A DNA stretch of 64,000 nucleotides from Nostoc sphaeroides (GTDB lineage: Bacteria > Cyanobacteriota > Cyanobacteriia > Cyanobacteriales > Nostocaceae), in the NCBI RefSeq assembly GCF_003443655.1, contig NZ_CP031941.1, positions 2,165,501 through 2,229,500 on the forward strand, read 5' to 3'. The position numbers were made by a program, and so were the translations under genes. Positions 1 through 64,000 of this stretch are shown one piece after another; position 1 is the stretch's first letter; the number at the start of each line of letters is the position of its first letter. Under the pieces are notes generated by a model. It was not told the DNA's origin, did not search any database, and saw only the letters and a list, made by a program, of their open reading frames with translations.

Positions 1-623
1 TAATACTCCTGCTGCATTGACAGCATCCGCGCCGGCACAGGCGGTGTAAAAGGATAGGCGTAAATTTGCCCGTGGGGATGGTGCAATGTTACACCCACCT
101 CTACACCTTTATTTTCAAATGGCAGCACGTACTGAATTTGGGAATTTGCTCCTAATACGCGGGTGCGATCGCCCCACACTTGCAACAGCAAATCAAGGTG
201 TTCCAATTCCAGAGAACTAAGGGAAGCTTGGGCATTTTGAGCAAAAACCACCACTTCACACGCCCCATTTGCAGGCAATGTTTCCACAATACACTCCGGT
301 GGGTTGTGTGCCGTTTGAGCCATTGAGGGAAAGCGATTATCAAACACCGCTACATCATACTTACCTGGGGGAAGTTCTGTAGGAAACTCCGGTTTAGTAG
401 TGGGTGCAAGGGGGTTATATTCCGGGGGTGGCATGAAAGTCCGCCCTTGACGGTGAGAAGCGTAAGCAACCCATTCGCCGCGTAAAGGATGCCAGCGCAG
501 GTGGGGATTTGCCTGCACTGGTTCATTACTAGGGCTAGTGGCGATGATATTATCGGCAATCGGGTATCGACTATATAAGGTCAGTGGGCGACCATCCGGC
601 TTTAACAGCTTGTGGGAGTACAT
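1..623 (-). CDS. galT: Galactose-1-phosphate uridylyltransferase (GalT), C-terminus beyond window
   Basis: The minus-strand frame starts at ATG 623 and stays open to the window edge, giving about 207 residues of a family usually 330-350 long. It exchanges UMP between UDP-glucose and galactose-1-phosphate (Leloir pathway, cytosol). The active-site signature [10 protein letters not shown], containing the HPH nucleophile motif, is visible near the edge. The upstream segments [16 protein letters not shown] and FDNRFPSM are typical of GalT. The start lies 22 bases inside the end of the upstream GH2 gene, so the two are probably translationally coupled and the enzyme may use galactose released by that glycosidase. 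The identification is firm; the missing third cannot be checked. Confidence 0.9.
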
Positions 624-2461
624 AAACCTTGTCCTGAGAGGGTTGCAGCGCGGATCGCCTCAATGGGAAATTTCGGGGTGCGATCGGCGTATAATAAACC
701 GTTAGCTTCTTGGAAAGTATCTGTTAATTGGGTGTAGCAAAATCCGCTAAATAGCTCGATATCATTAATCGTTAGAAGCAGAGAAGCGTATTTCATTTCT
801 AGCTCGGAAATATTGGAGCAACGCTCATATCCCCAAGCTTTATCTGCATCGGGGTTATCAACAGGGGCATAGGCAATACCACCAAACTCAGTCAGCATCA
901 CTGGCTGTCCCTGATGGGGAAAGTTATCCAGTGTCAGGATGCGCCCTCCAGGACGCTTCCGGTCAAACAAATCTGATAGCTTCACTTCTGGCCCATAGCG
1001 ATGACCTAATCGTTGTGCGTGGGTGTCGTAGTCATGAATAGCCAGAATATCTGTATCCGTACTTTCCCAGCCATCGTTGGCAATCACTGGGCGGCTCGGA
1101 TCGAGAGTCTTAGTTAAGTGATACATTGCTAAAACGTAGTTTCGGTGAGCCGCAGTCTCAACCAAATTCGGAACTCCCCAGGATTCATTAAACGTTACCC
1201 AAGCTACGATACAGGGGTGGCTGATATCTCGCTTAATCACCTCAGCCCACTCTCGCGTCGTGCGTTCCACAGCTTTCGGTGTGAAACGATATGCACTGGG
1301 CATCTCCTCCCATACTAACAACCCCAGCTTATCTGCCCAATATAAAAATCGCGGGTCTTCAATTTTCTGGTGCTTACGGACTCCGTTAAAACCCATTGCT
1401 TTGGTGAGTTCAACATCGCGGCGCAATGCGCCATCGTCCGGTGCTGTCATTAGCGAATCTGGCCAGTAGCCTTGATCGAGAACTAAGCGCAAATAATAAG
1501 GACGACCATTGAGCATAAAGCGATCGCGCTGTATCCCCACAGTCCGCATTGCTGTATAGGATTTTGCTTCATCCAAAAGCTCATTGTTATGCCAAAGTTC
1601 AATGTGGGCATCCATTAGAGTGGGCTTTTCTGGACTCCACAGCAATTCGTTGCGGTAGTCGTCGATACCTGGATCGGAAAGGGAGATGCGACGCCCAATT
1701 TCTCCGTTAAACACTTCATAAGTATCGTTTGCTAGCACGTTATTGCCAATGCTCAGTTTTACCTTGATTTGGATACCAGCAGGCGCATCACCTGCGATCG
1801 CAGCATAACAACCAACTTCCCACCGCTCGAAATCGGGACTCCACCGGATGTGATCGATGTAAGTTTTACCCACCCGCTCAATCCAGACTGTTTGCCAAAT
1901 ACCACTGGTGCGAGGATACCAAATACTGTGCGGTTCCAATTGCCAATCCTGCTTTCCTCTAGGCTTGGCAAGATCACCAGGATCATCCTGCGCCCAGACT
2001 GTTATTTTAGTTATGCCAGTATCATTCAAAACTGCGGTAATATCGAGCGTGAAAGGAGTATGTCCCCCTTCATGCTCTAGCATATATTGACCATTCACCC
2101 ATACACGGGCGCGATAATCCACAGCCCCAAAGTGCAGTAATAATCTGCCGTCACCTTCAGGCGTTTCAAATTCTCGCTCATACCAGCAGTTTGGATGAAA
2201 ACCTGTATCACCAATACCACTTTTGGTAGATTCGGGAGCGAAGGGAACTTGTATATAATGACTCCACCTCTGGATATCGCCTGGTTGAACACATCGCCCT
2301 TCATCGTCAAATGCGAACTTCCACTCACCGTTTAAATTTAGCCAGTGCGATCGCTGTAACTGTGGACGTGGATACCCAGCCTCTGGGAAACCAGAAACCC
2401 TTTGATTATCTGTATTAGAGGGTAATTCAACTTTACGATTTTGTATATCCAACAACTTCAT
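602..2461 (-). CDS. Glycoside hydrolase family 2 (beta-galactosidase/beta-glucuronidase-like)
   Basis: This is a 619-residue GH2 enzyme without a signal peptide, so probably cytosolic. The N-terminal jelly-roll sugar-binding domain (about 40-200) contains [12 protein letters not shown] and [23 protein letters not shown]. An immunoglobulin-like domain (about 200-300) and a TIM barrel (about 305-600) follow. The acid/base is probably E426 in TFNESWG and the nucleophile E525 in MLTEFGG. It is shorter than LacZ and closer in size to beta-glucuronidase-type members. Its 3' end overlaps galT by 22 bases, which points to a beta-galactoside substrate; that is inference. The ATG at 2461 has only a weak ribosome site. 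Confidence 0.88.
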
Positions 2462-3460
2462 TAAAACCTCTTAATGTAACTACAATAGAACAAATTTTTC
2501 TGTGCCTTCGGTTTCAAGTAAACTAGGCTCTTTTGAGACATTCCAGGAGTTTTTTACTCCTTCCTCTGTAATCTATATAACTTTATACCTGTACTTACAT
2601 AACGCTATTTATCGCTTAATAGTAAACATAAAATACATCAAGCGCCCTAGTATTAGGGCTGCAAAATTAGGTATAGACTATAGACTCGTGACATTATGGC
2701 ACACATATCGTGAATATTTGCCAAGTCGGCAGGAAAAAATCAGGTAAGCTGTTCCATATTTAAATTGCATCTACTGGGCGGGCAAAACGGCTACCCCACA
2801 ACAGTTATGCTGAATTCGGTTTTGCAAATTAACTCTATTGCCCAATAACGCTGAAAGTTTTTTTAACTAATTCTGGGGGTTTAAGTCAAGAACAACTAAC
2901 AAGACGTTGGGCGATCGCTCATTCGAGTCGCGGCAAATTTTCTGGGGGGTCTAAGAGGACAAAATTCACATCAAAGGAAATTTCCGCTCCGGTTTGGCGC
3001 TAAATGTCCGTTACAAAACTTAATTAAGAATTACGAATTATTTTCATTCTTGGATTACAGAGTTGCAGGTAATTTTCAGAACCCGTGTGATGAATGTGTG
3101 GCAAAAACTCCCATCTTGGCAGCAAAGGTAGCACTTTTTGCTTTCAGTACTTTTTTCACCTCTTACTAAATTTATAATATCACAATTTGGGCAGTGAACT
3201 GCCTGAAGAACCATTGCTGTATTTCTGATTCAGCACCTTACCTCAGAACCGGAAAACCTTAGAAACTAATCAACCGGTTTGTGCTATCAGCCACCAAATA
3301 AAGCCGTATCTTTAAAGAGATTACGATAACCTAAGTCTACAAAAACTGATAAGTCAATTCCAGAAATGGTGCGTTATTATCGACGAACAATTGCAAAAAC
3401 TGCTATTGAGAGTGCAATTTAAATTCGACTTTAACATGATGAATTGGCGAGGATAAGAAA
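2462..3460. other. Long intergenic region, no gene supported
   Basis: About 1 kb between the divergent GH2 and PhyH-type genes. It must carry both promoters, but no promoter is convincing. Frames are short and lack family features. A 26-codon open stretch near 3340-3421, ending with a stop before the dioxygenase gene, could be a degraded gene tail but was not recognisable. Confidence 0.4.
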
Positions 3461-4270
3461 ATGGTTCAAAGTATAGGCAGAGTAAATAAATATACAGATA
3501 CTGACCTAAACCGATTTGCCGAAGACCTGAATCGAGACGGAATTTGTGTGATTCGCGGTCTTTTTGATCAAGAATTGATTAGCGAATGGGCAAAAGCTTT
3601 TGAAAATTTATTCCGAGAACGCCAAAATCAACCAGGTGGACTGGCTCCCCGTGAAATTGCTCGTTACTATCTAACATTGCCTTGGGTTTCCCCCTTTGCC
3701 AACGTGGAAGTTTTCGCCAATCCAGTGATTATGGGTGTGCTGGAGCGAGTATTTTTTCAGGAATATGTGATGGTTCAGTTGGGAGTTGATCTCCCAGTAC
3801 AAGGTTCGGATTATCAGGAAATCCACCGGGACTATCGCCCTTTGTTTTCCGATCAAATAGTAACGCCACTCTACGCCCTTGCAGTTAACTTCCCACTTGT
3901 GGAAGTAACGGCAGAAAACGGCCCGTTCCAGATGGCGTGTGGTACGCATCTTTTGCCGCGTGAAGAGGGGCTAAGGAAAATTGCCACTGGTGAAATTCCG
4001 ATGGAATCTTTCTATATGCAGCTAGGGGATGCGATGATTCGGACACCTTTGGCGCTGCATCGAGGTTCACCAAATCGGACTAACCAGCCAAGACCGATGG
4101 TAGTTATGGGCTATGCTATGCATTGGTTGCACACGCCGAAGGTAGATTTAACTCTCCAACGAGACTATTATGAGAGCCTACCAGAGAATTTAAGGCAGAT
4201 GATTCGGTGTCAGATTGTAGAACAATTGCCAAAAGAGAAGGTTGAAACTTACGTGAATTTTAAGTACTAG
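3461..4270 (+). CDS. Phytanoyl-CoA dioxygenase (PhyH) family Fe(II)/2-oxoglutarate oxygenase
   Basis: A 269-residue protein of normal size for bacterial PhyH-type oxygenases, which hydroxylate small molecules using Fe(II), O2 and 2-oxoglutarate. The iron ligands are visible as H122-x-D124 in EIHRDYRPLF and distal H200 in LALHRGSPNRT; an arginine about ten residues on (R211) could bind 2-oxoglutarate. The start follows a GAGGATAAG ribosome site. The substrate cannot be inferred. A stem-loop terminator follows the stop, so it is probably monocistronic. The neighbouring sugar genes do not clearly assign a pathway. Confidence 0.8.
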   Translation: MVQSIGRVNKYTDTDLNRFAEDLNRDGICVIRGLFDQELISEWAKAFENLFRERQNQPGGLAPREIARYYLTLPWVSPFANVEVFANPVIMGVLERVFFQEYVMVQLGVDLPVQGSDYQEIHRDYRPLFSDQIVTPLYALAVNFPLVEVTAENGPFQMACGTHLLPREEGLRKIATGEIPMESFYMQLGDAMIRTPLALHRGSPNRTNQPRPMVVMGYAMHWLHTPKVDLTLQRDYYESLPENLRQMIRCQIVEQLPKEKVETYVNFKY

Positions 4271-4297
4271 TAAACTATCAAAAACTCAAGAGAGTAC

Positions 4298-4347
4298 TGC
4301 ACCCATATCTACCAAGACTGGGTGCAGCATACTATACATGATTTTTT
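4298..4347 (+). terminator. Stem-loop terminator after the PhyH-family gene
   Basis: TGCACCCA (4298-4305) pairs with TGGGTGCA (4319-4326); flanking AGTAC/GCATACT adds partial pairing. A T-run follows at about 4342-4347. It lies just past the dioxygenase stop. Confidence 0.6.
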
Positions 4348-4488
4348 GATGAAGAGTTTATTTTTAACCGATAAGTGTTAAACGAACTCCTTGGGCCAAT
4401 TATGGCGCAAGAAGATTAGAAAATTATTGCCTCAGTTTAAAATAGCAAATATACTTAAAATCTGCTGATTTTTTGTATAAATATTATT

Positions 4489-5709
4489 ATGTCCTACATA
4501 CCTGAAGAGTTTGGTAGCTTAAACTTTGAAATATCTAGCTCTGGTGAGCATTACAATGCTACTGGGAATTATATTCAAGAATTGAAGAGTTGTGCTGAAA
4601 AGGGTGGATACCAATATTCGTGGATGCCATTAGCTCTTGATTATGATATTCCCGAAATTACTGATGTTGACTATCGTACACAATGCCCAATTATATACAG
4701 TGAGCTTGGTAAATTCCACGGTAATCCAGCTTGTAATACATATTACTTACTGCCAAATAAACAAGGCTCAAATGGAGAAGATGTAATAATGCCAGCCGTA
4801 ATTGCTTTTACAGATGGCAGCACTGAGGTAAATGAACAAGATTTACTGAAATACGCCAAGGCAGTTTCTTATATGCGCTTTGCCCTGAGAGATGCACGTA
4901 GGGAAAATGATCATGAATTTTGGAAAAATTTGTATGAAACTCATATTATCAGTAACAATGCCGTAATTGTGTTTTCTGAAGATGTAGAAAGAGCTAGAGA
5001 ATGGGCGCAAGAAACTTTCCCTAATAATGTTGAATATGCAACACAAGGTAAAGTTGGTGAGTTTGCATTTAAAACATGGGCAAGTGAGCGTCGCTTGCCC
5101 CTAAGTAATATTGATTTAGTGGTTAGAGATACACCAGATCACTATGATTATTTGTACGAAATGCCCTTTTCAGGTGATAAGTTTCGTATTGATGTAAAAA
5201 CTTATTTAGAAACATCTAAAAGCAAGAAGCGTAAACATTGGCACATTAGCAGAAGTTGTATTTATGGTTCCTACACAAAAGATATTTTTACTTTTGTAGT
5301 TTTAGAGGAAAGTATGCGATATGCCACTATCGTAGGAATGCTCTTTGCAAAGGATGTTGAGAGGGTAGGAGAGTATTGCAATTCCAATTATAATGATTCT
5401 GGATATTATAGGATATATGAAAAAGACCTAATAAATCCCTATTATGTTCAAGCTTTTTTTGATAGTTATTCACGTTTTATAAATGGTATGGGATTTGGAG
5501 TTTCATCAGCCAAAGCCTTAGAGGAAACAATTAAAGATTATCCAATAGACCCTGTTATTGCCCATGAACTAGGTTATCCAGATCCATATACACCACGTCG
5601 AGGTGGGCTTCACAACCTATGCTGTTTTGCAACTAAAAGAAGTATAATTCCCATATCACCTGATTTTGGTAATGATTTCCGCGAAAATGATTGGATGTCT
5701 CATTACTAG
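4489..5709 (+). CDS. Uncharacterised protein with PD-(D/E)XK nuclease-like motif
   Basis: This 406-residue protein was not recognised as a named family. Residues about 185-255 resemble a restriction-endonuclease-like fold: GKVGEFAF with E191 on a helix, then D220 in HYDYLYEM and D235-V-K237 in FRIDVKTY, the spacing expected of a D...(D/E)xK site. A basic stretch (KSKKRKH, about 243-250) follows. The first 180 residues show no known domain. The C-terminus has a CC pair. Codon use is AT-rich compared with the sugar genes on either side. No methyltransferase or specificity subunit is adjacent, so a stand-alone nuclease, an orphan restriction enzyme or a degenerate relative are all possible. Confidence 0.6.
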   Translation: MSYIPEEFGSLNFEISSSGEHYNATGNYIQELKSCAEKGGYQYSWMPLALDYDIPEITDVDYRTQCPIIYSELGKFHGNPACNTYYLLPNKQGSNGEDVIMPAVIAFTDGSTEVNEQDLLKYAKAVSYMRFALRDARRENDHEFWKNLYETHIISNNAVIVFSEDVERAREWAQETFPNNVEYATQGKVGEFAFKTWASERRLPLSNIDLVVRDTPDHYDYLYEMPFSGDKFRIDVKTYLETSKSKKRKHWHISRSCIYGSYTKDIFTFVVLEESMRYATIVGMLFAKDVERVGEYCNSNYNDSGYYRIYEKDLINPYYVQAFFDSYSRFINGMGFGVSSAKALEETIKDYPIDPVIAHELGYPDPYTPRRGGLHNLCCFATKRSIIPISPDFGNDFRENDWMSHY

Positions 5710-6025
5710 GTTGAATTGAAGTTTAATACTATTAATTCTCATTTAGGATTAGTAAAATTTCCTGATAGCTATTTCTTATGTACTAAATATACCCGCTTGC
5801 TTGGTATGTGAAAGTTCTGGATGCGGAGTGTTGGTTACAAGGGTTGGAGGCTGCGGGGTTAGATTTTTGATTACTGAATCGATGCTCTAGAGTTTTCGTA
5901 TTTTTGTCAAGGACTCAAATTCAGTAATGCCGGAAAATTCAAGAACGCGAACCAGCATAAAGATAGTTGTTTTTACGATCGCACTTCCTCAAGAATTGAG
6001 TTAACACGCTATAGCGAGCGCCGAG
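5710..6025. other. Intergenic gap
   Basis: 316 bases between the nuclease-like gene and the GH43 gene. A short open stretch ending in WLQGLEAAGLDF and a stop (about 5808-5868) may be a degraded gene tail, but it is too short to assign. Nothing else was recognised. Confidence 0.3.
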
Positions 6026-7021
6026 ATGTTAACTTATACCAATCCAGTCTACAAAGGCTATTTTGCCGATCCTTTTGTTTGGGAATTTGAGGGTGTATAC
6101 TATGCGATCGGCACTGGTGCTGCCGTTGCGGAAGGAATGGTAGACGAAATCGCAAAACTACGTGTCTTCCCTCTATTACGCTCTCTCGATTTCATCAATT
6201 GGGATTTTGTAGATAACGCCCTGTTACGGCCAGACCCTTCCCTTGGCGATAATTTTTGGGCCCCGGAAGTTGCTTATTCTAATGGCAAGTTCTACCTCTA
6301 CTACTCTGTAGGACACGAGGACAAGAATCATCAGTTGCGTGTTGCCACCAGCGATACTCCCTTGGGGCCATATAAAGATGTTGGTGAGCCACTTGTAGAT
6401 CCGAATTCTTGCTCCTTCGCCATCGACCCCCACCCATTCCGTGATGATGATGGGCAATGGTATTTATTTTATGCTCGTGATTTTTTAGACACAGAAGGCG
6501 GCGTGCGGGCTGGCACTGCCCTCTTTGTAGACCGACTCCAAGATATGACGAAACTCTGCGGTGTCGGGAAAGTCGTTTTACGGGCACGTTCCGATTGGCA
6601 ACGATTTTTAGCCAACCGATTGATGTATGGTGAACATTTTGATTGGCATACCTTAGAAGGCCCCTGTGTCCGTAAACATGAAGGTCGATATTATTGCTTT
6701 TATAGTGGTGGGCGCTGGGAAACTGAGGACTACGGTGTAGATTATGGAGTTGCGGATCATGTGATGGGGACTTATTCTGATTTCGGTAACGAAACGGGGC
6801 CACGGGTGTTGCGTTCGCTTCTTGATCGTGTCAAAGGGCCTGGACACAACTCAATTGTTGTCGCCCCCGATGGTCAGACTGAGTACATTGTCTACCATGC
6901 GTGGGATCTAAACATGGATGCACGGCGAATGTGCTTAGATAAACTCATTTGGACACCAGATGGCCCATATTGCGAAGGCCCCACTTGGACACCACAGGCG
7001 ATCGCCTGTAAATCAATTTGA
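6026..7021 (+). CDS. Glycoside hydrolase family 43 (arabinosidase/xylosidase type)
   Basis: A 331-residue five-bladed beta-propeller glycosidase of clan GH-F. The three catalytic acids can be placed: D15 (general base) in GYFADPF, D134 (pKa modulator) in FAIDPHPF and E211 (acid) in TLEGPCVRK. NFWAPEVAY is the usual blade-1/2 motif. No signal peptide is present, so it probably acts on imported oligosaccharides. Members remove L-arabinofuranose or D-xylose from plant-type or exopolysaccharide glycans; the exact substrate is not readable. Together with the GH2 and GH1 genes nearby it suggests a scattered polysaccharide-utilisation function. Confidence 0.85.
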   Translation: MLTYTNPVYKGYFADPFVWEFEGVYYAIGTGAAVAEGMVDEIAKLRVFPLLRSLDFINWDFVDNALLRPDPSLGDNFWAPEVAYSNGKFYLYYSVGHEDKNHQLRVATSDTPLGPYKDVGEPLVDPNSCSFAIDPHPFRDDDGQWYLFYARDFLDTEGGVRAGTALFVDRLQDMTKLCGVGKVVLRARSDWQRFLANRLMYGEHFDWHTLEGPCVRKHEGRYYCFYSGGRWETEDYGVDYGVADHVMGTYSDFGNETGPRVLRSLLDRVKGPGHNSIVVAPDGQTEYIVYHAWDLNMDARRMCLDKLIWTPDGPYCEGPTWTPQAIACKSI

Positions 7022-7318
7022 TTTCCAAGGATTAATACCAATTCACGAAAACCTTGATACATATAGATTTATCGTATGGGCATGGCATTGCCATGCCCTT
7101 ACTTACCTTTGTTGCACTATCCTACCTATTGGTTCTTGTTGGTGTTTAGAACCCCAAATAAAATGTAATTTTTTCTCAAATCGACTTGATCCAATCAAAC
7201 GATATAAATCATATTATTGAACAATTGCTCAAAAGTTCCACTCCAAAGCCGGAAAATTGGACAATTTTAGTTAGTTTAGATGAGCAGCAAAAAGTCTAAA
7301 TTTTTGATAGATATATAG

Positions 7319-7454
7319 CAATACGGTTCAGTTAAGGAAAATTGTAGGTTGGGTTGAGCGACAGCGAAACCCAACAAACCCGCCAAATGTTGGGTTTCGT
7401 TCCTCAACCCAACCTACGTGTATCAAGGTTTTTGGCTTTAACTGAACCGTATTG
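7319..7454. mobile_element. MITE-like element, family 1 copy a (10-bp target duplication)
   Basis: A 136-bp element with perfect 17-bp terminal inverted repeats, CAATACGGTTCAGTTAA and its complement. It is flanked on both sides by the direct repeat AGATATATAG (7309-7318 and 7455-7464). Its core (7344-7417) is a GTAG...CTAC palindrome in which each half can itself fold (GTTGGGTT with AACCCAAC). No coding capacity. Confidence 0.85.
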
Positions 7455-7593
7455 AGATATATAGGACTCATATTTGATTACAGCGCTTCCCGCAATTATG
7501 CAATACAGTTTTTCTCCTTGCCCCTCTCTTAGCATGACTTTCAGCTTTGAGAATGTACCTCATAGCTGCCGGAACTGCTGTATTGAAATATAC

Positions 7594-7670
7594 GTAGGGT
7601 GCGTTAGCCTTTGGCGTAACGCACCACCCAAAAGTTTTGGTGCGTTAGGCTACGCCATAACACACCCTAC
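7594..7670. repeat. REPIN-like double palindrome (GTAG...CTAC)
   Basis: The module starts GTAG and ends CTAC. Each arm forms its own hairpin, GGTGCGTTA with TAACGCACC on the left and GGTGCGTTA with TAACACACC on the right, and the arms are inverted relative to each other. A close relative lies at 58692-58767. This matches the architecture of REP doublets (REPINs). Confidence 0.65.
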
Positions 7671-8392
7671 ATACTACATACTACTTAGATTTTTTCAGAA
7701 ATAAAATAGGACTCATATTTAATTTTTGAACAAAACTCAGTACACCTTTATTCCTTCTTCCCAGTCCCCAATCCCCAATCCCCAGTCCCTTACCTCTACA
7801 GTGATTCAGAAATCAAATCGGATTGCTAAATCATATTCCTATAGATTTTAATGTCTTTAATTTTGAATTGTTAATTGTTAATCTAGTTTGATTTATTCTT
7901 ACCGACTTGCTTAGACATCATCAGATATTTCTGAGCAGTAACTATAAAACATCTGTAGCAGATACTTAAAATAATTCGTAATTCGTAATTAAGTTTTGTG
8001 TAAGCGTTGCGTTAGCGAGTCTTCGAGCGTCCGGGGATTTAGACCCCGACCTAAAACTTGCCGATTATTGAACCGGGGGATTTCAACCCACGGTACTCGG
8101 TTAAATTAGTTCCATTTTTTATACCTTTAATCTACTTTGTTTTAATCTTTACTTACAAAATTAACGAACATATAACCCTTTTGGCGTATATCTAATTATA
8201 TATTTAGCTAAAATTGGCACAAGAATAAGTATTATTAATGTTATAATTTTAATACTTAAGAATAATACAAAAATTTTTAATTACTATATTTAGATAGATG
8301 AATATGTAATTAAAAAAAGCAAATAATAAAATTAATTCTTACGAGAAACAGAACTTGTTAGTCCAATATTCTGCAAGTAGAGTTAATAATCT

Positions 8393-10879
8393 ATGCCAAG
8401 CAATAAAGTGCAAGCACAAAACAACGGTGTGACTCATATTGTGTCACCAACACTAAATGAAACAAAATCATCAGAGACAGCTAAATCGCAATCGTTAACT
8501 ACATCATCACTCAATTTATCCTCATTTAACAAAAACTTTCGGTCAACAAAAGCTTTTACCGATACGCCTGATATAGTTTGCTTATCTCATCTGCGTTGGA
8601 ATTTTGTCTATCAAAGACCACAACATCTTTTAAGTCGCTGCGCTCAAAAAAAGAGAGTGTTCTTTATCGAAGAGCCAATTTTTAGCCGGGAACCATTGGG
8701 GCGATTGGACGTTAGTGAAGACAAAAGTGGAGTGATAGTTGTTGTTCCCTATTTACCAGAAGGTCTAAGTGAAGAAGCAATAAACGCAGATATAAAAGTA
8801 CTAATAGATGGGTTATTTGCAGAGTATAATATCTCTAAGTACATTTGTTGGTACTATACACCAATGGCGATCGCATGGACAAGCCATTTAGAACCGGAAG
8901 CTGTTATCTACGATTGCATGGATGAATTGTCTGCCTTTAAAGGAGCATCCCCTACTTTAAAGAACTACGAAGCAGAACTATTTCGTCGAGCAAACCTAGT
9001 ATTTACAGGCGGACAAAGCCTTTACGAAAGTAAAGTAAACCAGCATCCAAACGTTTATGCATTTCCTAGTAGTCTAGATGTAGCCCACTTTGGACAAGGA
9101 AGAACCCTTAAAGAAGAACCAGCAGACCAAGCAAATATTCCTCATCCCCGCCTTGGCTTCTTTGGTGTAATTGATGAGCGGATGGATATTGAATTACTAG
9201 CTGGAATTGCCGAGGCTCGCCCTGATTGGCATTTAGTGATAATTGGGCCAGTTGTGAAAATTGACCCAGCAACTCTGCCACAGCATGAAAATATTCATTA
9301 TCTTGGTGGTAAAGACTATAAAGACTTGCCTGCATATCTAGCGGGTTGGGATTTGGCAATGTTGCCGTTTGCGCGAAACGAGTCAACACGTTTTATTAGT
9401 CCGACTAAAACACCAGAGTATTTAGCCGCAGGTAAACCTGTAGTCTCTACTTCGATTCGAGATGTAGTACGTCCTTATGGAGACTTGAAGCTAGTCAGAA
9501 TTGCAGACACGACTGAAGAGTTTGTCGCCGCCGCAGAACAGGCATTGCAAGAAGATACCCCAGCATCAGGATGGTTGAGTCGGGTAGATGCATTCTTAGA
9601 GCAGATTTCTTGGGATCGGACTTGGGGATCGATGATGCAGTTGATAGAATCTGCGTTGGCGCAGCCGCTCTTTAAGAGCTTCGCAACCACACCAGATACC
9701 ACAACTAATGGTAATGGTAAAAATGGGAAATCTCCCATCTCAACAAATATCCCAGAAGCACCAAGCATCATTACCAGAGACTTTATATTTGATTATTTAG
9801 TTGTTGGTGCAGGCTTCTCTGGTAGCGTTCTCGCTGATCGTTTAGCGAGACATTCCGGTAAAAAAGTATTGGTTGTAGACAAGCGCAACCACATTGGCGG
9901 TAATGCTTACGACCATTACGACGACCACGGGATTCTCGTACATAAATACGGCCCCCATATCTTTCATACCAGTTCCCGCGAAGTATTTGAATACCTTTCA
10001 CAGTTCACTCCCTGGCGTTCTTACGAGCATCATGTTCTAGCCAGCGTAGACGGACAACTCGTTCCCATCCCGATTAACCTTGACACCATCAATAAACTCT
10101 ATGGAATGAACCTCAATTCATTCCAGGCGGAAGAGTTTTTTCAGTCAGTTGCAGAACCGAGAGAACACATCCGTACCTCTGAAGATGTAGTAATTAGTAA
10201 AGTTGGTCAGGAACTTTACGAAAAATTCTTCAAAAACTACACTCGCAAACAATGGGGACTCGATCCTTCAGAACTTGACAAAACAGTAATTGCCCGAATT
10301 CCCACCCGTACCAACCGCGACAGCCGATATTTCACAGATAGTTACCAAGCAATGCCACTGCACGGCTTTACTCGGATGTTTGAGAATATGTTAAATCATC
10401 CGAATATTAAGGTAATGCTTAACACCGATTACCGCGAAATCGAGAAAGCTATACCTTGCCGCGAGATGGTTTACACTGGGCCAGTTGATGAGTTTTTTGA
10501 TTGTCGCTACGGTAAACTACCCTATCGCTCATTAGATTTCAAACACGAAACCCATCACACCCCTGTGTTTCAGTCAGCGCCAGTAATTAACTATCCCAAC
10601 GAACAACTGTATACCCGAATTACCGAATTTAAGTACCTAACCGGACAGGAACACTCCAAAACTAGTATTGTTTACGAGTTTCCCAAGGCAGAGGGCGACC
10701 CCTATTATCCAGTGCCACGTCCTGAAAATCAGGAAATTTACAAACAATACAAAGCTCTGGCTGAGTCAACATCAGGTGTGCATTTTGTGGGACGACTAGC
10801 TACATACAAGTATCTCAACATGGATCATTGTGTGGCACAGGCTTTAGCAACATACAAACAAATAGCGGTTAAGGCTTGA
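8393..10879 (+). CDS. Fusion: GT-B glycosyltransferase + UDP-galactopyranose mutase
   Basis: An 828-residue two-domain protein. Residues 1-55 are a Ser/Thr-rich, probably disordered lead. Residues about 56-430 are a GT-B fold glycosyltransferase (LSHLRWNFVYQRPQHLLSR at the start; SPTKTPEYLAAGKPVVST is the nucleotide-sugar-binding region). An Asn/Gly linker (about 435-460) leads to a full UDP-galactopyranose mutase (about 464-828). That half carries the FAD-binding motif VVGAGFSGSVLADRLA, then RNHIGGNAYDHYDDHG and GPHIFHT, and ends LNMDHCVAQALA. Known mutases (Glf) convert UDP-galactopyranose to UDP-galactofuranose with reduced FAD. Having donor maker and glycosyltransferase in one chain suggests direct supply of Galf for surface polysaccharide; this is inference. 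Confidence 0.88.
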   Translation: MPSNKVQAQNNGVTHIVSPTLNETKSSETAKSQSLTTSSLNLSSFNKNFRSTKAFTDTPDIVCLSHLRWNFVYQRPQHLLSRCAQKKRVFFIEEPIFSREPLGRLDVSEDKSGVIVVVPYLPEGLSEEAINADIKVLIDGLFAEYNISKYICWYYTPMAIAWTSHLEPEAVIYDCMDELSAFKGASPTLKNYEAELFRRANLVFTGGQSLYESKVNQHPNVYAFPSSLDVAHFGQGRTLKEEPADQANIPHPRLGFFGVIDERMDIELLAGIAEARPDWHLVIIGPVVKIDPATLPQHENIHYLGGKDYKDLPAYLAGWDLAMLPFARNESTRFISPTKTPEYLAAGKPVVSTSIRDVVRPYGDLKLVRIADTTEEFVAAAEQALQEDTPASGWLSRVDAFLEQISWDRTWGSMMQLIESALAQPLFKSFATTPDTTTNGNGKNGKSPISTNIPEAPSIITRDFIFDYLVVGAGFSGSVLADRLARHSGKKVLVVDKRNHIGGNAYDHYDDHGILVHKYGPHIFHTSSREVFEYLSQFTPWRSYEHHVLASVDGQLVPIPINLDTINKLYGMNLNSFQAEEFFQSVAEPREHIRTSEDVVISKVGQELYEKFFKNYTRKQWGLDPSELDKTVIARIPTRTNRDSRYFTDSYQAMPLHGFTRMFENMLNHPNIKVMLNTDYREIEKAIPCREMVYTGPVDEFFDCRYGKLPYRSLDFKHETHHTPVFQSAPVINYPNEQLYTRITEFKYLTGQEHSKTSIVYEFPKAEGDPYYPVPRPENQEIYKQYKALAESTSGVHFVGRLATYKYLNMDHCVAQALATYKQIAVKA

Positions 10880-11442
10880 GTTTGTTGATGTTGATTATGG
10901 ACAGGTATTGCTTAGGCTGCAATTTTTTAAAGTGGAGACGTAATCCATCGCGTCTCTACAAAATTCGTCTTGGCAATTTTATGGGACTGGCAGATGATTT
11001 AGTGATTACTAAGTACAGCATTTTATTAATTCGTAGTGAATTAAATTTGGTAATACCGTGCAATGCCAACGCATCGACTGACAATGCCAACGCATCGGCT
11101 GACAATGCCAACGCATCGACTGACAATGCCAATGCGTCCCCTTGCATTAAAAACGCTACGATTTTACGCAAAGCTGTACTAAGAAACTGTGCCTCGTTCC
11201 CAGCCTCCAGGCTGGGAATGTATTCCGAGAGGTTCTACCTCACCTCAAGCCACTGGAGGCGGAGCCTCCCAGCATGGGTTCCCAGCCTGGAGGCTAGGAA
11301 CCAGTCAAGGCAAGGGCTGTATTTTAACTTAGTGCCATTCCGCTATGGGGCAATTCATGAATTGCCCCTACCTGAAAAAAGGTTTTGGCTATTGTCTGCA
11401 TAAGTCTTGATAAAGGTAATAGAAGCTTTCGTTGTGTAAATT
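10880..11442. other. Repeat-filled gap between the two fusion genes
   Basis: Contains a 21-bp tandem array (11061-11138), hairpins of the GTTCCCAGCC/GGCTGGGAA type (11190-11305, related to 35560-35670) and a short palindrome, GGGGCAATTC/GAATTGCCCC, ending CTAC at about 11371. Open frames across it look repeat-derived and are not credible genes. Confidence 0.6.
11061..11138. repeat. 21-bp tandem repeat, about 3.7 copies
   Basis: The unit begins CAATGCCAACGCATCG and repeats at 11061, 11082, 11103 and 11124 with few changes. The period is a multiple of 3, so frames stay open on both strands and mimic repetitive peptides. Confidence 0.85.
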
Positions 11443-13764
11443 ATGACTTTTGTCTTTAACTCAAGTAAAGACGCGATGAATAACGTCTTGAGAGAGAATA
11501 ATTCACAACTCCCCTTGGAAGTGTGGGCTGGTGTAGAGTGTACAGTTAATCGCGTGGGTGATGAATATTTAGACCAGCTGGAACGCAACGGTCATGCAAC
11601 GCGCTTAGATGATTTAGATTTGTTTGCAGAACTAGGGATAAAAGCTATCCGTTACCCCGTATTGTGGGAAAAGATAGCACCTAATGGGCTAGAAAATGCC
11701 GATTGGTCTTGGGCTGATGAAAGACTGGGGCGCTTGCGCGAACTCGGCATCTGTCCGATTGTGGGATTAGTGCATCATGGTAGCGGCCCACGGGATACGA
11801 GTTTGGTAGACCCAGAATTTCCAGAGAAACTAGCTGTATTCGCCCGTGCAGTTGCCGATCGCTATCCTTGGGTGACATATTACACACCTGTAAACGAGCC
11901 ACTGACAACGGCGCGATTCAGTGGAATGTATGGGCACTGGTATCCTCACGGGCGGGATGATTTAACTTTCGCCCGGGCTTTGTTGGGAGAGTGTCGCGGT
12001 GTAGCCTTGGCAATGAAGGCAATCCGGGAAGTTAACCCTAGCGCTCAACTAGTGCAAACCGAGGATTTAGGTAAGATTTACAGTACACCGAAATTAGAAT
12101 ATCAAGCAGAATTTGAGAACGATCGCCGTTGGTTGAGCCTTGATTTATTATGCGGTCGAATCAACCCAACTCATTCAATGTGGGGTTATTTAAAGAATTG
12201 TGGTATTAGTGAGGCTGAACTTGAGACATTTTTGGAAAATACTTGTCCCCCTGACATCATTGGGATTAACCATTATTTAACCAGCGAACGCTTTTTGGAT
12301 GAGCATACAGAAAATTATCCAGTTTGGACGCATGGTGGTAATGGACGAGATAAGTATGCAGATGTAGAGGCGGTGCGAGTTTGTGCTGAGGGTTTGGCAG
12401 GCCCACGTACATTGCTACTAGAAGCATGGGAACGCTATCACCTGCCCCTTGCTGTCACCGAAGCTCATATTAGCTGCACCCGTGAGGAGCAGCTACGCTG
12501 GCTTTACGAGGTGTGGAATGCGGCGAAGGAATTACAAGCTGAAGGTGTAGATATCCGCGCTGTCACTGCTTGGGCGCTCCTTGGCAGCTACGATTGGAAT
12601 AGTTTAGTTACAAAATCTCAGGGCTACTACGAGCCAGGAGTATTTGATTTGCGATCGCGCAGCGTCTCAAGAGGAGAATCGCCACATCCTCGACCAACAG
12701 CGATCGCTAAAATGGTGCAGGATCTAGCAAATGGGCATCAACTAAATCATCCGCTACTTGAAACCCCTGGCTGGTGGCATCGACAACAGCGCCTATTATA
12801 CCCAACAGTCAGTTGTCATACAAAAAATCCCACAATCTCGTCGAATAATCCAAAATCCAAAATCGTTCGACTGAGCGAAGCCGAAGTCCAAAATCGTTCG
12901 ACTGAGCGTAGCCGAAGTCCAAAATTGATACGTCCCTTGGCGATCGTTGGTGCTAGAGGAACTCTTGGAAAAGCTTTTGCTCGGTTGTGCGAAGTGCGCG
13001 GAATTTCATCTCACCTGCTGACGCGCCAAGAAATGGATATTACCGATCCTGCCTCTGTGGATGCAATGTTTACCCAGTTGAAGCCGTGGGCGGTTGTGAA
13101 CGCTGCTGGATACGTGCGGGTAGACGATGCCGAACGTGAACCCCATCTTTGCCTGCAAGTGAACGCCGAAGGCCCAGCGATTCTAGCTGCTGCTTGCGCT
13201 GAACATAACGTAGCCCTATTAACTTTCTCCTCAGATTTGGTATTTGATGGTGCTGTATCCAATCCTTATGTCGAAACTGATACCGTTGCCCCTCTCAATG
13301 TATATGGGTGCAGTAAAGTTTTAGCAGAAAAGCTGGTATTGCAGGCTTATCCCGCAGCGCTGGTGATTCGCACCAGTGCATTTTTTGGCCCGTGGGATGA
13401 GTATAACTTTGTCACGATCGCTCTGCGTCAGCTTAGTGCTGGTAATAATTTCATTGCCGCAGAGGATGCAATTGTTTCACCTACTTATGTACCAGATTTG
13501 GTTAATGTTAGCCTAGATTTATTAATTGACGGCGAGTGTGGGCTGTGGCATTTGGCGAACAAGAGTGCGATCGCCTGGGCTGATTTAGCACGGTTAGCAG
13601 CTAAACAAGCTGGAGTCAGTGTCACCAATCTAATTTCTGTGCCCACAGAACAACTAGGTTTAACAGCTCCCCGCCCAACTTACAGCGTTCTTGGTAGCAG
13701 CCGAGGTGAATTTATGCCGTCCCTTGACAGTGCAATTTCTCGCTACCTGGAAGAAAGAATTTAG
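11443..13764 (+). CDS. Fusion: GH1-like glycosidase + RmlD-like dTDP-4-dehydrorhamnose reductase
   Basis: A 773-residue fusion. Residues about 25-430 resemble a GH1 TIM barrel with acid/base E152 in TPVNEP and a candidate nucleophile glutamate in AVTEAH (about 340). Residues about 505-773 are an extended-SDR reductase of RmlD type: IVGARGTLGKAFARL for NAD(P)H binding, TFSSDLVFDG, and catalytic Y-x3-K in YGCSKVLAEK. The linker (about 470-500) is encoded by two copies of a 31-bp genomic repeat (12863-12924). The pairing suggests handling of a deoxyhexose-containing glycan, which is inference. The stop codon lies in the duplicated target next to a MITE-like element. Confidence 0.85.
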   Translation: MTFVFNSSKDAMNNVLRENNSQLPLEVWAGVECTVNRVGDEYLDQLERNGHATRLDDLDLFAELGIKAIRYPVLWEKIAPNGLENADWSWADERLGRLRELGICPIVGLVHHGSGPRDTSLVDPEFPEKLAVFARAVADRYPWVTYYTPVNEPLTTARFSGMYGHWYPHGRDDLTFARALLGECRGVALAMKAIREVNPSAQLVQTEDLGKIYSTPKLEYQAEFENDRRWLSLDLLCGRINPTHSMWGYLKNCGISEAELETFLENTCPPDIIGINHYLTSERFLDEHTENYPVWTHGGNGRDKYADVEAVRVCAEGLAGPRTLLLEAWERYHLPLAVTEAHISCTREEQLRWLYEVWNAAKELQAEGVDIRAVTAWALLGSYDWNSLVTKSQGYYEPGVFDLRSRSVSRGESPHPRPTAIAKMVQDLANGHQLNHPLLETPGWWHRQQRLLYPTVSCHTKNPTISSNNPKSKIVRLSEAEVQNRSTERSRSPKLIRPLAIVGARGTLGKAFARLCEVRGISSHLLTRQEMDITDPASVDAMFTQLKPWAVVNAAGYVRVDDAEREPHLCLQVNAEGPAILAAACAEHNVALLTFSSDLVFDGAVSNPYVETDTVAPLNVYGCSKVLAEKLVLQAYPAALVIRTSAFFGPWDEYNFVTIALRQLSAGNNFIAAEDAIVSPTYVPDLVNVSLDLLIDGECGLWHLANKSAIAWADLARLAAKQAGVSVTNLISVPTEQLGLTAPRPTYSVLGSSRGEFMPSLDSAISRYLEERI

Positions 13765-13867
13765 TGGTCTGTCCCATTAATTTTGCGGGGTTGTAGAGAC
13801 GGGAAATTTCGCGTCTCTACAGGGTTTTGGTAACAAACTAATCAATCAGAACTTATGAGACAGACCA
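13765..13867. mobile_element. 103-bp MITE-like element, family 2 copy a
   Basis: Terminal repeats start TGGTCTGTCCCATTAA; the other end is the complement of TGGTCTGTCTCATAAG. Flanking tetramers are TTAG and CTAG. It is nearly the reverse complement of the 41406-41508 element, with the same length. The core is a GTAGAGACG.../...CGTCTCTAC palindrome. Confidence 0.8.
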
Positions 13868-13879
13868 CTAGCTACCCTT

Positions 13880-15175
13880 TCATTCAGTAGCTTCTCTTTG
13901 AGACTTCAATTGAGCTGCAATCAAGGGAACTTTGGGCGCAAGAAAAAATCCAATTAAACTGGCAAAAAGGATTGGCGTCAAAGGACTCAAATTAGTCAGT
14001 TTTGACAGGAGCAAAGTCGTACTTATAGGTGTGCGCGTTACGGCTGCATTAACAGCCGCCATTGTACAAATCATCGCAAGGGCCGGATTAATTCCCGGAA
14101 TTAAAACTGCTACTGCTTTACCAATACAAGCACCAGTGAAAAACAGGGGGATGATGAATCCACCGCGCCACCCACCTGTTACCGTAATGCTAATGGCAGC
14201 CATTTTACCAAAAGCAAGAGTTAAGAGAAAAACAGCACCAAAGCTAGTAGTGAGGACTGACTCTAACTCTTCATGTCCAAAATAACGGGTTAGGGGTAAT
14301 AAAACTGCTAAAGTGCCAAGCCCGAACCCTGCTAATGTTGTGCGTACATAAATAGGGCCGGGAATTCGGGCAAACAAGTAATCGCAGCCGCGAAAAATGC
14401 CGATAAAAATCCATCCCGCCACCGCCCCGATGATGCCGAACATAATAGCGATCGCAAAATCATCAATCTTGTCTAAATGGTATTGGGGAAAATGCCAAGT
14501 CGGCGCAATTCCTAGATGTGTGATTGCTGCAAATACCAAATAACTAGCGCAACTCGAAACAATAGCTGGCATCAAGGCTTCGTAATATTCCACAATATGC
14601 TGATGGTGTAAAATCTCCAAGGCGAACATTGCACCGCCAAGAGGTGCGCCAAACAAGGCAGTGAAGCCAGCCGCCATCGCTGCTAAACTCATGGTTCTGA
14701 GGTCTTCACCCTGGAGTTTTAGGCGATCGGCAACCCAAGTACCAAAAGAACCTGTTACCTGTACCAGTGGTGCTTCAGGGCCAGCACTACCGCCCGCCGA
14801 TATGCTCATTAAAGAAGCAAGAATCATTGAGGGATTCTTACGCGGATCTAGGCGTCCGCCACGAAAATGAATATTATCAACAATCACCGCGATTTCACCG
14901 GGATTTCCTAAAAAATGAATCACTAGCCCGATAACTAAACCAGCTAGTGGCATCACTATCAGGAGGCTAAAACCTTCAACTTTTTGCAACTGGTGAGTTA
15001 AAAGTTCTAAAACATTCCAGTACAACGCAGCAAATAGACCACCAGCAATGCCTACAACTACCCAGCAGATCACCCACCGCGAAATCATCAAGGGATTACG
15101 TTTTACCAGTCCAAAAAGTTGAGCAAATGTCCAGCGTTGAGTTTGATTGGTAGCGGGGGGCTTTTTTGGTAACAC
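13880..15175 (-). CDS. ClC family chloride channel/antiporter
   Basis: A 431-residue integral membrane protein with about ten hydrophobic segments, the normal size for bacterial ClC proteins without C-terminal CBS domains. The selectivity-filter motif appears as GGSAGPEAPLVQ, where the glutamate in GPEAP matches the gating glutamate of ClC transporters. GWRGGFIIPLFFTGACIGKA is the second conserved filter region. ClC proteins move Cl-, either passively or in exchange for H+; which applies here is not certain from sequence. It is convergent with the GH1/RmlD gene, separated by the 103-bp element. Confidence 0.88.
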   Translation of the reverse strand: MLPKKPPATNQTQRWTFAQLFGLVKRNPLMISRWVICWVVVGIAGGLFAALYWNVLELLTHQLQKVEGFSLLIVMPLAGLVIGLVIHFLGNPGEIAVIVDNIHFRGGRLDPRKNPSMILASLMSISAGGSAGPEAPLVQVTGSFGTWVADRLKLQGEDLRTMSLAAMAAGFTALFGAPLGGAMFALEILHHQHIVEYYEALMPAIVSSCASYLVFAAITHLGIAPTWHFPQYHLDKIDDFAIAIMFGIIGAVAGWIFIGIFRGCDYLFARIPGPIYVRTTLAGFGLGTLAVLLPLTRYFGHEELESVLTTSFGAVFLLTLAFGKMAAISITVTGGWRGGFIIPLFFTGACIGKAVAVLIPGINPALAMICTMAAVNAAVTRTPISTTLLLSKLTNLSPLTPILFASLIGFFLAPKVPLIAAQLKSQREATE

Positions 15176-15377
15176 TGTTTATTTCCTATTTGTGAAACAG
15201 AGAATACAGAATATTTACGTTTTTTATAGTAAAGACTATTTAGTTTAGTGAATCATCTTTGGTCTACAAGGGGCTATCGCTTTTCTTACCCACCACTGTG
15301 TGAAATTAAGTCTCAAGATAGTGTGTACTTCATCACAAAAGAACTTAAGCTTGGCGTATAAGTTTGGGGAAATAGTG

Positions 15378-15575
15378 ATGAATAAGGAAACAGTTCCTAG
15401 TCAAGCTGAAAAGTCTAGTCCAGAAGGCGATCCATCGCAACTAGATCCAGAGGTACTGGACAAAATCAAGCATCCTGCGAGAATAGACGATGTTATTCGG
15501 GAGCAATCACCAGAAGAACGTAAAAGTAACCCAGCTTTAGTACCAGAAATGATCGATGATCCAACTGATGATTGA
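15378..15575 (+). CDS. Small acidic protein of unknown function
   Basis: A 65-residue acidic, hydrophilic protein ending PEMIDDPTDD with no membrane segment. The ATG at 15378 is preferred over an upstream in-frame GTG because TTTGGGGAAA sits just ahead of it. Cys is absent and Pro, Glu, Asp and Lys dominate, so it is probably disordered. No family recognised. A strong hairpin follows. Confidence 0.5.
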   Translation: MNKETVPSQAEKSSPEGDPSQLDPEVLDKIKHPARIDDVIREQSPEERKSNPALVPEMIDDPTDD

Positions 15576-15608
15576 TTGGGTTTGCAAAAGAGTAATTGAA
15601 ATGCTCTG

Positions 15609-15641
15609 ATTCCCGACTTCTCTAAGAAGTCGGGAATCTTG
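15609..15641. terminator. Bidirectional terminator hairpin
   Basis: GATTCCCGACTTCT pairs with AGAAGTCGGGAATC around a short loop, followed by TTGTT. It lies between the small acidic gene and the convergent SDR gene and could stop transcription from both sides. Confidence 0.65.
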
Positions 15642-15665
15642 TTAGTAATCTGTCGCTACCCAAAA

Positions 15666-16412
15666 TTATCTTGTGAGACGATAATCGACCCCGCCGTAAA
15701 CATTGATTGCTTGCCCATGAATGGCACGCGATTGATGCGAAGCCAAAAATAATGCTACATCTGCTACTTCTTCAGCTTCCATAAAGTAGGTGTCATTAAC
15801 TGAGGTACCATCTGCTTCTTGTAGCATCTTACCCATGTCAGTTTTCACCCCAGCAGGACACAACGCATTAACCCGGACTCGATAGGAACGTGCTTCATCA
15901 GCTAATGCTTCCATAAAACCAAGTACGGCAAATTTGCTGGCACAATATGCAGAGTTATATGCATAACCACGTTTACCTGAATCGGAAGCTATCAGGATGA
16001 TATTGCCTTGCTGTTGAGTGTAGAACGTAGGTAATACTGCTTGGCAGGTGAGGAAAGCGCCAAGTAAATTAACATCTAGCATTGCTTGAAATTCTTCACG
16101 CGGCAAGTCAGCAACAAAATACCGACGCTGAATGCCAGCATTGGACACCAGAATGTCAATATTACCAAAGACTTCCAGTGCTTGTCTGACCATTTCTACA
16201 ACTGATTCTTCTTGGGTGACATCAGTTGTTACTGCGATCGCTTTTTTGCCAATTGCTTTGATGGCTTGGTAGGTTTGGGAGGCTAACTGTGGAGATTTAT
16301 CAGCAATAATAATATTCGCTCCCTCACGAGCAAAAGTCAAGGCAATTGCCCGACCAATACCTTTTCCAGCACCTGTAACAATGGCAACTTGATCTTTAAG
16401 TTGCTCTGACAC
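15666..16412 (-). CDS. Short-chain dehydrogenase/reductase (SDR)
   Basis: A 248-residue classical SDR with all core motifs: cofactor site VTGAGKGIGRA near the start, NAG in LVSNAGIQRR, and the catalytic S...Y-x3-K set in IASDSGKRGYAYNSAYCASK. The C-terminus NVYGGVDYRLTR is complete. It oxidises or reduces a hydroxyl/keto group with NAD(P)(H); the substrate is not predictable. Family annotations such as 3-oxoacyl-ACP reductase or sugar dehydrogenase would both be guesses. Confidence 0.85.
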   Translation of the reverse strand: MSEQLKDQVAIVTGAGKGIGRAIALTFAREGANIIIADKSPQLASQTYQAIKAIGKKAIAVTTDVTQEESVVEMVRQALEVFGNIDILVSNAGIQRRYFVADLPREEFQAMLDVNLLGAFLTCQAVLPTFYTQQQGNIILIASDSGKRGYAYNSAYCASKFAVLGFMEALADEARSYRVRVNALCPAGVKTDMGKMLQEADGTSVNDTYFMEAEEVADVALFLASHQSRAIHGQAINVYGGVDYRLTR

Positions 16413-16469
16413 AAAATAAATTCCTTCTCTATTAACTTATATAGGTTACTTCTTTTTGGTGTAAAAACT

Positions 16470-16718
16470 TTGGGCATTTACTATAATCTGACTTTTCACG
16501 TCAAAAAAAGATTGTTTAATTTTTTGGGACTGGTAATGGCGATCGCGATCGCTATTAGTGCTTGTCAAAGCCTACAATTACCAAGGAAACCGTTAGCATC
16601 TACCCCAGTCACCATTAAACTCAGTGGTTGGGGAGGCTCTCCTGTTGAACAAAAACTCTTGAGGCAAGTACTGCAAGACTTTGAAGCCCAACATCCAACC
16701 ATTAAAGCAATGGAGTAA
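16470..16718 (+). pseudogene. N-terminal remnant of a sugar ABC transporter solute-binding lipoprotein
   Basis: About 80 codons encode a lipoprotein signal (hydrophobic stretch then lipobox AISAC) followed by TPVTIKLSGWGGSPVEQKLL and DFEAQHPTIK, the usual first strand and helix of carbohydrate-binding proteins. Coding similarity ends abruptly at about 16710 and a stop follows; family members run past 400 residues. The only in-frame starts are TTG codons. The matching inner-membrane permease fragment lies 2 kb downstream at 18671-19234, so the original operon has lost its middle. Confidence 0.7.
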
Positions 16719-16872
16719 TTACGTATACTTACTTAAAAAGTAAAAATATTAACTCGATGATGATAATTTCTGCCATTGAAGACTTTATTTCATTTCATGG
16801 TCATCAGGTATGGTAATCGTCGAGAAAAAGCTTGGCATTCCGACTCTTGAATTTTGACTCCTGAATTCTAGT

Positions 16873-18183
16873 TTAATTCAAAAACTTTTTATTATAATTT
16901 TTGACTTTTAATATCCAACCTTGATAGGACTTAAAAATATCTGAGTAGGGAATTGTACTAGCAGATAATAATTCTCGCAAAGGAGGCATAAAAAACTGAG
17001 GAAATAGTTTATTCATCATCTTTGCAAGACTTTCTCTTAAGAGAAATTCAGTAAATAAAGTTTTAGATGCAGGTATAACATTTGTGTCGATTTCCCATAA
17101 GGCGTATGCGTCTGGTCGCCGGCGGATAGTAAACTGCTCTACAGCAATAGCCCATTCATCAGAATACTCATCTAAAAGGCTATCAAAGATTAGCACATCT
17201 TCAAAAGCATTATTACAACCTTGACCAAGACTCGAAGAAATAGCATGAGCAGCGTCTCCAAGAATTAGCACACTGTCACCATAATGATAGCGATCGCAGC
17301 GTGTTCTTAATTGTGTTCCTATCGGTCTTTTCAGGAAAGCTTCTGCTTCTTCTTCAGAAATTAGCGGCGCAACCTCTGGCAAATTCTGCTGAAAGAATGT
17401 CATTACCTCTTCTTTAGTAGATAAATTAACTACTTTATTTGTCTTTTTTGTAAAGAATAAAATCCCAATAAACTTATCGTCTAGTTGAGGCACTATTCCA
17501 AAAGTAATACCTTCTTCTATTCTCCATACATGAAGGTAGTTTGGTTTTAATTTTTTACTTGTTTTTTCTTTGTTACTTAATAAGAAAACTGTTTTGTAGC
17601 AAGCAGAAGCATACTCTTGCTGAAATTCAAAAAACTCGGTATTGAGAAAATTCGTTCTCACTATTGAACGCGCTCCGTCTGCACCAATCAATAGGTCATA
17701 ATCAACCTCAAACTTTTCTGTCTGATTTTCTGGTACTGTTTCTTTAACTTTCTCAAAGGTTATAGTTTTGTTTTCAAAATCAGCACTAGTGCATTTGCAA
17801 TCATAATAAATTTCAACTTTGTTATCGGATTTTTTAGTTAATTGTGATAACAGAGCTATTAATAAACTAGTTCGGTCAGTGTTAAATGAATAGTTGCTTT
17901 TAGACCGATTCTCTAATATTTTATTTTTTTGATATATTATACTACCATGATTTTGTACACAAGTCGCTTTAACTGCGGCTTCTAACCCCTCTATTTTCCT
18001 CAAAGCTCTTAGTCCTCTTTCATTGATGCCATAAGGAATAGTTCTAGAGTTAGCCAAAGAAACTTTTTGCAAGTCACTACGGCCTTCGTAGATTTCTATT
18101 TTATATTGAGTGCCGCGACGCGATAAATAATGTGCCAGTAAAACTCCAGCAGGGCCAGCGCCAACAATAATAACTTTCTTCAC
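16873..18183 (-). CDS. FAD-dependent monooxygenase, kynurenine 3-monooxygenase-like
   Basis: A 436-residue class A flavoprotein hydroxylase. The dinucleotide-binding GAGPAG is at residues 8-13, the DG motif in LIGADGARSIVR and the GD motif in LILGDAAHAIS. The N-terminal LLAHYLSRRG and NERGLRALRKIEGLE segments resemble kynurenine 3-monooxygenase, but assignment to that substrate is not secure. The gene is AT-rich. It sits, in opposite orientation, inside the gap of a destroyed sugar ABC operon and between two copies of a 16-bp direct repeat, which suggests it arrived by insertion. Confidence 0.8.
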   Translation of the reverse strand: MKKVIIVGAGPAGVLLAHYLSRRGTQYKIEIYEGRSDLQKVSLANSRTIPYGINERGLRALRKIEGLEAAVKATCVQNHGSIIYQKNKILENRSKSNYSFNTDRTSLLIALLSQLTKKSDNKVEIYYDCKCTSADFENKTITFEKVKETVPENQTEKFEVDYDLLIGADGARSIVRTNFLNTEFFEFQQEYASACYKTVFLLSNKEKTSKKLKPNYLHVWRIEEGITFGIVPQLDDKFIGILFFTKKTNKVVNLSTKEEVMTFFQQNLPEVAPLISEEEAEAFLKRPIGTQLRTRCDRYHYGDSVLILGDAAHAISSSLGQGCNNAFEDVLIFDSLLDEYSDEWAIAVEQFTIRRRPDAYALWEIDTNVIPASKTLFTEFLLRESLAKMMNKLFPQFFMPPLRELLSASTIPYSDIFKSYQGWILKVKNYNKKFLN

Positions 18184-18318
18184 TATTTTTAATAAAATAC
18201 TTTATATTATAATATTAGATTTTTAAAGGATGTTTGTAAATTCTAATTTATTACTCACCGGGCGATAAGAAGTAGAGCGCCAGTTGCTCATGGGGAGCCA
18301 CTCTGTTGCACGGGTTAA

Positions 18319-18526
18319 AAGGATGTTTGAAAAGTCCTAAAGTATACTGGAAGCCCTGCTTCCATTCCTCTCCCCGTTGCCATCAGCCTGCCGTTAGGCA
18401 AGGGTCGAGAGGCTTTGCATTCCCTCTCTTCTCCTGTCGGAGACGCTACGCGAACGTAGGGAAGGGGCCCCGTGCGTTAGGTTTCTGAGGCTTTGATGTT
18501 ACGAAAAATACTTTTCAAATAACCTT
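18319..18526. mobile_element. MITE-like element, family 3 copy a (TNA target)
   Basis: Ends AAGGATGTTTGAAAAG and CTTTTCAAATAACCTT are imperfect inverted repeats, flanked by TAA on both sides (18316-18318 and 18527-18529). The interior has a GC-rich repeat around 18430-18460 (GAGACGCTACGCGAACG). Its sister copy is at 25484-25626. Confidence 0.65.
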
Positions 18527-18670
18527 TAAAAAAAGCTTGGCATTCTCAGTTCTGAAAACAAAGTTTTGAGTTCTAAACACGAAGTACGATAAATAATCAT
18601 GCACTAGCGATCGCTACAGTCGAGTTAGTGCAAGATTAGATGGACTTATAACTGGTTTTACAAATGGGAT

Positions 18671-19234
18671 ATGCAGCTGGCTGGTTATGCCTTGGCGAGA
18701 TTGCGTTTTGTGGGTAAGCGCTTTTGGTTCTTCCTAATCTTGGCATTACTGGCAGTCCCAGCCCAAATCACTCTAATTCCCACATTTTTGATTTTAAAAG
18801 CGATCGGCTGGCTGAATTCTTACCAAGGCATGATTGTGCCCAGCATGGTTAATGCCACTTTTATCTTCATGATGCGGCAGTTTTTCGTTAATTTTCCTAA
18901 AGAACTAGAAGAAGCAGCTCAACTCGATGGTTTAAATACTTTTGGAATTTTCCGGCATATTGTCTTACCTTTAACAAAACCAGCACTCGCAGCACAGGCA
19001 GTTTTTGTGTTCATGGGCAGTTGGAATAATTTTTTACTGCCTATAGTTATCCTATTTGACCCAGAAATGTTTACCCTTCCTTTGGGGCTGAACACCTTCA
19101 AAGGTCAATACATCAGCTATTGGAATTACATTATGGCAGCTTCTATGGTCTTCACTCTGCCAGCTTTAGGCATTTACGCCTTTTTTAATCGTTACTTTAT
19201 TCAAAGCGTCACCTTTACGGGGGGAAAAGGGTGA
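18671..19234 (+). pseudogene. C-terminal remnant of a MalG-type sugar ABC permease
   Basis: 187 codons match the last two thirds of a carbohydrate ABC inner-membrane permease: AGYALARLRF, a membrane helix, VPAQITLIPTF, the cytoplasmic ATPase-contact (EAA) loop ELEEAAQLDGLNTFGIFRHI, and the usual ending FNRYFIQSVTFTGGKG. Intact relatives have about 90 more N-terminal residues including the first helices. The ATG at 18671 is internal to the family and coding similarity fails just upstream. It probably derives from the same operon as the lipoprotein remnant at 16470. Confidence 0.7.
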
Positions 19235-19596
19235 ACCAATTCGCAATGAAGCTCGTTCCTCGCTAACGCAATTCGCAATGACGCTCCTACGTCGCTAACG
19301 CAATTACGTTTTGTAACGGATATTTTACCTGTACACAAAACGATAAAAAAGTCATCACTACTTGGTAATATTATACAAAGTTAAATTTTATAACCACAGT
19401 TATATTTACAAGACTTTTCATGGAGTAGTTTAATATTTGACGATTTTTTATCTAAACTCTGATAAATAATCTTTAAGCAAAGAAAATCTATCTTAAGATA
19501 TCAATTCTTCGTACAAAAGATAGTTGTTCACAATATATATATTGTGAGAAAAAACATACTAATCATCTACTTTGCCTAACAGAAAGGAGGCACAAT
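19235..19596. other. Intergenic region with short direct repeats
   Basis: Two imperfect copies of a block containing CGCAATGA.GCTC and TCGCTAACGCAATT occur at about 19239-19304. AT-rich sequence follows, with a 20-bp perfect palindrome at 19528-19547. No gene seen. Confidence 0.5.
19528..19547. promoter_or_regulatory. Perfect 20-bp palindrome, possible operator
   Basis: TCACAATATATATATTGTGA reads identically on both strands. It lies 50 bases upstream of a small interrupted ORF, where an operator would be expected. It could equally be a chance AT palindrome. Confidence 0.35.
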
Positions 19597-19837
19597 TTGT
19601 CAGACAACTATTTAGATGACTATACCCGGATTTCTCAGCAAATTTATGAAACCCAAGTTCAGAGGCTGTAGGGGCGGGTTCACAAATATGCTTCAATCAT
19701 TCACGAATCTCTCGTGAACCCGCCCCTACCGTTTTGTGAGAAATGCGGGTATAGACTTTCAAAAGGTGAAGCAGAGAATAGCTTTAATTACTGCTCAAAT
19801 TGAGGAAGTGCTAATTAAGTACCATACTCTAGATTAA
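19597..19837 (+). pseudogene. 34-codon small ORF interrupted by a MITE-like element
   Basis: TTG at 19597 follows AGGAGG by six bases and opens eight codons (SDNYLDD after the start). A 133-bp element then intervenes, after which the same frame continues FQKVKQRIALITAQIEE and ends at TAA 19835-19837. Removing the element plus one GAC duplication leaves exactly 35 codons including stop. The peptide is hydrophilic and probably helical. No family recognised. Confidence 0.6.
19621..19753. mobile_element. MITE-like element, family 7, 133 bp
   Basis: Terminal repeats TATACCCGGATTTCTCA and TGAGAAATGCGGGTATA are flanked by GAC on both sides (19618-19620 and 19754-19756). The core is a GTAGGGGCGGGTTCAC...GTGAACCCGCCCCTAC palindrome. 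It sits inside the small ORF at 19597-19837. Confidence 0.8.
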
Positions 19838-20081
19838 ATCCCAAAATTGAAAGGCGAGAAAAACTAATGTCGGGTAATAATTTGTGACTCGATATATATT
19901 ACTTGTGACTGGCTGATACAACTGCTACTAGCACAGGCTGGCGGAAATAAACCTAGCGTTTTATTACAGCCATAAAGCTCAAAATTAGAAGCTTTTGACT
20001 TTTGACTTTTGACTTTTGACTTCCGCCTTGCGGTACTAGCCTGTCTCTCGGATTATTCCAGATAAAAGTATTGTAACGATA

Positions 20082-23000
20082 ATGACGCACTCTCCAAATT
20101 CAGAAAATAACCAGAAACCACCTAATCGTCGTTTATGGCTCCTTCTCTTAGGACGTACCAGTTTGGCTTTCGGTGTCGTTTTCCTGGTTGGAATTGCAGT
20201 CGGTGCTTGGTGGGCTAGAAGCTATATATATAAAGATTTAGCGCCATTAGTACAGCAAAATCTCGAACAATTGCTTGGACGTCCAGTAAAAGTAGGTAAA
20301 GTTGAACGTTTTTCACTAAATAGTCTAAGATTTAGCTCTTTATCAATACCAGCAACTTCCACTGATCCAGATCAGGTAGTAGCAAAAGCCTTAGATGTAC
20401 AGTTCTCGCCCTTACAACTCATCCTTACCCGAAAACTAGCATTAAATGTCACGTTAGTTCAACCCAATGTTTACATCCAACAGGATAAAGATGGTCGCTG
20501 GGTTACAGCCCAAGTCAAAGCTGGGGAAGGAAAAGGTGCTATTCAAACTGAGTTGGAGACACTTCAAATTCAAGATGGGAATGTAGAGTTATCGCCAGCT
20601 TCCGGGACAACTAGACCGAAAGGGTCAGTAATATTAAATCAATTTGGTGGTGTTGCCCGATTTTTTGATCAAAATCAACGAATTGGTTATGACATTAATG
20701 GTCAACTCGCTAGGGGAGGCGCGGTTAAAATCTCTGGTGAGACACAAATAAAAGCTCAACAAACTAACCTCAAGCTGCAAGCACAAAATTTACAAGCATC
20801 TGATATAAGTCGATTAATTGAGTTGCCAATTGCCTTACAAGCAGGGCGAATAGATGCTGACTTAGGGGTTCAAATTCCACCGAAACTGTCAGAAATAGCC
20901 GTTATAGGAACAGCTACAGCTAATCAAATCGTTGCTAAAATTCCCAAGATTCCTCAACAAGTTTCTAATTTTAATGGCAGATTTCTATTTCAAGGTCAGA
21001 CAGTTTCTCTAGAAAATCTGAATACGAACTTTGGCAAAGTTCCTATTGTGGCTAATGGAACAATTAATACCCAAACAGGTTTTAATCTCTCTGCTCAAAT
21101 AAAACCAGTTAGTGCGAAAAATATCTTAGACACGCTGAATGTAAATTCGTCACTCCCAGCTAGTGGCGAAGTTCAAGCAAATATTAAGGTAGGCGGCGCA
21201 CTACAGAAACCAGTCGTTAACGGTACATTAAGCAATACAAAACCGATTCAAGTTGACCGCCTTCTCTTCACAGCCGTCAATACTGACTTCCGCTTGAATG
21301 TATCTCAAACTGCTTCTCAAATTGTTGTCTCCAATCTGAAAATAGTCCCCGCAGCAGGTGGTCAAATCACAGGAGGCGGTCAAGCTAATATCGGAGCCAA
21401 AGATAACGTAATCTTTAATGCTCAAGTTGATGGTGTATCCGGGGATATACTAGCGCGTAACTACGGCGTTGCTCTACCGATCGCAGTTGGCAATATTTCA
21501 GCAAAAGCAGAAGTTTCTGGTTCACTTAGTAAACAACCATTGAATCTTGATATTAGTAGTGTTCAAGTAACGCCGCCAACCGGGGGAAGAATTACCGCCA
21601 GTGGTCAAGTTCAACTAGCACCCCAAGGTCAAGTAGCTTTAGGTATTCAAGCTCAAGGTTTACCAGGAAATGCGACTCGCTCAAGGTTACGGTATTTCAA
21701 CTCCAATTAATGTTGGTGGTATATCTGCGAACGCCAAAGTTACTGGTTCTCTAAGTAGCCCATTAAATGTAAATATTGCTAGCGTTCAAGCAAACCCAGA
21801 GGTGGGAGGGCAAGTAACAGCTAGTGGTCAACTTCAGCTTGCACCCCAAGGTAGGGTGGCGTTGAATGTGCAAGCACAAAATTTACCAGGAGATGCGATC
21901 GCAAAAGCATACAACTCTTCACCCTCCATCACCATTGGGAATGTATCAGCAAATGCCAATATTTCTGGTACACTTAGCAATCTACAAACAGTAGCGCGGG
22001 TGCAAGCGCCTACCGCCACCTATCCCACCACCGGACGAGTTGTTGTTGCCAAACAAGGACAGAATATCGTTTTCCCCGATGCAGTTTTGAACGTTGCAGG
22101 TGGTACAATCAGAGCTAGTGGTCAACTTGCACAAGAACGCTGGCAAGGAGTTGTTAACGCTTCCCAAATTGAACTCAATCGGTTCTCACCACAACTGCGA
22201 GGACGGCTTAATAGCAATATTCAGTTAGCAGGCACAACAAAATCTTTCCAGCTTGCAGATATTCGCGCTGGTGGACAAATTCGCCTTTCCCAAGGGGTAG
22301 CACTGCTGGCAAAACCGCTTACGGCTCAATTTCAGTGGAATGGACAGCAGATTATCGTTGAAAACGCAAGTACCCCAGGATTGAGTGCTAATGGTGCGAT
22401 CGCTATTCAAACTCCACCAAATGTAGCACCCCAAATTGCCGGATTTAATTTAAATGTACTGGCACAAAATTTCAACTTAAAAAATACTGGTTTTGAAATT
22501 CCTGGTGATGTAGAACTAGCGGGGTTACTTGATTTTAAAGGACAAGTTACAGGTACTCCAGATGTTCCGCAAGCCACTGGTAATATCCGACTGCGGAATT
22601 TCCAGGTTAGTGACTTGGCATTTGACCCGCTTTTAACGGGAAACGTGAATTTTCAAGGAGGACAGGGAGCAAGTCTGCGATTAGCTGGGAAACAAGATAG
22701 GATTGCGCTGAACTTGGGTGCAGATTATCGTCCCACTTCATTTTTAGTTCGACGAAATGGAGCAGTTGCGACAGGTAGAACAGAGGGAGATAACTTGTTT
22801 ATCAACGCTCAAGAGTTTCCCATCGCTTTGATTGGAGGCTTTTTACCGAACAATCAATTGCAACCGCTAGCGGGACAACTATCGGGGGATTTAGTTGTCA
22901 ATCTGAATAATTATGCCATTGCGGGAGATGTTGCGATCGCCCAGCCTCGGATTGGAAGAATTACAGCAGATGAATTTCGCGGCACCATTAATTATGCCGA

Positions 23001-25443
23001 TGGTACTGCTAGCTTATCTAATGGTCAATTGCAAATTGGAGATAGCAATATCGCCCTCAGTGGCAATCTGCAACCAGGGAATAACCCGCAATTTCAATTT
23101 CAAGCTAATTTTGACGAAGCCAGAATCCAGAGACTTTTACAAACATTTAATATCTTCGACTTTCAAGACTTTAGTACCGGGTTGCAGCTACCAAATTTAG
23201 CTGGAGCAGAAGTACTTGAAACTGAGTCTGTCAGTCTACCTGAGGCAGATTTGCTCACACAGTTAGCATATTTCTCAAAAGTTGTCGCATTGGTAGCAAA
23301 ACAACAGCAAGAAGAGAGAAATGAAACTGCATCTTTACCTACCCTTGCAGAATTAACGGGTACTTTGAGCGGAGGAATTACAGCTAATGGCTCGTTAAAA
23401 TCTGGGTTAAATGTCGGCTTTAATTTCCAAGGTGCTAATTGGCAATGGGGTGAATACTCCATTAATCAAGTCGTTGCTCAAGGCAATTTTGCTGATGGTG
23501 TCGTCACACTTTCGCCGTTGAGTGTTGGGATAAATCAAGGAGTGGTGGCTTTTACCGGACAGTTAGGAACTGAGCAACTATCTGGAAAGTTGAATGTAGC
23601 AAGTCTACCTCTATCGCTTTTCCAACCTTTTATCGAAAAATACCCGATAGATATCACTGGTAATGTAAATGCTGATGCCACCTTGGGAGGTAGTTTACAA
23701 GATCCGAGAGCGCAAGGGCAAGTGACGTTGGCGAATGCGACTCTCAACAAGCAACCTGTGCAAACAGGACAGGTAAACTTTGATTACAACAATGCTCGCT
23801 TAAATTTTGACAGTACTTTGTTAGTGACAGGAACGCAGCCAGTTACCATTACAGGTAGCGTACCTGCTGCTTTGCCTTTTGCCAAAGTGGAACCAGATAG
23901 CAATCAAATCAGCATCAACGCCAGCGTAAACAATGAAGGGTTGGCACTGTTAAACCTGTTTACCAACAATCAAGTCGCTTGGGTAGATGGTCAAGGACAA
24001 GTAGATTTAAACGTTCAGGGTACTTTGAACGAACCAATTATTAACGGAAATGCCACACTCAAGAATGCAACTTTTCGCGCCCAAGCCCTATCTGAACCCT
24101 TAACAAATGTCACTGGGACAGCGCAATTTAATGGCAATACAGTGAATGTCCAAGGTATCCAAGGCACTTACAATAAGGGGCAAATAAATGCATCAGGTAT
24201 CCTCCCAATTCTTCAGCCTCAGCAAGCAACATCAAACCCTCTCACAGTATCAATAGCAGACAAACTCAATTTTGAAATTGCAGGACTATATCAAGGTGGT
24301 GTAGGCGGCGATGTTGTAATTCGCGGAACAGCATTAAAACCTGTAATTGCTGGAGAGATTCAGCTAAGTGATGGTCAGGTAATCATTGGAAGTACTACTG
24401 CTCAGACAAAATCAGCAGCTACAGATCAAACTAACACTAACGTCATAAATAGAGAAGAGATTAAAGTTAATCTCCCACCTACAGCAGAGAGTAACGCTAG
24501 CCCAGTGACTACAGCAGATACTAAGGCTAGTGCTGTAACTCCAGCCAATTTACCTATACAGTTTGCAGATTTAAGGTTAAGTTTAGACGATAATGTTCGT
24601 GTTACCAGTCAATCACTACTCGACTTTGTACCAGGAGGAGCCGCATTGAGTCAGCCACTATTGAGCTTTGACGCCAAAGGTGACTTAACGATTAATGGTA
24701 CATTAGCCAAGCCGCTTCCTGAAGGAGTGATTCGTTTGACAGGAGGACGAATCAGCTTATTTTCCACTGAGTTTACCTTGGCGCGGGGTTACGAACAAAC
24801 TGCGCGGTTTAGTCCTAGTCTTGGACTTGACCCTACTTTGGATGTCCGACTTACCGCAATTGTACCGGAAGCATCAGCAAGGAACAGTCAAATTTTGGAA
24901 TCACCATTGTCTGCTGAAGTCAGCGATGTTTCTGCTAGCAACTTCGGGACTTTACGTACCGTTACCGTTCAAGCCAGGGTCAACGGCCCAGCTAGTGAAT
25001 TGGGCAACAATCTAGAATTGACAAGTGAACCTAGTCGTAGTAAGGGAGAAATAGTTGCTTTACTGGGTGGCTCGATTCTGAATTCTTTTAGTCAAGCAGA
25101 TGCAGGACAAGGGCTAACTAATTTCGCTAGTTCTACCATTTTAGGTGGTTTGCAAGGAACTATTACTGCGATCGGGCAGGCTGTTGGTTTTAGCGAATTT
25201 CGGATATTTCCCACCCCTACCACTAGTAATGAAACAACGACAGCTTCAATTCTGAATTTATCAGCAGAAGGTGTATTTGACATCAATAGAAATTTCTCTG
25301 CCTCTTTATCACGCCCTCTTTCTAGTGATGAGTCTTTCCGTTATAACGTGCTTTATCGACTCAATGATGAAATTTTGATGCGAGGCTCAACTAATTTAGG
25401 GGATGAAAATCAATTCCTAGTTGAGTATGAAACTAGATTTTAG
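20082..25443 (+). CDS. TamB-like (DUF490) translocation/assembly protein, single-base frameshift
   Basis: TamB-type proteins are anchored in the inner membrane and span the periplasm, assisting outer-membrane protein insertion or lipid transport. The N-terminus has one membrane helix (LGRTSLAFGVVFLVGIAVGA) followed by LVQQNLEQLLGRPVKVGKV and then more than 1,600 residues of repeating beta-strands with GQ/ASGQ motifs. The C-terminal domain contains GSILNSF and ends in a typical YNVLYRLND...FLVEYETRF. The first frame stops at 21708-21710; the second is open from before 21670. One surplus C at 21676, inside a would-be GCGATCGC octamer, explains the shift. Removing it gives 1,787 codons including stop. 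It is either a recent null mutation or a sequence error. Confidence 0.82.
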
Positions 25444-25483
25444 ATAAATACAGTTCAACTTTCGTAGTGCCTGGGTAAACTGA

Positions 25484-25626
25484 GAGGATGTTTGAAAAGG
25501 GTCGGCTTGAGCCTCAAGTGCGACTCAGGGGTGGGATCTCAAATCCCAAAACTCCTATTCTCTCGTAGCAGTTTCTCGGTAGCCAGGGTAGTGAAACACA
25601 CGCTGAAGGACTTTTCAAACATCCTC
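25484..25626. mobile_element. MITE-like element, family 3 copy b (TNA target)
   Basis: Near-perfect terminal repeats GAGGATGTTTGAAAAG and CTTTTCAAACATCCTC, flanked by TGA on both sides (25481-25483 and 25627-25629). 143 bp. A further isolated end, CTTTTAAAACAACCTC followed by TAA, lies at 25836-25851. Confidence 0.75.
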
Positions 25627-25629
25627 TGA

Positions 25630-25722
25630 ACGTGCAGCCGGAATTCCCAAAGTTGCAGCACAACGACGGGTCGCTAAATCATCCAGAATTACTTCCCTTC
25701 CAGAATTTACATAGCCCCAGGT
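25630..25722 (-). pseudogene. Possible remnant of a PIN/DUF3368-type toxin gene
   Basis: About 30 minus-strand codons read SGREVILDDLATRRCAATLG then IPAA, like the C-terminal DD-L-A-RR-A-LGI region of DUF3368 PIN-domain proteins. The frame ends at the family 3 element (25626), and no full gene remains. The match is by eye and short. Confidence 0.35.
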
Positions 25723-25736
25723 TAATACCATTAGAT

Positions 25737-25804
25737 CCCCCTAAATCCCCCGATAAATTGGAGGACTTTGATTTTTCCGCCAATTTATCGGGGGGTTAGG
25801 GGGG
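25737..25804. repeat. Long inverted repeat (25-bp arms)
   Basis: Arms run from CCCCCTAAATCCCCC through GATAAATTGG (25737-25761) and from CCAATTTATCGG through GGTTAGGGGGG (25780-25804), around an 18-base loop. It could act as a strong hairpin or be another small mobile repeat. Confidence 0.7.
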
Positions 25805-25994
25805 AGCTATAAGTGCCTAAAGTCACAGCGAAATACTTTTAAAACAACCTCTAAGACTGACTCACCTAGACCCAAATCCCGGCTTTGAATTACATTCGGG
25901 ACAGGTCGTGTTTCTTGTATAAAGTCTATAAAAATCCGAAAAAGGACAATTCAAGTTTGTAGATAAAGCATATACAAACTTAAAGGAACCAATC

Positions 25995-26171
25995 ATGAAA
26001 GACTTAGACCGCAAACGTGCGAAATCTCTTTGGGGAATTTTGGCTACAGCTTGTGGAGCCGCTTCCATGTTCACAGCCACACTGGGAATACCTGCCTCTG
26101 CACTTGCTGCTACACCAGTATTTTACTGTAGTGCTGAAGGTCTAATTGTTGAAGTTTTTCGCCTCAACTAG
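25995..26171 (+). CDS. Small secreted protein, 58 residues
   Basis: ATG 25995 follows AAAGGAACC by a few bases. The peptide begins MKDLDRKRAK, has a hydrophobic stretch from about residue 12, and shows a Sec cleavage site after PASALA. This leaves about 20 residues, TPVFYCSAEGLIVEVFRLN, after processing. The mature part is unusually short, so it may be a secreted peptide or the truncated front of a longer exported protein. No family recognised. Confidence 0.5.
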   Translation: MKDLDRKRAKSLWGILATACGAASMFTATLGIPASALAATPVFYCSAEGLIVEVFRLN

Positions 26172-26733
26172 ACTCTAGAAATAGTAGCTTTTTTGGATTG
26201 GGCATAAAATTAATAGACATATCCTTTATCGCTAGGAAAATATTTGTATTATTACAATATTACAAAACTACGCGCGGAATGTGCGGTAAAAGCATTCAAC
26301 ATAAAAAACCCTGCGATCGCGTGTGCTAGTCCGGTAAAAGACTTACGGTTGCGCTTGGTTGCTTTTCCGGGTGTCGTTGAAATTGCTCACCCCCAACCAT
26401 TGTTGATTGAGAAATTCATAATTGATAATTAATAATTCATAATTTAAAGACGCTCTCTACGAGACGCTGCGCGAACGAGGACTCGCTTTCCGCAACGCTA
26501 TCAGTGGGAGCTTTGAACTCTCCACTGTCTTTTTGACCACTGATTTAAAAATGAGCGTGGGGCTGCTGTACCCATTTTAAAATTTATGAATTATGAATTA
26601 TGAATTATGAATTAATAATTATTTGGTCAACTAGATTGTTTCTCTTAAGGCATAACGAATGCCGTTCGTTGTCAGCTCACGTTAAATTAACTGAATTTTG
26701 CACTGAACCATAGTTTGAGAAGGAGTGATGGAC
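26172..26733. other. Intergenic region with ATTATGAATT repeats
   Basis: About 560 bases. It holds a GAGACGCTGCGCGAACGAGGACTCG repeat-like block at about 26460-26485 and tandem TTATGAA copies at 26585-26612. A 62-codon frame at 26244-26432 has no start support or family features. The promoter of the RTX/TpsA pair probably lies in the last 100 bases. Confidence 0.45.
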
Positions 26734-27981
26734 ATGGCACTTATTAAGGGTAGCCTTGGTAATGACAATCTGACTGGGACTCCAGAAGCTGATTCCATTT
26801 TCGGCGATTTAGGTGATGACATCCTTGATGGTCTTGGTGGTGATGATAAGTTTATCTTCAACAATGTAATTGATGTCCTCGTTTTTGATGACTTTTCAGA
26901 TTTGTATATATATAGTACTGATGGTTTTGACATCATTAAAAACTTTTTTTCGGGTGAGGTTATCAGTATTGACCCTGTGAATCACAACCGTAAGCATGTA
27001 GATATAAATGTAGTAATTTCAGCTGCCCCAGCCGTGGTATTTCCTTCAGAAAAAACCGAATCCATCTACGGCACCACAGGTTCTGACACAATTCAAGGAA
27101 CCTCGGCAGACGAGATTATTTATGGTTTGGAAGGCAACGATGTACTGTATGGCAACGATGGTTACGATATGTTGTATGGTGGTTCGGGTAATGACAGCCT
27201 TTACGGTGGTGCAAATTTTGGTGACGAACTGTACGGTGGTTTGGGCAATGATTATTTGAATGGGGGAGGTGCCAATGTACTTTATGGCGAGGAAGGCGAT
27301 GACATTTTTGATGGCATTGATGGCATTGATGGCATTGATGGCATTGATGGCATTGATGGCGTAAAAGTTGATATTATAGAATACTTGAATCAAGGAACCG
27401 ATACGGTTCAGGCTTCGTCCAGCTACAACTTGGGTGACAACCTAGAGAACTTGGTTCTCACAGGTAGCAGCGATATTGATGGCATAGGCAACGCCCTGGA
27501 CAATCGAATTGAGGGGAATGCCGGTCACAACTTTTTGATTGGCGGCGATGGCAATGACTACTTGCTTGGCTATGGGGACTACGACATTTTGGTTGGTGAG
27601 GCTGGTAAGGACACACTCGTTGGTGGTGCTGGTAACGACTTCTTAAATGGGGGTTCTGGTAACGACTTCTTAAATGGCGGTGCTGGGAACAACACACTCA
27701 CAGGCGATGCTGGTGCTGATACATTTGTCTTCAACTTCAGGTCTGAAGGCATTGACATCATCAAGGACTTCAGATACTTGCAGAGCGACAAAATTCAGAT
27801 TTCTACAATTGGGTTTGGCGCTACTTCCACTAAGGAGTTCAGTTACAACCGCAACACTGGTGCCTTGTCTTTCCAGGGAACCCAATTCGCCACTCTTGAG
27901 AACAAGCCTAATTTCATACCCCGTCTCGATATTGAGCTTGTCTCTGAGGATCTAAGCTCTTCAATTAGCTATATCCTTTAA
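26734..27981 (+). CDS. RTX (hemolysin-type calcium-binding repeat) protein
   Basis: About 415 residues, rich in nonapeptide GGxGxDxLx repeats such as LYGGSGNDSLYGG and LNGGAGNNTLTG, which bind Ca2+ after export by type I secretion. The last 80 residues (ADTFVFNFRSEGIDIIKDF and onward) are the usual C-terminal secretion domain. A 9-bp tandem (27310-27360) encodes (DGI)n, a recent expansion. ATG 26734 is chosen, 8 bases after GGAG; GTG 26725 and ATG 26728 are alternatives in frame. The next gene starts 13 bases downstream, so the two form an operon. No protease or lipase domain is visible. Confidence 0.82.
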   Translation: MALIKGSLGNDNLTGTPEADSIFGDLGDDILDGLGGDDKFIFNNVIDVLVFDDFSDLYIYSTDGFDIIKNFFSGEVISIDPVNHNRKHVDINVVISAAPAVVFPSEKTESIYGTTGSDTIQGTSADEIIYGLEGNDVLYGNDGYDMLYGGSGNDSLYGGANFGDELYGGLGNDYLNGGGANVLYGEEGDDIFDGIDGIDGIDGIDGIDGVKVDIIEYLNQGTDTVQASSSYNLGDNLENLVLTGSSDIDGIGNALDNRIEGNAGHNFLIGGDGNDYLLGYGDYDILVGEAGKDTLVGGAGNDFLNGGSGNDFLNGGAGNNTLTGDAGADTFVFNFRSEGIDIIKDFRYLQSDKIQISTIGFGATSTKEFSYNRNTGALSFQGTQFATLENKPNFIPRLDIELVSEDLSSSISYIL

Positions 27982-27994
27982 GGAGAATTTTCCT

Positions 27995-30622
27995 GTGTTC
28001 TCTCAAAGCTTATTTTATCAGTGGTGGCAGTTGAGGTTGGCAAGCTTATTGGCTTTAGTTGCAGCGATCGCAGGAGCCAACGAATCTGCCCTAGCCCAGA
28101 TAGTACCCGATAACACCTTAGGTCAGGAAAGTTCTGTTGTTATATCTTCTCCTAACCTTGACCAGATAAACGGTGGAGCAATTCGGGGGGCCAATCTATT
28201 CCACAGTTTTAAGGAGTTCAACGTTAAAGAAGGAGGACGAGCCATTTTCAGAAATCCTCCTGGCATTGAGAATATCATTAGTCGGGTGACAGGAGGTAAC
28301 CGCTCCGAGATTTTCGGCAGGCTCGGTGTCTTAAGTAGTGCTAACCTGTTTCTAATTAATCCCAATGGGATTATCTTTGGGCCGAATGCCCAACTTAATA
28401 TAGGAGGTTCTTTTCTAGCAACAACAGCAAATGCCATCGGGTTTGGTGATCAAGGCTTGTTCAGTGCCTTGGTTCCTAATTCTCCCCCAGTCCTAACGGT
28501 CAATCCTTCAGCTTTGCTATTCAATCAAATTGCCAAATCGATTACCAATCAATCTACAACAGGTCTGCAACTTCCTGCCAATCAAAGTTTGTTATTGGTA
28601 GGTGGTGATGTGAACTTAGAAGGGGGGAAATTGTCCGTTCTTAATGGTCGAGTGGAATTGGGAGGATTAGCAGGAGAAGGAACGGTAGGCCTGAATATAG
28701 ATGACAAAAATCTGCGTTTGAGTTTTCCTGATAATGTAGCGCTAGCAGACGTATCCCTCACCAAAGGAGCTACAGTCCAAACCAGTTTTGAACGAGGTGT
28801 CGGTTCTCAACTAGGTACTGGCAATATCCAGGTACAGGGTAGACGTGTCACAATCGCTGATGGTTCAAAAATTCTAGCTAACAACACAGGTGCCGAACCA
28901 GGAGGGACACTTACCGTCCGCGCCTCTGAGTTAGTGGAAGTCCTTGGAGCAAGTAGCCTGTTAGCTGAAACTTATGGTGTCGAAACTGGTGGAAATTTGA
29001 CGATTGACACTGGGAAGTTGATTATCCGGGATGGGTCAAAGATAGCAGCTGGTACTTTTAACTCTGGACAGGGAGGGACTGTAACTGTAAGAGCCTCTGA
29101 TTCTGTGGAACTGAGTGGAACAGATGCAAATGGTGCGAATTTTAGCAGAATCATAACTCAGACTGATGGTGCCGGAAATGCCGGTTTAGTAAGCATTGAA
29201 ACTGGGCAATTGATTGTTCAGGGTGGGGCACAAGTCTCAACTGCTAGTGCTAAGACTAGTTCGGGACAAGGAGGACTGTTGCTTGTAAAAGCCTCTGATT
29301 CGGTGCAACTGATTGGAACATCAACATCAGCTGATAATCCCATACCTAGTGGTCTGTTTGCTTTGGGGGAAGGTTCCGGCAAACCTGGAGACTTGACGAT
29401 TGAAACTCGCTCCTTTATTGTCCGGGATGGGGCAAGAGCCTCAGCTTCCAATTTAGGTTCGGCTCAGTCGGGAGGGACGTTGAGTCTGACCGCTTCCGAA
29501 TTAGTGCAACTGATTGGAACATCGGCAAATGGTCAGGTCAGAAGCGGCCTGCTTGTTGGAAGCACAGGTAGCGGATCTGCCGGAGAATTGATAATTAAAA
29601 CTGAGAAATTGCAAGTCCTGGATGGAGCATTTGTGTCTGCCCGTACTGTGGGCGAGGGACGAGGAGGAAGCGTAATGGTGAATGCTTCTAACTCTATAGA
29701 GCTAAATGGTACCTCAGCCGACCGTCAGATGCCCAGCCTCTTGACAACTCAAACCACAGGCGTGGGAGACGCCGGGAATTTAACGATTGAAACTGGGCAG
29801 TTGACTATCAAAAATGGCGCACAGATAACCAGTAGCAGCACAGGGATTGGAAGAGCAGGTGATTCTAAAGTACAAGCAAGCTCTCTGAGTCTTGACCAGG
29901 GAAGTATTACCTCGCAAACGACGTCGGGTAATGGAGGAAACATTAATCTATCAATAAAAGACCTCTTACTGCTACGCCGTGGTAGTGAAATTTCCACCAC
30001 CGCAGGCACAGACCAGAAGGGTGGAGACGGCGGTAACATTACTATTAATGCTCCTAATGGTTTCATTGTTGCTAACCCTGCTGAAAATAGTGACATCAGT
30101 GCCAATGCTTTTACTGGCATTGGTGGGAGAGTGGATATCAAAGCCAATGGCATTTATGGTATTGAGTTCCGTGAAAGTCCAACTCTCTTGAGTGACATCA
30201 CTGCTAGTTCAGAATTTGGTACACAAGGCACTGTAGAACTCAACACACCTGATATTGACCCCAACAATGGCTTGGTTGAGTTGCCAACAATACCAGTTGA
30301 GACTAAAGTAGCCCAAGGTTGCTACAGTCCAGGTTACGCCCAAAACCGATTTGTGATCGCTGGGCGCGGCGGTTTACCACCCAATCCCAAAGACATTATC
30401 ACACCTGACGCCGTTCAAGTAGATTGGGTCACTCTCAACCCCAACATTGACAACCGTAAGAGTCCGTCTGTTTCCTCAAATCCAATAAAGCCCACGCCAG
30501 AACCTATAGTTGAAGCGACTGGGTGGGTTTTCAACGCTAAAGGCGAGTTAGTCTTCACAGCGGATGCGCCTACCAAGCCTCATGAATCATGGCAAAGCCC
30601 CATTTCTTGTAGTGCTTCTTAG
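27995..30622 (+). CDS. TpsA-type exoprotein with filamentous hemagglutinin N-terminal domain
   Basis: 875 residues. A signal peptide ends ESALAQ and is followed by a two-partner-secretion domain (about 35-280) containing INGGAIRG, NLFLINPNGIIFGPNAQL and GGSFLATTA, the hallmarks of TpsA proteins exported by a TpsB barrel. A beta-helix body with repeated SGQGG.V.V.ASDSVEL units follows, then the cyanobacterial ending GWVFNAKGELVFTADAP. It starts at GTG, with AAGGAG overlapping the stop of the RTX gene. No tpsB lies in the window. Likely surface adhesin. Confidence 0.85.
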   Translation: MFSQSLFYQWWQLRLASLLALVAAIAGANESALAQIVPDNTLGQESSVVISSPNLDQINGGAIRGANLFHSFKEFNVKEGGRAIFRNPPGIENIISRVTGGNRSEIFGRLGVLSSANLFLINPNGIIFGPNAQLNIGGSFLATTANAIGFGDQGLFSALVPNSPPVLTVNPSALLFNQIAKSITNQSTTGLQLPANQSLLLVGGDVNLEGGKLSVLNGRVELGGLAGEGTVGLNIDDKNLRLSFPDNVALADVSLTKGATVQTSFERGVGSQLGTGNIQVQGRRVTIADGSKILANNTGAEPGGTLTVRASELVEVLGASSLLAETYGVETGGNLTIDTGKLIIRDGSKIAAGTFNSGQGGTVTVRASDSVELSGTDANGANFSRIITQTDGAGNAGLVSIETGQLIVQGGAQVSTASAKTSSGQGGLLLVKASDSVQLIGTSTSADNPIPSGLFALGEGSGKPGDLTIETRSFIVRDGARASASNLGSAQSGGTLSLTASELVQLIGTSANGQVRSGLLVGSTGSGSAGELIIKTEKLQVLDGAFVSARTVGEGRGGSVMVNASNSIELNGTSADRQMPSLLTTQTTGVGDAGNLTIETGQLTIKNGAQITSSSTGIGRAGDSKVQASSLSLDQGSITSQTTSGNGGNINLSIKDLLLLRRGSEISTTAGTDQKGGDGGNITINAPNGFIVANPAENSDISANAFTGIGGRVDIKANGIYGIEFRESPTLLSDITASSEFGTQGTVELNTPDIDPNNGLVELPTIPVETKVAQGCYSPGYAQNRFVIAGRGGLPPNPKDIITPDAVQVDWVTLNPNIDNRKSPSVSSNPIKPTPEPIVEATGWVFNAKGELVFTADAPTKPHESWQSPISCSAS

Positions 30623-30665
30623 CTTAACTTTATAGCCTCCCAGATCACACGCAGCAGTCGTAATA

Positions 30666-30956
30666 TTAGTCTTGAGACTCTTCAGAGGTAGGTTCCGATT
30701 CGGTTTCAAGTTCTTCTGTTTGGACTTTGACTGGAGGTTTAACAGGTTTTGGGCCGCGGGCTAGGGCAGGATTCCCCTGCTGCCTAGTTTCTTCTCCATA
30801 GGATGCTTTTTTCCCTTTCTCAGACGAGCGATTACGGCTCGGTTTTGAGCTTTTGGGGTTGGATTCAATAGGAGGTATAGAATCCGTATTTTCGGAATTG
30901 TTGTCAGTGCTTCCTTGGGACTGACGTTCCGATTTCTTAATTGGGCGTTCTACCAT
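30666..30956 (-). CDS. Small disordered cyanobacterial protein, unknown function
   Basis: 96 residues, very rich in Ser, Glu, Lys, Pro and Gln, with no hydrophobic core. The segment QQGNPALARGPKPVKPPVKV looks like a conserved short motif and the tail is acidic. The ribosome site is weak. Composition argues for an intrinsically disordered protein. It lies between the TpsA gene (convergent) and tyrA (same strand). Confidence 0.5.
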   Translation of the reverse strand: MVERPIKKSERQSQGSTDNNSENTDSIPPIESNPKSSKPSRNRSSEKGKKASYGEETRQQGNPALARGPKPVKPPVKVQTEELETESEPTSEESQD

Positions 30957-31075
30957 TGTTGATTTTTGTAAATTTATCTGTATAGTACACCGGTTTGGTG
31001 ACTATAAAACGTGCTTTTTTAGGCAAAACCTACGCAGTATTAGGTGCGTTATAGATAATGTAACGCACCCTAAAA

Positions 31076-31915
31076 CTAATCAACAAAATCAGGTCGTGCC
31101 TTTCTGGTTGATTTCAACTTTTGCTCTAAAACTGCCCAATTTTCTTGCTCAATTAAGTTAGTCAACTCATCGAGATTGTGACGATACTGTTGCAGCGATC
31201 GCAGCAATGCCTGACGATTATACCGGGCCATCATCACACCCAACTCTGAATTCCCACCACCCACACGGCTGGTATCCCGAAAACCTGAACTAGCTAACTT
31301 TTGGGCTAATTCCAAAACATCGGGGTCAGTTTCACTCAAACAAGCAGCAATCAAGGAGGAACTGACCATTACAGGTAAATGAGAAATCCAACTAACAGCG
31401 CGGTCATGTTGCTCAGGTTGACAATAGTAGATTTTAGCCCTTAGCGATCGCACAATTTCCTCTACAACCGTAATTGCACTAGTTTTTGTTGTAGTTATCG
31501 GTGTTAGTACATAAGGTTTATCAACAAATAAATCTCGCTGTGCAGCTTCTATCCCACTATCTGTTCTTCCCGCCATTGGATGACCGCCGATAAAATTATC
31601 CCAAAGGGGAGAAATCGCTTTAACTATCTCTGCTTTCGCCGAACCCACATCAGTTACAACGCAAGAAGCAGACAAATGAGCGATCATTTCCTGAAATTGG
31701 GGCACAATAAGCCCTAGAGGTGTACAAATAAATACAACCTCTGCGGCTGCCAATAGGCTCAGATCAACAGATGCTTGATCGACACTGCCGAGAGCAACTG
31801 CCTTTTGACAAGTAGATTCACGCCGACTGACTCCTAAGATATGATGTCCAAGCGATCGCAAATCAAAACCCAAAGATCCGCCGATCAGTCCTAATCCTAA
31901 AATCCCAATATTCAT
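31076..31915 (-). CDS. tyrA: Prephenate/arogenate dehydrogenase
   Basis: A 279-residue TyrA that makes the last redox step of tyrosine synthesis. The N-terminal NAD(P)-binding fold begins MNIGILGLGLIGGSLGFDL. Prephenate-site features GGHPMAGRTDSGIEAA and a conserved helix with QHDRAVSWISHLPVMVSSSL follow. ATG 31915 is chosen because the Rossmann motif starts at residue 2; upstream frame extension reads backwards through the neighbouring pentapeptide gene and is not real. Cyanobacterial enzymes often prefer arogenate and NADP. It is divergent from the pentapeptide gene, 67 bases away. Confidence 0.9.
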   Translation of the reverse strand: MNIGILGLGLIGGSLGFDLRSLGHHILGVSRRESTCQKAVALGSVDQASVDLSLLAAAEVVFICTPLGLIVPQFQEMIAHLSASCVVTDVGSAKAEIVKAISPLWDNFIGGHPMAGRTDSGIEAAQRDLFVDKPYVLTPITTTKTSAITVVEEIVRSLRAKIYYCQPEQHDRAVSWISHLPVMVSSSLIAACLSETDPDVLELAQKLASSGFRDTSRVGGGNSELGVMMARYNRQALLRSLQQYRHNLDELTNLIEQENWAVLEQKLKSTRKARPDFVD

Positions 31916-31982
31916 TTTTGATTTTGACATTCCGTTTTTTATGATACCAACTATTAAAGTTGGCATCCAAGGGGTAGCATCG

Positions 31983-33554
31983 ATGACTGTAGACGAATTA
32001 CTGGAACAATACGCGGCAGGAGTCTTAAACTTTAATGGTGTTGACCTCGCAGAAGCTAACCTGAGTGGGGCTAAACTCAGTGGCATAAATCTTAGCGATG
32101 CTAATTTGAGTATAGTCAACCTAAGCGGCGCGAATTTGAGTGAAGCTAACTTGAGCAATGCCTTGCTAAATGTAGCAAGACTGAGTGGCGCAAATTTATG
32201 TAGCGCCATCTTAAATAACGCCAGTCTCAACGTCGCTAATTTGATTCGAGCGGATCTTAGTCGCGCTCAACTTAAAGGAACCTCATTGATCCGCGCTGAA
32301 TTAATTCGTGCTGATCTCAGTCGCGCCGATCTGTCGGAGGCTGATCTCACCGGTGCCGATTTGCGAGAGGCGACACTCCGCCAAGCGAATCTCCGTCACG
32401 CTAATTTGAGTGAAGCCGTATTGAAAGGCGCTTCCTTGACGGGAGCTAACTTAGAAATGGCTAACTTACATGCCAGCGATTTGAGTCGTTCTGACATTAG
32501 CGGCGCAAATTTGCGAGATGCCGAACTCAGACAAGCGAATCTCAGCCGTGCTAACTTGAGCGGAGCAGATTTGAGCGGGGCGAACCTCCGATGGGCAGAT
32601 TTGAGCGGCGCAAATCTCCGGTGGGCAGATTTGAGCGGCGCAAAATTGAGCGGGGCTACTTTAATTGGCGCAGATTTAAGCAATGCCAACTTAACGAATA
32701 CAATTTTTATCCACGCCGATTTAACTCAGGCAAAATTAATTAGGGCGGAATGGGTTGGTGCTGACTTAACAGGAGCAACATTAACTGGGGCAAAACTTTA
32801 TGCCACCTCCAGGTTTGGTTTAAAAACCGAAGGGATGATTTGTGAATGGGTTGATCTTAGCCCCGCAGGCGATCGCTCCATTATCCAGAAGTTCCATTCC
32901 CAAGACTCACGAGATTTTTTTAACGAAACACCGCCAACAATCCGAATTATTGTTGATGCCCCCATAGAACACGAAGCCAATTTTGCTCTCGCTGGCGCTT
33001 ATTATCAAATTGCTCAGGAATGGGGGCTGAAACAACCCCCAAGCATGGAAAGTGGGCCCCGTCGAACTGTTTTTACATTTCATGTAAATAGCGACGAAGC
33101 ATTATTTCCTACTGCTTACATTGTGATTCTTCCCTTTCTAGATGCGGTATCTACCCAAAAGAATATTTCCAGGATGGTGGAAATGATTAACAATGAAGTT
33201 ATTGCGAACCAAAATTTAAAATTGCTAAAATCAACCCAAATCGTGAAACAATTAAATACTCTTATAGAGCAAGCGATGAGTCAGGCTACAACAATTAAAC
33301 AGATGAAAAAAAATATCGAAGTAGCTGCCAAGTTAAATTTTTGTAAAGCCCCAACCCAAATAATTTTAACGAATTCCAGCGCCCACACTTTGATTGCTCA
33401 TGACAATCCCCAGTTTGGAAAAAGATTTATTAATCGCTCTGCTTTCAAGGCTTCAGCTTATGATGATATATCTAATGAAGCAACAAAACATATATTGCCT
33501 TCGTTAAATATGGTTATGGATTTTGTCAAAGGATTTCACTATATTGGTCATTAG
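31983..33554 (+). CDS. Pentapeptide-repeat protein with unknown C-terminal domain
   Basis: 523 residues from ATG 31983, chosen because AAGGGG lies just upstream; an in-frame ATG at 31941 is possible. Residues about 20-275 are near-perfect A(D/N)LSxA pentapeptide repeats (DLSGANLRWADLSGANLRWA), which fold as a right-handed quadrilateral beta-helix. The C-terminal 240 residues, beginning about EGMICEWVDLSPAGDRS, form a separate mixed domain that was not recognised. Function is unknown; some pentapeptide proteins mimic DNA or bind membranes, but nothing here decides. Heptamer repeats follow the stop. Confidence 0.82.
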   Translation: MTVDELLEQYAAGVLNFNGVDLAEANLSGAKLSGINLSDANLSIVNLSGANLSEANLSNALLNVARLSGANLCSAILNNASLNVANLIRADLSRAQLKGTSLIRAELIRADLSRADLSEADLTGADLREATLRQANLRHANLSEAVLKGASLTGANLEMANLHASDLSRSDISGANLRDAELRQANLSRANLSGADLSGANLRWADLSGANLRWADLSGAKLSGATLIGADLSNANLTNTIFIHADLTQAKLIRAEWVGADLTGATLTGAKLYATSRFGLKTEGMICEWVDLSPAGDRSIIQKFHSQDSRDFFNETPPTIRIIVDAPIEHEANFALAGAYYQIAQEWGLKQPPSMESGPRRTVFTFHVNSDEALFPTAYIVILPFLDAVSTQKNISRMVEMINNEVIANQNLKLLKSTQIVKQLNTLIEQAMSQATTIKQMKKNIEVAAKLNFCKAPTQIILTNSSAHTLIAHDNPQFGKRFINRSAFKASAYDDISNEATKHILPSLNMVMDFVKGFHYIGH

Positions 33555-33562
33555 TTATTGGG

Positions 33563-33643
33563 CAAATGACAAATGACAAATGACAAATGACAAATGACAA
33601 ATGACAAATGACAAATGACAAATGACAAATGACAAATGACAAA
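33563..33643. repeat. Heptamer tandem array (CAAATGA), about 11.5 copies
   Basis: CAAATGA repeats perfectly between the pentapeptide gene and the DUF1517 gene. The same heptamer occurs at 61801-61834, where it supplies the rimM start codon. It is a short tandemly repeated repetitive sequence typical of filamentous cyanobacteria. Confidence 0.9.
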
Positions 33644-33661
33644 TAAAATTTGGAGGAAAGG

Positions 33662-34252
33662 ATGAGCAATCTCTTTAATAAAATGATTGGTCGAACTCGC
33701 TATGTAGTTTTTCGCCTATTTCTGCACTTAGGGGGAGGCGAGGTAGCACCAATTTTGGGAGTATTAAATAGTGCTGGACGAGATGCGATCGATGCCGATG
33801 GAGATTTAGAAGTTTTGGGAGAAGGATTGGTAGAAATTAGCCAAACCCTGCTGCAATACGATGAATATTGGCTTTCTGCTGCCAACGAAGGCGACGTATT
33901 TTTTGATGAAGGCGAAGCAGGAGATTATGTGAATGAATTATTTACTGACTCTGCCCAAAGATATCTTAGTGAACCAGGTTACAGTTCTGATGGATTGAAT
34001 GAACCTTTATCTATACCTGTAACCCGTAACGTCATTGTGATGATTACAGTAGCTTATGAAGGAGAAGTACCAGAGTTAGAAACCGATCTTTCTAACGTTC
34101 AGGCACTCAAGGAAGGATTCAAAGCATTGATCAATTTGCATTATAAACATAGATTCAAAGCAATCCAAGTGCATTTCTCGCCAGCACAGTTAGGCGATGA
34201 CCTCACTAGCGATCAACTGTTGCAATATTACCCGGAATTGATTCCTTTATAA
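33662..34252 (+). CDS. DUF1517 family protein
   Basis: 196 residues from ATG 33662 with GGAGGAAAGG directly upstream. It resembles DUF1517 proteins of cyanobacteria and plastids: VFRLFLHLGGGEVAPILGVL near the start and TRNVIVMITVAYEGEVPELE in a beta-rich core, ending LLQYYPELIPL. No catalytic residues are known for the family. Its strong ribosome site sits right after a heptamer tandem array, so the promoter must be upstream of or inside that array, or the gene is read through from the pentapeptide gene. Confidence 0.7.
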   Translation: MSNLFNKMIGRTRYVVFRLFLHLGGGEVAPILGVLNSAGRDAIDADGDLEVLGEGLVEISQTLLQYDEYWLSAANEGDVFFDEGEAGDYVNELFTDSAQRYLSEPGYSSDGLNEPLSIPVTRNVIVMITVAYEGEVPELETDLSNVQALKEGFKALINLHYKHRFKAIQVHFSPAQLGDDLTSDQLLQYYPELIPL

Positions 34253-34322
34253 TATGTTGGGTAGTCCGTACTTACTACTTACATCGAGAAATTGTTAAGC
34301 TCAGAGATAGGACAATAATCCA

Positions 34323-35207
34323 ATGATCATGACCATAGTACGTAAATTTACAGCCGTTTTTTTAGCTCTGAGTTTGTGTATGACAACTGTTGCTTGTGGT
34401 GGGGGCAACGAAGCTACTCCTCCAGCTAAGAACGTTAGCCAAACCTCTACTAATACCAAGCTGAGTGACGGAGAGTATAAAATCCAACAAGCTACTTATG
34501 ACGATTCAACTGGTGAATATAGCTTGTTTTTACTGAACAATAATCCCCCAACCTTTGCAACCGAAAATTTGCAAATGGCACGGTTAACTGACGATGAAAT
34601 CAAGCAGGGTAAAAAAACCTATCTAAAGGTAGATAAAGGCCAACCGATTTTATATCTAACGGAAGACTTTAAAATTGAGTACGTCCACAACGTCACCGAG
34701 AATAAAACTAATCCTCAAACAGGACAACAAGAGACGGTTGTAGTCCGTCGAGAAAATAACTTCTGGGCCCCATTTGCTGGGTCTGTGGCTGGTGCTGTGG
34801 CAGGTCAGGCGATTGGTAGTATGTTGTTTAGACCCCAATATTATGTACCCCCTGTTTATCAATCAGGACAAGGATTAAGTGGTTTCGGTGGATATGGCGG
34901 AAGTTATGGCCAAGCAGTTCAAAGCTACCAAAGTCGTTATAATACAGAACCCGCAGCCGTAAGAAATCGCACTGCGTTCCGCAATACAGGGACAATTAGA
35001 AGGTCATATCCGGGAAATTCAACTGTACGCAATACACCACGTAGCACCACTGGTAATAACCGTCCTTCTGGTTCTGGTTTTGGTGGTAGTACGTTGCGCC
35101 CCTCTGGCAGAGCTACTTCACCTAGACGCGATTCTGGTAGTAGTTTTGGTAGTGGGCGTAGTTCAGCACCCCGCCGCTCAACTGGTTTCGGCAGCAGACG
35201 CCGTTAA
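34323..35207 (+). CDS. Lipoprotein with Gly/Ser/Arg-rich tail
   Basis: 294 residues. A signal sequence with lipobox TTVAC (Cys about residue 25) marks an outer- or inner-membrane lipoprotein. A folded part (about 40-150) contains YLKVDKGQPILYLTEDFKIEY; then a glycine-zipper-like helix, FAGSVAGAVAGQAIGSMLF; then a low-complexity tail of about 110 residues made of Gly, Ser, Arg, Thr and Pro. The basic tail could bind polysaccharide or nucleic acid. No named family recognised. A hairpin terminator follows. Confidence 0.7.
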   Translation: MIMTIVRKFTAVFLALSLCMTTVACGGGNEATPPAKNVSQTSTNTKLSDGEYKIQQATYDDSTGEYSLFLLNNNPPTFATENLQMARLTDDEIKQGKKTYLKVDKGQPILYLTEDFKIEYVHNVTENKTNPQTGQQETVVVRRENNFWAPFAGSVAGAVAGQAIGSMLFRPQYYVPPVYQSGQGLSGFGGYGGSYGQAVQSYQSRYNTEPAAVRNRTAFRNTGTIRRSYPGNSTVRNTPRSTTGNNRPSGSGFGGSTLRPSGRATSPRRDSGSSFGSGRSSAPRRSTGFGSRRR

Positions 35208-35247
35208 AAATTCCAAATTCAATAAATAGACTGCCTAAGAAATAAAG

Positions 35248-35285
35248 AAGTCGGGGGGTTGACTTGTAACCCTCCGACTTCTCTT
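35248..35285 (+). terminator. Terminator hairpin after the lipoprotein gene
   Basis: GAAGTCGGGGGGTT (35248-35261) pairs with AACCCTCCGACTTC (35268-35281) with one mismatch, followed by TCTTTAT. Confidence 0.65.
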
Positions 35286-35427
35286 TATATATCAATAGAC
35301 ATCTGGTGAAATTAAATATGCGTTATCTAGAAACCTATTCACGAAAATCCTCATATATATAGATTTATCGTAGGGGCAAGGCGCAATACCCATAGGTGTC
35401 AACTTAAGTTCAAACCCGCTTAAAACC

Positions 35428-35549
35428 CAATACGCTTGGGTTAAGGCTAAAACTCTGTTATCCAAGTCAATTTTTTAACGAACCGCCAAGACGCAGAGGA
35501 CGCAGAGAGAAGAAATAGAAGGAAAAAATTGCTTAACTGAACTGTATTG
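35428..35549. mobile_element. MITE-like element, family 1 copy c (10-bp target duplication)
   Basis: The left end CAATACGCTTGGGTTAA is diverged; the right end TTAACTGAACTGTATTG is canonical. Both sides carry the direct repeat GCTTAAAACC (35418-35427 and 35550-35559). The core contains AACGAACCGCCAAGACGC, also found (inverted) inside the unrelated element at 52607-52698. Confidence 0.8.
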
Positions 35550-35559
35550 GCTTAAAACC

Positions 35560-35670
35560 TCGTTTCCAGCCTCTAGGCTGGAAATGCTATTCTATTGGGC
35601 TGCTGCCGCAAGTCTTGAGGCTCCGCCTCAACTACGGGCATTCCCAGTCGGAGACTGGGAACGAGACAAA
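35560..35670. repeat. Dispersed hairpin repeat (GTTTCCAGCC type)
   Basis: Starts TCGTTTCCAGCCTCTAGGC, contains GAGGCTCCGCCTCAA and ends TTCCCAGTCGGAGACTGGGAA. The same modules, in similar order, occur at about 11190-11305. Confidence 0.6.
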
Positions 35671-35706
35671 CTCCTATATATGCAACTTTTGACGATTAAT
35701 TATGAA

Positions 35707-35985
35707 TTATTCGGTCAAATAATATGAAATACTAAATACAAATATTGCTAAGAGAACAGGAACCATTTTATTAAAGTCTATTTGTTTTTTTTGAAGCATT
35801 TCTAAACAAGATATCGGAATCATTAGAGGCCAGAAGATAGTTGTTACCAAAAACATCACAACCGATAAAAATTTATCTTCAGGAGTAGAAGTAGGATGAC
35901 GTAGGGAAAATATTAACCAATTGCTTAGAAAATAGCATGTCATGAACAGGTAAACAATACTTAAAGTCAGTTGTATCTGATTCAT
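35707..35985 (-). CDS. Small membrane protein
   Basis: 92 residues from ATG 35985, chosen because AGGAGT lies eight bases upstream; the open frame upstream has no support. Two or three hydrophobic segments are visible (LSIVYLFMTCYFLSNWLIF, FLSVVMFLVTTIFWPLMIPI, MVPVLLAIFVFSISYY), with a charged stretch EMLQKKQIDFNK between the last two. No family recognised. It lies downstream of the APC transporter on the same strand, about 150 bases away, and could be an accessory subunit, although the gap argues against tight coupling. Confidence 0.6.
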   Translation of the reverse strand: MNQIQLTLSIVYLFMTCYFLSNWLIFSLRHPTSTPEDKFLSVVMFLVTTIFWPLMIPISCLEMLQKKQIDFNKMVPVLLAIFVFSISYYLTE

Positions 35986-36136
35986 TGTGAGTACTCCTGA
36001 AGTTATGTGAGCTTTACTATAACCCAATACAGATAACACAGATACTCGTAGGGACATGGCATTGCCGTGTCCCTCATTCAAATGAGAATCGTTATAAATT
36101 TTCTCTTCTCCTGCCTCCCCTGCTCTCCTTTCTTCC

Positions 36137-38083
36137 TCACCCGCCGACATGAACGCCAGGACGCTTATGGGGATTCTTTTCAGCCCGACGGAGTACTTCA
36201 CGGGTGACTACAGCAATATCACCTTCCCCAAACAAGATAAAACGCAGTAAATATTGTATGGGGTTGCCCTCAGCCCAGCCGAAGTAGGCATGGGGAATCT
36301 TACCTGTTTGGTCACGAATATAGAGTAGTAAAGCCGCGATCGCATTAGGTACTGCTGCACTCTCAGCCCGGAGGATGCGATAATCACCAACTCGCACCCC
36401 TTTTACATTGATGACATCCGCAAACTCCGAAGCATCTGATACCTGAATCTCTAGAAAAAGAATTGGATCGTTGGGTGGAATATGATTATCCTCGCGTACC
36501 TCTTTCTCTTTCATAAAATACTCTAGGACATCACCCGTATTCAAGCGATTAGCAATTAGCCGTATTGCTCCTTGGCTCTCTTCGGCAAGAAATTGGCTAG
36601 CAAGTTCGTCAACTTCAATCCGCTCTGCTCGTAGTTCTGTTGAACGCCAAACCCGAGAAACCAGCGAGGTAAAAATGATCGTACCGATGAAAAAACCAGC
36701 GATCCTAATGCCTTCTGGTCTTTCGATGATATTAACAACAGTGGTATATAAAAATAACAGTGTGATAATTGCAAAAACGAGTCTTGCCCGCTTCTGTCTG
36801 TGACGGTGGGCTGATAAGGTTACGGCAAAGGCGGCTGAGGTAATTAACACAAGCACACCAGTTGCATAAGCCCCACCTTGGGCTTCCACATTAGCTCTAA
36901 AGATAATTGTGACAACAAAGGCGATCGCTGTGTAGACTAACACTAAAGGTCGCGTTGCTCGTGCCCAATTGGGCGCCATGCCATAGCGTGGTAGGTAGCG
37001 AGGCACAATATTCAGCAACCCTGCCATTGCAGATGCACCTGCAAACCACAAAATCGAAATAGTACTTAAATCGTAAACTGTGCCAAAGCCATCGCCTAGA
37101 TATAGATGTGCCAGATAGGCTAGGGCCCGTCCATTAGCTTTGCCCCCAGATACAAATTCTGCGGGTTGAATCAATAAAGTAGTTATAAAGCTGGTGGTGA
37201 GCAAAAAGAAGCTCATAATTAGAGCAGCAGTGGTGAGCAACTTGCGTGTATTCCGAATCCGCCCTTTGGGAAGATGCGGAGTGTTGTTGTTGCTACCTTT
37301 TACCAGGGGCATAACGGTTACGCCAGTCTCAAACCCTGATAATCCCAGCGCTAGCTTAGGGAATATAAAAAGAGCTATGCCGACTAGTATTAAAGGGTTA
37401 GAATCGCGGGCAAAAAGTGCAGTCTCCCAGTTAGCGATCGCTTCTGGGTGAGTTAAAATCTGATACAGGCCGAGGCTAACGACTATGAAGTTTAACAGCA
37501 GATAAACTCCCACCAAAACTACTGCAATACCAATCGCTTCTCGGAAACCTCTTAAGAAAACTGCGCCTAGTAATATAACTAATACCAGGGTGATAGCGAT
37601 CGTCTGATTGTGAAGCCAATTTGGGATAAGTGGATTTTCGATGATATGGGCTGTGGCATCAGCAGCTGACAAGGTAATGGTAATAATAAAGTCAGTTGCC
37701 ACAAAGCCGAGTAAGCATAGTACAAGTAATTTGCCTTGCCACCAAGGCAGCAAACGCTCTAACATTGCGATCGACCCTTCACCATGAGGGCTTTCGGCAG
37801 CAATGCGCCGATAGATTGGCAATGCTCCAAAGAGCGTCAGCAAAACTAGAATTAGGGTAGCTACAGGAGAAAGAGCGCCAGCAGCCAGTGCTGCAATCCC
37901 AGGTTGATAGCCAAGGGTTGAGAAATAATCTACACCAGTTAAGCACATCACCTGCCACCAAGAATGCTGGCGATGTGGTTCTTCCTTGTGGTAAGGCCCT
38001 TCTTTCTCTGGTCGATGTTCTTCAAGCAACCAGTGGATTAACTGGCTACCGAGCCGTTTTGTTGAAACAATTGATTTAGCCAT
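36137..38083 (-). CDS. APC-superfamily permease (amino acid or K+ transporter-like)
   Basis: About 648 residues from [10 protein letters not shown] (ATG 38083); an in-frame ATG at 38155 is an alternative with equally weak ribosome site. Twelve or so membrane helices (about 60-500) begin [21 protein letters not shown], matching the broken first helix of APC transporters. A soluble C-terminal domain of about 150 residues follows ([16 protein letters not shown] through [19 protein letters not shown]). That long cytosolic tail recalls KimA-like potassium importers more than classical amino acid permeases, but substrate is not certain. Confidence 0.75.
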
Positions 38084-38178
38084 CAAATACGGTTGTGTTG
38101 CAATCGGCTTTGTGATTTTTAAGCCTTTGTGGTTTATTAAAATTTTCAACAACAAAGGTATAGCACTATTATTGTATG

Positions 38179-38340
38179 TTAAGCATTCTGTCCGATTTGC
38201 AAAATATATCGTAGCTGTTGGCAGTAGTCTGGCGTATCAAGATCAATTGCAGCTTCTGGTATGGAAAAAATCAATCCTGTAACCGTATATTTTGGGATTA
38301 AAGCTTTTGCATCTTTAAGCTGTATCATCAGAGTAATCAT
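38179..38340 (-). pseudogene. Possible C-terminal remnant of a MobA-like nucleotidyltransferase
   Basis: 53 codons ending at 38179 contain ALIPKYTVTG and [17 protein letters not shown], resembling the IDIDTPEDYxxL ending of MobA-type nucleotidyltransferases. No catalytic N-terminus remains nearby. It could be a decayed gene tail or a coincidental frame. Confidence 0.35.
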
Positions 38341-38454
38341 ACTATTGCTTCATGCGATGTCTACCACGGGCTATTTGGCGATCGCACTCCAAATAATCAT
38401 ATTATCGTTAAAGCGATCGCCTTTGAAGTCAAACTATATAATAAGGCAGTTTTT

Positions 38455-39993
38455 TTACTTCTTTCTAGTGAATCGATATATTTTCATATAAGCCCAATCA
38501 GACTGATCTTCTAAGTTATATAAAGAACTCATTTCTTTTTTAAAAACACCTCTAGGTTGCCAACTATATTCGCGGTTAATTATTATAAAAACTGTATCTG
38601 AATTTTGAGTTATTCTACTAATTTTTTCTGCCATATTCTTCCCATCTACAGTTTTCAGAATGCGTTCTGGTGCATATATTGTAGATGGATATCCATAATA
38701 TTTGAGTAGTATAGGCTGTCCCAATAACAATACAGATTTTGCCGATTCATTTCGATGTTGTAGAAGGTAGCGAGCAGCCGAACGATAGTCATCTTTTGCA
38801 TAGGCTGGATTTAAATAGTATTGAAAGTTTGAATAAACATTCATACTTAGTAAAAAGACTGTAGCTAACTTTGTAACTTGAGGAAAAATATCAAGTTTAT
38901 TCTGACGCTGGTAATTATGTAAAAAAGCCGAGGGAATAAGAATGACAACTGGTAGACATAGATAAAAAGAGTGGCGCGGTAGCCAATTAATTTTGGTCAC
39001 CAAAGCAAACAAAAACGCTAGTAAAAATGATACCACCAAAAGAGATGTAAAAAAATAATCAGTCGGTTGATATATTTTTCTCTTGCGGTGTCTCAACAAA
39101 CTTGTTAATAAAGCTATAAAAATGACAGCAATGACAATAATAAATATTAGTAAATGAAACCAATAGCTAAGTATAACATTGAACTTTTCTTGCTCGCGCA
39201 ATTTCTCTAGTGGCGGCCCATAAGATGTCCCGACTAATATACCGTAGATCACAAATATCATGTTTTGAATTATGGGTAACCCAGTCCGAGTAACCACAGT
39301 AGCTGTTGGATCAGATGCGGCAGGTGAAGACAAGTAGAACCAAAGCATTGGGGAGGAAAAAATTATCGGCGGTATCCACCATTTGAGCAATTGTTTGAAG
39401 TTTTTATAAACAATAGCATGAGATAGAAAAAGAGATGAACTAAAAATTATTATCAAAATACTGCCAAAAGCCCCAATAGCAGTAAAGATACCAAAAAGCA
39501 ATGGAAAAATAATTGTATTCCTCTTATATACATTGATTGCATAACTAAAGAAATATATTTGAAGTGAGGCTATAAATATTAATAATGCGTAAGGTCTGGC
39601 ATCTTGGCTGTAGAATACACTGAAAGAACTAACCGCTAGGAGCGTGGACGACCATAAAGCATGTTTTTTCCCATAAATACGTAGGCAAGTAAAGAATATC
39701 GCAATTACTGAGCCGACTCCTAACAAAGCTGAAAGCGATCTAAGGGCAAATTCACTATTTCCAAAAGCCGAACGCCAATAGAATAAGACCAAATAATAAA
39801 GCGGTTGGTATTTATCACCATTTTCTAGACCTAAAATTTCAGAGAGATTTTCTTGAACGGTTGTATTATTAGATAAAGCTAGACTCCAACCTTCATCAAA
39901 CCAAAGACTTTGATTTTGCAACGTAAAGAAACGCAGGAAGATGCTAATTATGAGAATAATAAAAGCAATAAAATAGTATTTTGACTGTTTCAT
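38455..39993 (-). CDS. PMT/ArnT-like membrane glycosyltransferase
   Basis: 512 residues with about eleven hydrophobic segments. The first luminal loop carries SLWFDEGWSLA, the acidic DE motif of GT-C enzymes such as protein mannosyltransferases and ArnT, which move sugar from polyprenyl phosphate. YQPLYYLVLFYWRSAFGNSEFALRSLSALLGV is also typical (shown here as family feature; residues about 60-95). The start at 39993 follows GGAGGTTTAGG. The C-terminal soluble part (about 400-512) is not assigned. The acceptor could be a protein or surface glycan. Confidence 0.8.
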   Translation of the reverse strand: MKQSKYYFIAFIILIISIFLRFFTLQNQSLWFDEGWSLALSNNTTVQENLSEILGLENGDKYQPLYYLVLFYWRSAFGNSEFALRSLSALLGVGSVIAIFFTCLRIYGKKHALWSSTLLAVSSFSVFYSQDARPYALLIFIASLQIYFFSYAINVYKRNTIIFPLLFGIFTAIGAFGSILIIIFSSSLFLSHAIVYKNFKQLLKWWIPPIIFSSPMLWFYLSSPAASDPTATVVTRTGLPIIQNMIFVIYGILVGTSYGPPLEKLREQEKFNVILSYWFHLLIFIIVIAVIFIALLTSLLRHRKRKIYQPTDYFFTSLLVVSFLLAFLFALVTKINWLPRHSFYLCLPVVILIPSAFLHNYQRQNKLDIFPQVTKLATVFLLSMNVYSNFQYYLNPAYAKDDYRSAARYLLQHRNESAKSVLLLGQPILLKYYGYPSTIYAPERILKTVDGKNMAEKISRITQNSDTVFIIINREYSWQPRGVFKKEMSSLYNLEDQSDWAYMKIYRFTRKK

Positions 39994-40210
39994 CCTAAAC
40001 CTCCAAATTACTGATACAAAAAATATGTACTTTTCTCAGCACGAAACTTTCGCCTTAGAGTTGAGTGACGACATACATATTGTAATTATTTTCTCTATGC
40101 TGGAGTAGGACGAATATTATCTATGGAAGACTTTATCACAAGAAGGAGTATTTTGTTATGTAAATGATCTAATACCAATTCTGTATAATTTCTAGCAGAT
40201 GAGTAAATAG

Positions 40211-40567
<357 letters not shown>

Positions 40568-40732
40568 TAAAACCATAAAACGGGATGAATTGTGTCTCTA
40601 GACGCGATTCATCACTAAACTATAAACGCTTCCTTCCAAAATTCTGTAGGAATGTCATCATAGTTAAGGTAAAAACATTCTGGAGACAAGACAACGGTTT
40701 ACGCACGCCCTTTAGCACGGTTAATTGAGCAA

Positions 40733-41290
40733 TTGCAGCGCCTACCGGGAGTTGGCCCCAAATCTGCCCAACGACTGGCTTTGCATATTTTGAAGCGACC
40801 AGAAGCAGAAGTAGAAGCTTTAGCACATGCGCTGATTGAGGCAAAAAAACAGATAGGCTTGTGTTCTGTTTGCTTTCACTTATCTGCTGAACCTGTTTGT
40901 GAAATCTGCCGCAATGCCAATCGTGACAACAAAACTATTTGTGTCGTAGCAGATCCCCGCGATGTGATTGCACTGGAAAAAACCCGTGAATACAAAGGCA
41001 AATATCACGTTTTAGGTGGGGTGATTTCTCCAATTGATGGAATTGGCCCAGAACAGTTGACTATACTGGCTTTGCAGCGCCGGGTGAGTCAGCAAAAACC
41101 TCAAGAAGTAATTCTGGCAATTAGTCCAAGTGTAGAAGGGGAGACAACAACGCTGTATATAGGTCAGCTATTGAAACCATTTACCAAGGTGACGCGGATT
41201 GCCTTTGGTTTGCCTGTAGGTGGTGATTTGGAGTACGCCGACGAAGTGACCCTAGCAAGGGCATTGGAAGGACGTAGGGAGTTAGATTAG
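40733..41290 (+). CDS. recR: Recombination protein RecR, start codon uncertain
   Basis: RecR is a ring-forming clamp that acts with RecF/RecO to load RecA at gaps. Visible are the helix-hairpin-helix [17 protein letters not shown], the four-cysteine zinc site [16 protein letters not shown], and a Toprim domain with [17 protein letters not shown], ending [11 protein letters not shown]. The TTG at 40733 is the first standard start in frame. However, conserved-looking sequence continues upstream ([13 protein letters not shown], codons from about 40691), with GGAG at 40682-40685 and AAG or ACG where a start should be. Either the start codon has mutated, a non-standard start is used, or there is a base error. 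Confidence 0.85.
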
Positions 41291-41324
41291 CGCTCTTTTA
41301 TTACTCAGAAAAAATAAAATATTC

Positions 41325-41405
41325 GTAGATTGGGTTGAACATTCGTGAAACCCCAACAAAATCAGAGATTGTTGGTGTTGGGTTTCGTTCCTCAACCCAA
41401 CCTAC
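41325..41405. repeat. REPIN-like double palindrome, free-standing copy
   Basis: Starts GTAGATTGGGTTGAA and ends TTCCTCAACCCAACCTAC. Each half folds on itself through GGGTT and AACCC segments. It matches the core of the family 1 element at 7319-7454 but here lacks that element's terminal repeats. Its last four bases, CTAC, are the target of the next element. Confidence 0.65.
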
Positions 41406-41508
41406 TGGTCTGTCTCATTAATTCTGATTGATTAGTTTGTTACCAAAACCCTGTAAAGACGCGAAATTTCGCGTCTCTACAACCCCGCAAAATTAATGGG
41501 ACAGACTA
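41406..41508. mobile_element. 103-bp MITE-like element, family 2 copy b
   Basis: TGGTCTGTCTCATTAATT at one end and AATTAATGGGACAGACTA at the other, flanked by CTAC on both sides (41402-41405 and 41509-41512). Nearly the reverse complement of 13765-13867. The core has the AGACGCGAAATTTCGCGTCT palindrome. Confidence 0.82.
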
Positions 41509-41512
41509 CTAC

Positions 41513-41615
41513 TGGTCTATCGCATTAATTTTGCGGGGCTGCTAGATCCCTGACAACTTCTGCGAAGTCGGGGATCTGAACACCACTAACCTCTCAAAAC
41601 TTTTGGGACAGACTA
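41513..41615. mobile_element. 103-bp MITE-like element, family 2 copy c, different core
   Basis: Same length and ends as copy b (TGGTCTATCGCATTAATT ... GGGACAGACTA), flanked by CTAC at 41509-41512 and 41616-41619. The core is replaced by a hairpin with CCCTGACAACTTC and GAAGTCGGGG. Confidence 0.8.
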
Positions 41616-41619
41616 CTAC

Positions 41620-41640
41620 TGGTCTATTGAATTAATTTTG
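41620..41640. mobile_element. Family 2 copy d, left end only
   Basis: TGGTCTATTGAATTAATTTT follows the third CTAC directly. No matching right end is seen; the sequence runs into a different hairpin (AGTAAGCACAAAGCGTGCTT and onward). Confidence 0.5.
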
Positions 41641-41764
41641 ATGGGTTCGTAGTAAGCACAAAGCGTGCTTAAAAATTCAGGACTAAAGTCCTTACTACAA
41701 ACTTTTTCACCCCTCATAACTAATGCACGCTTCTAACAAGCGTCATTACGAATTACAAATTATT

Positions 41765-44700
41765 TTAATTCGGCTTACCTGTAATCGTGAATGCTGCCCA
41801 GTAGTAAGGATGATTATAAAGATTTTTATCTGATGCCATTTTACTATTTCTATATAGTTGTGTCGCTAAATAAGTTTGAATTCGTACTTCTTCAGGATGC
41901 AGATTATTTAATACATCTTCATACCATTTTGTCAATTCTCCAGCAGTTAGTTCTTTCAGCCATCGGGTTGCTTCAGCTAAGGCTGTAACTGCTGATTTAT
42001 TGGGCTGTAATCGTCGGTAAAACTCTATCATCACCAAGGCACTAGCTGAAGATTCTACACTCCAGAGAGTACTCACTACATGAGGAACGCCTTGACTCAC
42101 AAAACCAGTCACCAAACTCACATATTCGCTGCTGATAGTGTGGTTGCTAGTAGTTAAATTTTCACAAGCAGAGAGGGTAATAAGGTTGTAACTTGCTAGA
42201 TTTTGTTGGCAGATTTCATCTAGAGTAAGTTTGTCTTCACCTGCTAATGCTAATTCGGATTTTTTGGGTTCAATTAAATTATTAGTGACATGACCAGTAA
42301 AATGTAAAATGTTGTAATTATCAAATAAGGCGTTTTCAATAATATTTTTTGTAGCTTCTAACCCATGAATTCGTTGGATATTATTGAACATCTGGCTAAC
42401 AACTTCCGACTCAAGTTTAGCAAATTTAAGCGTGGGATAACCCGTACTCTCAGGATGTTCAACACTAAGCAATAATTGATTTTGCCATTGCCAAATATCT
42501 TCAGTTCTAATTGATAAACCTATTTGGGCACTAGGTAGATAGGTTACACTGAAATTTGACTCCACATTCGGCAATTCTTCCGGCGATGGGGAAGGAAGAT
42601 GGAAAAGGGTATGAATGGGCAATCTGTATAAGTCACGGTGAGGAATTAAAACCAGTTGGGTGATGCCTTCGAGTTCCTGTGCAATTGTGGAAATATTCAG
42701 GATTTCATACAACTGCAATAGCTTCTGTTCCATATCAACTCGCCAAGAATGCTGGCTTTTACTTTCTTTGTCTTGGGCCGTGCTGCGATATTCTTGGTAT
42801 TGTTGATGCCAATCTTCTAGCAAACTTTCAAATTTAATTAGGCGTTGTACTGCTTCGGGTAGGGGCAATTCATTTAGACGAATAGCGTCTTCTCCTAAAG
42901 TTATTGCCCCAGTATCTTGCATGGGTGTAAATAGGAGGATGGGTGATGGCGCTTGGTCTTTGAGAATAAATGTGTGTAGGGCAACTGGACTAATATGCCA
43001 GTAAATAATTGCTGTTGTAGAATTAAATAGTTGTTGAATTGCGCCATAATAAGGCGAGTAAATATTATCATTCCAGCCATAAAGCAGCCAGTTTAAACAA
43101 GCATTTTTGCCTTGTTCGGCAATTTCCCAGGCTTCAACTAAATCACCGGACTCTACGGCTAAATCAACTGCTAATTGATCAAAGCCTGCAAATTTCAGGG
43201 CTAACTGTTTTTTACTTTCGTCTGAGCGAGTTTCTTCACTCAATAATTGTCGCAATAAATCTGTACCGCGTTGCAGCAATTCTTGAACTTGTGTTGTTTG
43301 TCCTAAACCCATCAGCACTTTGCTTAGAGATTGTAAAACCTCTAGGTGCAACTGGGGAAAATATTCTAGTGTGAGGGTTAGCAGCGCTTGATGGTACTCA
43401 GATGCAGCTTTGCGCCAATAATCGCGGGGATTAGTATTTTTTTTGCCTTGTTCGTAGTAAGTATTAGCGATCGCAAAATGCAATCTACCCCAACCTTCTG
43501 GATGGGTATCTGTCCGCAGATGCTTTAACCCTTCCTCGTAGCTGGCTAATTTCCCTTCGTAGCCGCCCTGTTGTAAGGCGGGATTTGTCGCGGTGATACT
43601 ACTCGAAATCAGCAATGCGTCAGAGTTCAGTAAATGACCGATCGCAGTTCCTCGACCAATCCAAGCTTCCCAATAATCTTGTTTAATTTGCAAAGCGTTG
43701 TCATAACAAGCGATCGCTTCGGCAAATTGTTCTAAATAAAACAATGCTACTGCCTGATTATACCAAGCTAAGTGGAAGTCGGGTTTAATCGCGATCGTTT
43801 TTTGATAGGAGGCGATCGCTTCTTGTCTACGTCCTAAGTTGTCTAACGCTATACCCCGGTTGTACCAAGCTAAGTAGAAGTCTGATTGAACTGACAGTGC
43901 TTTATCCCAGGAGGCGATCGCTTCTGACCATCTTCCTAAATTAAACAGCACTACACCCCGGTCTATCCAAACTTCGTGATAATCTGGGTTAATTTCTAGC
44001 GCTTTGTCGTAAGATATAATCGCTTCTGTAAATTGTTCGCCGACAGCTAGGGCTATACCACGGTAATACCAGTTTTCTTGGTCTTCTGGTTCCAAATGTA
44101 GGGCTTGGTCATAACTAGAAATAGCTTCGGGTAGCCAACCTAATTTAAGCAGTGCCAAACCCTTACTAGACCAAGCTTCTTGGTAGTCTGGCTTGATTTC
44201 TATGGCTTTGTCAAAAGAAGCGATCGCTTCTTGAAAATATCCTAATTCTCCGAGAGTTCCACCGCGATTATACCAAGCTTTGTAGAAGTCGGGTTTTAGT
44301 CGTGTGGCGGTTTCGTAAGATGCGATCGCTTCATCAAAACGTTCTAAATGGAACAGCGTCAAGCCTCGGTTAAACCAATATTCTGAAAATTTTGGTTGAA
44401 GTGCGATGGCTTGGTCATAAGATGCGATCGCGCCTAACAAATCACCTGTTTTTGCTTGGCTTAGACCTTGATAAAACCACCGTTGAGCCTGGGTAACAGG
44501 ATCATCGCCATGCCGCTCAATTATACCAGGGGAATTGCTGCTTTGAACTGCCAAATTAGAAGCAAGTTGCTGGACTAAATTAGTACTTTGATCCAATCTC
44601 ACCCACAACTCATCTAATGTATTAGCCACATTTGGCTCTAAATTGGTCAAAGTGTTGTCCCAGGTTTCCACTGAGGGAGAAGTTGTTAATTCAGTTCTTT

Positions 44701-45625
44701 GTCTAGTGGAAAGGAGATTTGATCCTGTTCGACTTTGAACAACTTCATCATCATCGAACCTCAGTTGGGCTAATGAGGTGATTGAATCTTCTGCGGCGGG
44801 GAGAGGGAAATTTTCGCCTATTGTAGTTTGGGCATCATTCCTTTCATACTCAAATACCAGTTCCTCTAAATTCTGGGTGAATGCTTCCTCACTAGAGGTA
44901 TTTTCAGGCGCTGACGTTATTGGTTCAACATCTGGCTCATCATACTCCCATAATTGCTCACCTAAGCTGCGGATTAACTCTTGCCCAGGCGAACTTGGGA
45001 TAATTTCTTCATCGGTTGTGATTTCTACCACATCTGGCTCATCATACTCCCATAACTGCTCGCCTAAATTGCGGATCAGTTCTTGCCCTGGAGTAGTTTC
45101 TCTTACATCTGGTTCCTCATACTCCCATAACTGTTCGTCCAAATTGCCGAACGGTTCTTCCCCAGGAGTGATTTCTAAATCTTCTTCTGGATAATTCTCC
45201 TCATACTCTATCTGTGTGGGTGAGTTTTGCATCAGCCGGATGCCAATGTCATAAGCAACATCTCCAATTCTGCCAACACCAAGTTCCCCCAATTGCACCA
45301 TCTTTGTTGCTAAAAGCGGATTTGGTGCCGGTGAAGCTAGCAAGCTTTCGCCAAAGATCACCAACCAATCTATCCAGCGTTCAGCCGGAATGCGATTTTC
45401 TACCCGTTGCAGATACCTCAATGCCCACTGTCGTCCTCGTGCTTGATGCACGCCTTCTAACAATTGGATAAACAATTGTTCCAGATCCGCATTGGTTAGT
45501 TCTGGTAGCATCTCCACCAGATTATGTCCTCTCGCACCCTTGAGAGAACTAGCCTGCTTACTTTCAATAAGGCGCTTTAAAAACCTTTTAAGCGACTGCG
45601 ATATCCGCCTGAGCATCTGCCACAC
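41765..45625 (-). CDS. TPR-CHAT protease-like protein with WEYDEPDV linker repeats
   Basis: 1,286 residues in four parts. (1) A basic helix then a domain (about 40-135) shared with the neighbouring small protein. (2) An acidic linker (about 145-275) in which GEQLWEYDEPDV-like units recur three to four times. (3) About nine TPRs (about 380-690; WYNRGxALxxLGRxxEAIASYDKAI). (4) A C-terminal CHAT caspase-like domain (about 950-1286) with the catalytic pair visible as NILHFTGH (His about 1109) and TLSACENL (Cys about 1150). CHAT domains are cysteine peptidases, in known cases switched on by a sensor. Its trigger and substrate are unknown. No secretion signal, so cytosolic. Confidence 0.85.
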   Translation of the reverse strand: MWQMLRRISQSLKRFLKRLIESKQASSLKGARGHNLVEMLPELTNADLEQLFIQLLEGVHQARGRQWALRYLQRVENRIPAERWIDWLVIFGESLLASPAPNPLLATKMVQLGELGVGRIGDVAYDIGIRLMQNSPTQIEYEENYPEEDLEITPGEEPFGNLDEQLWEYEEPDVRETTPGQELIRNLGEQLWEYDEPDVVEITTDEEIIPSSPGQELIRSLGEQLWEYDEPDVEPITSAPENTSSEEAFTQNLEELVFEYERNDAQTTIGENFPLPAAEDSITSLAQLRFDDDEVVQSRTGSNLLSTRQRTELTTSPSVETWDNTLTNLEPNVANTLDELWVRLDQSTNLVQQLASNLAVQSSNSPGIIERHGDDPVTQAQRWFYQGLSQAKTGDLLGAIASYDQAIALQPKFSEYWFNRGLTLFHLERFDEAIASYETATRLKPDFYKAWYNRGGTLGELGYFQEAIASFDKAIEIKPDYQEAWSSKGLALLKLGWLPEAISSYDQALHLEPEDQENWYYRGIALAVGEQFTEAIISYDKALEINPDYHEVWIDRGVVLFNLGRWSEAIASWDKALSVQSDFYLAWYNRGIALDNLGRRQEAIASYQKTIAIKPDFHLAWYNQAVALFYLEQFAEAIACYDNALQIKQDYWEAWIGRGTAIGHLLNSDALLISSSITATNPALQQGGYEGKLASYEEGLKHLRTDTHPEGWGRLHFAIANTYYEQGKKNTNPRDYWRKAASEYHQALLTLTLEYFPQLHLEVLQSLSKVLMGLGQTTQVQELLQRGTDLLRQLLSEETRSDESKKQLALKFAGFDQLAVDLAVESGDLVEAWEIAEQGKNACLNWLLYGWNDNIYSPYYGAIQQLFNSTTAIIYWHISPVALHTFILKDQAPSPILLFTPMQDTGAITLGEDAIRLNELPLPEAVQRLIKFESLLEDWHQQYQEYRSTAQDKESKSQHSWRVDMEQKLLQLYEILNISTIAQELEGITQLVLIPHRDLYRLPIHTLFHLPSPSPEELPNVESNFSVTYLPSAQIGLSIRTEDIWQWQNQLLLSVEHPESTGYPTLKFAKLESEVVSQMFNNIQRIHGLEATKNIIENALFDNYNILHFTGHVTNNLIEPKKSELALAGEDKLTLDEICQQNLASYNLITLSACENLTTSNHTISSEYVSLVTGFVSQGVPHVVSTLWSVESSASALVMIEFYRRLQPNKSAVTALAEATRWLKELTAGELTKWYEDVLNNLHPEEVRIQTYLATQLYRNSKMASDKNLYNHPYYWAAFTITGKPN

Positions 45626-45804
45626 TATTGGATTTTGTTTTTCTAGATTGTAGCCATCGTTGTGTTAAAAAAATCATCAATTACGTAAAAATCCATTAGA
45701 TCGGGACAGGGCTTCCGTCGCAGGTTAGCAAAAAATATACAAAACTTCAAGAGTAGAGCATTACAACGTTACAATTTCCAAATTTGACTTTTGATGCCAA
45801 GTAG

Positions 45805-46503
45805 TTAATTGTCTGTTTGCTCTGTAGTCGATTGACCAGCAGGATATAATTGACTAATCAATGCCTGGACAAGCAATTCTGGATCGTCTGTCTCAATGGC
45901 AAGCTGTTGAGCAATTTGCTGGCGTAAGTTTTCATCCTGCTGCAACATCACAAACAATTCTTCTAGGGTGACAGTTTGGTATTCTCCCTCTGGGGGATTA
46001 TCTGGGGTATCTACTGACTCTGAGATGGGGGCGGTTAGCTCAGATGGTATCGTTGTGCTAAAAGCATCAGGCCCTTCATATTCCCAAATCGGTTCGCCTT
46101 GATTGCGTGTCAACAACTGCATCCCGATACTATAAGCAACATCTCCGATTTCTCCGATGTCCAACTCACCCAATTGCACTAACCGTGCAGCCATTTCATT
46201 ATTGGGTGTAGGTGATGCTAGCAATCTGTCGCCAAAGCGCCTTAACCACTCAACCCAGTCTTCAGTTGGGATGCGATGTTCAATATTATGCAGCCACTTT
46301 TGTGCCCACGCTTCCCCTCGTGCAAGATATACTCCTTGCAACAGTTCGTTGAAGAGAAATTCCAGATCGGTATCGGTTAAGGGTGGCGCTGGTTCTTTTA
46401 GCACATTTCCTCTAGATTTTGAGGCAGTCTGTTTTCCACCGAACAAGCTCTGAAAAAGCTTTTTGAGCCATTGAAATAGCCGCTTGAGCATCTGCTGCAC
46501 CAT
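45805..46503 (-). CDS. Stand-alone paralog of the TPR-CHAT N-terminal domain
   Basis: 232 residues. The first 145 align by eye with residues 1-140 of the downstream TPR-CHAT protein: basic start MLKRLFQWLKKLFQSLFG, then LTDTDLEFLFNELLQGVYLARG, HRIPTEDWVEWL and LVQLGELDIGEIGDVAYSIG. It carries one copy of the acidic motif, GEPIWEYEGPDA. The rest is an acidic tail with QQIAQQLAIETDDPELLVQAL and no TPR or CHAT domain. It lies 180 bases upstream on the same strand, so co-expression is likely. Function unknown; adaptor, inhibitor or substrate are all possible. Confidence 0.75.
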   Translation of the reverse strand: MVQQMLKRLFQWLKKLFQSLFGGKQTASKSRGNVLKEPAPPLTDTDLEFLFNELLQGVYLARGEAWAQKWLHNIEHRIPTEDWVEWLRRFGDRLLASPTPNNEMAARLVQLGELDIGEIGDVAYSIGMQLLTRNQGEPIWEYEGPDAFSTTIPSELTAPISESVDTPDNPPEGEYQTVTLEELFVMLQQDENLRQQIAQQLAIETDDPELLVQALISQLYPAGQSTTEQTDN

Positions 46504-46897
46504 CGAGTTTTGCTTATCCTAAGATTGTAGCGATCGCACTGGACTATGGCGCTAGTCAGTAATTAAAATTCTTTGGTCATTTGTCATTTGTCATTAGTCA
46601 TTAGTCATTCTCCCCCTGCCCCCTGCCCACTCCCTACTCCCTACTCCCCACTCCCTTAGCTAGAACAAATGTACTAAATGGTATGCTATAATTCCAATAC
46701 TTTGATATTGAAATCATAGTAGAAGGTAAGCTTTGGTTACTTGCTTTCCTGAGTGCCAAAATTCACGGCATTAGTTGAGGGCAGTAGCTCTGGCAATTTG
46801 TACAAACCAAGCAGGTACAAGAGTCTAAAATAATTGAATCCTAAACTCGACTCGGTGCTACTAATTAACTTTGAAAGGCATTGAAGTCTATTTTTCC
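46504..46897. other. Divergent promoter region of the CHAT module and dnaX
   Basis: Contains repeats of TCATTTG/TCATTAG type (about 46576-46609) and ACTCCCTACTCC-type tandems (about 46628-46657). Nothing else is recognised. The dnaX and CHAT-module promoters should both lie here. Confidence 0.45.
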
Positions 46898-49024
46898 ATG
46901 TCTTACGAACCCCTGCACCACAAATATCGCCCCAAAAGTTTTGCTGAACTGGTGGGCCAAGAGGCGATCGCTACCACCCTCACGAACGCGATCGGCACAT
47001 CTAAAATCGCCCCCGCCTATTTATTCACTGGGCCTAGAGGTACGGGGAAAACTTCTAGTGCCCGGATTCTGGCTAAATCTCTCAATTGTCTCAAAGGTGA
47101 TAAGCCCACTGCTGAACCCTGTGGCGTGTGTGAAGTTTGTCAGGGGATCACCAAGGGCTATGCCTTAGACATAATTGAAATTGACGCCGCTAGTAATACT
47201 GGTGTTGATAATATCCGCGAGTTGATTGAAAAAGCCCAGTTTGCTCCAGTGCAGTGTCGCTACAAGGTTTATGTAATCGATGAATGCCACATGCTTAGTA
47301 CGCAGGCATTCAACGCGCTACTAAAGACATTAGAAGAACCACCAAGACACGTAGTTTTTGTGTTGGCGACAACAGATCCGCAACGGGTGTTACCAACGAT
47401 TATTTCGCGCTGTCAAAGGTTTGATTTTAGACGCATCCAGTTAGAGGCGATGGTAAAGCATTTAAGTGCGATCGCCTTTAAAGAAAACATCCATATTTCA
47501 CCCGATGCTGTCACCCTGGTAGGCCAACTTGCTCAGGGAGGGTTACGAGATGCCGAAAGTTTGCTCGATCAATTGGGTTTATTAGCGGGTGAAGTGACAC
47601 CGGATCGAGTTTGGGATTTGGTAGGGACAGTAAGCGAACAGGATTTGCTGGGGCTGTTAAATGCGATCGCTCAAGATAAACCCGAAGCAGTTTTAGACTG
47701 TACTCACTACATTCTAGATCGTGGTCGAGAACCGCTAACTCTTCTGCAAAATCTTGCCGCATTCTACCGCGATTTACTGATTGCTAAAACCGCACCCAAT
47801 CGCCACGATTTGGTTGCTTGTACTCAACAAACCTGGACAGCGTTGGTTGAGTTTGCTCAATACTTCGATATGAGCGTGATTTTGGCAGGACAAAAACACT
47901 TGCGAGAAGCTGAAGTGCAAATTAAAAATACCACCCAGCCGCGTTTGTGGTTGGAAGTAACATTACTAGGATTGTTACCCAGTGCGACGATTATTCAGCC
48001 ACAAGCCCCAAGTGTTACGCAGCGAGTTAACACATCTGTTGTATCTCCAAGCTATTCTCCAGCAGTTGCCCAAAATAATGCAGTCTCTTCTTTACCTGTA
48101 GCTGAACCGCAAACAAATCATAATTCTGCAAACAATGATATAGCGGCTGCCCAAAATCAGCCCGTTACTTCACCTCCCCCAGTTGAACAACAAACAAATC
48201 ACAATTCTGCTGTTAACTCAGTTTCACCACCTACCCCAGAACCGGTATCTGTACCTGTGTCACCTGCGATCGTTGAACCAGTAACTTCAGAAGTTGTTGG
48301 GGAAGCAGAATATGACTTAACTCAGGTTTGGCAACAGATGCTTGCTAACCTCCAGCCAAAATCAAGGCAAGAAATGCTACGTCAAATGGGCCAACTCATA
48401 GAGTTCGACGGTGTTGTGGCTCGAATTGCTATCAAACAGGCATGGTATGACAAGGGTAAATGTGATCTACCGATGATTACGGCAGCTTTTCAGCAGACTT
48501 TCCAGCGTGAAATTCAGATAATTATAGAAAAAGCAACTTCTTCAAACTTTACCTCAGCCAAAAAAAATCCTCCCCCAAAAGACTCACCTCGCGTTCAGCA
48601 GCCACCAAGTCCCAGTTACAACCAGCAAATTCAGCCTCCAACGCCAGCACCACAGCTAGCAACTCCACCACCAGCGACACCAACACCACCAAAAACTGAG
48701 TCGGTAGCAAAGAATGGAAATGGCCTAAATGGAAATGGAGTAAATGGAAACGGCGTAAATGGAAATGGAGTAAATGGAAATGGAGTAAATGGAAATGGGG
48801 CAAATCGAAATGGCCTAAATGGAAATGGGGTGCAAGCTTTGCCTCCAACTGCAAAACGAACACCCGCACCTGATTGGGAACCTGACGAAGTAGCGATCGC
48901 AGCTCAACGTCTAGCAGAATTTTTCCAAGGACAAATTATTCGTTTTGCAGATGATTTCCCAGAATTTTCCGACTCCATGACTACACCTGAATGGGTAGAG
49001 GAAGCAGAAGTTGATGATGAATAA
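46898..49024 (+). CDS. dnaX: DNA polymerase III subunit gamma/tau
   Basis: 708 residues from ATG 46898 (MSYEPLHHKYRPKSFAELVG), the normal start; an open frame upstream is not needed. DnaX is the ATPase motor of the clamp loader. Walker A is GPRGTGKTSSA, the zinc module is CLKGDKPTAEPCGVCEVC, Walker B VIDECHMLS, and sensor-1 region LATTDPQRVLPTIISRCQRF. From about residue 380 a long Pro/Gln/Asn-rich tau-like region holds a further small domain (about 470-550). A 12-bp tandem (48713-48832) encodes NGNGVNGNGVNG-type repeats. No intein is present. Confidence 0.93.
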   Translation: MSYEPLHHKYRPKSFAELVGQEAIATTLTNAIGTSKIAPAYLFTGPRGTGKTSSARILAKSLNCLKGDKPTAEPCGVCEVCQGITKGYALDIIEIDAASNTGVDNIRELIEKAQFAPVQCRYKVYVIDECHMLSTQAFNALLKTLEEPPRHVVFVLATTDPQRVLPTIISRCQRFDFRRIQLEAMVKHLSAIAFKENIHISPDAVTLVGQLAQGGLRDAESLLDQLGLLAGEVTPDRVWDLVGTVSEQDLLGLLNAIAQDKPEAVLDCTHYILDRGREPLTLLQNLAAFYRDLLIAKTAPNRHDLVACTQQTWTALVEFAQYFDMSVILAGQKHLREAEVQIKNTTQPRLWLEVTLLGLLPSATIIQPQAPSVTQRVNTSVVSPSYSPAVAQNNAVSSLPVAEPQTNHNSANNDIAAAQNQPVTSPPPVEQQTNHNSAVNSVSPPTPEPVSVPVSPAIVEPVTSEVVGEAEYDLTQVWQQMLANLQPKSRQEMLRQMGQLIEFDGVVARIAIKQAWYDKGKCDLPMITAAFQQTFQREIQIIIEKATSSNFTSAKKNPPPKDSPRVQQPPSPSYNQQIQPPTPAPQLATPPPATPTPPKTESVAKNGNGLNGNGVNGNGVNGNGVNGNGVNGNGANRNGLNGNGVQALPPTAKRTPAPDWEPDEVAIAAQRLAEFFQGQIIRFADDFPEFSDSMTTPEWVEEAEVDDE
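48713..48832 (+). repeat. In-frame tandem repeats encoding (NGNGV)n in dnaX
   Basis: AATGGAAATGGAGTA-type units of 15 bases recur about eight times with small changes, giving a flexible Asn/Gly linker near residues 605-645 of DnaX. Length variation between strains is likely. Confidence 0.85.
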
Positions 49025-49174
49025 AAAATGGGGAATAGGGAATAGGGCATTGGGCATTGGGCATTGAGAGAGATATTCCTAACTCCTAACTCCTGTACAG
49101 ACGCGATTAATCGCGTCTCTACTCCTAACTCCTAACTCCTAACTCCTAACTCCTAACTCCTCATGCCCCATTCC
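49025..49174. repeat. Heptamer and related tandem repeats (AACTCCT)
   Basis: AACTCCT recurs between 49079 and 49162, interrupted by ACAGACGCGATTAATCGCGT, a relative of the AGACGCGAAATTTCGCGTCT palindrome. GGGCATT and GGGAATA copies flank it. It separates convergent dnaX and the glycosyltransferase gene. Confidence 0.8.
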
Positions 49175-50581
49175 CTATTCCCCATTCCCAGTATGCAAAG
49201 TTTTCACCCATTTTAGCCGCTTTGGTCTTACCGACATCCGGGCAGTAGTACTGCTCATAACGACTAACCAGTGCAACATATATAAACTGCCACGCAGGGT
49301 TTGCACCAGGATCGTAAGATATGTAGAAAGTGGGAATTTTTGATCTTGACGTACCCGCTTCAGACCTGTAAACATTCCTACCATCGACATAGAAATGGAC
49401 AAGCCTGTGATAGGAGTTAACATTGGTGGACGATGACGAGCGATCGCCATTAATAAATCTGGGACTGCTGCTGTGGGTAAGATATACATAATCAGCATAA
49501 AAATCAGCAAATCCCAGCTTTTGCGCCATCCCATGCGGTTTTTGAGAATTAAATCCCAATAATCCAAATAGCGTTGATAACCGCCTTCTGCCCAACGGTT
49601 GCGCTGATGCCAAAGTGCGATCGCACTTGTGACTCCTTCTTCTTGCACTGCTGGATGGAAAACACACTCAATATCCCACTTATCCAAATGTAAGCGGATT
49701 GTCAAATCCAAATCATCGGTAATGGTTTCTTCATTCCAGCCACCGCAGCTTTCCAAGGCTGAACGCCGCACAAATTGACCATTGCCGCGCAGTTCGCCAA
49801 TGCCACCAAGGGCGGTTCGCTGTTGCTGAAACCAAGTATCAAGAGCCATTTCGGCCATTTGTCCCTTAGTCCAAAAGTTTTCTTTAGCGTTGGCGATCGC
49901 TTTTCGCACCTGCACCGCCCCCACCTTTTCTCTTTGAAATAAAGGGATTACCTGTTGCAGCAAGTCTGGTGTCACTTGAGCATCAGCATCAAATACTGCT
50001 ATAATATCGCCTTTTGTCAAGGGCAATACCTGATTCAACGCCCCCGACTTGCCACCAGTAGCTTCTGCTGAACGCCTTAGTACTTTCAGTTGCTCGTGTT
50101 TCTGTTCGAGTTCTGCTAATAAATGCGGTGTGCTATCACTGCTGTGATCGTCAATAATCCATACTTCGTATTGCCCACCTGGATATTCCAGATTACAAAG
50201 ATTTTTAACTAATTTAGCAATTACCGCTTCTTCATTTTTCGCAGCCACTAACACAGATACAGAGGGTAAATCTCCCTGTATTTCTTTTGGATAGCGACGG
50301 GATTTAGTAAACACTACCACCAAAGCATGAAATCCTAGAATGGTGGTCAGTCCTAGAATAAATATAGAAGCCCAAGAAACTAAATGTAGAGCGATCGTGC
50401 TACTCCAGACGATAGTCAAGACTAGAGCCGCTTTGCGTCTACGACCTTGAAACCGGGGTGTTAGAGACACAGGATCAGTCTCTAACACTGACTCCTCATT
50501 TGCTGATAGGTCAGACAATAAGGAGTTGAGCGGATCAAGCTCTTGATAAGAATCTTCTTCGGGCCAGGAATTCGCTGGCAT
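49175..50581 (-). CDS. mgdA: Membrane glycosyltransferase family 2, probable monoglucosyldiacylglycerol synthase
   Basis: 468 residues. Two hydrophobic segments (about 50-95) precede a GT2 catalytic domain (about 105-340) with DDHSSDSTP, the metal-binding DAD in IAVFDADAQ, TDDLDLTIR and the QRNRW box (HQRNRWAEGG); further helices follow. Size, layout and the N-terminus (WPEEDSYQELDPLNSLLSDL) are like the cyanobacterial enzyme that glucosylates diacylglycerol, the first step of galactolipid synthesis. The family call is firm; the gene name rests on remembered similarity to MgdA and could be wrong for a hyaluronan- or cellulose-synthase-like relative. Confidence 0.7.
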   Translation of the reverse strand: MPANSWPEEDSYQELDPLNSLLSDLSANEESVLETDPVSLTPRFQGRRRKAALVLTIVWSSTIALHLVSWASIFILGLTTILGFHALVVVFTKSRRYPKEIQGDLPSVSVLVAAKNEEAVIAKLVKNLCNLEYPGGQYEVWIIDDHSSDSTPHLLAELEQKHEQLKVLRRSAEATGGKSGALNQVLPLTKGDIIAVFDADAQVTPDLLQQVIPLFQREKVGAVQVRKAIANAKENFWTKGQMAEMALDTWFQQQRTALGGIGELRGNGQFVRRSALESCGGWNEETITDDLDLTIRLHLDKWDIECVFHPAVQEEGVTSAIALWHQRNRWAEGGYQRYLDYWDLILKNRMGWRKSWDLLIFMLIMYILPTAAVPDLLMAIARHRPPMLTPITGLSISMSMVGMFTGLKRVRQDQKFPLSTYLTILVQTLRGSLYMLHWLVVMSSTTARMSVRPKRLKWVKTLHTGNGE

Positions 50582-51229
50582 AGGTTAGGTTGCTTGATTC
50601 AAAAACCACTATTTGTCTACAGTTAGTAATTTTACGGACAAATATCCCTAAGCTACTTTTCCCGATATTAATCGGAATGGGCAAACTGCAATACCCGCTA
50701 TCCCTAAGCCAAAAGCCGATGGGACTACCTTTGTTGTCACCGCTACTTTGCGTAATTACCTCGCATTAACCACCTTTGCTACTCTTCAGACAGACGCTTG
50801 ATTCCTTTAATAGCCATTTAGGCAGGAAACTTCTAGAGTGGGACTTTCTTCAATGAGAACTCCGGTTTGGGCAAAGTAATAACAAGGTAGCAGCAGCTCG
50901 TTGTTAGGAGAAACAGCAATAATAACATCCACCACTTTACAGTGGGGATTTTTAGTGTTATTTTCCCCAACTTCGATAAAAGTTAATGCAGCATCATTCT
51001 AACCGAAATTTTAATATTTCTTAGCAGTAACTTCATTTTTGGGCATGGGGCATGGGGCATTGGGCATCGGTTATTAATTATTCTCCTGTGCTTCCCCTGC
51101 TCCCCCTGCTTCCTCATCTCCCATTCCCTATTCCCCATTCCCTATTCCCCATTCCCACTATGTGCTTTAGACACATCTTTTGGGAATACTAGTAACATCC
51201 ACTAATATCCCCAATTGGCATATTTAACA
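50582..51229. other. Intergenic region with a decayed gene piece
   Basis: Holds the minus-strand fragment at 50807-50998 and tandem CCATTCCCTATTCC-type repeats at 51120-51160. No intact gene. The promoter of the mgdA-like gene and of the ebsA-like gene should lie at opposite ends. Confidence 0.45.
50807..50998 (-). pseudogene. C-terminal gene fragment, possibly radical-SAM related
   Basis: 63 codons plus stop read KVVDVIIAVSPNNELLLPCYY then FAQTGVLIEESPTLEVSCLNGY. The composition and the P-x-C ending look like real protein, perhaps the C-terminal cysteine region of a radical-SAM protein. A TAG immediately precedes the first codon and no start exists. Identity is tentative. Confidence 0.4.
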
Positions 51230-51604
51230 ATGTCTATTGACCAACTCCAGCCTGCCACTCAACAACAAGCCAGTGTTTACTTACCTTACGTTCAGGGCGC
51301 TAGGCGCAATTTCTTACCCTATGCCATCAGTCTTTATCAAAAAGGGGTCTTGGAGGGACACCGGAAGATAGAAGCCAGTGAACATGTTCCCTTTGTCGCC
51401 TCCTGGAATGTTGCGACTTTACCCTCAGACTTAACCCGTTGCCGAATCCAGTTTGATGGCAATGCTGAACTGAGTTACGAACTGATGATGGCTAGTTTCG
51501 AGTTTATTAATTTTTTAATTGAAGTTATGGATAACTATAAACGTTATCGTGCAACCGATTTTTCACAACCTTTTTATCGCAAATTACTGCGTATAGACGA
51601 TTAA
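51230..51604 (+). CDS. EbsA-like protein (type IV pilus/biofilm-related), tentative
   Basis: 124 residues from ATG 51230 (MSIDQLQPATQQQ). Soluble, with YLPYVQGARRNFLPYAISLYQKGVLEGHR, HVPFVASWNVATLPSDLTRC and MASFEFINFLIE regions (given as separate short motifs). It resembles a conserved cyanobacterial protein known as EbsA, required for type IV pilus assembly and biofilm control in Synechococcus. The match is from memory, so the name is not assigned. It is monocistronic. Confidence 0.55.
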   Translation: MSIDQLQPATQQQASVYLPYVQGARRNFLPYAISLYQKGVLEGHRKIEASEHVPFVASWNVATLPSDLTRCRIQFDGNAELSYELMMASFEFINFLIEVMDNYKRYRATDFSQPFYRKLLRIDD

Positions 51605-51643
51605 ATCAGTTATCAGTTATCAGTTATCACTGATAACTGTTGA

Positions 51644-51787
51644 TTAAACAAAATCGCTCGTCGGGTGACTGAGCCAGTCTTCTATCCTGGTACGTAACAA
51701 ATGTTCAAGTGAGATACCACTCTCTTGTGCTATTGCTTGCAGCTTTTGCAATTGTTCATCGGAAATGTCGAGTGTGATGGAAGCCAC
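51644..51787 (-). CDS. Small ribbon-helix-helix-like antitoxin, orphan
   Basis: 47 residues from GTG 51787, with AGGAG eight bases upstream. ASITLDISDEQLQKLQAIAQ, then ESGISLEHLLRTRIEDWL, is the beta-strand/helix/helix pattern of RHH transcription factors that act as antitoxins. No toxin gene is adjacent on this strand. Its orphan state may reflect toxin loss. Confidence 0.6.
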   Translation of the reverse strand: MASITLDISDEQLQKLQAIAQESGISLEHLLRTRIEDWLSHPTSDFV

Positions 51788-52083
51788 AGCCTTTACTCCT
51801 TAAATGCTAGGAAAGTGTAACATTTATTAGTATTTTAAGTTTCTCTGACAGGCGATCGCTATTGTTATTCTTGCTTGCGATCGCAGAGCATGTCAAAGAT
51901 AATCGCACCTAATATCCTAAAATATAATCAAAAAGCGATCGCATCCAGATTTGTCAGAGAAAATCCATAATTACGCGCTTGGCGATCGCCTTGATAATGC
52001 AATTAAGATTTTGGGAAACCCGATCAGATAACTGGGGAATAGAGCTAAGATTGATTTATATAGCTCGATAAGAGAATTTATTG

Positions 52084-52299
52084 ATGTTGAATGCAGTAGA
52101 GTTTCAAGCAAAGATTCAAAATGGGTTAATTCAGATTCCTGATGAGTATAAACAAGAATTTGCAGAAGGAGATGATATTCAAGTAATTGTTTTGGTGAAG
52201 AAAAAATCATTTCCAGAAAAAGACATAATTGATGAGTTGACTGAAAATCCCGTTCAAGTGAATGGTGTACTCAGCCGTGAAGAAATTTATAGTCGCTAG
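52084..52299 (+). CDS. Antitoxin of a PIN-type toxin module
   Basis: 71 residues from ATG 52084 (in-frame TTG at 52081). The first half, VEFQAKIQNGLIQIPDEYKQ, looks like an AbrB/SpoVT-type swapped-hairpin DNA-binding fold (…IQIPxEY…), and the second half is acidic and probably disordered, the part that usually wraps the toxin. It ends three bases before the PIN gene, so they form a two-gene operon. The antitoxin is intact although its toxin is not. Confidence 0.7.
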   Translation: MLNAVEFQAKIQNGLIQIPDEYKQEFAEGDDIQVIVLVKKKSFPEKDIIDELTENPVQVNGVLSREEIYSR

Positions 52300-52302
52300 T
52301 CG

Positions 52303-52838
52303 ATGAGTGATAATAGAGATTTTATTGATACAAATGTTTGGCTCTATCGTTTATTTGATGACAAAAAGATAGAAGTGGCAGAACGAGACAGAAAGCGTAA
52401 TATTGCTATTTCAATTACGTCAAATGAAAGAATAATTATCAGTACGCAGGTTGTGAATGAGGTTTCTGCTAATTTGCTGAAAAAAGCAGCTTTTAACGAA
52501 GAGCAAATCAAAGCTGTGATTCAGTCACTTTACCGTCGTTGTACTGTGGTAGAGTTCAATTTGAATATTTTTGAATCTGCATCGGATATCCGCAGCCGAT
52601 ATAATTAGGACTTACGCACACTCTACGAATTCTTGGCGTTCTTGGCGTCTTGGCGGTTCGATAAATTAAGCTTTTCGGCAATTTTTGCGTAAGTCCTGAT
52701 AATTTTTCTTTTTGGGATGGTTTAATTGTTGCTTGTGCGCTGTCCGCAAGAGCAAGTATTCTTTATTCTGAAGATATGCACGATGGGTTAATAGTCGCTG
52801 GTCAATTAGAAATTGTGAATCCGTTTAAATCAAGGTAG
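52303..52838 (+). pseudogene. PIN-domain toxin disrupted by a 92-bp MITE-like element
   Basis: The N-terminal 102 codons encode a PIN ribonuclease start with FIDTNVWLYRLFD (first Asp) and VVNEVSANLL (Glu). A 92-bp element then creates a stop. Beyond it the frame resumes FSFWDGLIVACALSA, then ILYSEDMHDG (the remaining catalytic Asp residues), ending at TAG 52836-52838. Removing the element plus one ATAATT leaves 146 codons including stop, the size of a complete PIN toxin. The truncated product lacks two active-site acids and should be inactive. Confidence 0.8.
52607..52698. mobile_element. MITE-like element, family 5, 92 bp
   Basis: Terminal repeats AGGACTTACGCA and TGCGTAAGTCCT, flanked by ATAATT on both sides (52601-52606 and 52699-52704). 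The core CTTGGCGTCTTGGCGGTTCG is related to the inverted core of the family 1 element at 35428. Confidence 0.82.
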
Positions 52839-53062
52839 AGAGGTTATCTGAGTTGCGATCGCATGAAGCAAGAGTATAAATATATTGAAAGTCTAATTGT
52901 TCGCGTCCAGGCAAATTTGTAGCGACTGTCTTAAAAGTCAAGCGATCGCTAACAGAAAACCAAGACTGGAACATCCTGCCTAGATTGGAAACGATAAAAT
53001 TTTTATAAGAGTAATTTTTACAAAACTCGAATTTCCCAACATTTCAAAGCAGGTATGGGGCA

Positions 53063-54982
53063 ATGGTGCGATTAAAACCGTGGCAATGGGTCGTCTTAGC
53101 AATCCCGATCGCGTTTATCATTATTTTCTTACTGGTATCCGCCGGTTCGCAAATCCATGCGTGGGGCATTAATTGGATTTGGGGTGTATTCACCCTTTTA
53201 TTCGTTGGTTGGCGTTGGCTATTGGTGAAATGGACTCAACCTGCTGTTAACCAAGTAGAAGCTGTATTAGCCCAAGTCCAAGAAGAACTAGAATCAACAG
53301 CAGAGAATACAGTAGGGCTACCAGTGGGAAGTGATGTTACAAAGCTTGCAGAAGCCGCCCTTCAAGAGATTCTGCAAGCAGCACAAAGCGATCGCCCCAT
53401 TTGGGAAGATTGGCAAACTTTTTGGACGCGATGCCAGGATTTGGTTGTAGCGATCGCTCATATCTACAATCCTCAAATTCAATATCCCCTGCTGAATATC
53501 TACGTCCCCCAAGCTTACGGGCTGATTCGGGGAACGGTGGATGACATGGATCGGTGGATGCAAAAGTTATCTCCTGTCCTGAATCAGGTGACGGTTGGGC
53601 AAGCATACCAAGGATACGAAGTCTATCGGAAGTTGGAACCATCGGCTCGGAAATTCTGGAAAGCTTGGAACTGGGCACAGTGGGTTTTAAATCCAGTGGC
53701 GGCGGTGGCAAAACAAGCTAGCCAGGGTTCTAGTAACCAAGCAACTCAGCAATTGTTGGGGAATTTGAGCCAGTTATTTCGGGAAGCTGCCCTGAGAAAC
53801 TTATGTCAGCAGGCGATCGCTCTCTACGGACGTACTACATTACCAGTTTCAGCAACCGTAGTATCCACACCAACTATACCCAAGGTCAAAACCCAAACCC
53901 TCCGAGAAATCCTGACTCAAGCCGAACCAGCCGAAGCAGTTGAGCAAAAACCCGTGAATATTCTGCTGGTGGGGCGCACGGGTTCGGGAAAAAGTAGCCT
54001 GATTAACACGCTATTTCAGGCGGATATCGCCGCCGTTGATGTTTTGCCCAGTACCGATCGCATTCAAAATTACCAATGGCAGACTGAAACTGGGGAAACC
54101 TTAACGCTTTTGGACACACCTGGCTACGAACAAGTCAACCGTGCCGATCTCCGAAATCTGGTGCTTGATTATGCCATTAAGGCAGATTTGCTGCTGTTAG
54201 CTACCCCAGCCCTCGATCCTGCCCTGCAAATGGATGTAGACTTTTTGCAAGATATCAAAGCAGAAATTGCAGATTTACCTGCGATCGCGATCGTTACTCA
54301 AGTAGATCGGCTGCGTCCCATCCGCGAGTGGCAACCGCCTTATGATTGGGAATGGGGCGATCGCGCCAAAGAAATTGCCATTCGAGAAGCTACTGAATAT
54401 CGTGCCAAACTGCTGGGAAACTTCTGTAATCTAGTTCTACCCCTGGTTACAGGTGAGGGCAAAACAAATCGAATCGCTTGGGGAGTTGAGGCGCTATCGT
54501 TGGGATTAATAGATGCGATCGCACCTACCAAGCAACTCCGTCTCGCCCGCTTTTTGCGTAATCTTGAAGTCCGCACCGTCGCTGCTGCCAAAATCATCGA
54601 CCATTACACCTTCCAAATGGCGACAACACAGGGACTAACATCATTGCTCAAAAGTCCCGTCCTCCAGTTTGTTTCTACACTCTCAACCGGATCTCCAGCC
54701 CTAGCATATATGCTGGCAGAGCAAATTCCTGTGGAACAGTTGCCGATTGTGATTGGCAAACTCCAAATGGGATATGAGCTTTTCTCGCTCTTGAATACAG
54801 CTAACTCTAACCCGCTCAACTTTGAATTGCTATCCCTCTGGCCGCTACTGCTGGAAAATTCCGCTTCACCTGATCGCAACGCCTGGGCATTTGGTCACGC
54901 CCTAGTGGAATACTGGACTCAAAATTTGACAGTTGAACAACTCCGGCAGCGATTTGAGTATTATTTAGCGATCGCCAAATAA
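53063..54982 (+). CDS. Membrane-anchored GTPase (YfjP/dynamin-like type)
   Basis: 639 residues. Two N-terminal membrane helices (about 7-50) are followed by a helical region (about 60-270) and a GTPase domain: G1 GRTGSGKSSLINTLF, G3 DTPGYEQ, G4 TQVD. The C-terminal helical part (about 480-639) contains hydrophobic stretches such as SPALAYMLAEQIPVEQLPIVIG. The layout resembles bacterial YfjP/Era-like GTPases attached to the membrane; the cellular role is unknown. It is separated from the PIN module by 220 bases with nothing clear. Confidence 0.8.
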   Translation: MVRLKPWQWVVLAIPIAFIIIFLLVSAGSQIHAWGINWIWGVFTLLFVGWRWLLVKWTQPAVNQVEAVLAQVQEELESTAENTVGLPVGSDVTKLAEAALQEILQAAQSDRPIWEDWQTFWTRCQDLVVAIAHIYNPQIQYPLLNIYVPQAYGLIRGTVDDMDRWMQKLSPVLNQVTVGQAYQGYEVYRKLEPSARKFWKAWNWAQWVLNPVAAVAKQASQGSSNQATQQLLGNLSQLFREAALRNLCQQAIALYGRTTLPVSATVVSTPTIPKVKTQTLREILTQAEPAEAVEQKPVNILLVGRTGSGKSSLINTLFQADIAAVDVLPSTDRIQNYQWQTETGETLTLLDTPGYEQVNRADLRNLVLDYAIKADLLLLATPALDPALQMDVDFLQDIKAEIADLPAIAIVTQVDRLRPIREWQPPYDWEWGDRAKEIAIREATEYRAKLLGNFCNLVLPLVTGEGKTNRIAWGVEALSLGLIDAIAPTKQLRLARFLRNLEVRTVAAAKIIDHYTFQMATTQGLTSLLKSPVLQFVSTLSTGSPALAYMLAEQIPVEQLPIVIGKLQMGYELFSLLNTANSNPLNFELLSLWPLLLENSASPDRNAWAFGHALVEYWTQNLTVEQLRQRFEYYLAIAK

Positions 54983-55243
54983 TTTGTTTGCATTAGAAAT
55001 ATACTACAACAGGGTACACCTACGCATCTTTACATTCTCACAATTACTGTTCAAGTATATTTACGGTGTATAGTTTATAAAAATAAAGTATATTTATACC
55101 AAAGATAGAAAAAACAAAAAATGCGGTGACGGGTCATACTCTTAACATCAAAGTTAAGATTACGATTAAGAGTAGGTGTCTGCTGAAACCTACCCGCTTT
55201 ACCAAAGTTTTTATCCAGACATCCCTTTTGTTCGGAGTTATTT

Positions 55244-56917
55244 ATGAAAAATATATTACAAAGCTCCATCTCACAAGAACAGAATTCACATCAGAGTTAT
55301 AGTATTTCATCTTACAATAGACTGCTTTTGGTCGTGAAGGATTTGGCTTGTGTGCGGACTATTGAAGAAATTATTGAGATTGTGCGTTTGGCAGCTCGCG
55401 ATCTGACTAATGCTGATGGAGTAACTTTTGTACTGCGGGATGGTGAATGTTGCCACTATGTCGATGAAAACGCCATCGGGCCACTTTGGAAAGGTATGCG
55501 TTTTCCGCTCAAGTCTTGCGTCTCCGGTTGGGCGATGCTCAATAAACAAGCAGCCGTAATTGAAGACATTTACCAAGATGCTCGAATTCCGATTGACGCT
55601 TACAAAGTAACTTTTGTCAAGAGTTTAGTGATGGTTCCCATACGGATTTCTGATCCACTGGGTGCGATCGGAGCCTATTGGAGTACACCGCACCTAGCCA
55701 CGCCCCAAGAGATCGGAATGCTTGAGATTTTGACAGATACTACAGCAGTTGCGATCGCCAACGTTCAACTTTTCCAGAAATTGACGAACCAAAACGCCCT
55801 TAAAGACAAATTCATTGCGATGCTAGCTCACGAGTTGAGAAATCCCGTTGCTCCCATCTCAAATGGGGTTCAGCTTCTCAAGTTGAAGCTAGGCGAGACT
55901 GGCGCAGTCGGAGAAACAATTTTAAAGATGCAGCACCAAATTAAGCACCTCTCGAAATTGATTGATGAGTTACTTGACGTATCATCCATTACTTATGGGA
56001 AGATTTCATTAAACCTGGAGAAGGTTAATTTGGTAGAATTGGTTCGCCAGAGTCTCAATGACCATGCACAGGCAATAAAGAGATCGAACCTGAACGTAGT
56101 AGAAGACCTACCAAACAAGCCTTTGTGGGCTTATGTTGACCCGACGCGGTTCTTCCAAGTCTTTGGGAATCTTCTTGATAACGCCTTAAAGTTTTCCCAG
56201 CCAGATGGAACGATCTGGGTTGATCTCTCATGTATTCCAGGTGAAAATGGCTCAGAGAGTGTAGCGGTTTTATCTGTAAGAGATACAGGCATAGGGATAG
56301 ACCCGACAATTTTACCAGAACTATTTGAGCCGTTTACCCAAGCCGATCGCAGCTTAGATCGTTCCAGGGGTGGGCTAGGTTTGGGATTATCGGTAGTAAA
56401 AAGTCTTGTGGAACTTCATGGTGGTAATGTTGAAGCCTCAAGTAGAGGGATTAATTTGGGAGCAGAATTCAAAGTTACTCTTCCTGTATGCGAAGAGATT
56501 ACAGCTTGGCATAACGACCCGGAGATTATAGAAGAGGCTAAAAAATCGTTGAAGATTTTAGTCATCGAAGATAACGACGATTCAGCCGTAACATTAAAAG
56601 CAGTGCTTGAGCATTTTGGGCATGAAGTTTCCGTTGCTAACAATGGAATTTCAGGGGTAGAAACTGCAAGAGAGTTTGAACCTCATGTGATTATTTGTGA
56701 CATCGGACTTCCCGAAATGGATGGATTCGCCGTTGCACAAGAATTGAGTAAAGATTCTAAATTTACTCGCTCAATTCTGATTGCACTCACTGGCTACGGT
56801 GGCCAGGAGGATAAGGAACTGGCGCTGAAGTCTGGTTTTAAATGTCACTTGACCAAGCCTGTAGACTTTGACATACTTACGGCAGAAATTGATCGATACT
56901 TTCTGATGAGTGCGTAA
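55244..56917 (+). CDS. Hybrid histidine kinase: GAF-HisKA-HATPase-receiver
   Basis: 557 residues, soluble. A GAF sensor (about 35-175; contains RFPLKSCVSGWAMLNKQAA) is followed by the phosphoacceptor H196 in MLAHELRNPVAPI, an ATPase domain with NLLDNALKFS, DTGIGID and GGLGLGLSVVK boxes, and a receiver domain (about 430-550) with EDNDDSA and the phosphorylated Asp in IICDIGLPEMDG. It lacks a DNA-binding output, so it probably passes the phosphate to another protein. The GAF ligand is unknown. ATG 55244 lies 38 bases after GTTCGGAGTT, so ribosome site is weak. Confidence 0.88.
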   Translation: MKNILQSSISQEQNSHQSYSISSYNRLLLVVKDLACVRTIEEIIEIVRLAARDLTNADGVTFVLRDGECCHYVDENAIGPLWKGMRFPLKSCVSGWAMLNKQAAVIEDIYQDARIPIDAYKVTFVKSLVMVPIRISDPLGAIGAYWSTPHLATPQEIGMLEILTDTTAVAIANVQLFQKLTNQNALKDKFIAMLAHELRNPVAPISNGVQLLKLKLGETGAVGETILKMQHQIKHLSKLIDELLDVSSITYGKISLNLEKVNLVELVRQSLNDHAQAIKRSNLNVVEDLPNKPLWAYVDPTRFFQVFGNLLDNALKFSQPDGTIWVDLSCIPGENGSESVAVLSVRDTGIGIDPTILPELFEPFTQADRSLDRSRGGLGLGLSVVKSLVELHGGNVEASSRGINLGAEFKVTLPVCEEITAWHNDPEIIEEAKKSLKILVIEDNDDSAVTLKAVLEHFGHEVSVANNGISGVETAREFEPHVIICDIGLPEMDGFAVAQELSKDSKFTRSILIALTGYGGQEDKELALKSGFKCHLTKPVDFDILTAEIDRYFLMSA

Positions 56918-56966
56918 GCGTAGCCCGCACTTCGGCTGCGCTCAGTGACCGTCGTAGACATCGCTT

Positions 56967-57425
56967 TTATTCCATTAAATCACCTGTTGCAGGCTCACCC
57001 GGATAAAAGCGATCGCTCAACATTTCCTCAAAAGGATATAAACATTGGTTGGGAAAAGTTGAAAGTGGCAGATTTGTTTCTCCTGATGCTAAATCTCTAC
57101 CGTTGTCATAAGATTCTTGGAGTGCTTCTTCAAGGTAAGGTTTCAGACTAGGATTCTCGCTTAACAACTTGAGAATTTCCCGTCGTTGTACTCTAATTGT
57201 CGCTAACCAACTACGACTGCGTTGATTTGGTTGATATTCCCATTTGAGCAAATGTCCAATTAATATACTAAGACGATTTCTCAATTCTTGGCGTTCCTTT
57301 CTTCCCAAAGATTCAATTTCCTCAATTAAATTGGGCAAGTCAAGCTGGTTCCATTGGTGATGACGCAGAAGGTTAGCTTGTTCTTGAGTCCAAGTGTAAA
57401 AGTCATTTTCGTAGAGGTTTGGCAT
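56967..57425 (-). CDS. DUF29 family protein
   Basis: 152 residues, matching cyanobacterial DUF29 proteins: YENDFYTWTQEQANLLR near the start, LDLPNLIEEIESLGR, and ILIGHLLKWEYQPN with a run ending NGRDLA. All-helical, soluble, no known activity; often multicopy in Nostoc. It overlaps no neighbour and follows the hybrid kinase gene convergently. Confidence 0.8.
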   Translation of the reverse strand: MPNLYENDFYTWTQEQANLLRHHQWNQLDLPNLIEEIESLGRKERQELRNRLSILIGHLLKWEYQPNQRSRSWLATIRVQRREILKLLSENPSLKPYLEEALQESYDNGRDLASGETNLPLSTFPNQCLYPFEEMLSDRFYPGEPATGDLME

Positions 57426-57528
57426 CAGGTTTCACTCTGTTTGTCTGCTTTGTGGTGTTTGCATAGTGGGTTCAAAACCTGGTGAACTTTCCCTAATTAT
57501 AGTAAAGGATCATAGATATGCATTGGTG

Positions 57529-57717
57529 TCAAACTTTTCTGGTTTCTCTTCCCAGACTTTGGGGGGAAATGGCGATTGTGGGTTCTTTAGCAGCTTGTGC
57601 TACAAGCTTGGCTATGCTGTCACCAGTTGGGGAAGATGTCCTACTTGGCTCAATGCCAAGTAGGGTCTGATCGCGGTTGTTGTCTAAACCGTGACTGAAG
57701 AATATATGCTTGTTCAT
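57529..57717 (-). CDS. Small protein coupled to the disrupted membrane-protein gene
   Basis: 62 residues. ATG 57717 overlaps the stop of the upstream membrane-protein gene in the arrangement TGATG, so it was probably translated by coupling. The peptide begins MNKHIFFSHGLDNN, continues TSSPTGDSIAKLVAQAAKEP and ends LGRETRKV; no membrane segment. No family recognised. Because the gene before it is broken by two elements, its expression may now be lost. Confidence 0.5.
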   Translation of the reverse strand: MNKHIFFSHGLDNNRDQTLLGIEPSRTSSPTGDSIAKLVAQAAKEPTIAISPQSLGRETRKV

Positions 57718-57961
57718 CACAACCTCAAAATAGAAATTGTAAGAATAGTGCCAGCGATGGCGATTGATATATGAAGGGTCACCCAAAGATAATTGGGATG
57801 AAATTTTGTCATTAACGGGTGAAGTTTTTCATGAAATTCTTTTGCTTGAATTCTGCGGTCTTCAATCTGTGCATCAGGATGTAGTTCATTGAGCCTATTA
57901 CGATAGAGCTTTAAAATAGAAAGACTATAGTGAATACGCTCTCGATATTTCCGAGAGCCTA

Positions 57962-58061
57962 TAGGACTCCGATTTGATTTCTGAAAACATACTGAGACTG
58001 AAAAGCCCGTTTTATCAGGGTTTTATCTGAAATCTTGTTCAAAAATCAGATATGAGTCCTA
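57962..58061. mobile_element. MITE-like element, family 4, 100 bp (TA target)
   Basis: Terminal repeats TAGGACTCCGATTTGATT and, inverted, TAGGACTCATATCTGATT, flanked by TA on both sides. TA duplication is the mark of IS630/mariner-type transposition. Partial relatives occur at about 7462, 7698 and 7820-7842, and 58778-58802. Confidence 0.7.
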
Positions 58062-58192
58062 TATAGCTCCATAGATGCCTAAGAAAATCAGAAGTAGAGA
58101 TAACGGTAAATTATTTCTGTCAAGTCCTTTTTGAGTAAAAATTCCTACTATAGCAGAGGCAATAAGAAGAATTATATTGCTAAGGGCTGACC

Positions 58193-58294
58193 CAATACAG
58201 TTCAGTTAAGGATTTGTGGTACTGATTTTAAACCTGTAGAGACGCGAAATTTCGCGTCTCTACCAAGATTTTTGGGCTTAACTGAACGGTATTG
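58193..58294. mobile_element. MITE-like element, family 1 copy b (10-bp target duplication)
   Basis: 102 bp with ends CAATACAGTTCAGTTAA and TTAACTGAACGGTATTG, flanked by the direct repeat AGGGCTGACC (58183-58192 and 58295-58304). The core is the GTAG-AGACGCGAAATTTCGCGTCT-CTAC palindrome also found in family 2 elements. Confidence 0.85.
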
Positions 58295-58380
58295 AGGGCT
58301 GACCTCTGATCCTCTGCTTGTTTAACCTCAGCCCATCTTTGCTCACTAAGTTTTAGCAAGACATCTGTAGAGTCTGCCAT

Positions 58381-58897
58381 TTTGTTTTGTCCTTTGAATA
58401 ACAGCTATAGTCTTTTTCTCTTTAGACTTTACTTGCTTCTAAAGTCCAATCAAAGTTTTACACAACTTATTTCCTCTAGCCCCCACTGCGGGTAATTCAG
58501 TAAATTTCGGGGCATCGTAACCTAGAGTGAAAGTGACTGACGAGTAGGTGTTGGGAACGGCGGCAGCGTTGGCGATGCTGTAGCTTGTGAGCGGAGATGT
58601 CGCAAAATATAACATTTACAACCAGAGGCTAGAAACAAGGATTTTCTCTCGTGTTTTGGCTGAAGTTTATACGCATTACATCTGAGTATATGTAGGGTGT
58701 GTTACGGCTGACCTAACGCACCAGAATCTTCGGATGGTGCGTTAGCCTACGGCGTAACACACCCTACTGAAATATTTTCAGAAATCAAATATGATTCCTA
58801 TAGTAGCATTCCATCAGCTACAAAGCCTTTTTAATTACGAGTTATGAACTTCTACTGAGCTTGTCCTGAGCGTAGCCGAAGTATTACGAATTACGAA
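58381..58897. other. Intergenic region with a REPIN-like repeat
   Basis: About 500 bases upstream of the disrupted membrane-protein gene and downstream of adhC. Besides the 58692-58767 palindrome it holds a family 4-like end (58778-58802) and an ACTGAGC...AGCCGAAGT repeat (58855-58881). No gene seen. Confidence 0.5.
58692..58767. repeat. REPIN-like double palindrome (GTAG...CTAC)
   Basis: GTAG, then GGTGTGTTAC/…TAACGCACC, a central ATCTTCGGAT, then GGTGCGTTA…/GTAACACACC and CTAC. Close relative of 7594-7670; both are followed by TTTTCAGAAAT, a family 4-type end. Confidence 0.65.
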
Positions 58898-60007
58898 TTA
58901 GAAAGTCACCACACTCCTAATTGATTCACCTTTGTGCATCAACTCAAAAGCATCATTAATTTGCTCAATCGGCATTACATGAGTAATCAAATCATCAATA
59001 TTTATCTTACCTTGCATATACCAATCAACAATTTTCGGCACATCTGTACGTCCTCTAGCGCCACCGAATGCTGAACCTTTCCAAACGCGCCCAGTTACTA
59101 ATTGAAAAGGACGAGTGCTGATTTCCTGTCCAGCACCAGCAACCCCAATAATCACACTGACACCCCAACCTTTATGGCAGCATTCTAATGCTTGACGCAT
59201 AATTTTGACATTACCGATACATTCAAAACTGTAATCAGCACCGCCTTTTGTTAAATCAACCAGATAGGGAACTACATCACCCTCTACTTCTTGGGGATTA
59301 ACAAAGTGCGTCATGCCAAACTTTTCTGCTAAAGCGCGTTTGTTGGGATTAATATCTACCCCGACAATCATATTTGCCCCTACCATCCGCGCTGCTTGGA
59401 TAACATTTAAACCAATACCACCCAAGCCGAAAACTACAACATTTGCTCCCGGTTCCACCTTGGCAGTATTGATGACTGCACCAACACCAGTAGTCACACC
59501 ACAGCCAATGTAACAAACCTTATCAAATGGGGCATCTTCCCGAATTTTTGCCAGGGCGATTTCTGGCAGCACCGTATAGTTGGCAAAAGTGGATGTACCC
59601 ATGTAATGATGAATCATTTCTCCATCAATGCTAAAGCGACTAGTGCCATCGGGCATGACACCGCGTCCTTGAGTTAAGCGAATGGCTTGACAAAGATTCG
59701 TTTTGAAGCTTAAACAATATTCGCACTGGCGGCATTCGGGAGTGTATAGGGGAATTACATGATCCCCTGGTTTGAGACTGGTGACACCAGCGCCTACTTC
59801 CACTACCACACCAGCGCCTTCATGTCCCAAAATTGCCGGAAATAAACCTTCAGGATCGTCACCAGATAGGGTAAAGGCGTCGGTATGGCAAACCCCGCTT
59901 GCTTTCACCTCAACTAACACTTCGCCTGCTTGTGGCCCCGATAGTTGAACGGTTTCAATTGTCAACGGCTTACCTGCGCTGTAAGCTACTGCTGCTTTAA
60001 CTTGCAA
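58898..60007 (-). CDS. adhC: S-(hydroxymethyl)glutathione dehydrogenase / class III alcohol dehydrogenase
   Basis: 369 residues, the standard length of class III ADH (also called FrmA), which oxidises the formaldehyde-glutathione adduct with NAD+. Catalytic zinc ligands are in [26 protein letters not shown] and [10 protein letters not shown]; structural zinc cysteines in [18 protein letters not shown] binding in [15 protein letters not shown]. The ending [10 protein letters not shown] is typical. No formylglutathione hydrolase gene is adjacent. The promoter lies beyond 60007 next to a heptamer array. Confidence 0.93.
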
Positions 60008-60089
60008 CGTCAGCCCTCCTATATAGTTTTGTCATTTGTCATTGGTTAAGCTGATATGCGTCTAAATTATATAAACATTCTTTATAATC

Positions 60090-60304
60090 GTTGACGGTTG
60101 ACGGTTGACGGTTGACGGTTGACGGTTGACGGTTGACGGTTGACGGTTGACGGTTGACGGTTGAGGGTTTACGGTTGACTGTTGACGGTTGACGGTTGAC
60201 GGTTGACGGTTGACTGTTGACGGTTATCAGTCATCAGTCATCAGTCATCAGTTATCAGTCATCAGTCATCAGTCATCAGTTATCAGTCATCAGTCATCAG
60301 TCAT
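60090..60304. repeat. Heptamer arrays: TTGACGG and CATCAGT
   Basis: TTGACGG/GTTGACG runs from about 60090 to 60225 with a few variants (TTGAGGG, TTTACGG, TTGACTG), then ATCAGTC/ATCAGTT units run to about 60304. It lies between divergent adhC and avtA and so inside their shared control region. Confidence 0.9.
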
Positions 60305-60438
60305 TTGTTAAGATATCATTCTCTAGCTAGATTGGTTAAAGGCGGCAACAGCTGTTTTGACAACGATGTAAACTGGATGTCAGCAGCAACCCCCAAATAA
60401 TTTGTCCACCCCTCGATTAATACATTTTGTCACAGCTT

Positions 60439-61722
60439 ATGAACCCTGCCCTAACTCAAATTGGCGCTCAAATGTCCAACCTGACTGGCGTCAGAGCAAT
60501 CATGAAGGATATTATCGAAACATTACGAGCGGGTGCAGGGCAGCAGTTTATTAATTTGAGTGCTGGTAATCCGTTGATTTTGCCAGAGGTAGAACAATTA
60601 TGGCGGGATTGTACTGCACAGCTTTTGGCTAGCTCAGAATATGGTGAAGTAGTTTGTCGCTACGGTTCAAGTCAAGGCTATGCACCATTAGTTGAAGCGA
60701 TCGCTAACGACTTTAACAAACGCTACGGGTTAAACTTAAGCGATCGCAATATCCTCATCACCCCCGGTAGTCAAACCCTCTACTTCTACGCGGTAAATAG
60801 CTTCGGTGGCTACACCCCTAGCGGCGAGTTAAAACAAATCGTTTTGCCCCTCAGCCCTGACTACACCGGTTACGGCGGCATCTGCTTAGTTCCAAAAGCC
60901 TTAATTGCTTACAAACCGACTCTCGATATTGATGAAGCCGCCCACCGATTTAAATATCGCCCCGACTTCAGCCAACTGTCGATTACAGAAAATACGGGTT
61001 GTATCCTCTTCTCTCGCCCCTGTAATCCCACTGGTAATGTCCTGACTGAGGATGAGGTGAAAAAGATTACTGCCCTGGCTGCGCCTTACAATCTACCCGT
61101 GTTAATTGACTCAGCTTATGCGCCTCCCTTCCCGGCATTGAATTTTACTGAAATGACACCAGTGTTTGGTGATAATATCTTACACTGTATGAGTTTATCG
61201 AAAGCTGGATTACCAGGAGAAAGGGTTGGTATTGCCATTGGGGATGAAAAGTGGATTGAAGTGCTGGAGTGTTTTCAAGCAAATATTGGTCTTCATTCTT
61301 CACGTTACGGCCAAGCGATCGCAGCTTATGCAATCAACTCTGGCGCTTTAGTGGAAATTTCTCACACTGTCATCCGTCCTTTTTACCAAAATAAGTTTAC
61401 CGTTTTAGAAACCAGCTTAGAACAAGCGATGCCCAAGAATTTACCTTGGTTTCTTCATCGCGGTGAAGGAGCAATTTTTGCTTGGTTGTGGTTACAAGAT
61501 TTACCCATCAGTGATTGGGAATTTTATCAGCAACTTAAGCAAGTAGGTGTGATTATTGTCCCAGGAAGTAGCTTCTTTCCCGGTTTAGAGGAAGAGTGGG
61601 CGCACAAACACCAATGCTTCCGCATCAGCCTCACAGGCAGCGATGAAGAGATAGCCACTGCTATGCAACGTTTAGCAAAAGTGGCTGAAGAAGCTTATAA
61701 AGGTGCGGCGGTGACTGCCTGA
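60439..61722 (+). CDS. avtA: Valine-pyruvate aminotransferase (AvtA-type)
   Basis: 427 residues from ATG 60439; an in-frame TTG at 60427 is less likely. Fold-type I PLP aminotransferase: early YGSSQGYAPLVEAIA, LITPGSQTLYFYAVN, FSRPCNPTGNVL (Asn/Pro binding loop), LIDSAYAPPFP (Asp pairing with PLP nitrogen) and the Schiff-base lysine in SLSKAGLPGERVG. FRISLTGSDEEI near the C-terminus holds the carboxylate-binding Arg. It converts pyruvate and valine to alanine and 2-oxoisovalerate. It is divergent from adhC. Confidence 0.88.
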   Translation: MNPALTQIGAQMSNLTGVRAIMKDIIETLRAGAGQQFINLSAGNPLILPEVEQLWRDCTAQLLASSEYGEVVCRYGSSQGYAPLVEAIANDFNKRYGLNLSDRNILITPGSQTLYFYAVNSFGGYTPSGELKQIVLPLSPDYTGYGGICLVPKALIAYKPTLDIDEAAHRFKYRPDFSQLSITENTGCILFSRPCNPTGNVLTEDEVKKITALAAPYNLPVLIDSAYAPPFPALNFTEMTPVFGDNILHCMSLSKAGLPGERVGIAIGDEKWIEVLECFQANIGLHSSRYGQAIAAYAINSGALVEISHTVIRPFYQNKFTVLETSLEQAMPKNLPWFLHRGEGAIFAWLWLQDLPISDWEFYQQLKQVGVIIVPGSSFFPGLEEEWAHKHQCFRISLTGSDEEIATAMQRLAKVAEEAYKGAAVTA

Positions 61723-61732
61723 TGAGGGAAAG

Positions 61733-61785
61733 TAAGGAGTTAGGAGTTAGGAGTTAGGAGTTAGGAGTTAGGAGTTAGGAGTTAT
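61733..61785. repeat. Heptamer array (TTAGGAG)
   Basis: TTAGGAG repeats about seven times just after avtA, then ends in TTATAAGAATT. A second heptamer array follows at 61801-61834. Confidence 0.88.
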
Positions 61786-61815
61786 AAGAATTTTTTACCC
61801 AATGACAAATGACAA

Positions 61816-62448
61816 ATGACAAATGACAAATTAGATGATTGGCTAGAAATTGGTAAGATTGTTTCCCCTCAAGGGTTGTCTGGGGAATTACGGGTTTATC
61901 CTGTATCAGACTTTCCCGAAAGATTTGAGGTGCCGGGAAAACGTTGGTTGCTGCGTTCAGGTGAAACAGAACCACAACCAATCGAATTATTGACAGGACG
62001 TTATATCAGTAATAAAAACTTGTATGTGATCAAATTAGCTGGTGTGGAAAATTGCAATCAGGCGGAGGCGTTGCGCGGTTGTACGTTAATGGTGCCAGCT
62101 AGCGATCGCCCCCAATTAGGCGAAGATGAATATCATGTCCTCGATTTGATTGGCTTGGAAGTCTTCATGCAAGCATCTGGCGAACTCGTGGGTACAGTGG
62201 TAGACATCATCCCGGCTGGCAATGATTTGTTAGAAGTAAAATTACACCCATCTTTTGCCACTGACAAAGGACAAATGACAAATACTTCGGCTGCGCTCAG
62301 TACAAGTGACAAAGGACAAATTACAAATGACAAAAAACAAAAGACTGTTTTGATTCCATTTGTGGAAGCGATCGCACCAGTCGTAGACTTGAAATCTAAT
62401 CGTATTGAAATTACCCCACCAGCTGGGTTATTGGAAATTAATAATTAG
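61816..62448 (+). CDS. rimM: Ribosome maturation factor RimM with repeat-derived insert
   Basis: 210 residues; usual RimM is about 170-180. It binds S19 and helps 30S maturation. The N-terminal domain reads [28 protein letters not shown] (family feature, residues 10-37) and the PRC-barrel domain [14 protein letters not shown] onward, ending [25 protein letters not shown]. Residues about 149-176 ([16 protein letters not shown] and onward) have no counterpart in the family and are encoded by copies of the dispersed CAAATGACAAA and ACTTCGGCTGCGCTCAGT repeats. The start codon ATG 61816 is itself inside an ATGACAA heptamer array. Confidence 0.9.
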
Positions 62449-62568
62449 CTCGTTAATTGATCTGCCTCTAGCTATTTTTGCTGTATTGGATACTTCAAGA
62501 GAAAGCAAAACTTGAAGCATGAGAAAATTAAAGTACATACTATATTTATTAATCTAGGAAATGTGGCA

Positions 62569-62823
62569 ATGACAGAAAAACCAACAGCAACTATTCACAG
62601 GCAACTGCTGGAAATCTTGTCCCAATTACCCAAGTCTAGTCAAGAAGAAGTATTAGATTTTGCTACCTCTCTCCAGAAAAAAAAATTAACTCAGCAGTGG
62701 GATGCTATTTCTGATGTCGAGGCTGCTGCATTGAAAACTGAGTTTGCTGATGAAGATTTAGCTTTTGCAGAATCCGTTTTAACTGATTATCTCTCCCAGC
62801 TTCAGCAAGAGGACGCAGTTTGA
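62569..62823 (+). CDS. Antitoxin of a MazF-type module (DUF2281-like)
   Basis: 84 residues from ATG 62569 (an in-frame ATG at 62512 gives a longer form). ATIHRQLLEILSQLPKSSQEEV and LDFATSLQKKK resemble DUF2281-type antitoxins with an N-terminal helix pair and an acidic C-terminus. Stop TGA overlaps the toxin start as TGATG, so the pair is translationally coupled. The antitoxin frame is complete although the toxin is disrupted. Confidence 0.65.
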   Translation: MTEKPTATIHRQLLEILSQLPKSSQEEVLDFATSLQKKKLTQQWDAISDVEAAALKTEFADEDLAFAESVLTDYLSQLQQEDAV

Positions 62824-63363
62824 TGCGAGGAGATGTTTATTTAGCTGATTTGAATCCGAGTCGAGGTTCAGAGCAAGGGGAGCATCCCACTTTTTCAAAA
62901 TCTAACAATCTTCCGTCATTGCGAACGCGAGTGCGTCTCGTAGAGAGGAGGAACGACGAAGCAATCGCAATGGCTGGGATTGCTTCGTTCCTCGCAATGA
63001 CTTGTTTTATTTTATTATTCGATGAAATAATAAAAACTGGGATGCACCCCAGAGCAAGCAGGTATCCGACCAGTTATTATTGTTCAGAGAGATCGACTAG
63101 CTCAGTTTACAACAACATCTGTAGTAGTTCCTTTAACCACTAATCTGCGACGCGCTATTATACCAGGTACAATTGTCATACCTTCAGGTGAAAGCGGTTT
63201 AACGCAAGACTCAGTTGTGCTTTCTTATCAAATAGTTGTTATCGATAAGCAGCGATTAATCCGAAAATTAGGAAGTCTTTCTGCTAATTATTTATTAATG
63301 CTAAAAGTAGCATTAGATTACACTTTACAACTAGATAATTATGACGAAGAAAATGCCGATTGA
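62823..63363 (+). pseudogene. MazF/PemK-type toxin disrupted by a 174-bp MITE-like element
   Basis: The frame starts MRGDVYLADLNPSRGSEQ, the usual MazF beginning, then runs into an element. After it the same frame continues AGIRPVIIVQRDRLAQF (RPVIIVQ is the MazF core), then TTSVVVPLTT, RRAIIPGTIVIPSGESGL and DSVVLSYQIVVIDKQRL, ending at TGA 63361-63363. Removing the element plus one 7-base duplication leaves 360 bases, 119 residues: exactly the size of a MazF mRNA interferase. The present product is cut off and should be inactive. Confidence 0.82.
62877..63050. mobile_element. MITE-like element, family 6, 174 bp
   Basis: Terminal repeats GGGGAGCATCCCACTTTTT and, inverted, GGGGTGCATCCCAGTTTTT, flanked by AGAGCAA (62870-62876 and 63051-63057; the following G extends the match to eight). 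The interior holds GCGAACGCGAGTGCGTCTCG and a GAAGCAATCGCAATGGCTGG block, repeats seen elsewhere in Nostoc-type genomes. Confidence 0.82.
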
Positions 63364-63550
63364 TAGGATTAATCAATAGCATAGGTGTAATCCATCCTAG
63401 ATATCGCTCTCCATCCTGTACCCAAAACCAAAGAATTTAATCACGAAGGCTGGAAAAATTTATTGTGGGGAGGTGGCAAGAATTTTGAAAACAGGTATAA
63501 TTGCTGACTGAACGAGTCCGCCAACATCCTTTTGTAATGGAGTGTCGAAA
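63364..63550. other. Upstream region of xfp
   Basis: 187 bases between the disrupted toxin gene and xfp. TATAAT at 63496-63501 is a plausible -10 box about 50 bases before the start; the -35 region is not clear. GGAGTGTCGAAA precedes the ATG. Confidence 0.35.
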
Positions 63551-64000
63551 ATGACATTAGCAACGACTCCACAAACAAAGCCTTTAACAGATGAAGAATT
63601 ACAGAAGATAAACGCCTACTGGCGTGCAGCTAACTATCTTTCCGTTGGGCAAATATATCTACTCGACAATCCGCTACTAAGAGAACCCCTAAAGCTGGAA
63701 CACGTCAAACCCAGACTCTTAGGGCACTGGGGAACAACGCCAGGGCTGAACTTTATCTATGTTCACCTGAATCGGCTCATTAAAAAATATGACCTAAACA
63801 CAATCTACATTGCTGGCCCCGGTCATGGAGGCCCTGGACTAGTAGCCAACACTTACTTAGAAGGCACTTACACCGAGTATTACCACAACATCTCTCAGGA
63901 TGCTGAGGGAATGAAGAAACTCTTTAAACAGTTCTCTTTTCCCGGTGGTATTCCCAGTCACGTTGCACCAGAAACTCCTGGTTCGATCCACGAAGGCGGG
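63551..64000 (+). CDS. xfp: Phosphoketolase (Xfp), N-terminal part
   Basis: 150 residues are visible of about 800. Phosphoketolases are ThDP enzymes that split xylulose-5-phosphate or fructose-6-phosphate with phosphate to acetyl-phosphate. The start [16 protein letters not shown] is followed by [37 protein letters not shown] and the ThDP-region [19 protein letters not shown], then [17 protein letters not shown]. The call is firm. A possible -10 box TATAAT lies at 63496-63501. Confidence 0.93.

Follow-up and report, generated by a model that had tools for sequence, protein, structure and literature searches.

What role is played by two adjacent genes of Nostoc sphaeroides, one encoding a large TPR-CHAT protein and the other a small protein that resembles its N-terminus? 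CHAT proteins are usually read as proteases, and the original prediction for this locus was of an undescribed protease-based response system, with the small protein as inhibitor, adaptor or substrate. The locus lies on contig NZ_CP031941.1, within a stretch of 64,000 nucleotides that we refer to as the window. Both open reading frames (ORFs) are present, and both are on the minus strand, as are all protein features given below. The short gene (232 aa; 45805..46503) is upstream of the long gene (1286 aa; 41765..45625), with a gap of 179 bases between them. Divergent from the short gene, across an intergenic region at 46504..46897, is a plus-strand ORF (46898..49024) that is conserved in relatives and that, from its sequence, we take to be dnaX (DNA polymerase III gamma/tau). 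The 36–52 kb segment covered by our ORF list presumably also holds recR, HIT and glycosyltransferase genes, and in that list no CRISPR context stood out. We scanned 45500–46950 for promoters and terminators and saw no excess over shuffled sequence. The intergenic region does contain short direct repeats of the GGGAGTA type and the TGACTAATGAC type at 46575–46660, and similar repeats sit behind the cut-short long gene of locus L108.

By the curated Pfam cut-off, the long protein is a CHAT protein (PF12770) with TPRs. Eight TPR stretches were matched, and the array (residues 385–655; 43661..44473) is the best-conserved part of the protein; the CHAT domain occupies residues 970–1283 (41777..42718; E 1e-41, 143.5 bits against a cut-off of 24). 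No Pfam, NCBIfam or PADLOC family matched the short protein, and in its own genome it matches only itself and the long protein. Residues 2–146 align with the long protein at 48% identity (E 2e-38), which bears out the earlier view that the N-terminal domain (N-domain) is shared, but the small protein copies more than that domain alone. Residues 136–208 give a weaker collinear match (E 0.001), the motif region gives a further match (E 0.09), and a segment related to the C-terminal helical segment of the short protein stands before the TPR array of the long one. Because these later stretches match as well, the short protein has the appearance of the long protein minus TPR and CHAT.

The short protein is built, in order, of a basic amphipathic helix (residues 4–21; 46441..46494), a helical N-domain (about residues 36–134; 46102..46398, borders drawn by eye on the alignments), the heptapeptide WEYEGPD (residues 140–146; 46066..46086), an acidic linker and finally a helical segment some 45 residues long (about 176–220; 45844..45978), the helices being judged from sequence. 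The long protein has an N-domain with its own amphipathic helix (residues 1–134; 45224..45625) and an acidic linker with three tandem PGQELIRNLGEQLWEYDEPDV-type units (44831..45178), followed by the helical segment, TPR array and CHAT domain. The helix of the short protein has a net charge of +4 and a hydrophobic moment of 0.71, a moment reached by one of 5000 shuffles; it ranks second among 214 stretches in the short protein, and its counterpart ranks first among 1,268 in the long protein. It is retained in all 31 aligned short proteins (moment 0.64–0.75), and is a probable membrane contact. Profile searches of the PDB with both alignments returned weak, scattered matches, the best (E 0.012) to a designed protein, so that the N-domain appears by sequence to have no convincing solved relative. 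Pfam scans of all N-domain members likewise gave weak scattered matches and no family above cut-off.

As predicted, an acidic WEY motif is common to the two proteins, with one copy (WEYEGPD) in the short protein and three WEYxEPD copies (45107-45127, 45032-45052 and 44930-44950) plus a degenerate FEYERND in the long one. A DNA pattern for WEYxxPD has just these four full matches in the 6,684,490 bases of the genome, all within the two genes, and the reversed pattern has none in the same bases, which places the motif far above chance. The acidic tail of the window DnaX (46898-49024), which also has a repetitive NGNG(L/V/A) stretch, includes DWEPDEV, probably a coincidental resemblance to WEYDEPDV.

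The short form regularly accompanies the CHAT form, as had been supposed. Among 35 genomes of the same genus (its own included; counted by hand), the long gene was found in 34 and the short gene in 33, one of them partial; the sole long gene lacking a short one begins at base 355 of its contig, and in one genome neither gene was found. A single stop is present in five of the 33 short matches. Across all loci found with the short protein, a long gene follows downstream in 70 of 76. Three of the other six stop at a contig edge, and three (L076, L095 and L097) lack the long gene despite 6 kb of downstream sequence. One single-contig genome of 3.8 Mb (G196) has a short gene as its one match and no long gene, and its genus-mate G254 has no match. 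Our N-domain tree is built on few columns and leaves many forks open; in it, the 13 short and 13 long copies from Nostocaceae group together (SH-aLRT 99), and within this clade the long (SH-aLRT 93) and short (SH-aLRT 85) copies are sister groups. The pair therefore stems from one old tandem duplication that preceded the divergence of the sampled Nostocaceae. Another family, f57, has a short and a ∼1,300-aa member in all five genomes drawn, 0.7 and 1.7 Mb apart in two of them and on separate contigs in the other three. In the tree the f57 clades do not join the Nostocaceae pair, which may mean that the split happened twice. Of the f57 proteins read, all three long ones lack His, Cys or both from the catalytic pair discussed below, and two of three short ones contain WEYDGPD.

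The N-domain occurs in 116 of 117 Nostocaceae genomes, with two or more matches in 114, and in 101 of 120 genomes of the order. It was found in 19 of 145 genomes of the class (12 of these 19 belong to the same order, and four of the rest have weak short matches) and in 30 of 98 genomes drawn from across the phylum; none of the 58 genomes in that draw from outside the class had a match. In our searches the family was confined to photosynthetic cyanobacteria. This is the distribution of a core gene of one cyanobacterial branch rather than of a defence island.

Does the long protein cleave anything? In the window strain both catalytic residues are present (H1112, 42290-42292; C1154, 42164-42166), in register with H615 and C658 of Csx29, although the direct match is weak (phmmer, E 0.04; NCBIfam Csx29 profile, E 5e-11). 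Mutation of H615 and C658 abolished cleavage of Csx30 by Csx29, according to PMC10028731. We compared 71 long proteins, one from the window and the others from 70 loci, of which L115 and L116 are identical. Both catalytic residues are retained in 33 of them, 31 carry a substitution, and in seven the region is missing in frame. The long gene of L111 is broken, that of L101 has a stop within the stretch and was omitted from the alignment, and at six loci (Dolichospermum, planktonic Anabaena, Cuspidothrix and one uncultured) it stops short of the pair, after about 980 aa. A quick tree of 66 rows, based on residues 375–960, requires at least 14 changes at the His and at least three at the Cys, a count that cannot separate loss from gain. 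Intact genes almost invariably encode the His as CAT, from which a single change leads to most of the R, Y, Q and N codons seen. As a control we used another CHAT group; of 60 Nostocaceae genomes, 22 match it to the level of E 1e-50. The pair is intact at all 29 readable loci from these 22 genomes (a further locus, L251, is cut before the His, and the query, which belongs to L242, was counted once), versus 33 of 64 orthologues of the long protein (Fisher P = 6e-7, with rows that are not independent). The pair is also present in six CHAT proteins of other types that carry the N-domain (L131, L133, L134, L135, L236 and L237); another such protein, L130, lacks the His. Because the control CHATs and these six proteins have the pair, loss is the simpler direction. 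The pair has changed repeatedly, and CHAT cleavage has probably been lost many times.

Selection on the CHAT fold does not follow the pair. For the catalytic half, intact proteins have a median omega of 0.14 and substituted ones of 0.17; the median for the TPR array is 0.12 in intact, 0.09 in substituted and 0.08 in cut-short proteins, with overlap among the individual pairs; the N-domain of the long protein is under looser constraint than TPR and CHAT (medians 0.29 and 0.26). In a separate comparison of nine pairs, of which eight gave an omega value, four pairs of long genes that end before the catalytic residues have omega of 0.14–0.19, such that purifying selection persists there too. The CHAT fold is, then, under purifying selection even where the catalytic pair is dead. 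Proteolysis may still matter in about half of the lineages, since His and Cys are present in the window strain and in 33 of 71 rows, and the window strain itself may have protease activity. CHAT genes occur in all 15 genomes checked, and hence another CHAT protease could act on the motif. The window genome has 14 CHAT genes; two other genomes (G344 and G378) have 54 and 43 CHAT matches, respectively.

Conservation of the WEY motif among orthologues, which the original prediction relied on, holds for the short protein and for part of the long-protein family. WEYxxPD is present in 73 of 76 short proteins, and the short protein keeps it even when its long partner is missing, cut short or substituted. 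In long proteins the full motif is present at 36 of 37 loci of the Nostoc clade versus none of 33 other loci, although a shorter W-E/D-Y/F core is found in 20 of these 33, in up to six copies, and this core count picks up WEY units in the long proteins of L091 and L107. The linker of the long protein thus retains a related repeat in part of the family. Outside the Nostocaceae we scored 53 distinct proteins, taken from the best matches and hence not a random sample, with a pattern that is strict in requiring position 5 to be G or S (the W-Q/E-Y of f57 long proteins lacks the G). A WEYxGPD-like motif was seen in none of seven proteins with CHAT, 18 of 40 uncut proteins without CHAT and two of six cut by the locus end; the split is by CHAT only, as our TPR pattern under-detected TPRs. 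Given its presence in CHAT-less relatives and absence from the seven with CHAT, the full motif does not track CHAT. In four proteins (L137, L226, L233 and L234) it lies one or two residues short of the C-terminus. One CHAT-less relative adjoining dnaX (L122, 5697-6950) has several tandem SPQVIYVDAE units in its linker, where WEY units would be.

The divergent arrangement with dnaX recurs widely. dnaX lies within the fetched stretch at 67 of 76 Nostocales loci and at 10 of the 20 loci L118–L137, and the two genes are head to head at every inspected locus that has both. Among the 86 genomes whose domain matches were listed (of 101 matched), compared with the best dnaX match per genome in 120 genomes, a domain gene lies within 8 kb of dnaX in 48, representing 19 families, and is divergent from it in all 48. 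Three more divergent links (in G047, G310 and G333) fall outside these 48. The remaining 38 of the 86 have no dnaX link, which in some cases may reflect a contig end or the listing of a second copy. As a measure of regional conservation, the gene on the opposite flank of dnaX is linked in 36 of 114 genomes, always convergently (of 115 genomes, G378 was omitted for its partial match), so part of the dnaX link may be inertia. Nonetheless, 28 of the 48 domain-linked genomes lack the opposite-flank link, three of them having no match to that gene at all. For this reason the bond with dnaX looks stronger than its surroundings, with regional inertia contributing. In family f61 (loci L236, 6640-10868, and L237, 3758-9474), dnaX is divergent from a run of two or three consecutive domain genes, including one that has the CHAT pair intact. 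Two dnaX genes (L097, 2545-5757; L076, 256-2730) contain a long intein-like insertion, and in the order-wide search many dnaX matches start near query residue 127.

Several known systems bear comparison with this locus. Like Csx29, the TPR-CHAT protein of type III-E CRISPR (Craspase), the long protein has a TPR array followed by CHAT, with a matching catalytic pair; unlike Csx29, it has an extra N-domain and a motif-bearing linker, its pair is often changed in orthologues, and it scores 42.3 bits against the NCBIfam Csx29 cut-off of 300. HetF of Anabaena PCC 7120 also combines CHAT and TPR in a filamentous cyanobacterium. As described in PMC8406250, HetF has a divisome and developmental role and places CHAT at the N-terminus (aa 1–555), followed by a TM domain and then TPR. 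The C-terminal CHAT and the N-domain of the long protein set it apart from that layout. Cyanobacterial pseudo-orthocaspases are caspase-fold proteins that are conserved despite loss of the His-Cys pair (PMC6426788), a parallel to the changes seen here. They are, however, p20 proteins of peptidase family C14, mostly with YS or YN, whereas the long protein is a CHAT protein with many varied changes within one orthologous group. Finally, effector-associated domains (EADs) resemble the N-domain in being small helical domains encoded in neighbouring genes (PMC7159879). Compared by description, the present family differs in having two copies in the window genome, a core distribution, and no sensor ATPase or varied effectors that we could see. 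EAD systems have a copy fused to a core component (VMAP, iSTAND, Ubl or GAP1); the short protein has no other domain, and ten relatives scanned by Pfam showed TPR or TPR-like repeat models, CHAT, or nothing above cut-off. Nor do the two proteins correspond to a known defence system in PADLOC, where the short protein had no matches and the long protein only partial ones to TPR, BovA (CHAT region, E 0.004) and PrimPol models (best E 2e-8, a TPR model).

How, then, should the pair be understood? An active CHAT protease, with the short protein as its substrate, inhibitor or adaptor and WEY as docking or cleavage site in the manner of Csx29/Csx30, would account for H1112 and C1154 being present in register with the Csx29 residues, for the conserved tandem pair, for the motif common to both proteins and for the 33 intact long proteins. 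It fits poorly with the 38 of 71 in which the pair is substituted or missing, with persistence of the motif in short proteins whose partner is substituted, cut short or absent, with absence of the full motif from all 33 long orthologues outside the Nostoc clade, and with its occurrence in 18 of 40 CHAT-less relatives versus none of seven with CHAT. We consider this explanation unlikely, and the idea of a protease-based response system is mostly unsupported by these data. The catalytic pair might instead have been misread, with some other residue catalysing, in which case the substituted proteins would still be proteases. Selection on the fold in substituted proteins and the weakness of the direct Csx29 match are in line with this, yet the His is in register with one that Csx29 requires and is kept in all 29 readable control CHATs, and seven long genes lack the catalytic half in frame; we regard a misread pair as highly improbable.

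A conflict or regulated cell death module built on EADs, in which a domain copy couples sensor to effector, is suggested by the adjacent genes sharing a small helical domain, one with a caspase-fold domain, and by the richness of some cyanobacteria in such systems, as described in PMC7159879. Against it, the family is near-universal in Nostocaceae and often syntenic rather than patchy, the window genome has two domain copies, the ten relatives scanned by Pfam revealed no sensor ATPase or other effector, and the short protein has no PADLOC match, making this very unlikely. The proteins could also be replisome factors, expressed from the dnaX intergenic region and helping to place or regulate DNA polymerase III. 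The 48 divergent links in 19 families, and the 28 that hold where the opposite-flank neighbour link does not, speak for such a role. Shared promoters can by themselves preserve divergent pairs, however; the opposite-flank neighbour is often kept too, 38 genomes lack the link, and no replication domain was found. This possibility has a modest claim to consideration, although we think it improbable on balance.

Our preferred explanation, held tentatively and at somewhat under even chances, is that the long gene encodes a membrane-tethered TPR scaffold of the cyanobacterial core and the short gene a partner without TPRs; WEYxGPD would serve for docking, and CHAT would be an optional module that is often dead. 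An everyday scaffold is in any case more likely than a protease-based defence. According to this scaffold model, the two genes are tandem duplicates of a cyanobacterial family often head to head with dnaX. The N-domain and basic amphipathic helix would tether both proteins to the membrane and let them co-assemble. The TPR array, to judge from its conservation, would be the working part of the long protein and hold client proteins. WEYxGPD would be a docking peptide, most simply for the TPR groove or for a shared outside partner; the short TPR-less protein would present it in trans, and in the Nostoc clade the long protein would present several copies in cis. Because the WEY core is found in 20 of 33 long proteins outside that clade, the role in cis may be wider than proposed. 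CHAT would be a retained fold that acts as a structural or ligand-binding module, with cleavage optional. The distribution suggests that the pair would serve core physiology, not accessory defence. Several observations count against the scaffold: the motif is missing, when G or S is demanded at position 5, from 22 of 40 uncut non-CHAT relatives, the N-domain of the long protein is less constrained than TPR and CHAT, 38 of 86 genomes have no dnaX link, and His and Cys are both kept in the window strain and in 33 of 71 rows. A bolder and distinctly unlikely version is that this cyanobacteria-only family, found beside dnaX in 19 families or more, forms a membrane scaffold tying the replisome or chromosome to the envelope, and that it has split twice (in Nostocaceae and f57), each time giving a docking partner without TPRs and a long protein whose caspase fold is decaying as a catalyst.

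In the open-access literature searched, we found nothing on CHAT pseudoproteases, on cyanobacterial links between dnaX and tetratricopeptide proteins, or on inactive caspase-like CHAT in cyanobacteria. Selection on the fold, the TPR array and the partner gene persists through repeated changes of the catalytic pair, and CHAT therefore probably has uses that need no cleavage. These data point to an unnamed, near-universal protein family of the Nostocaceae with a deep link to dnaX.
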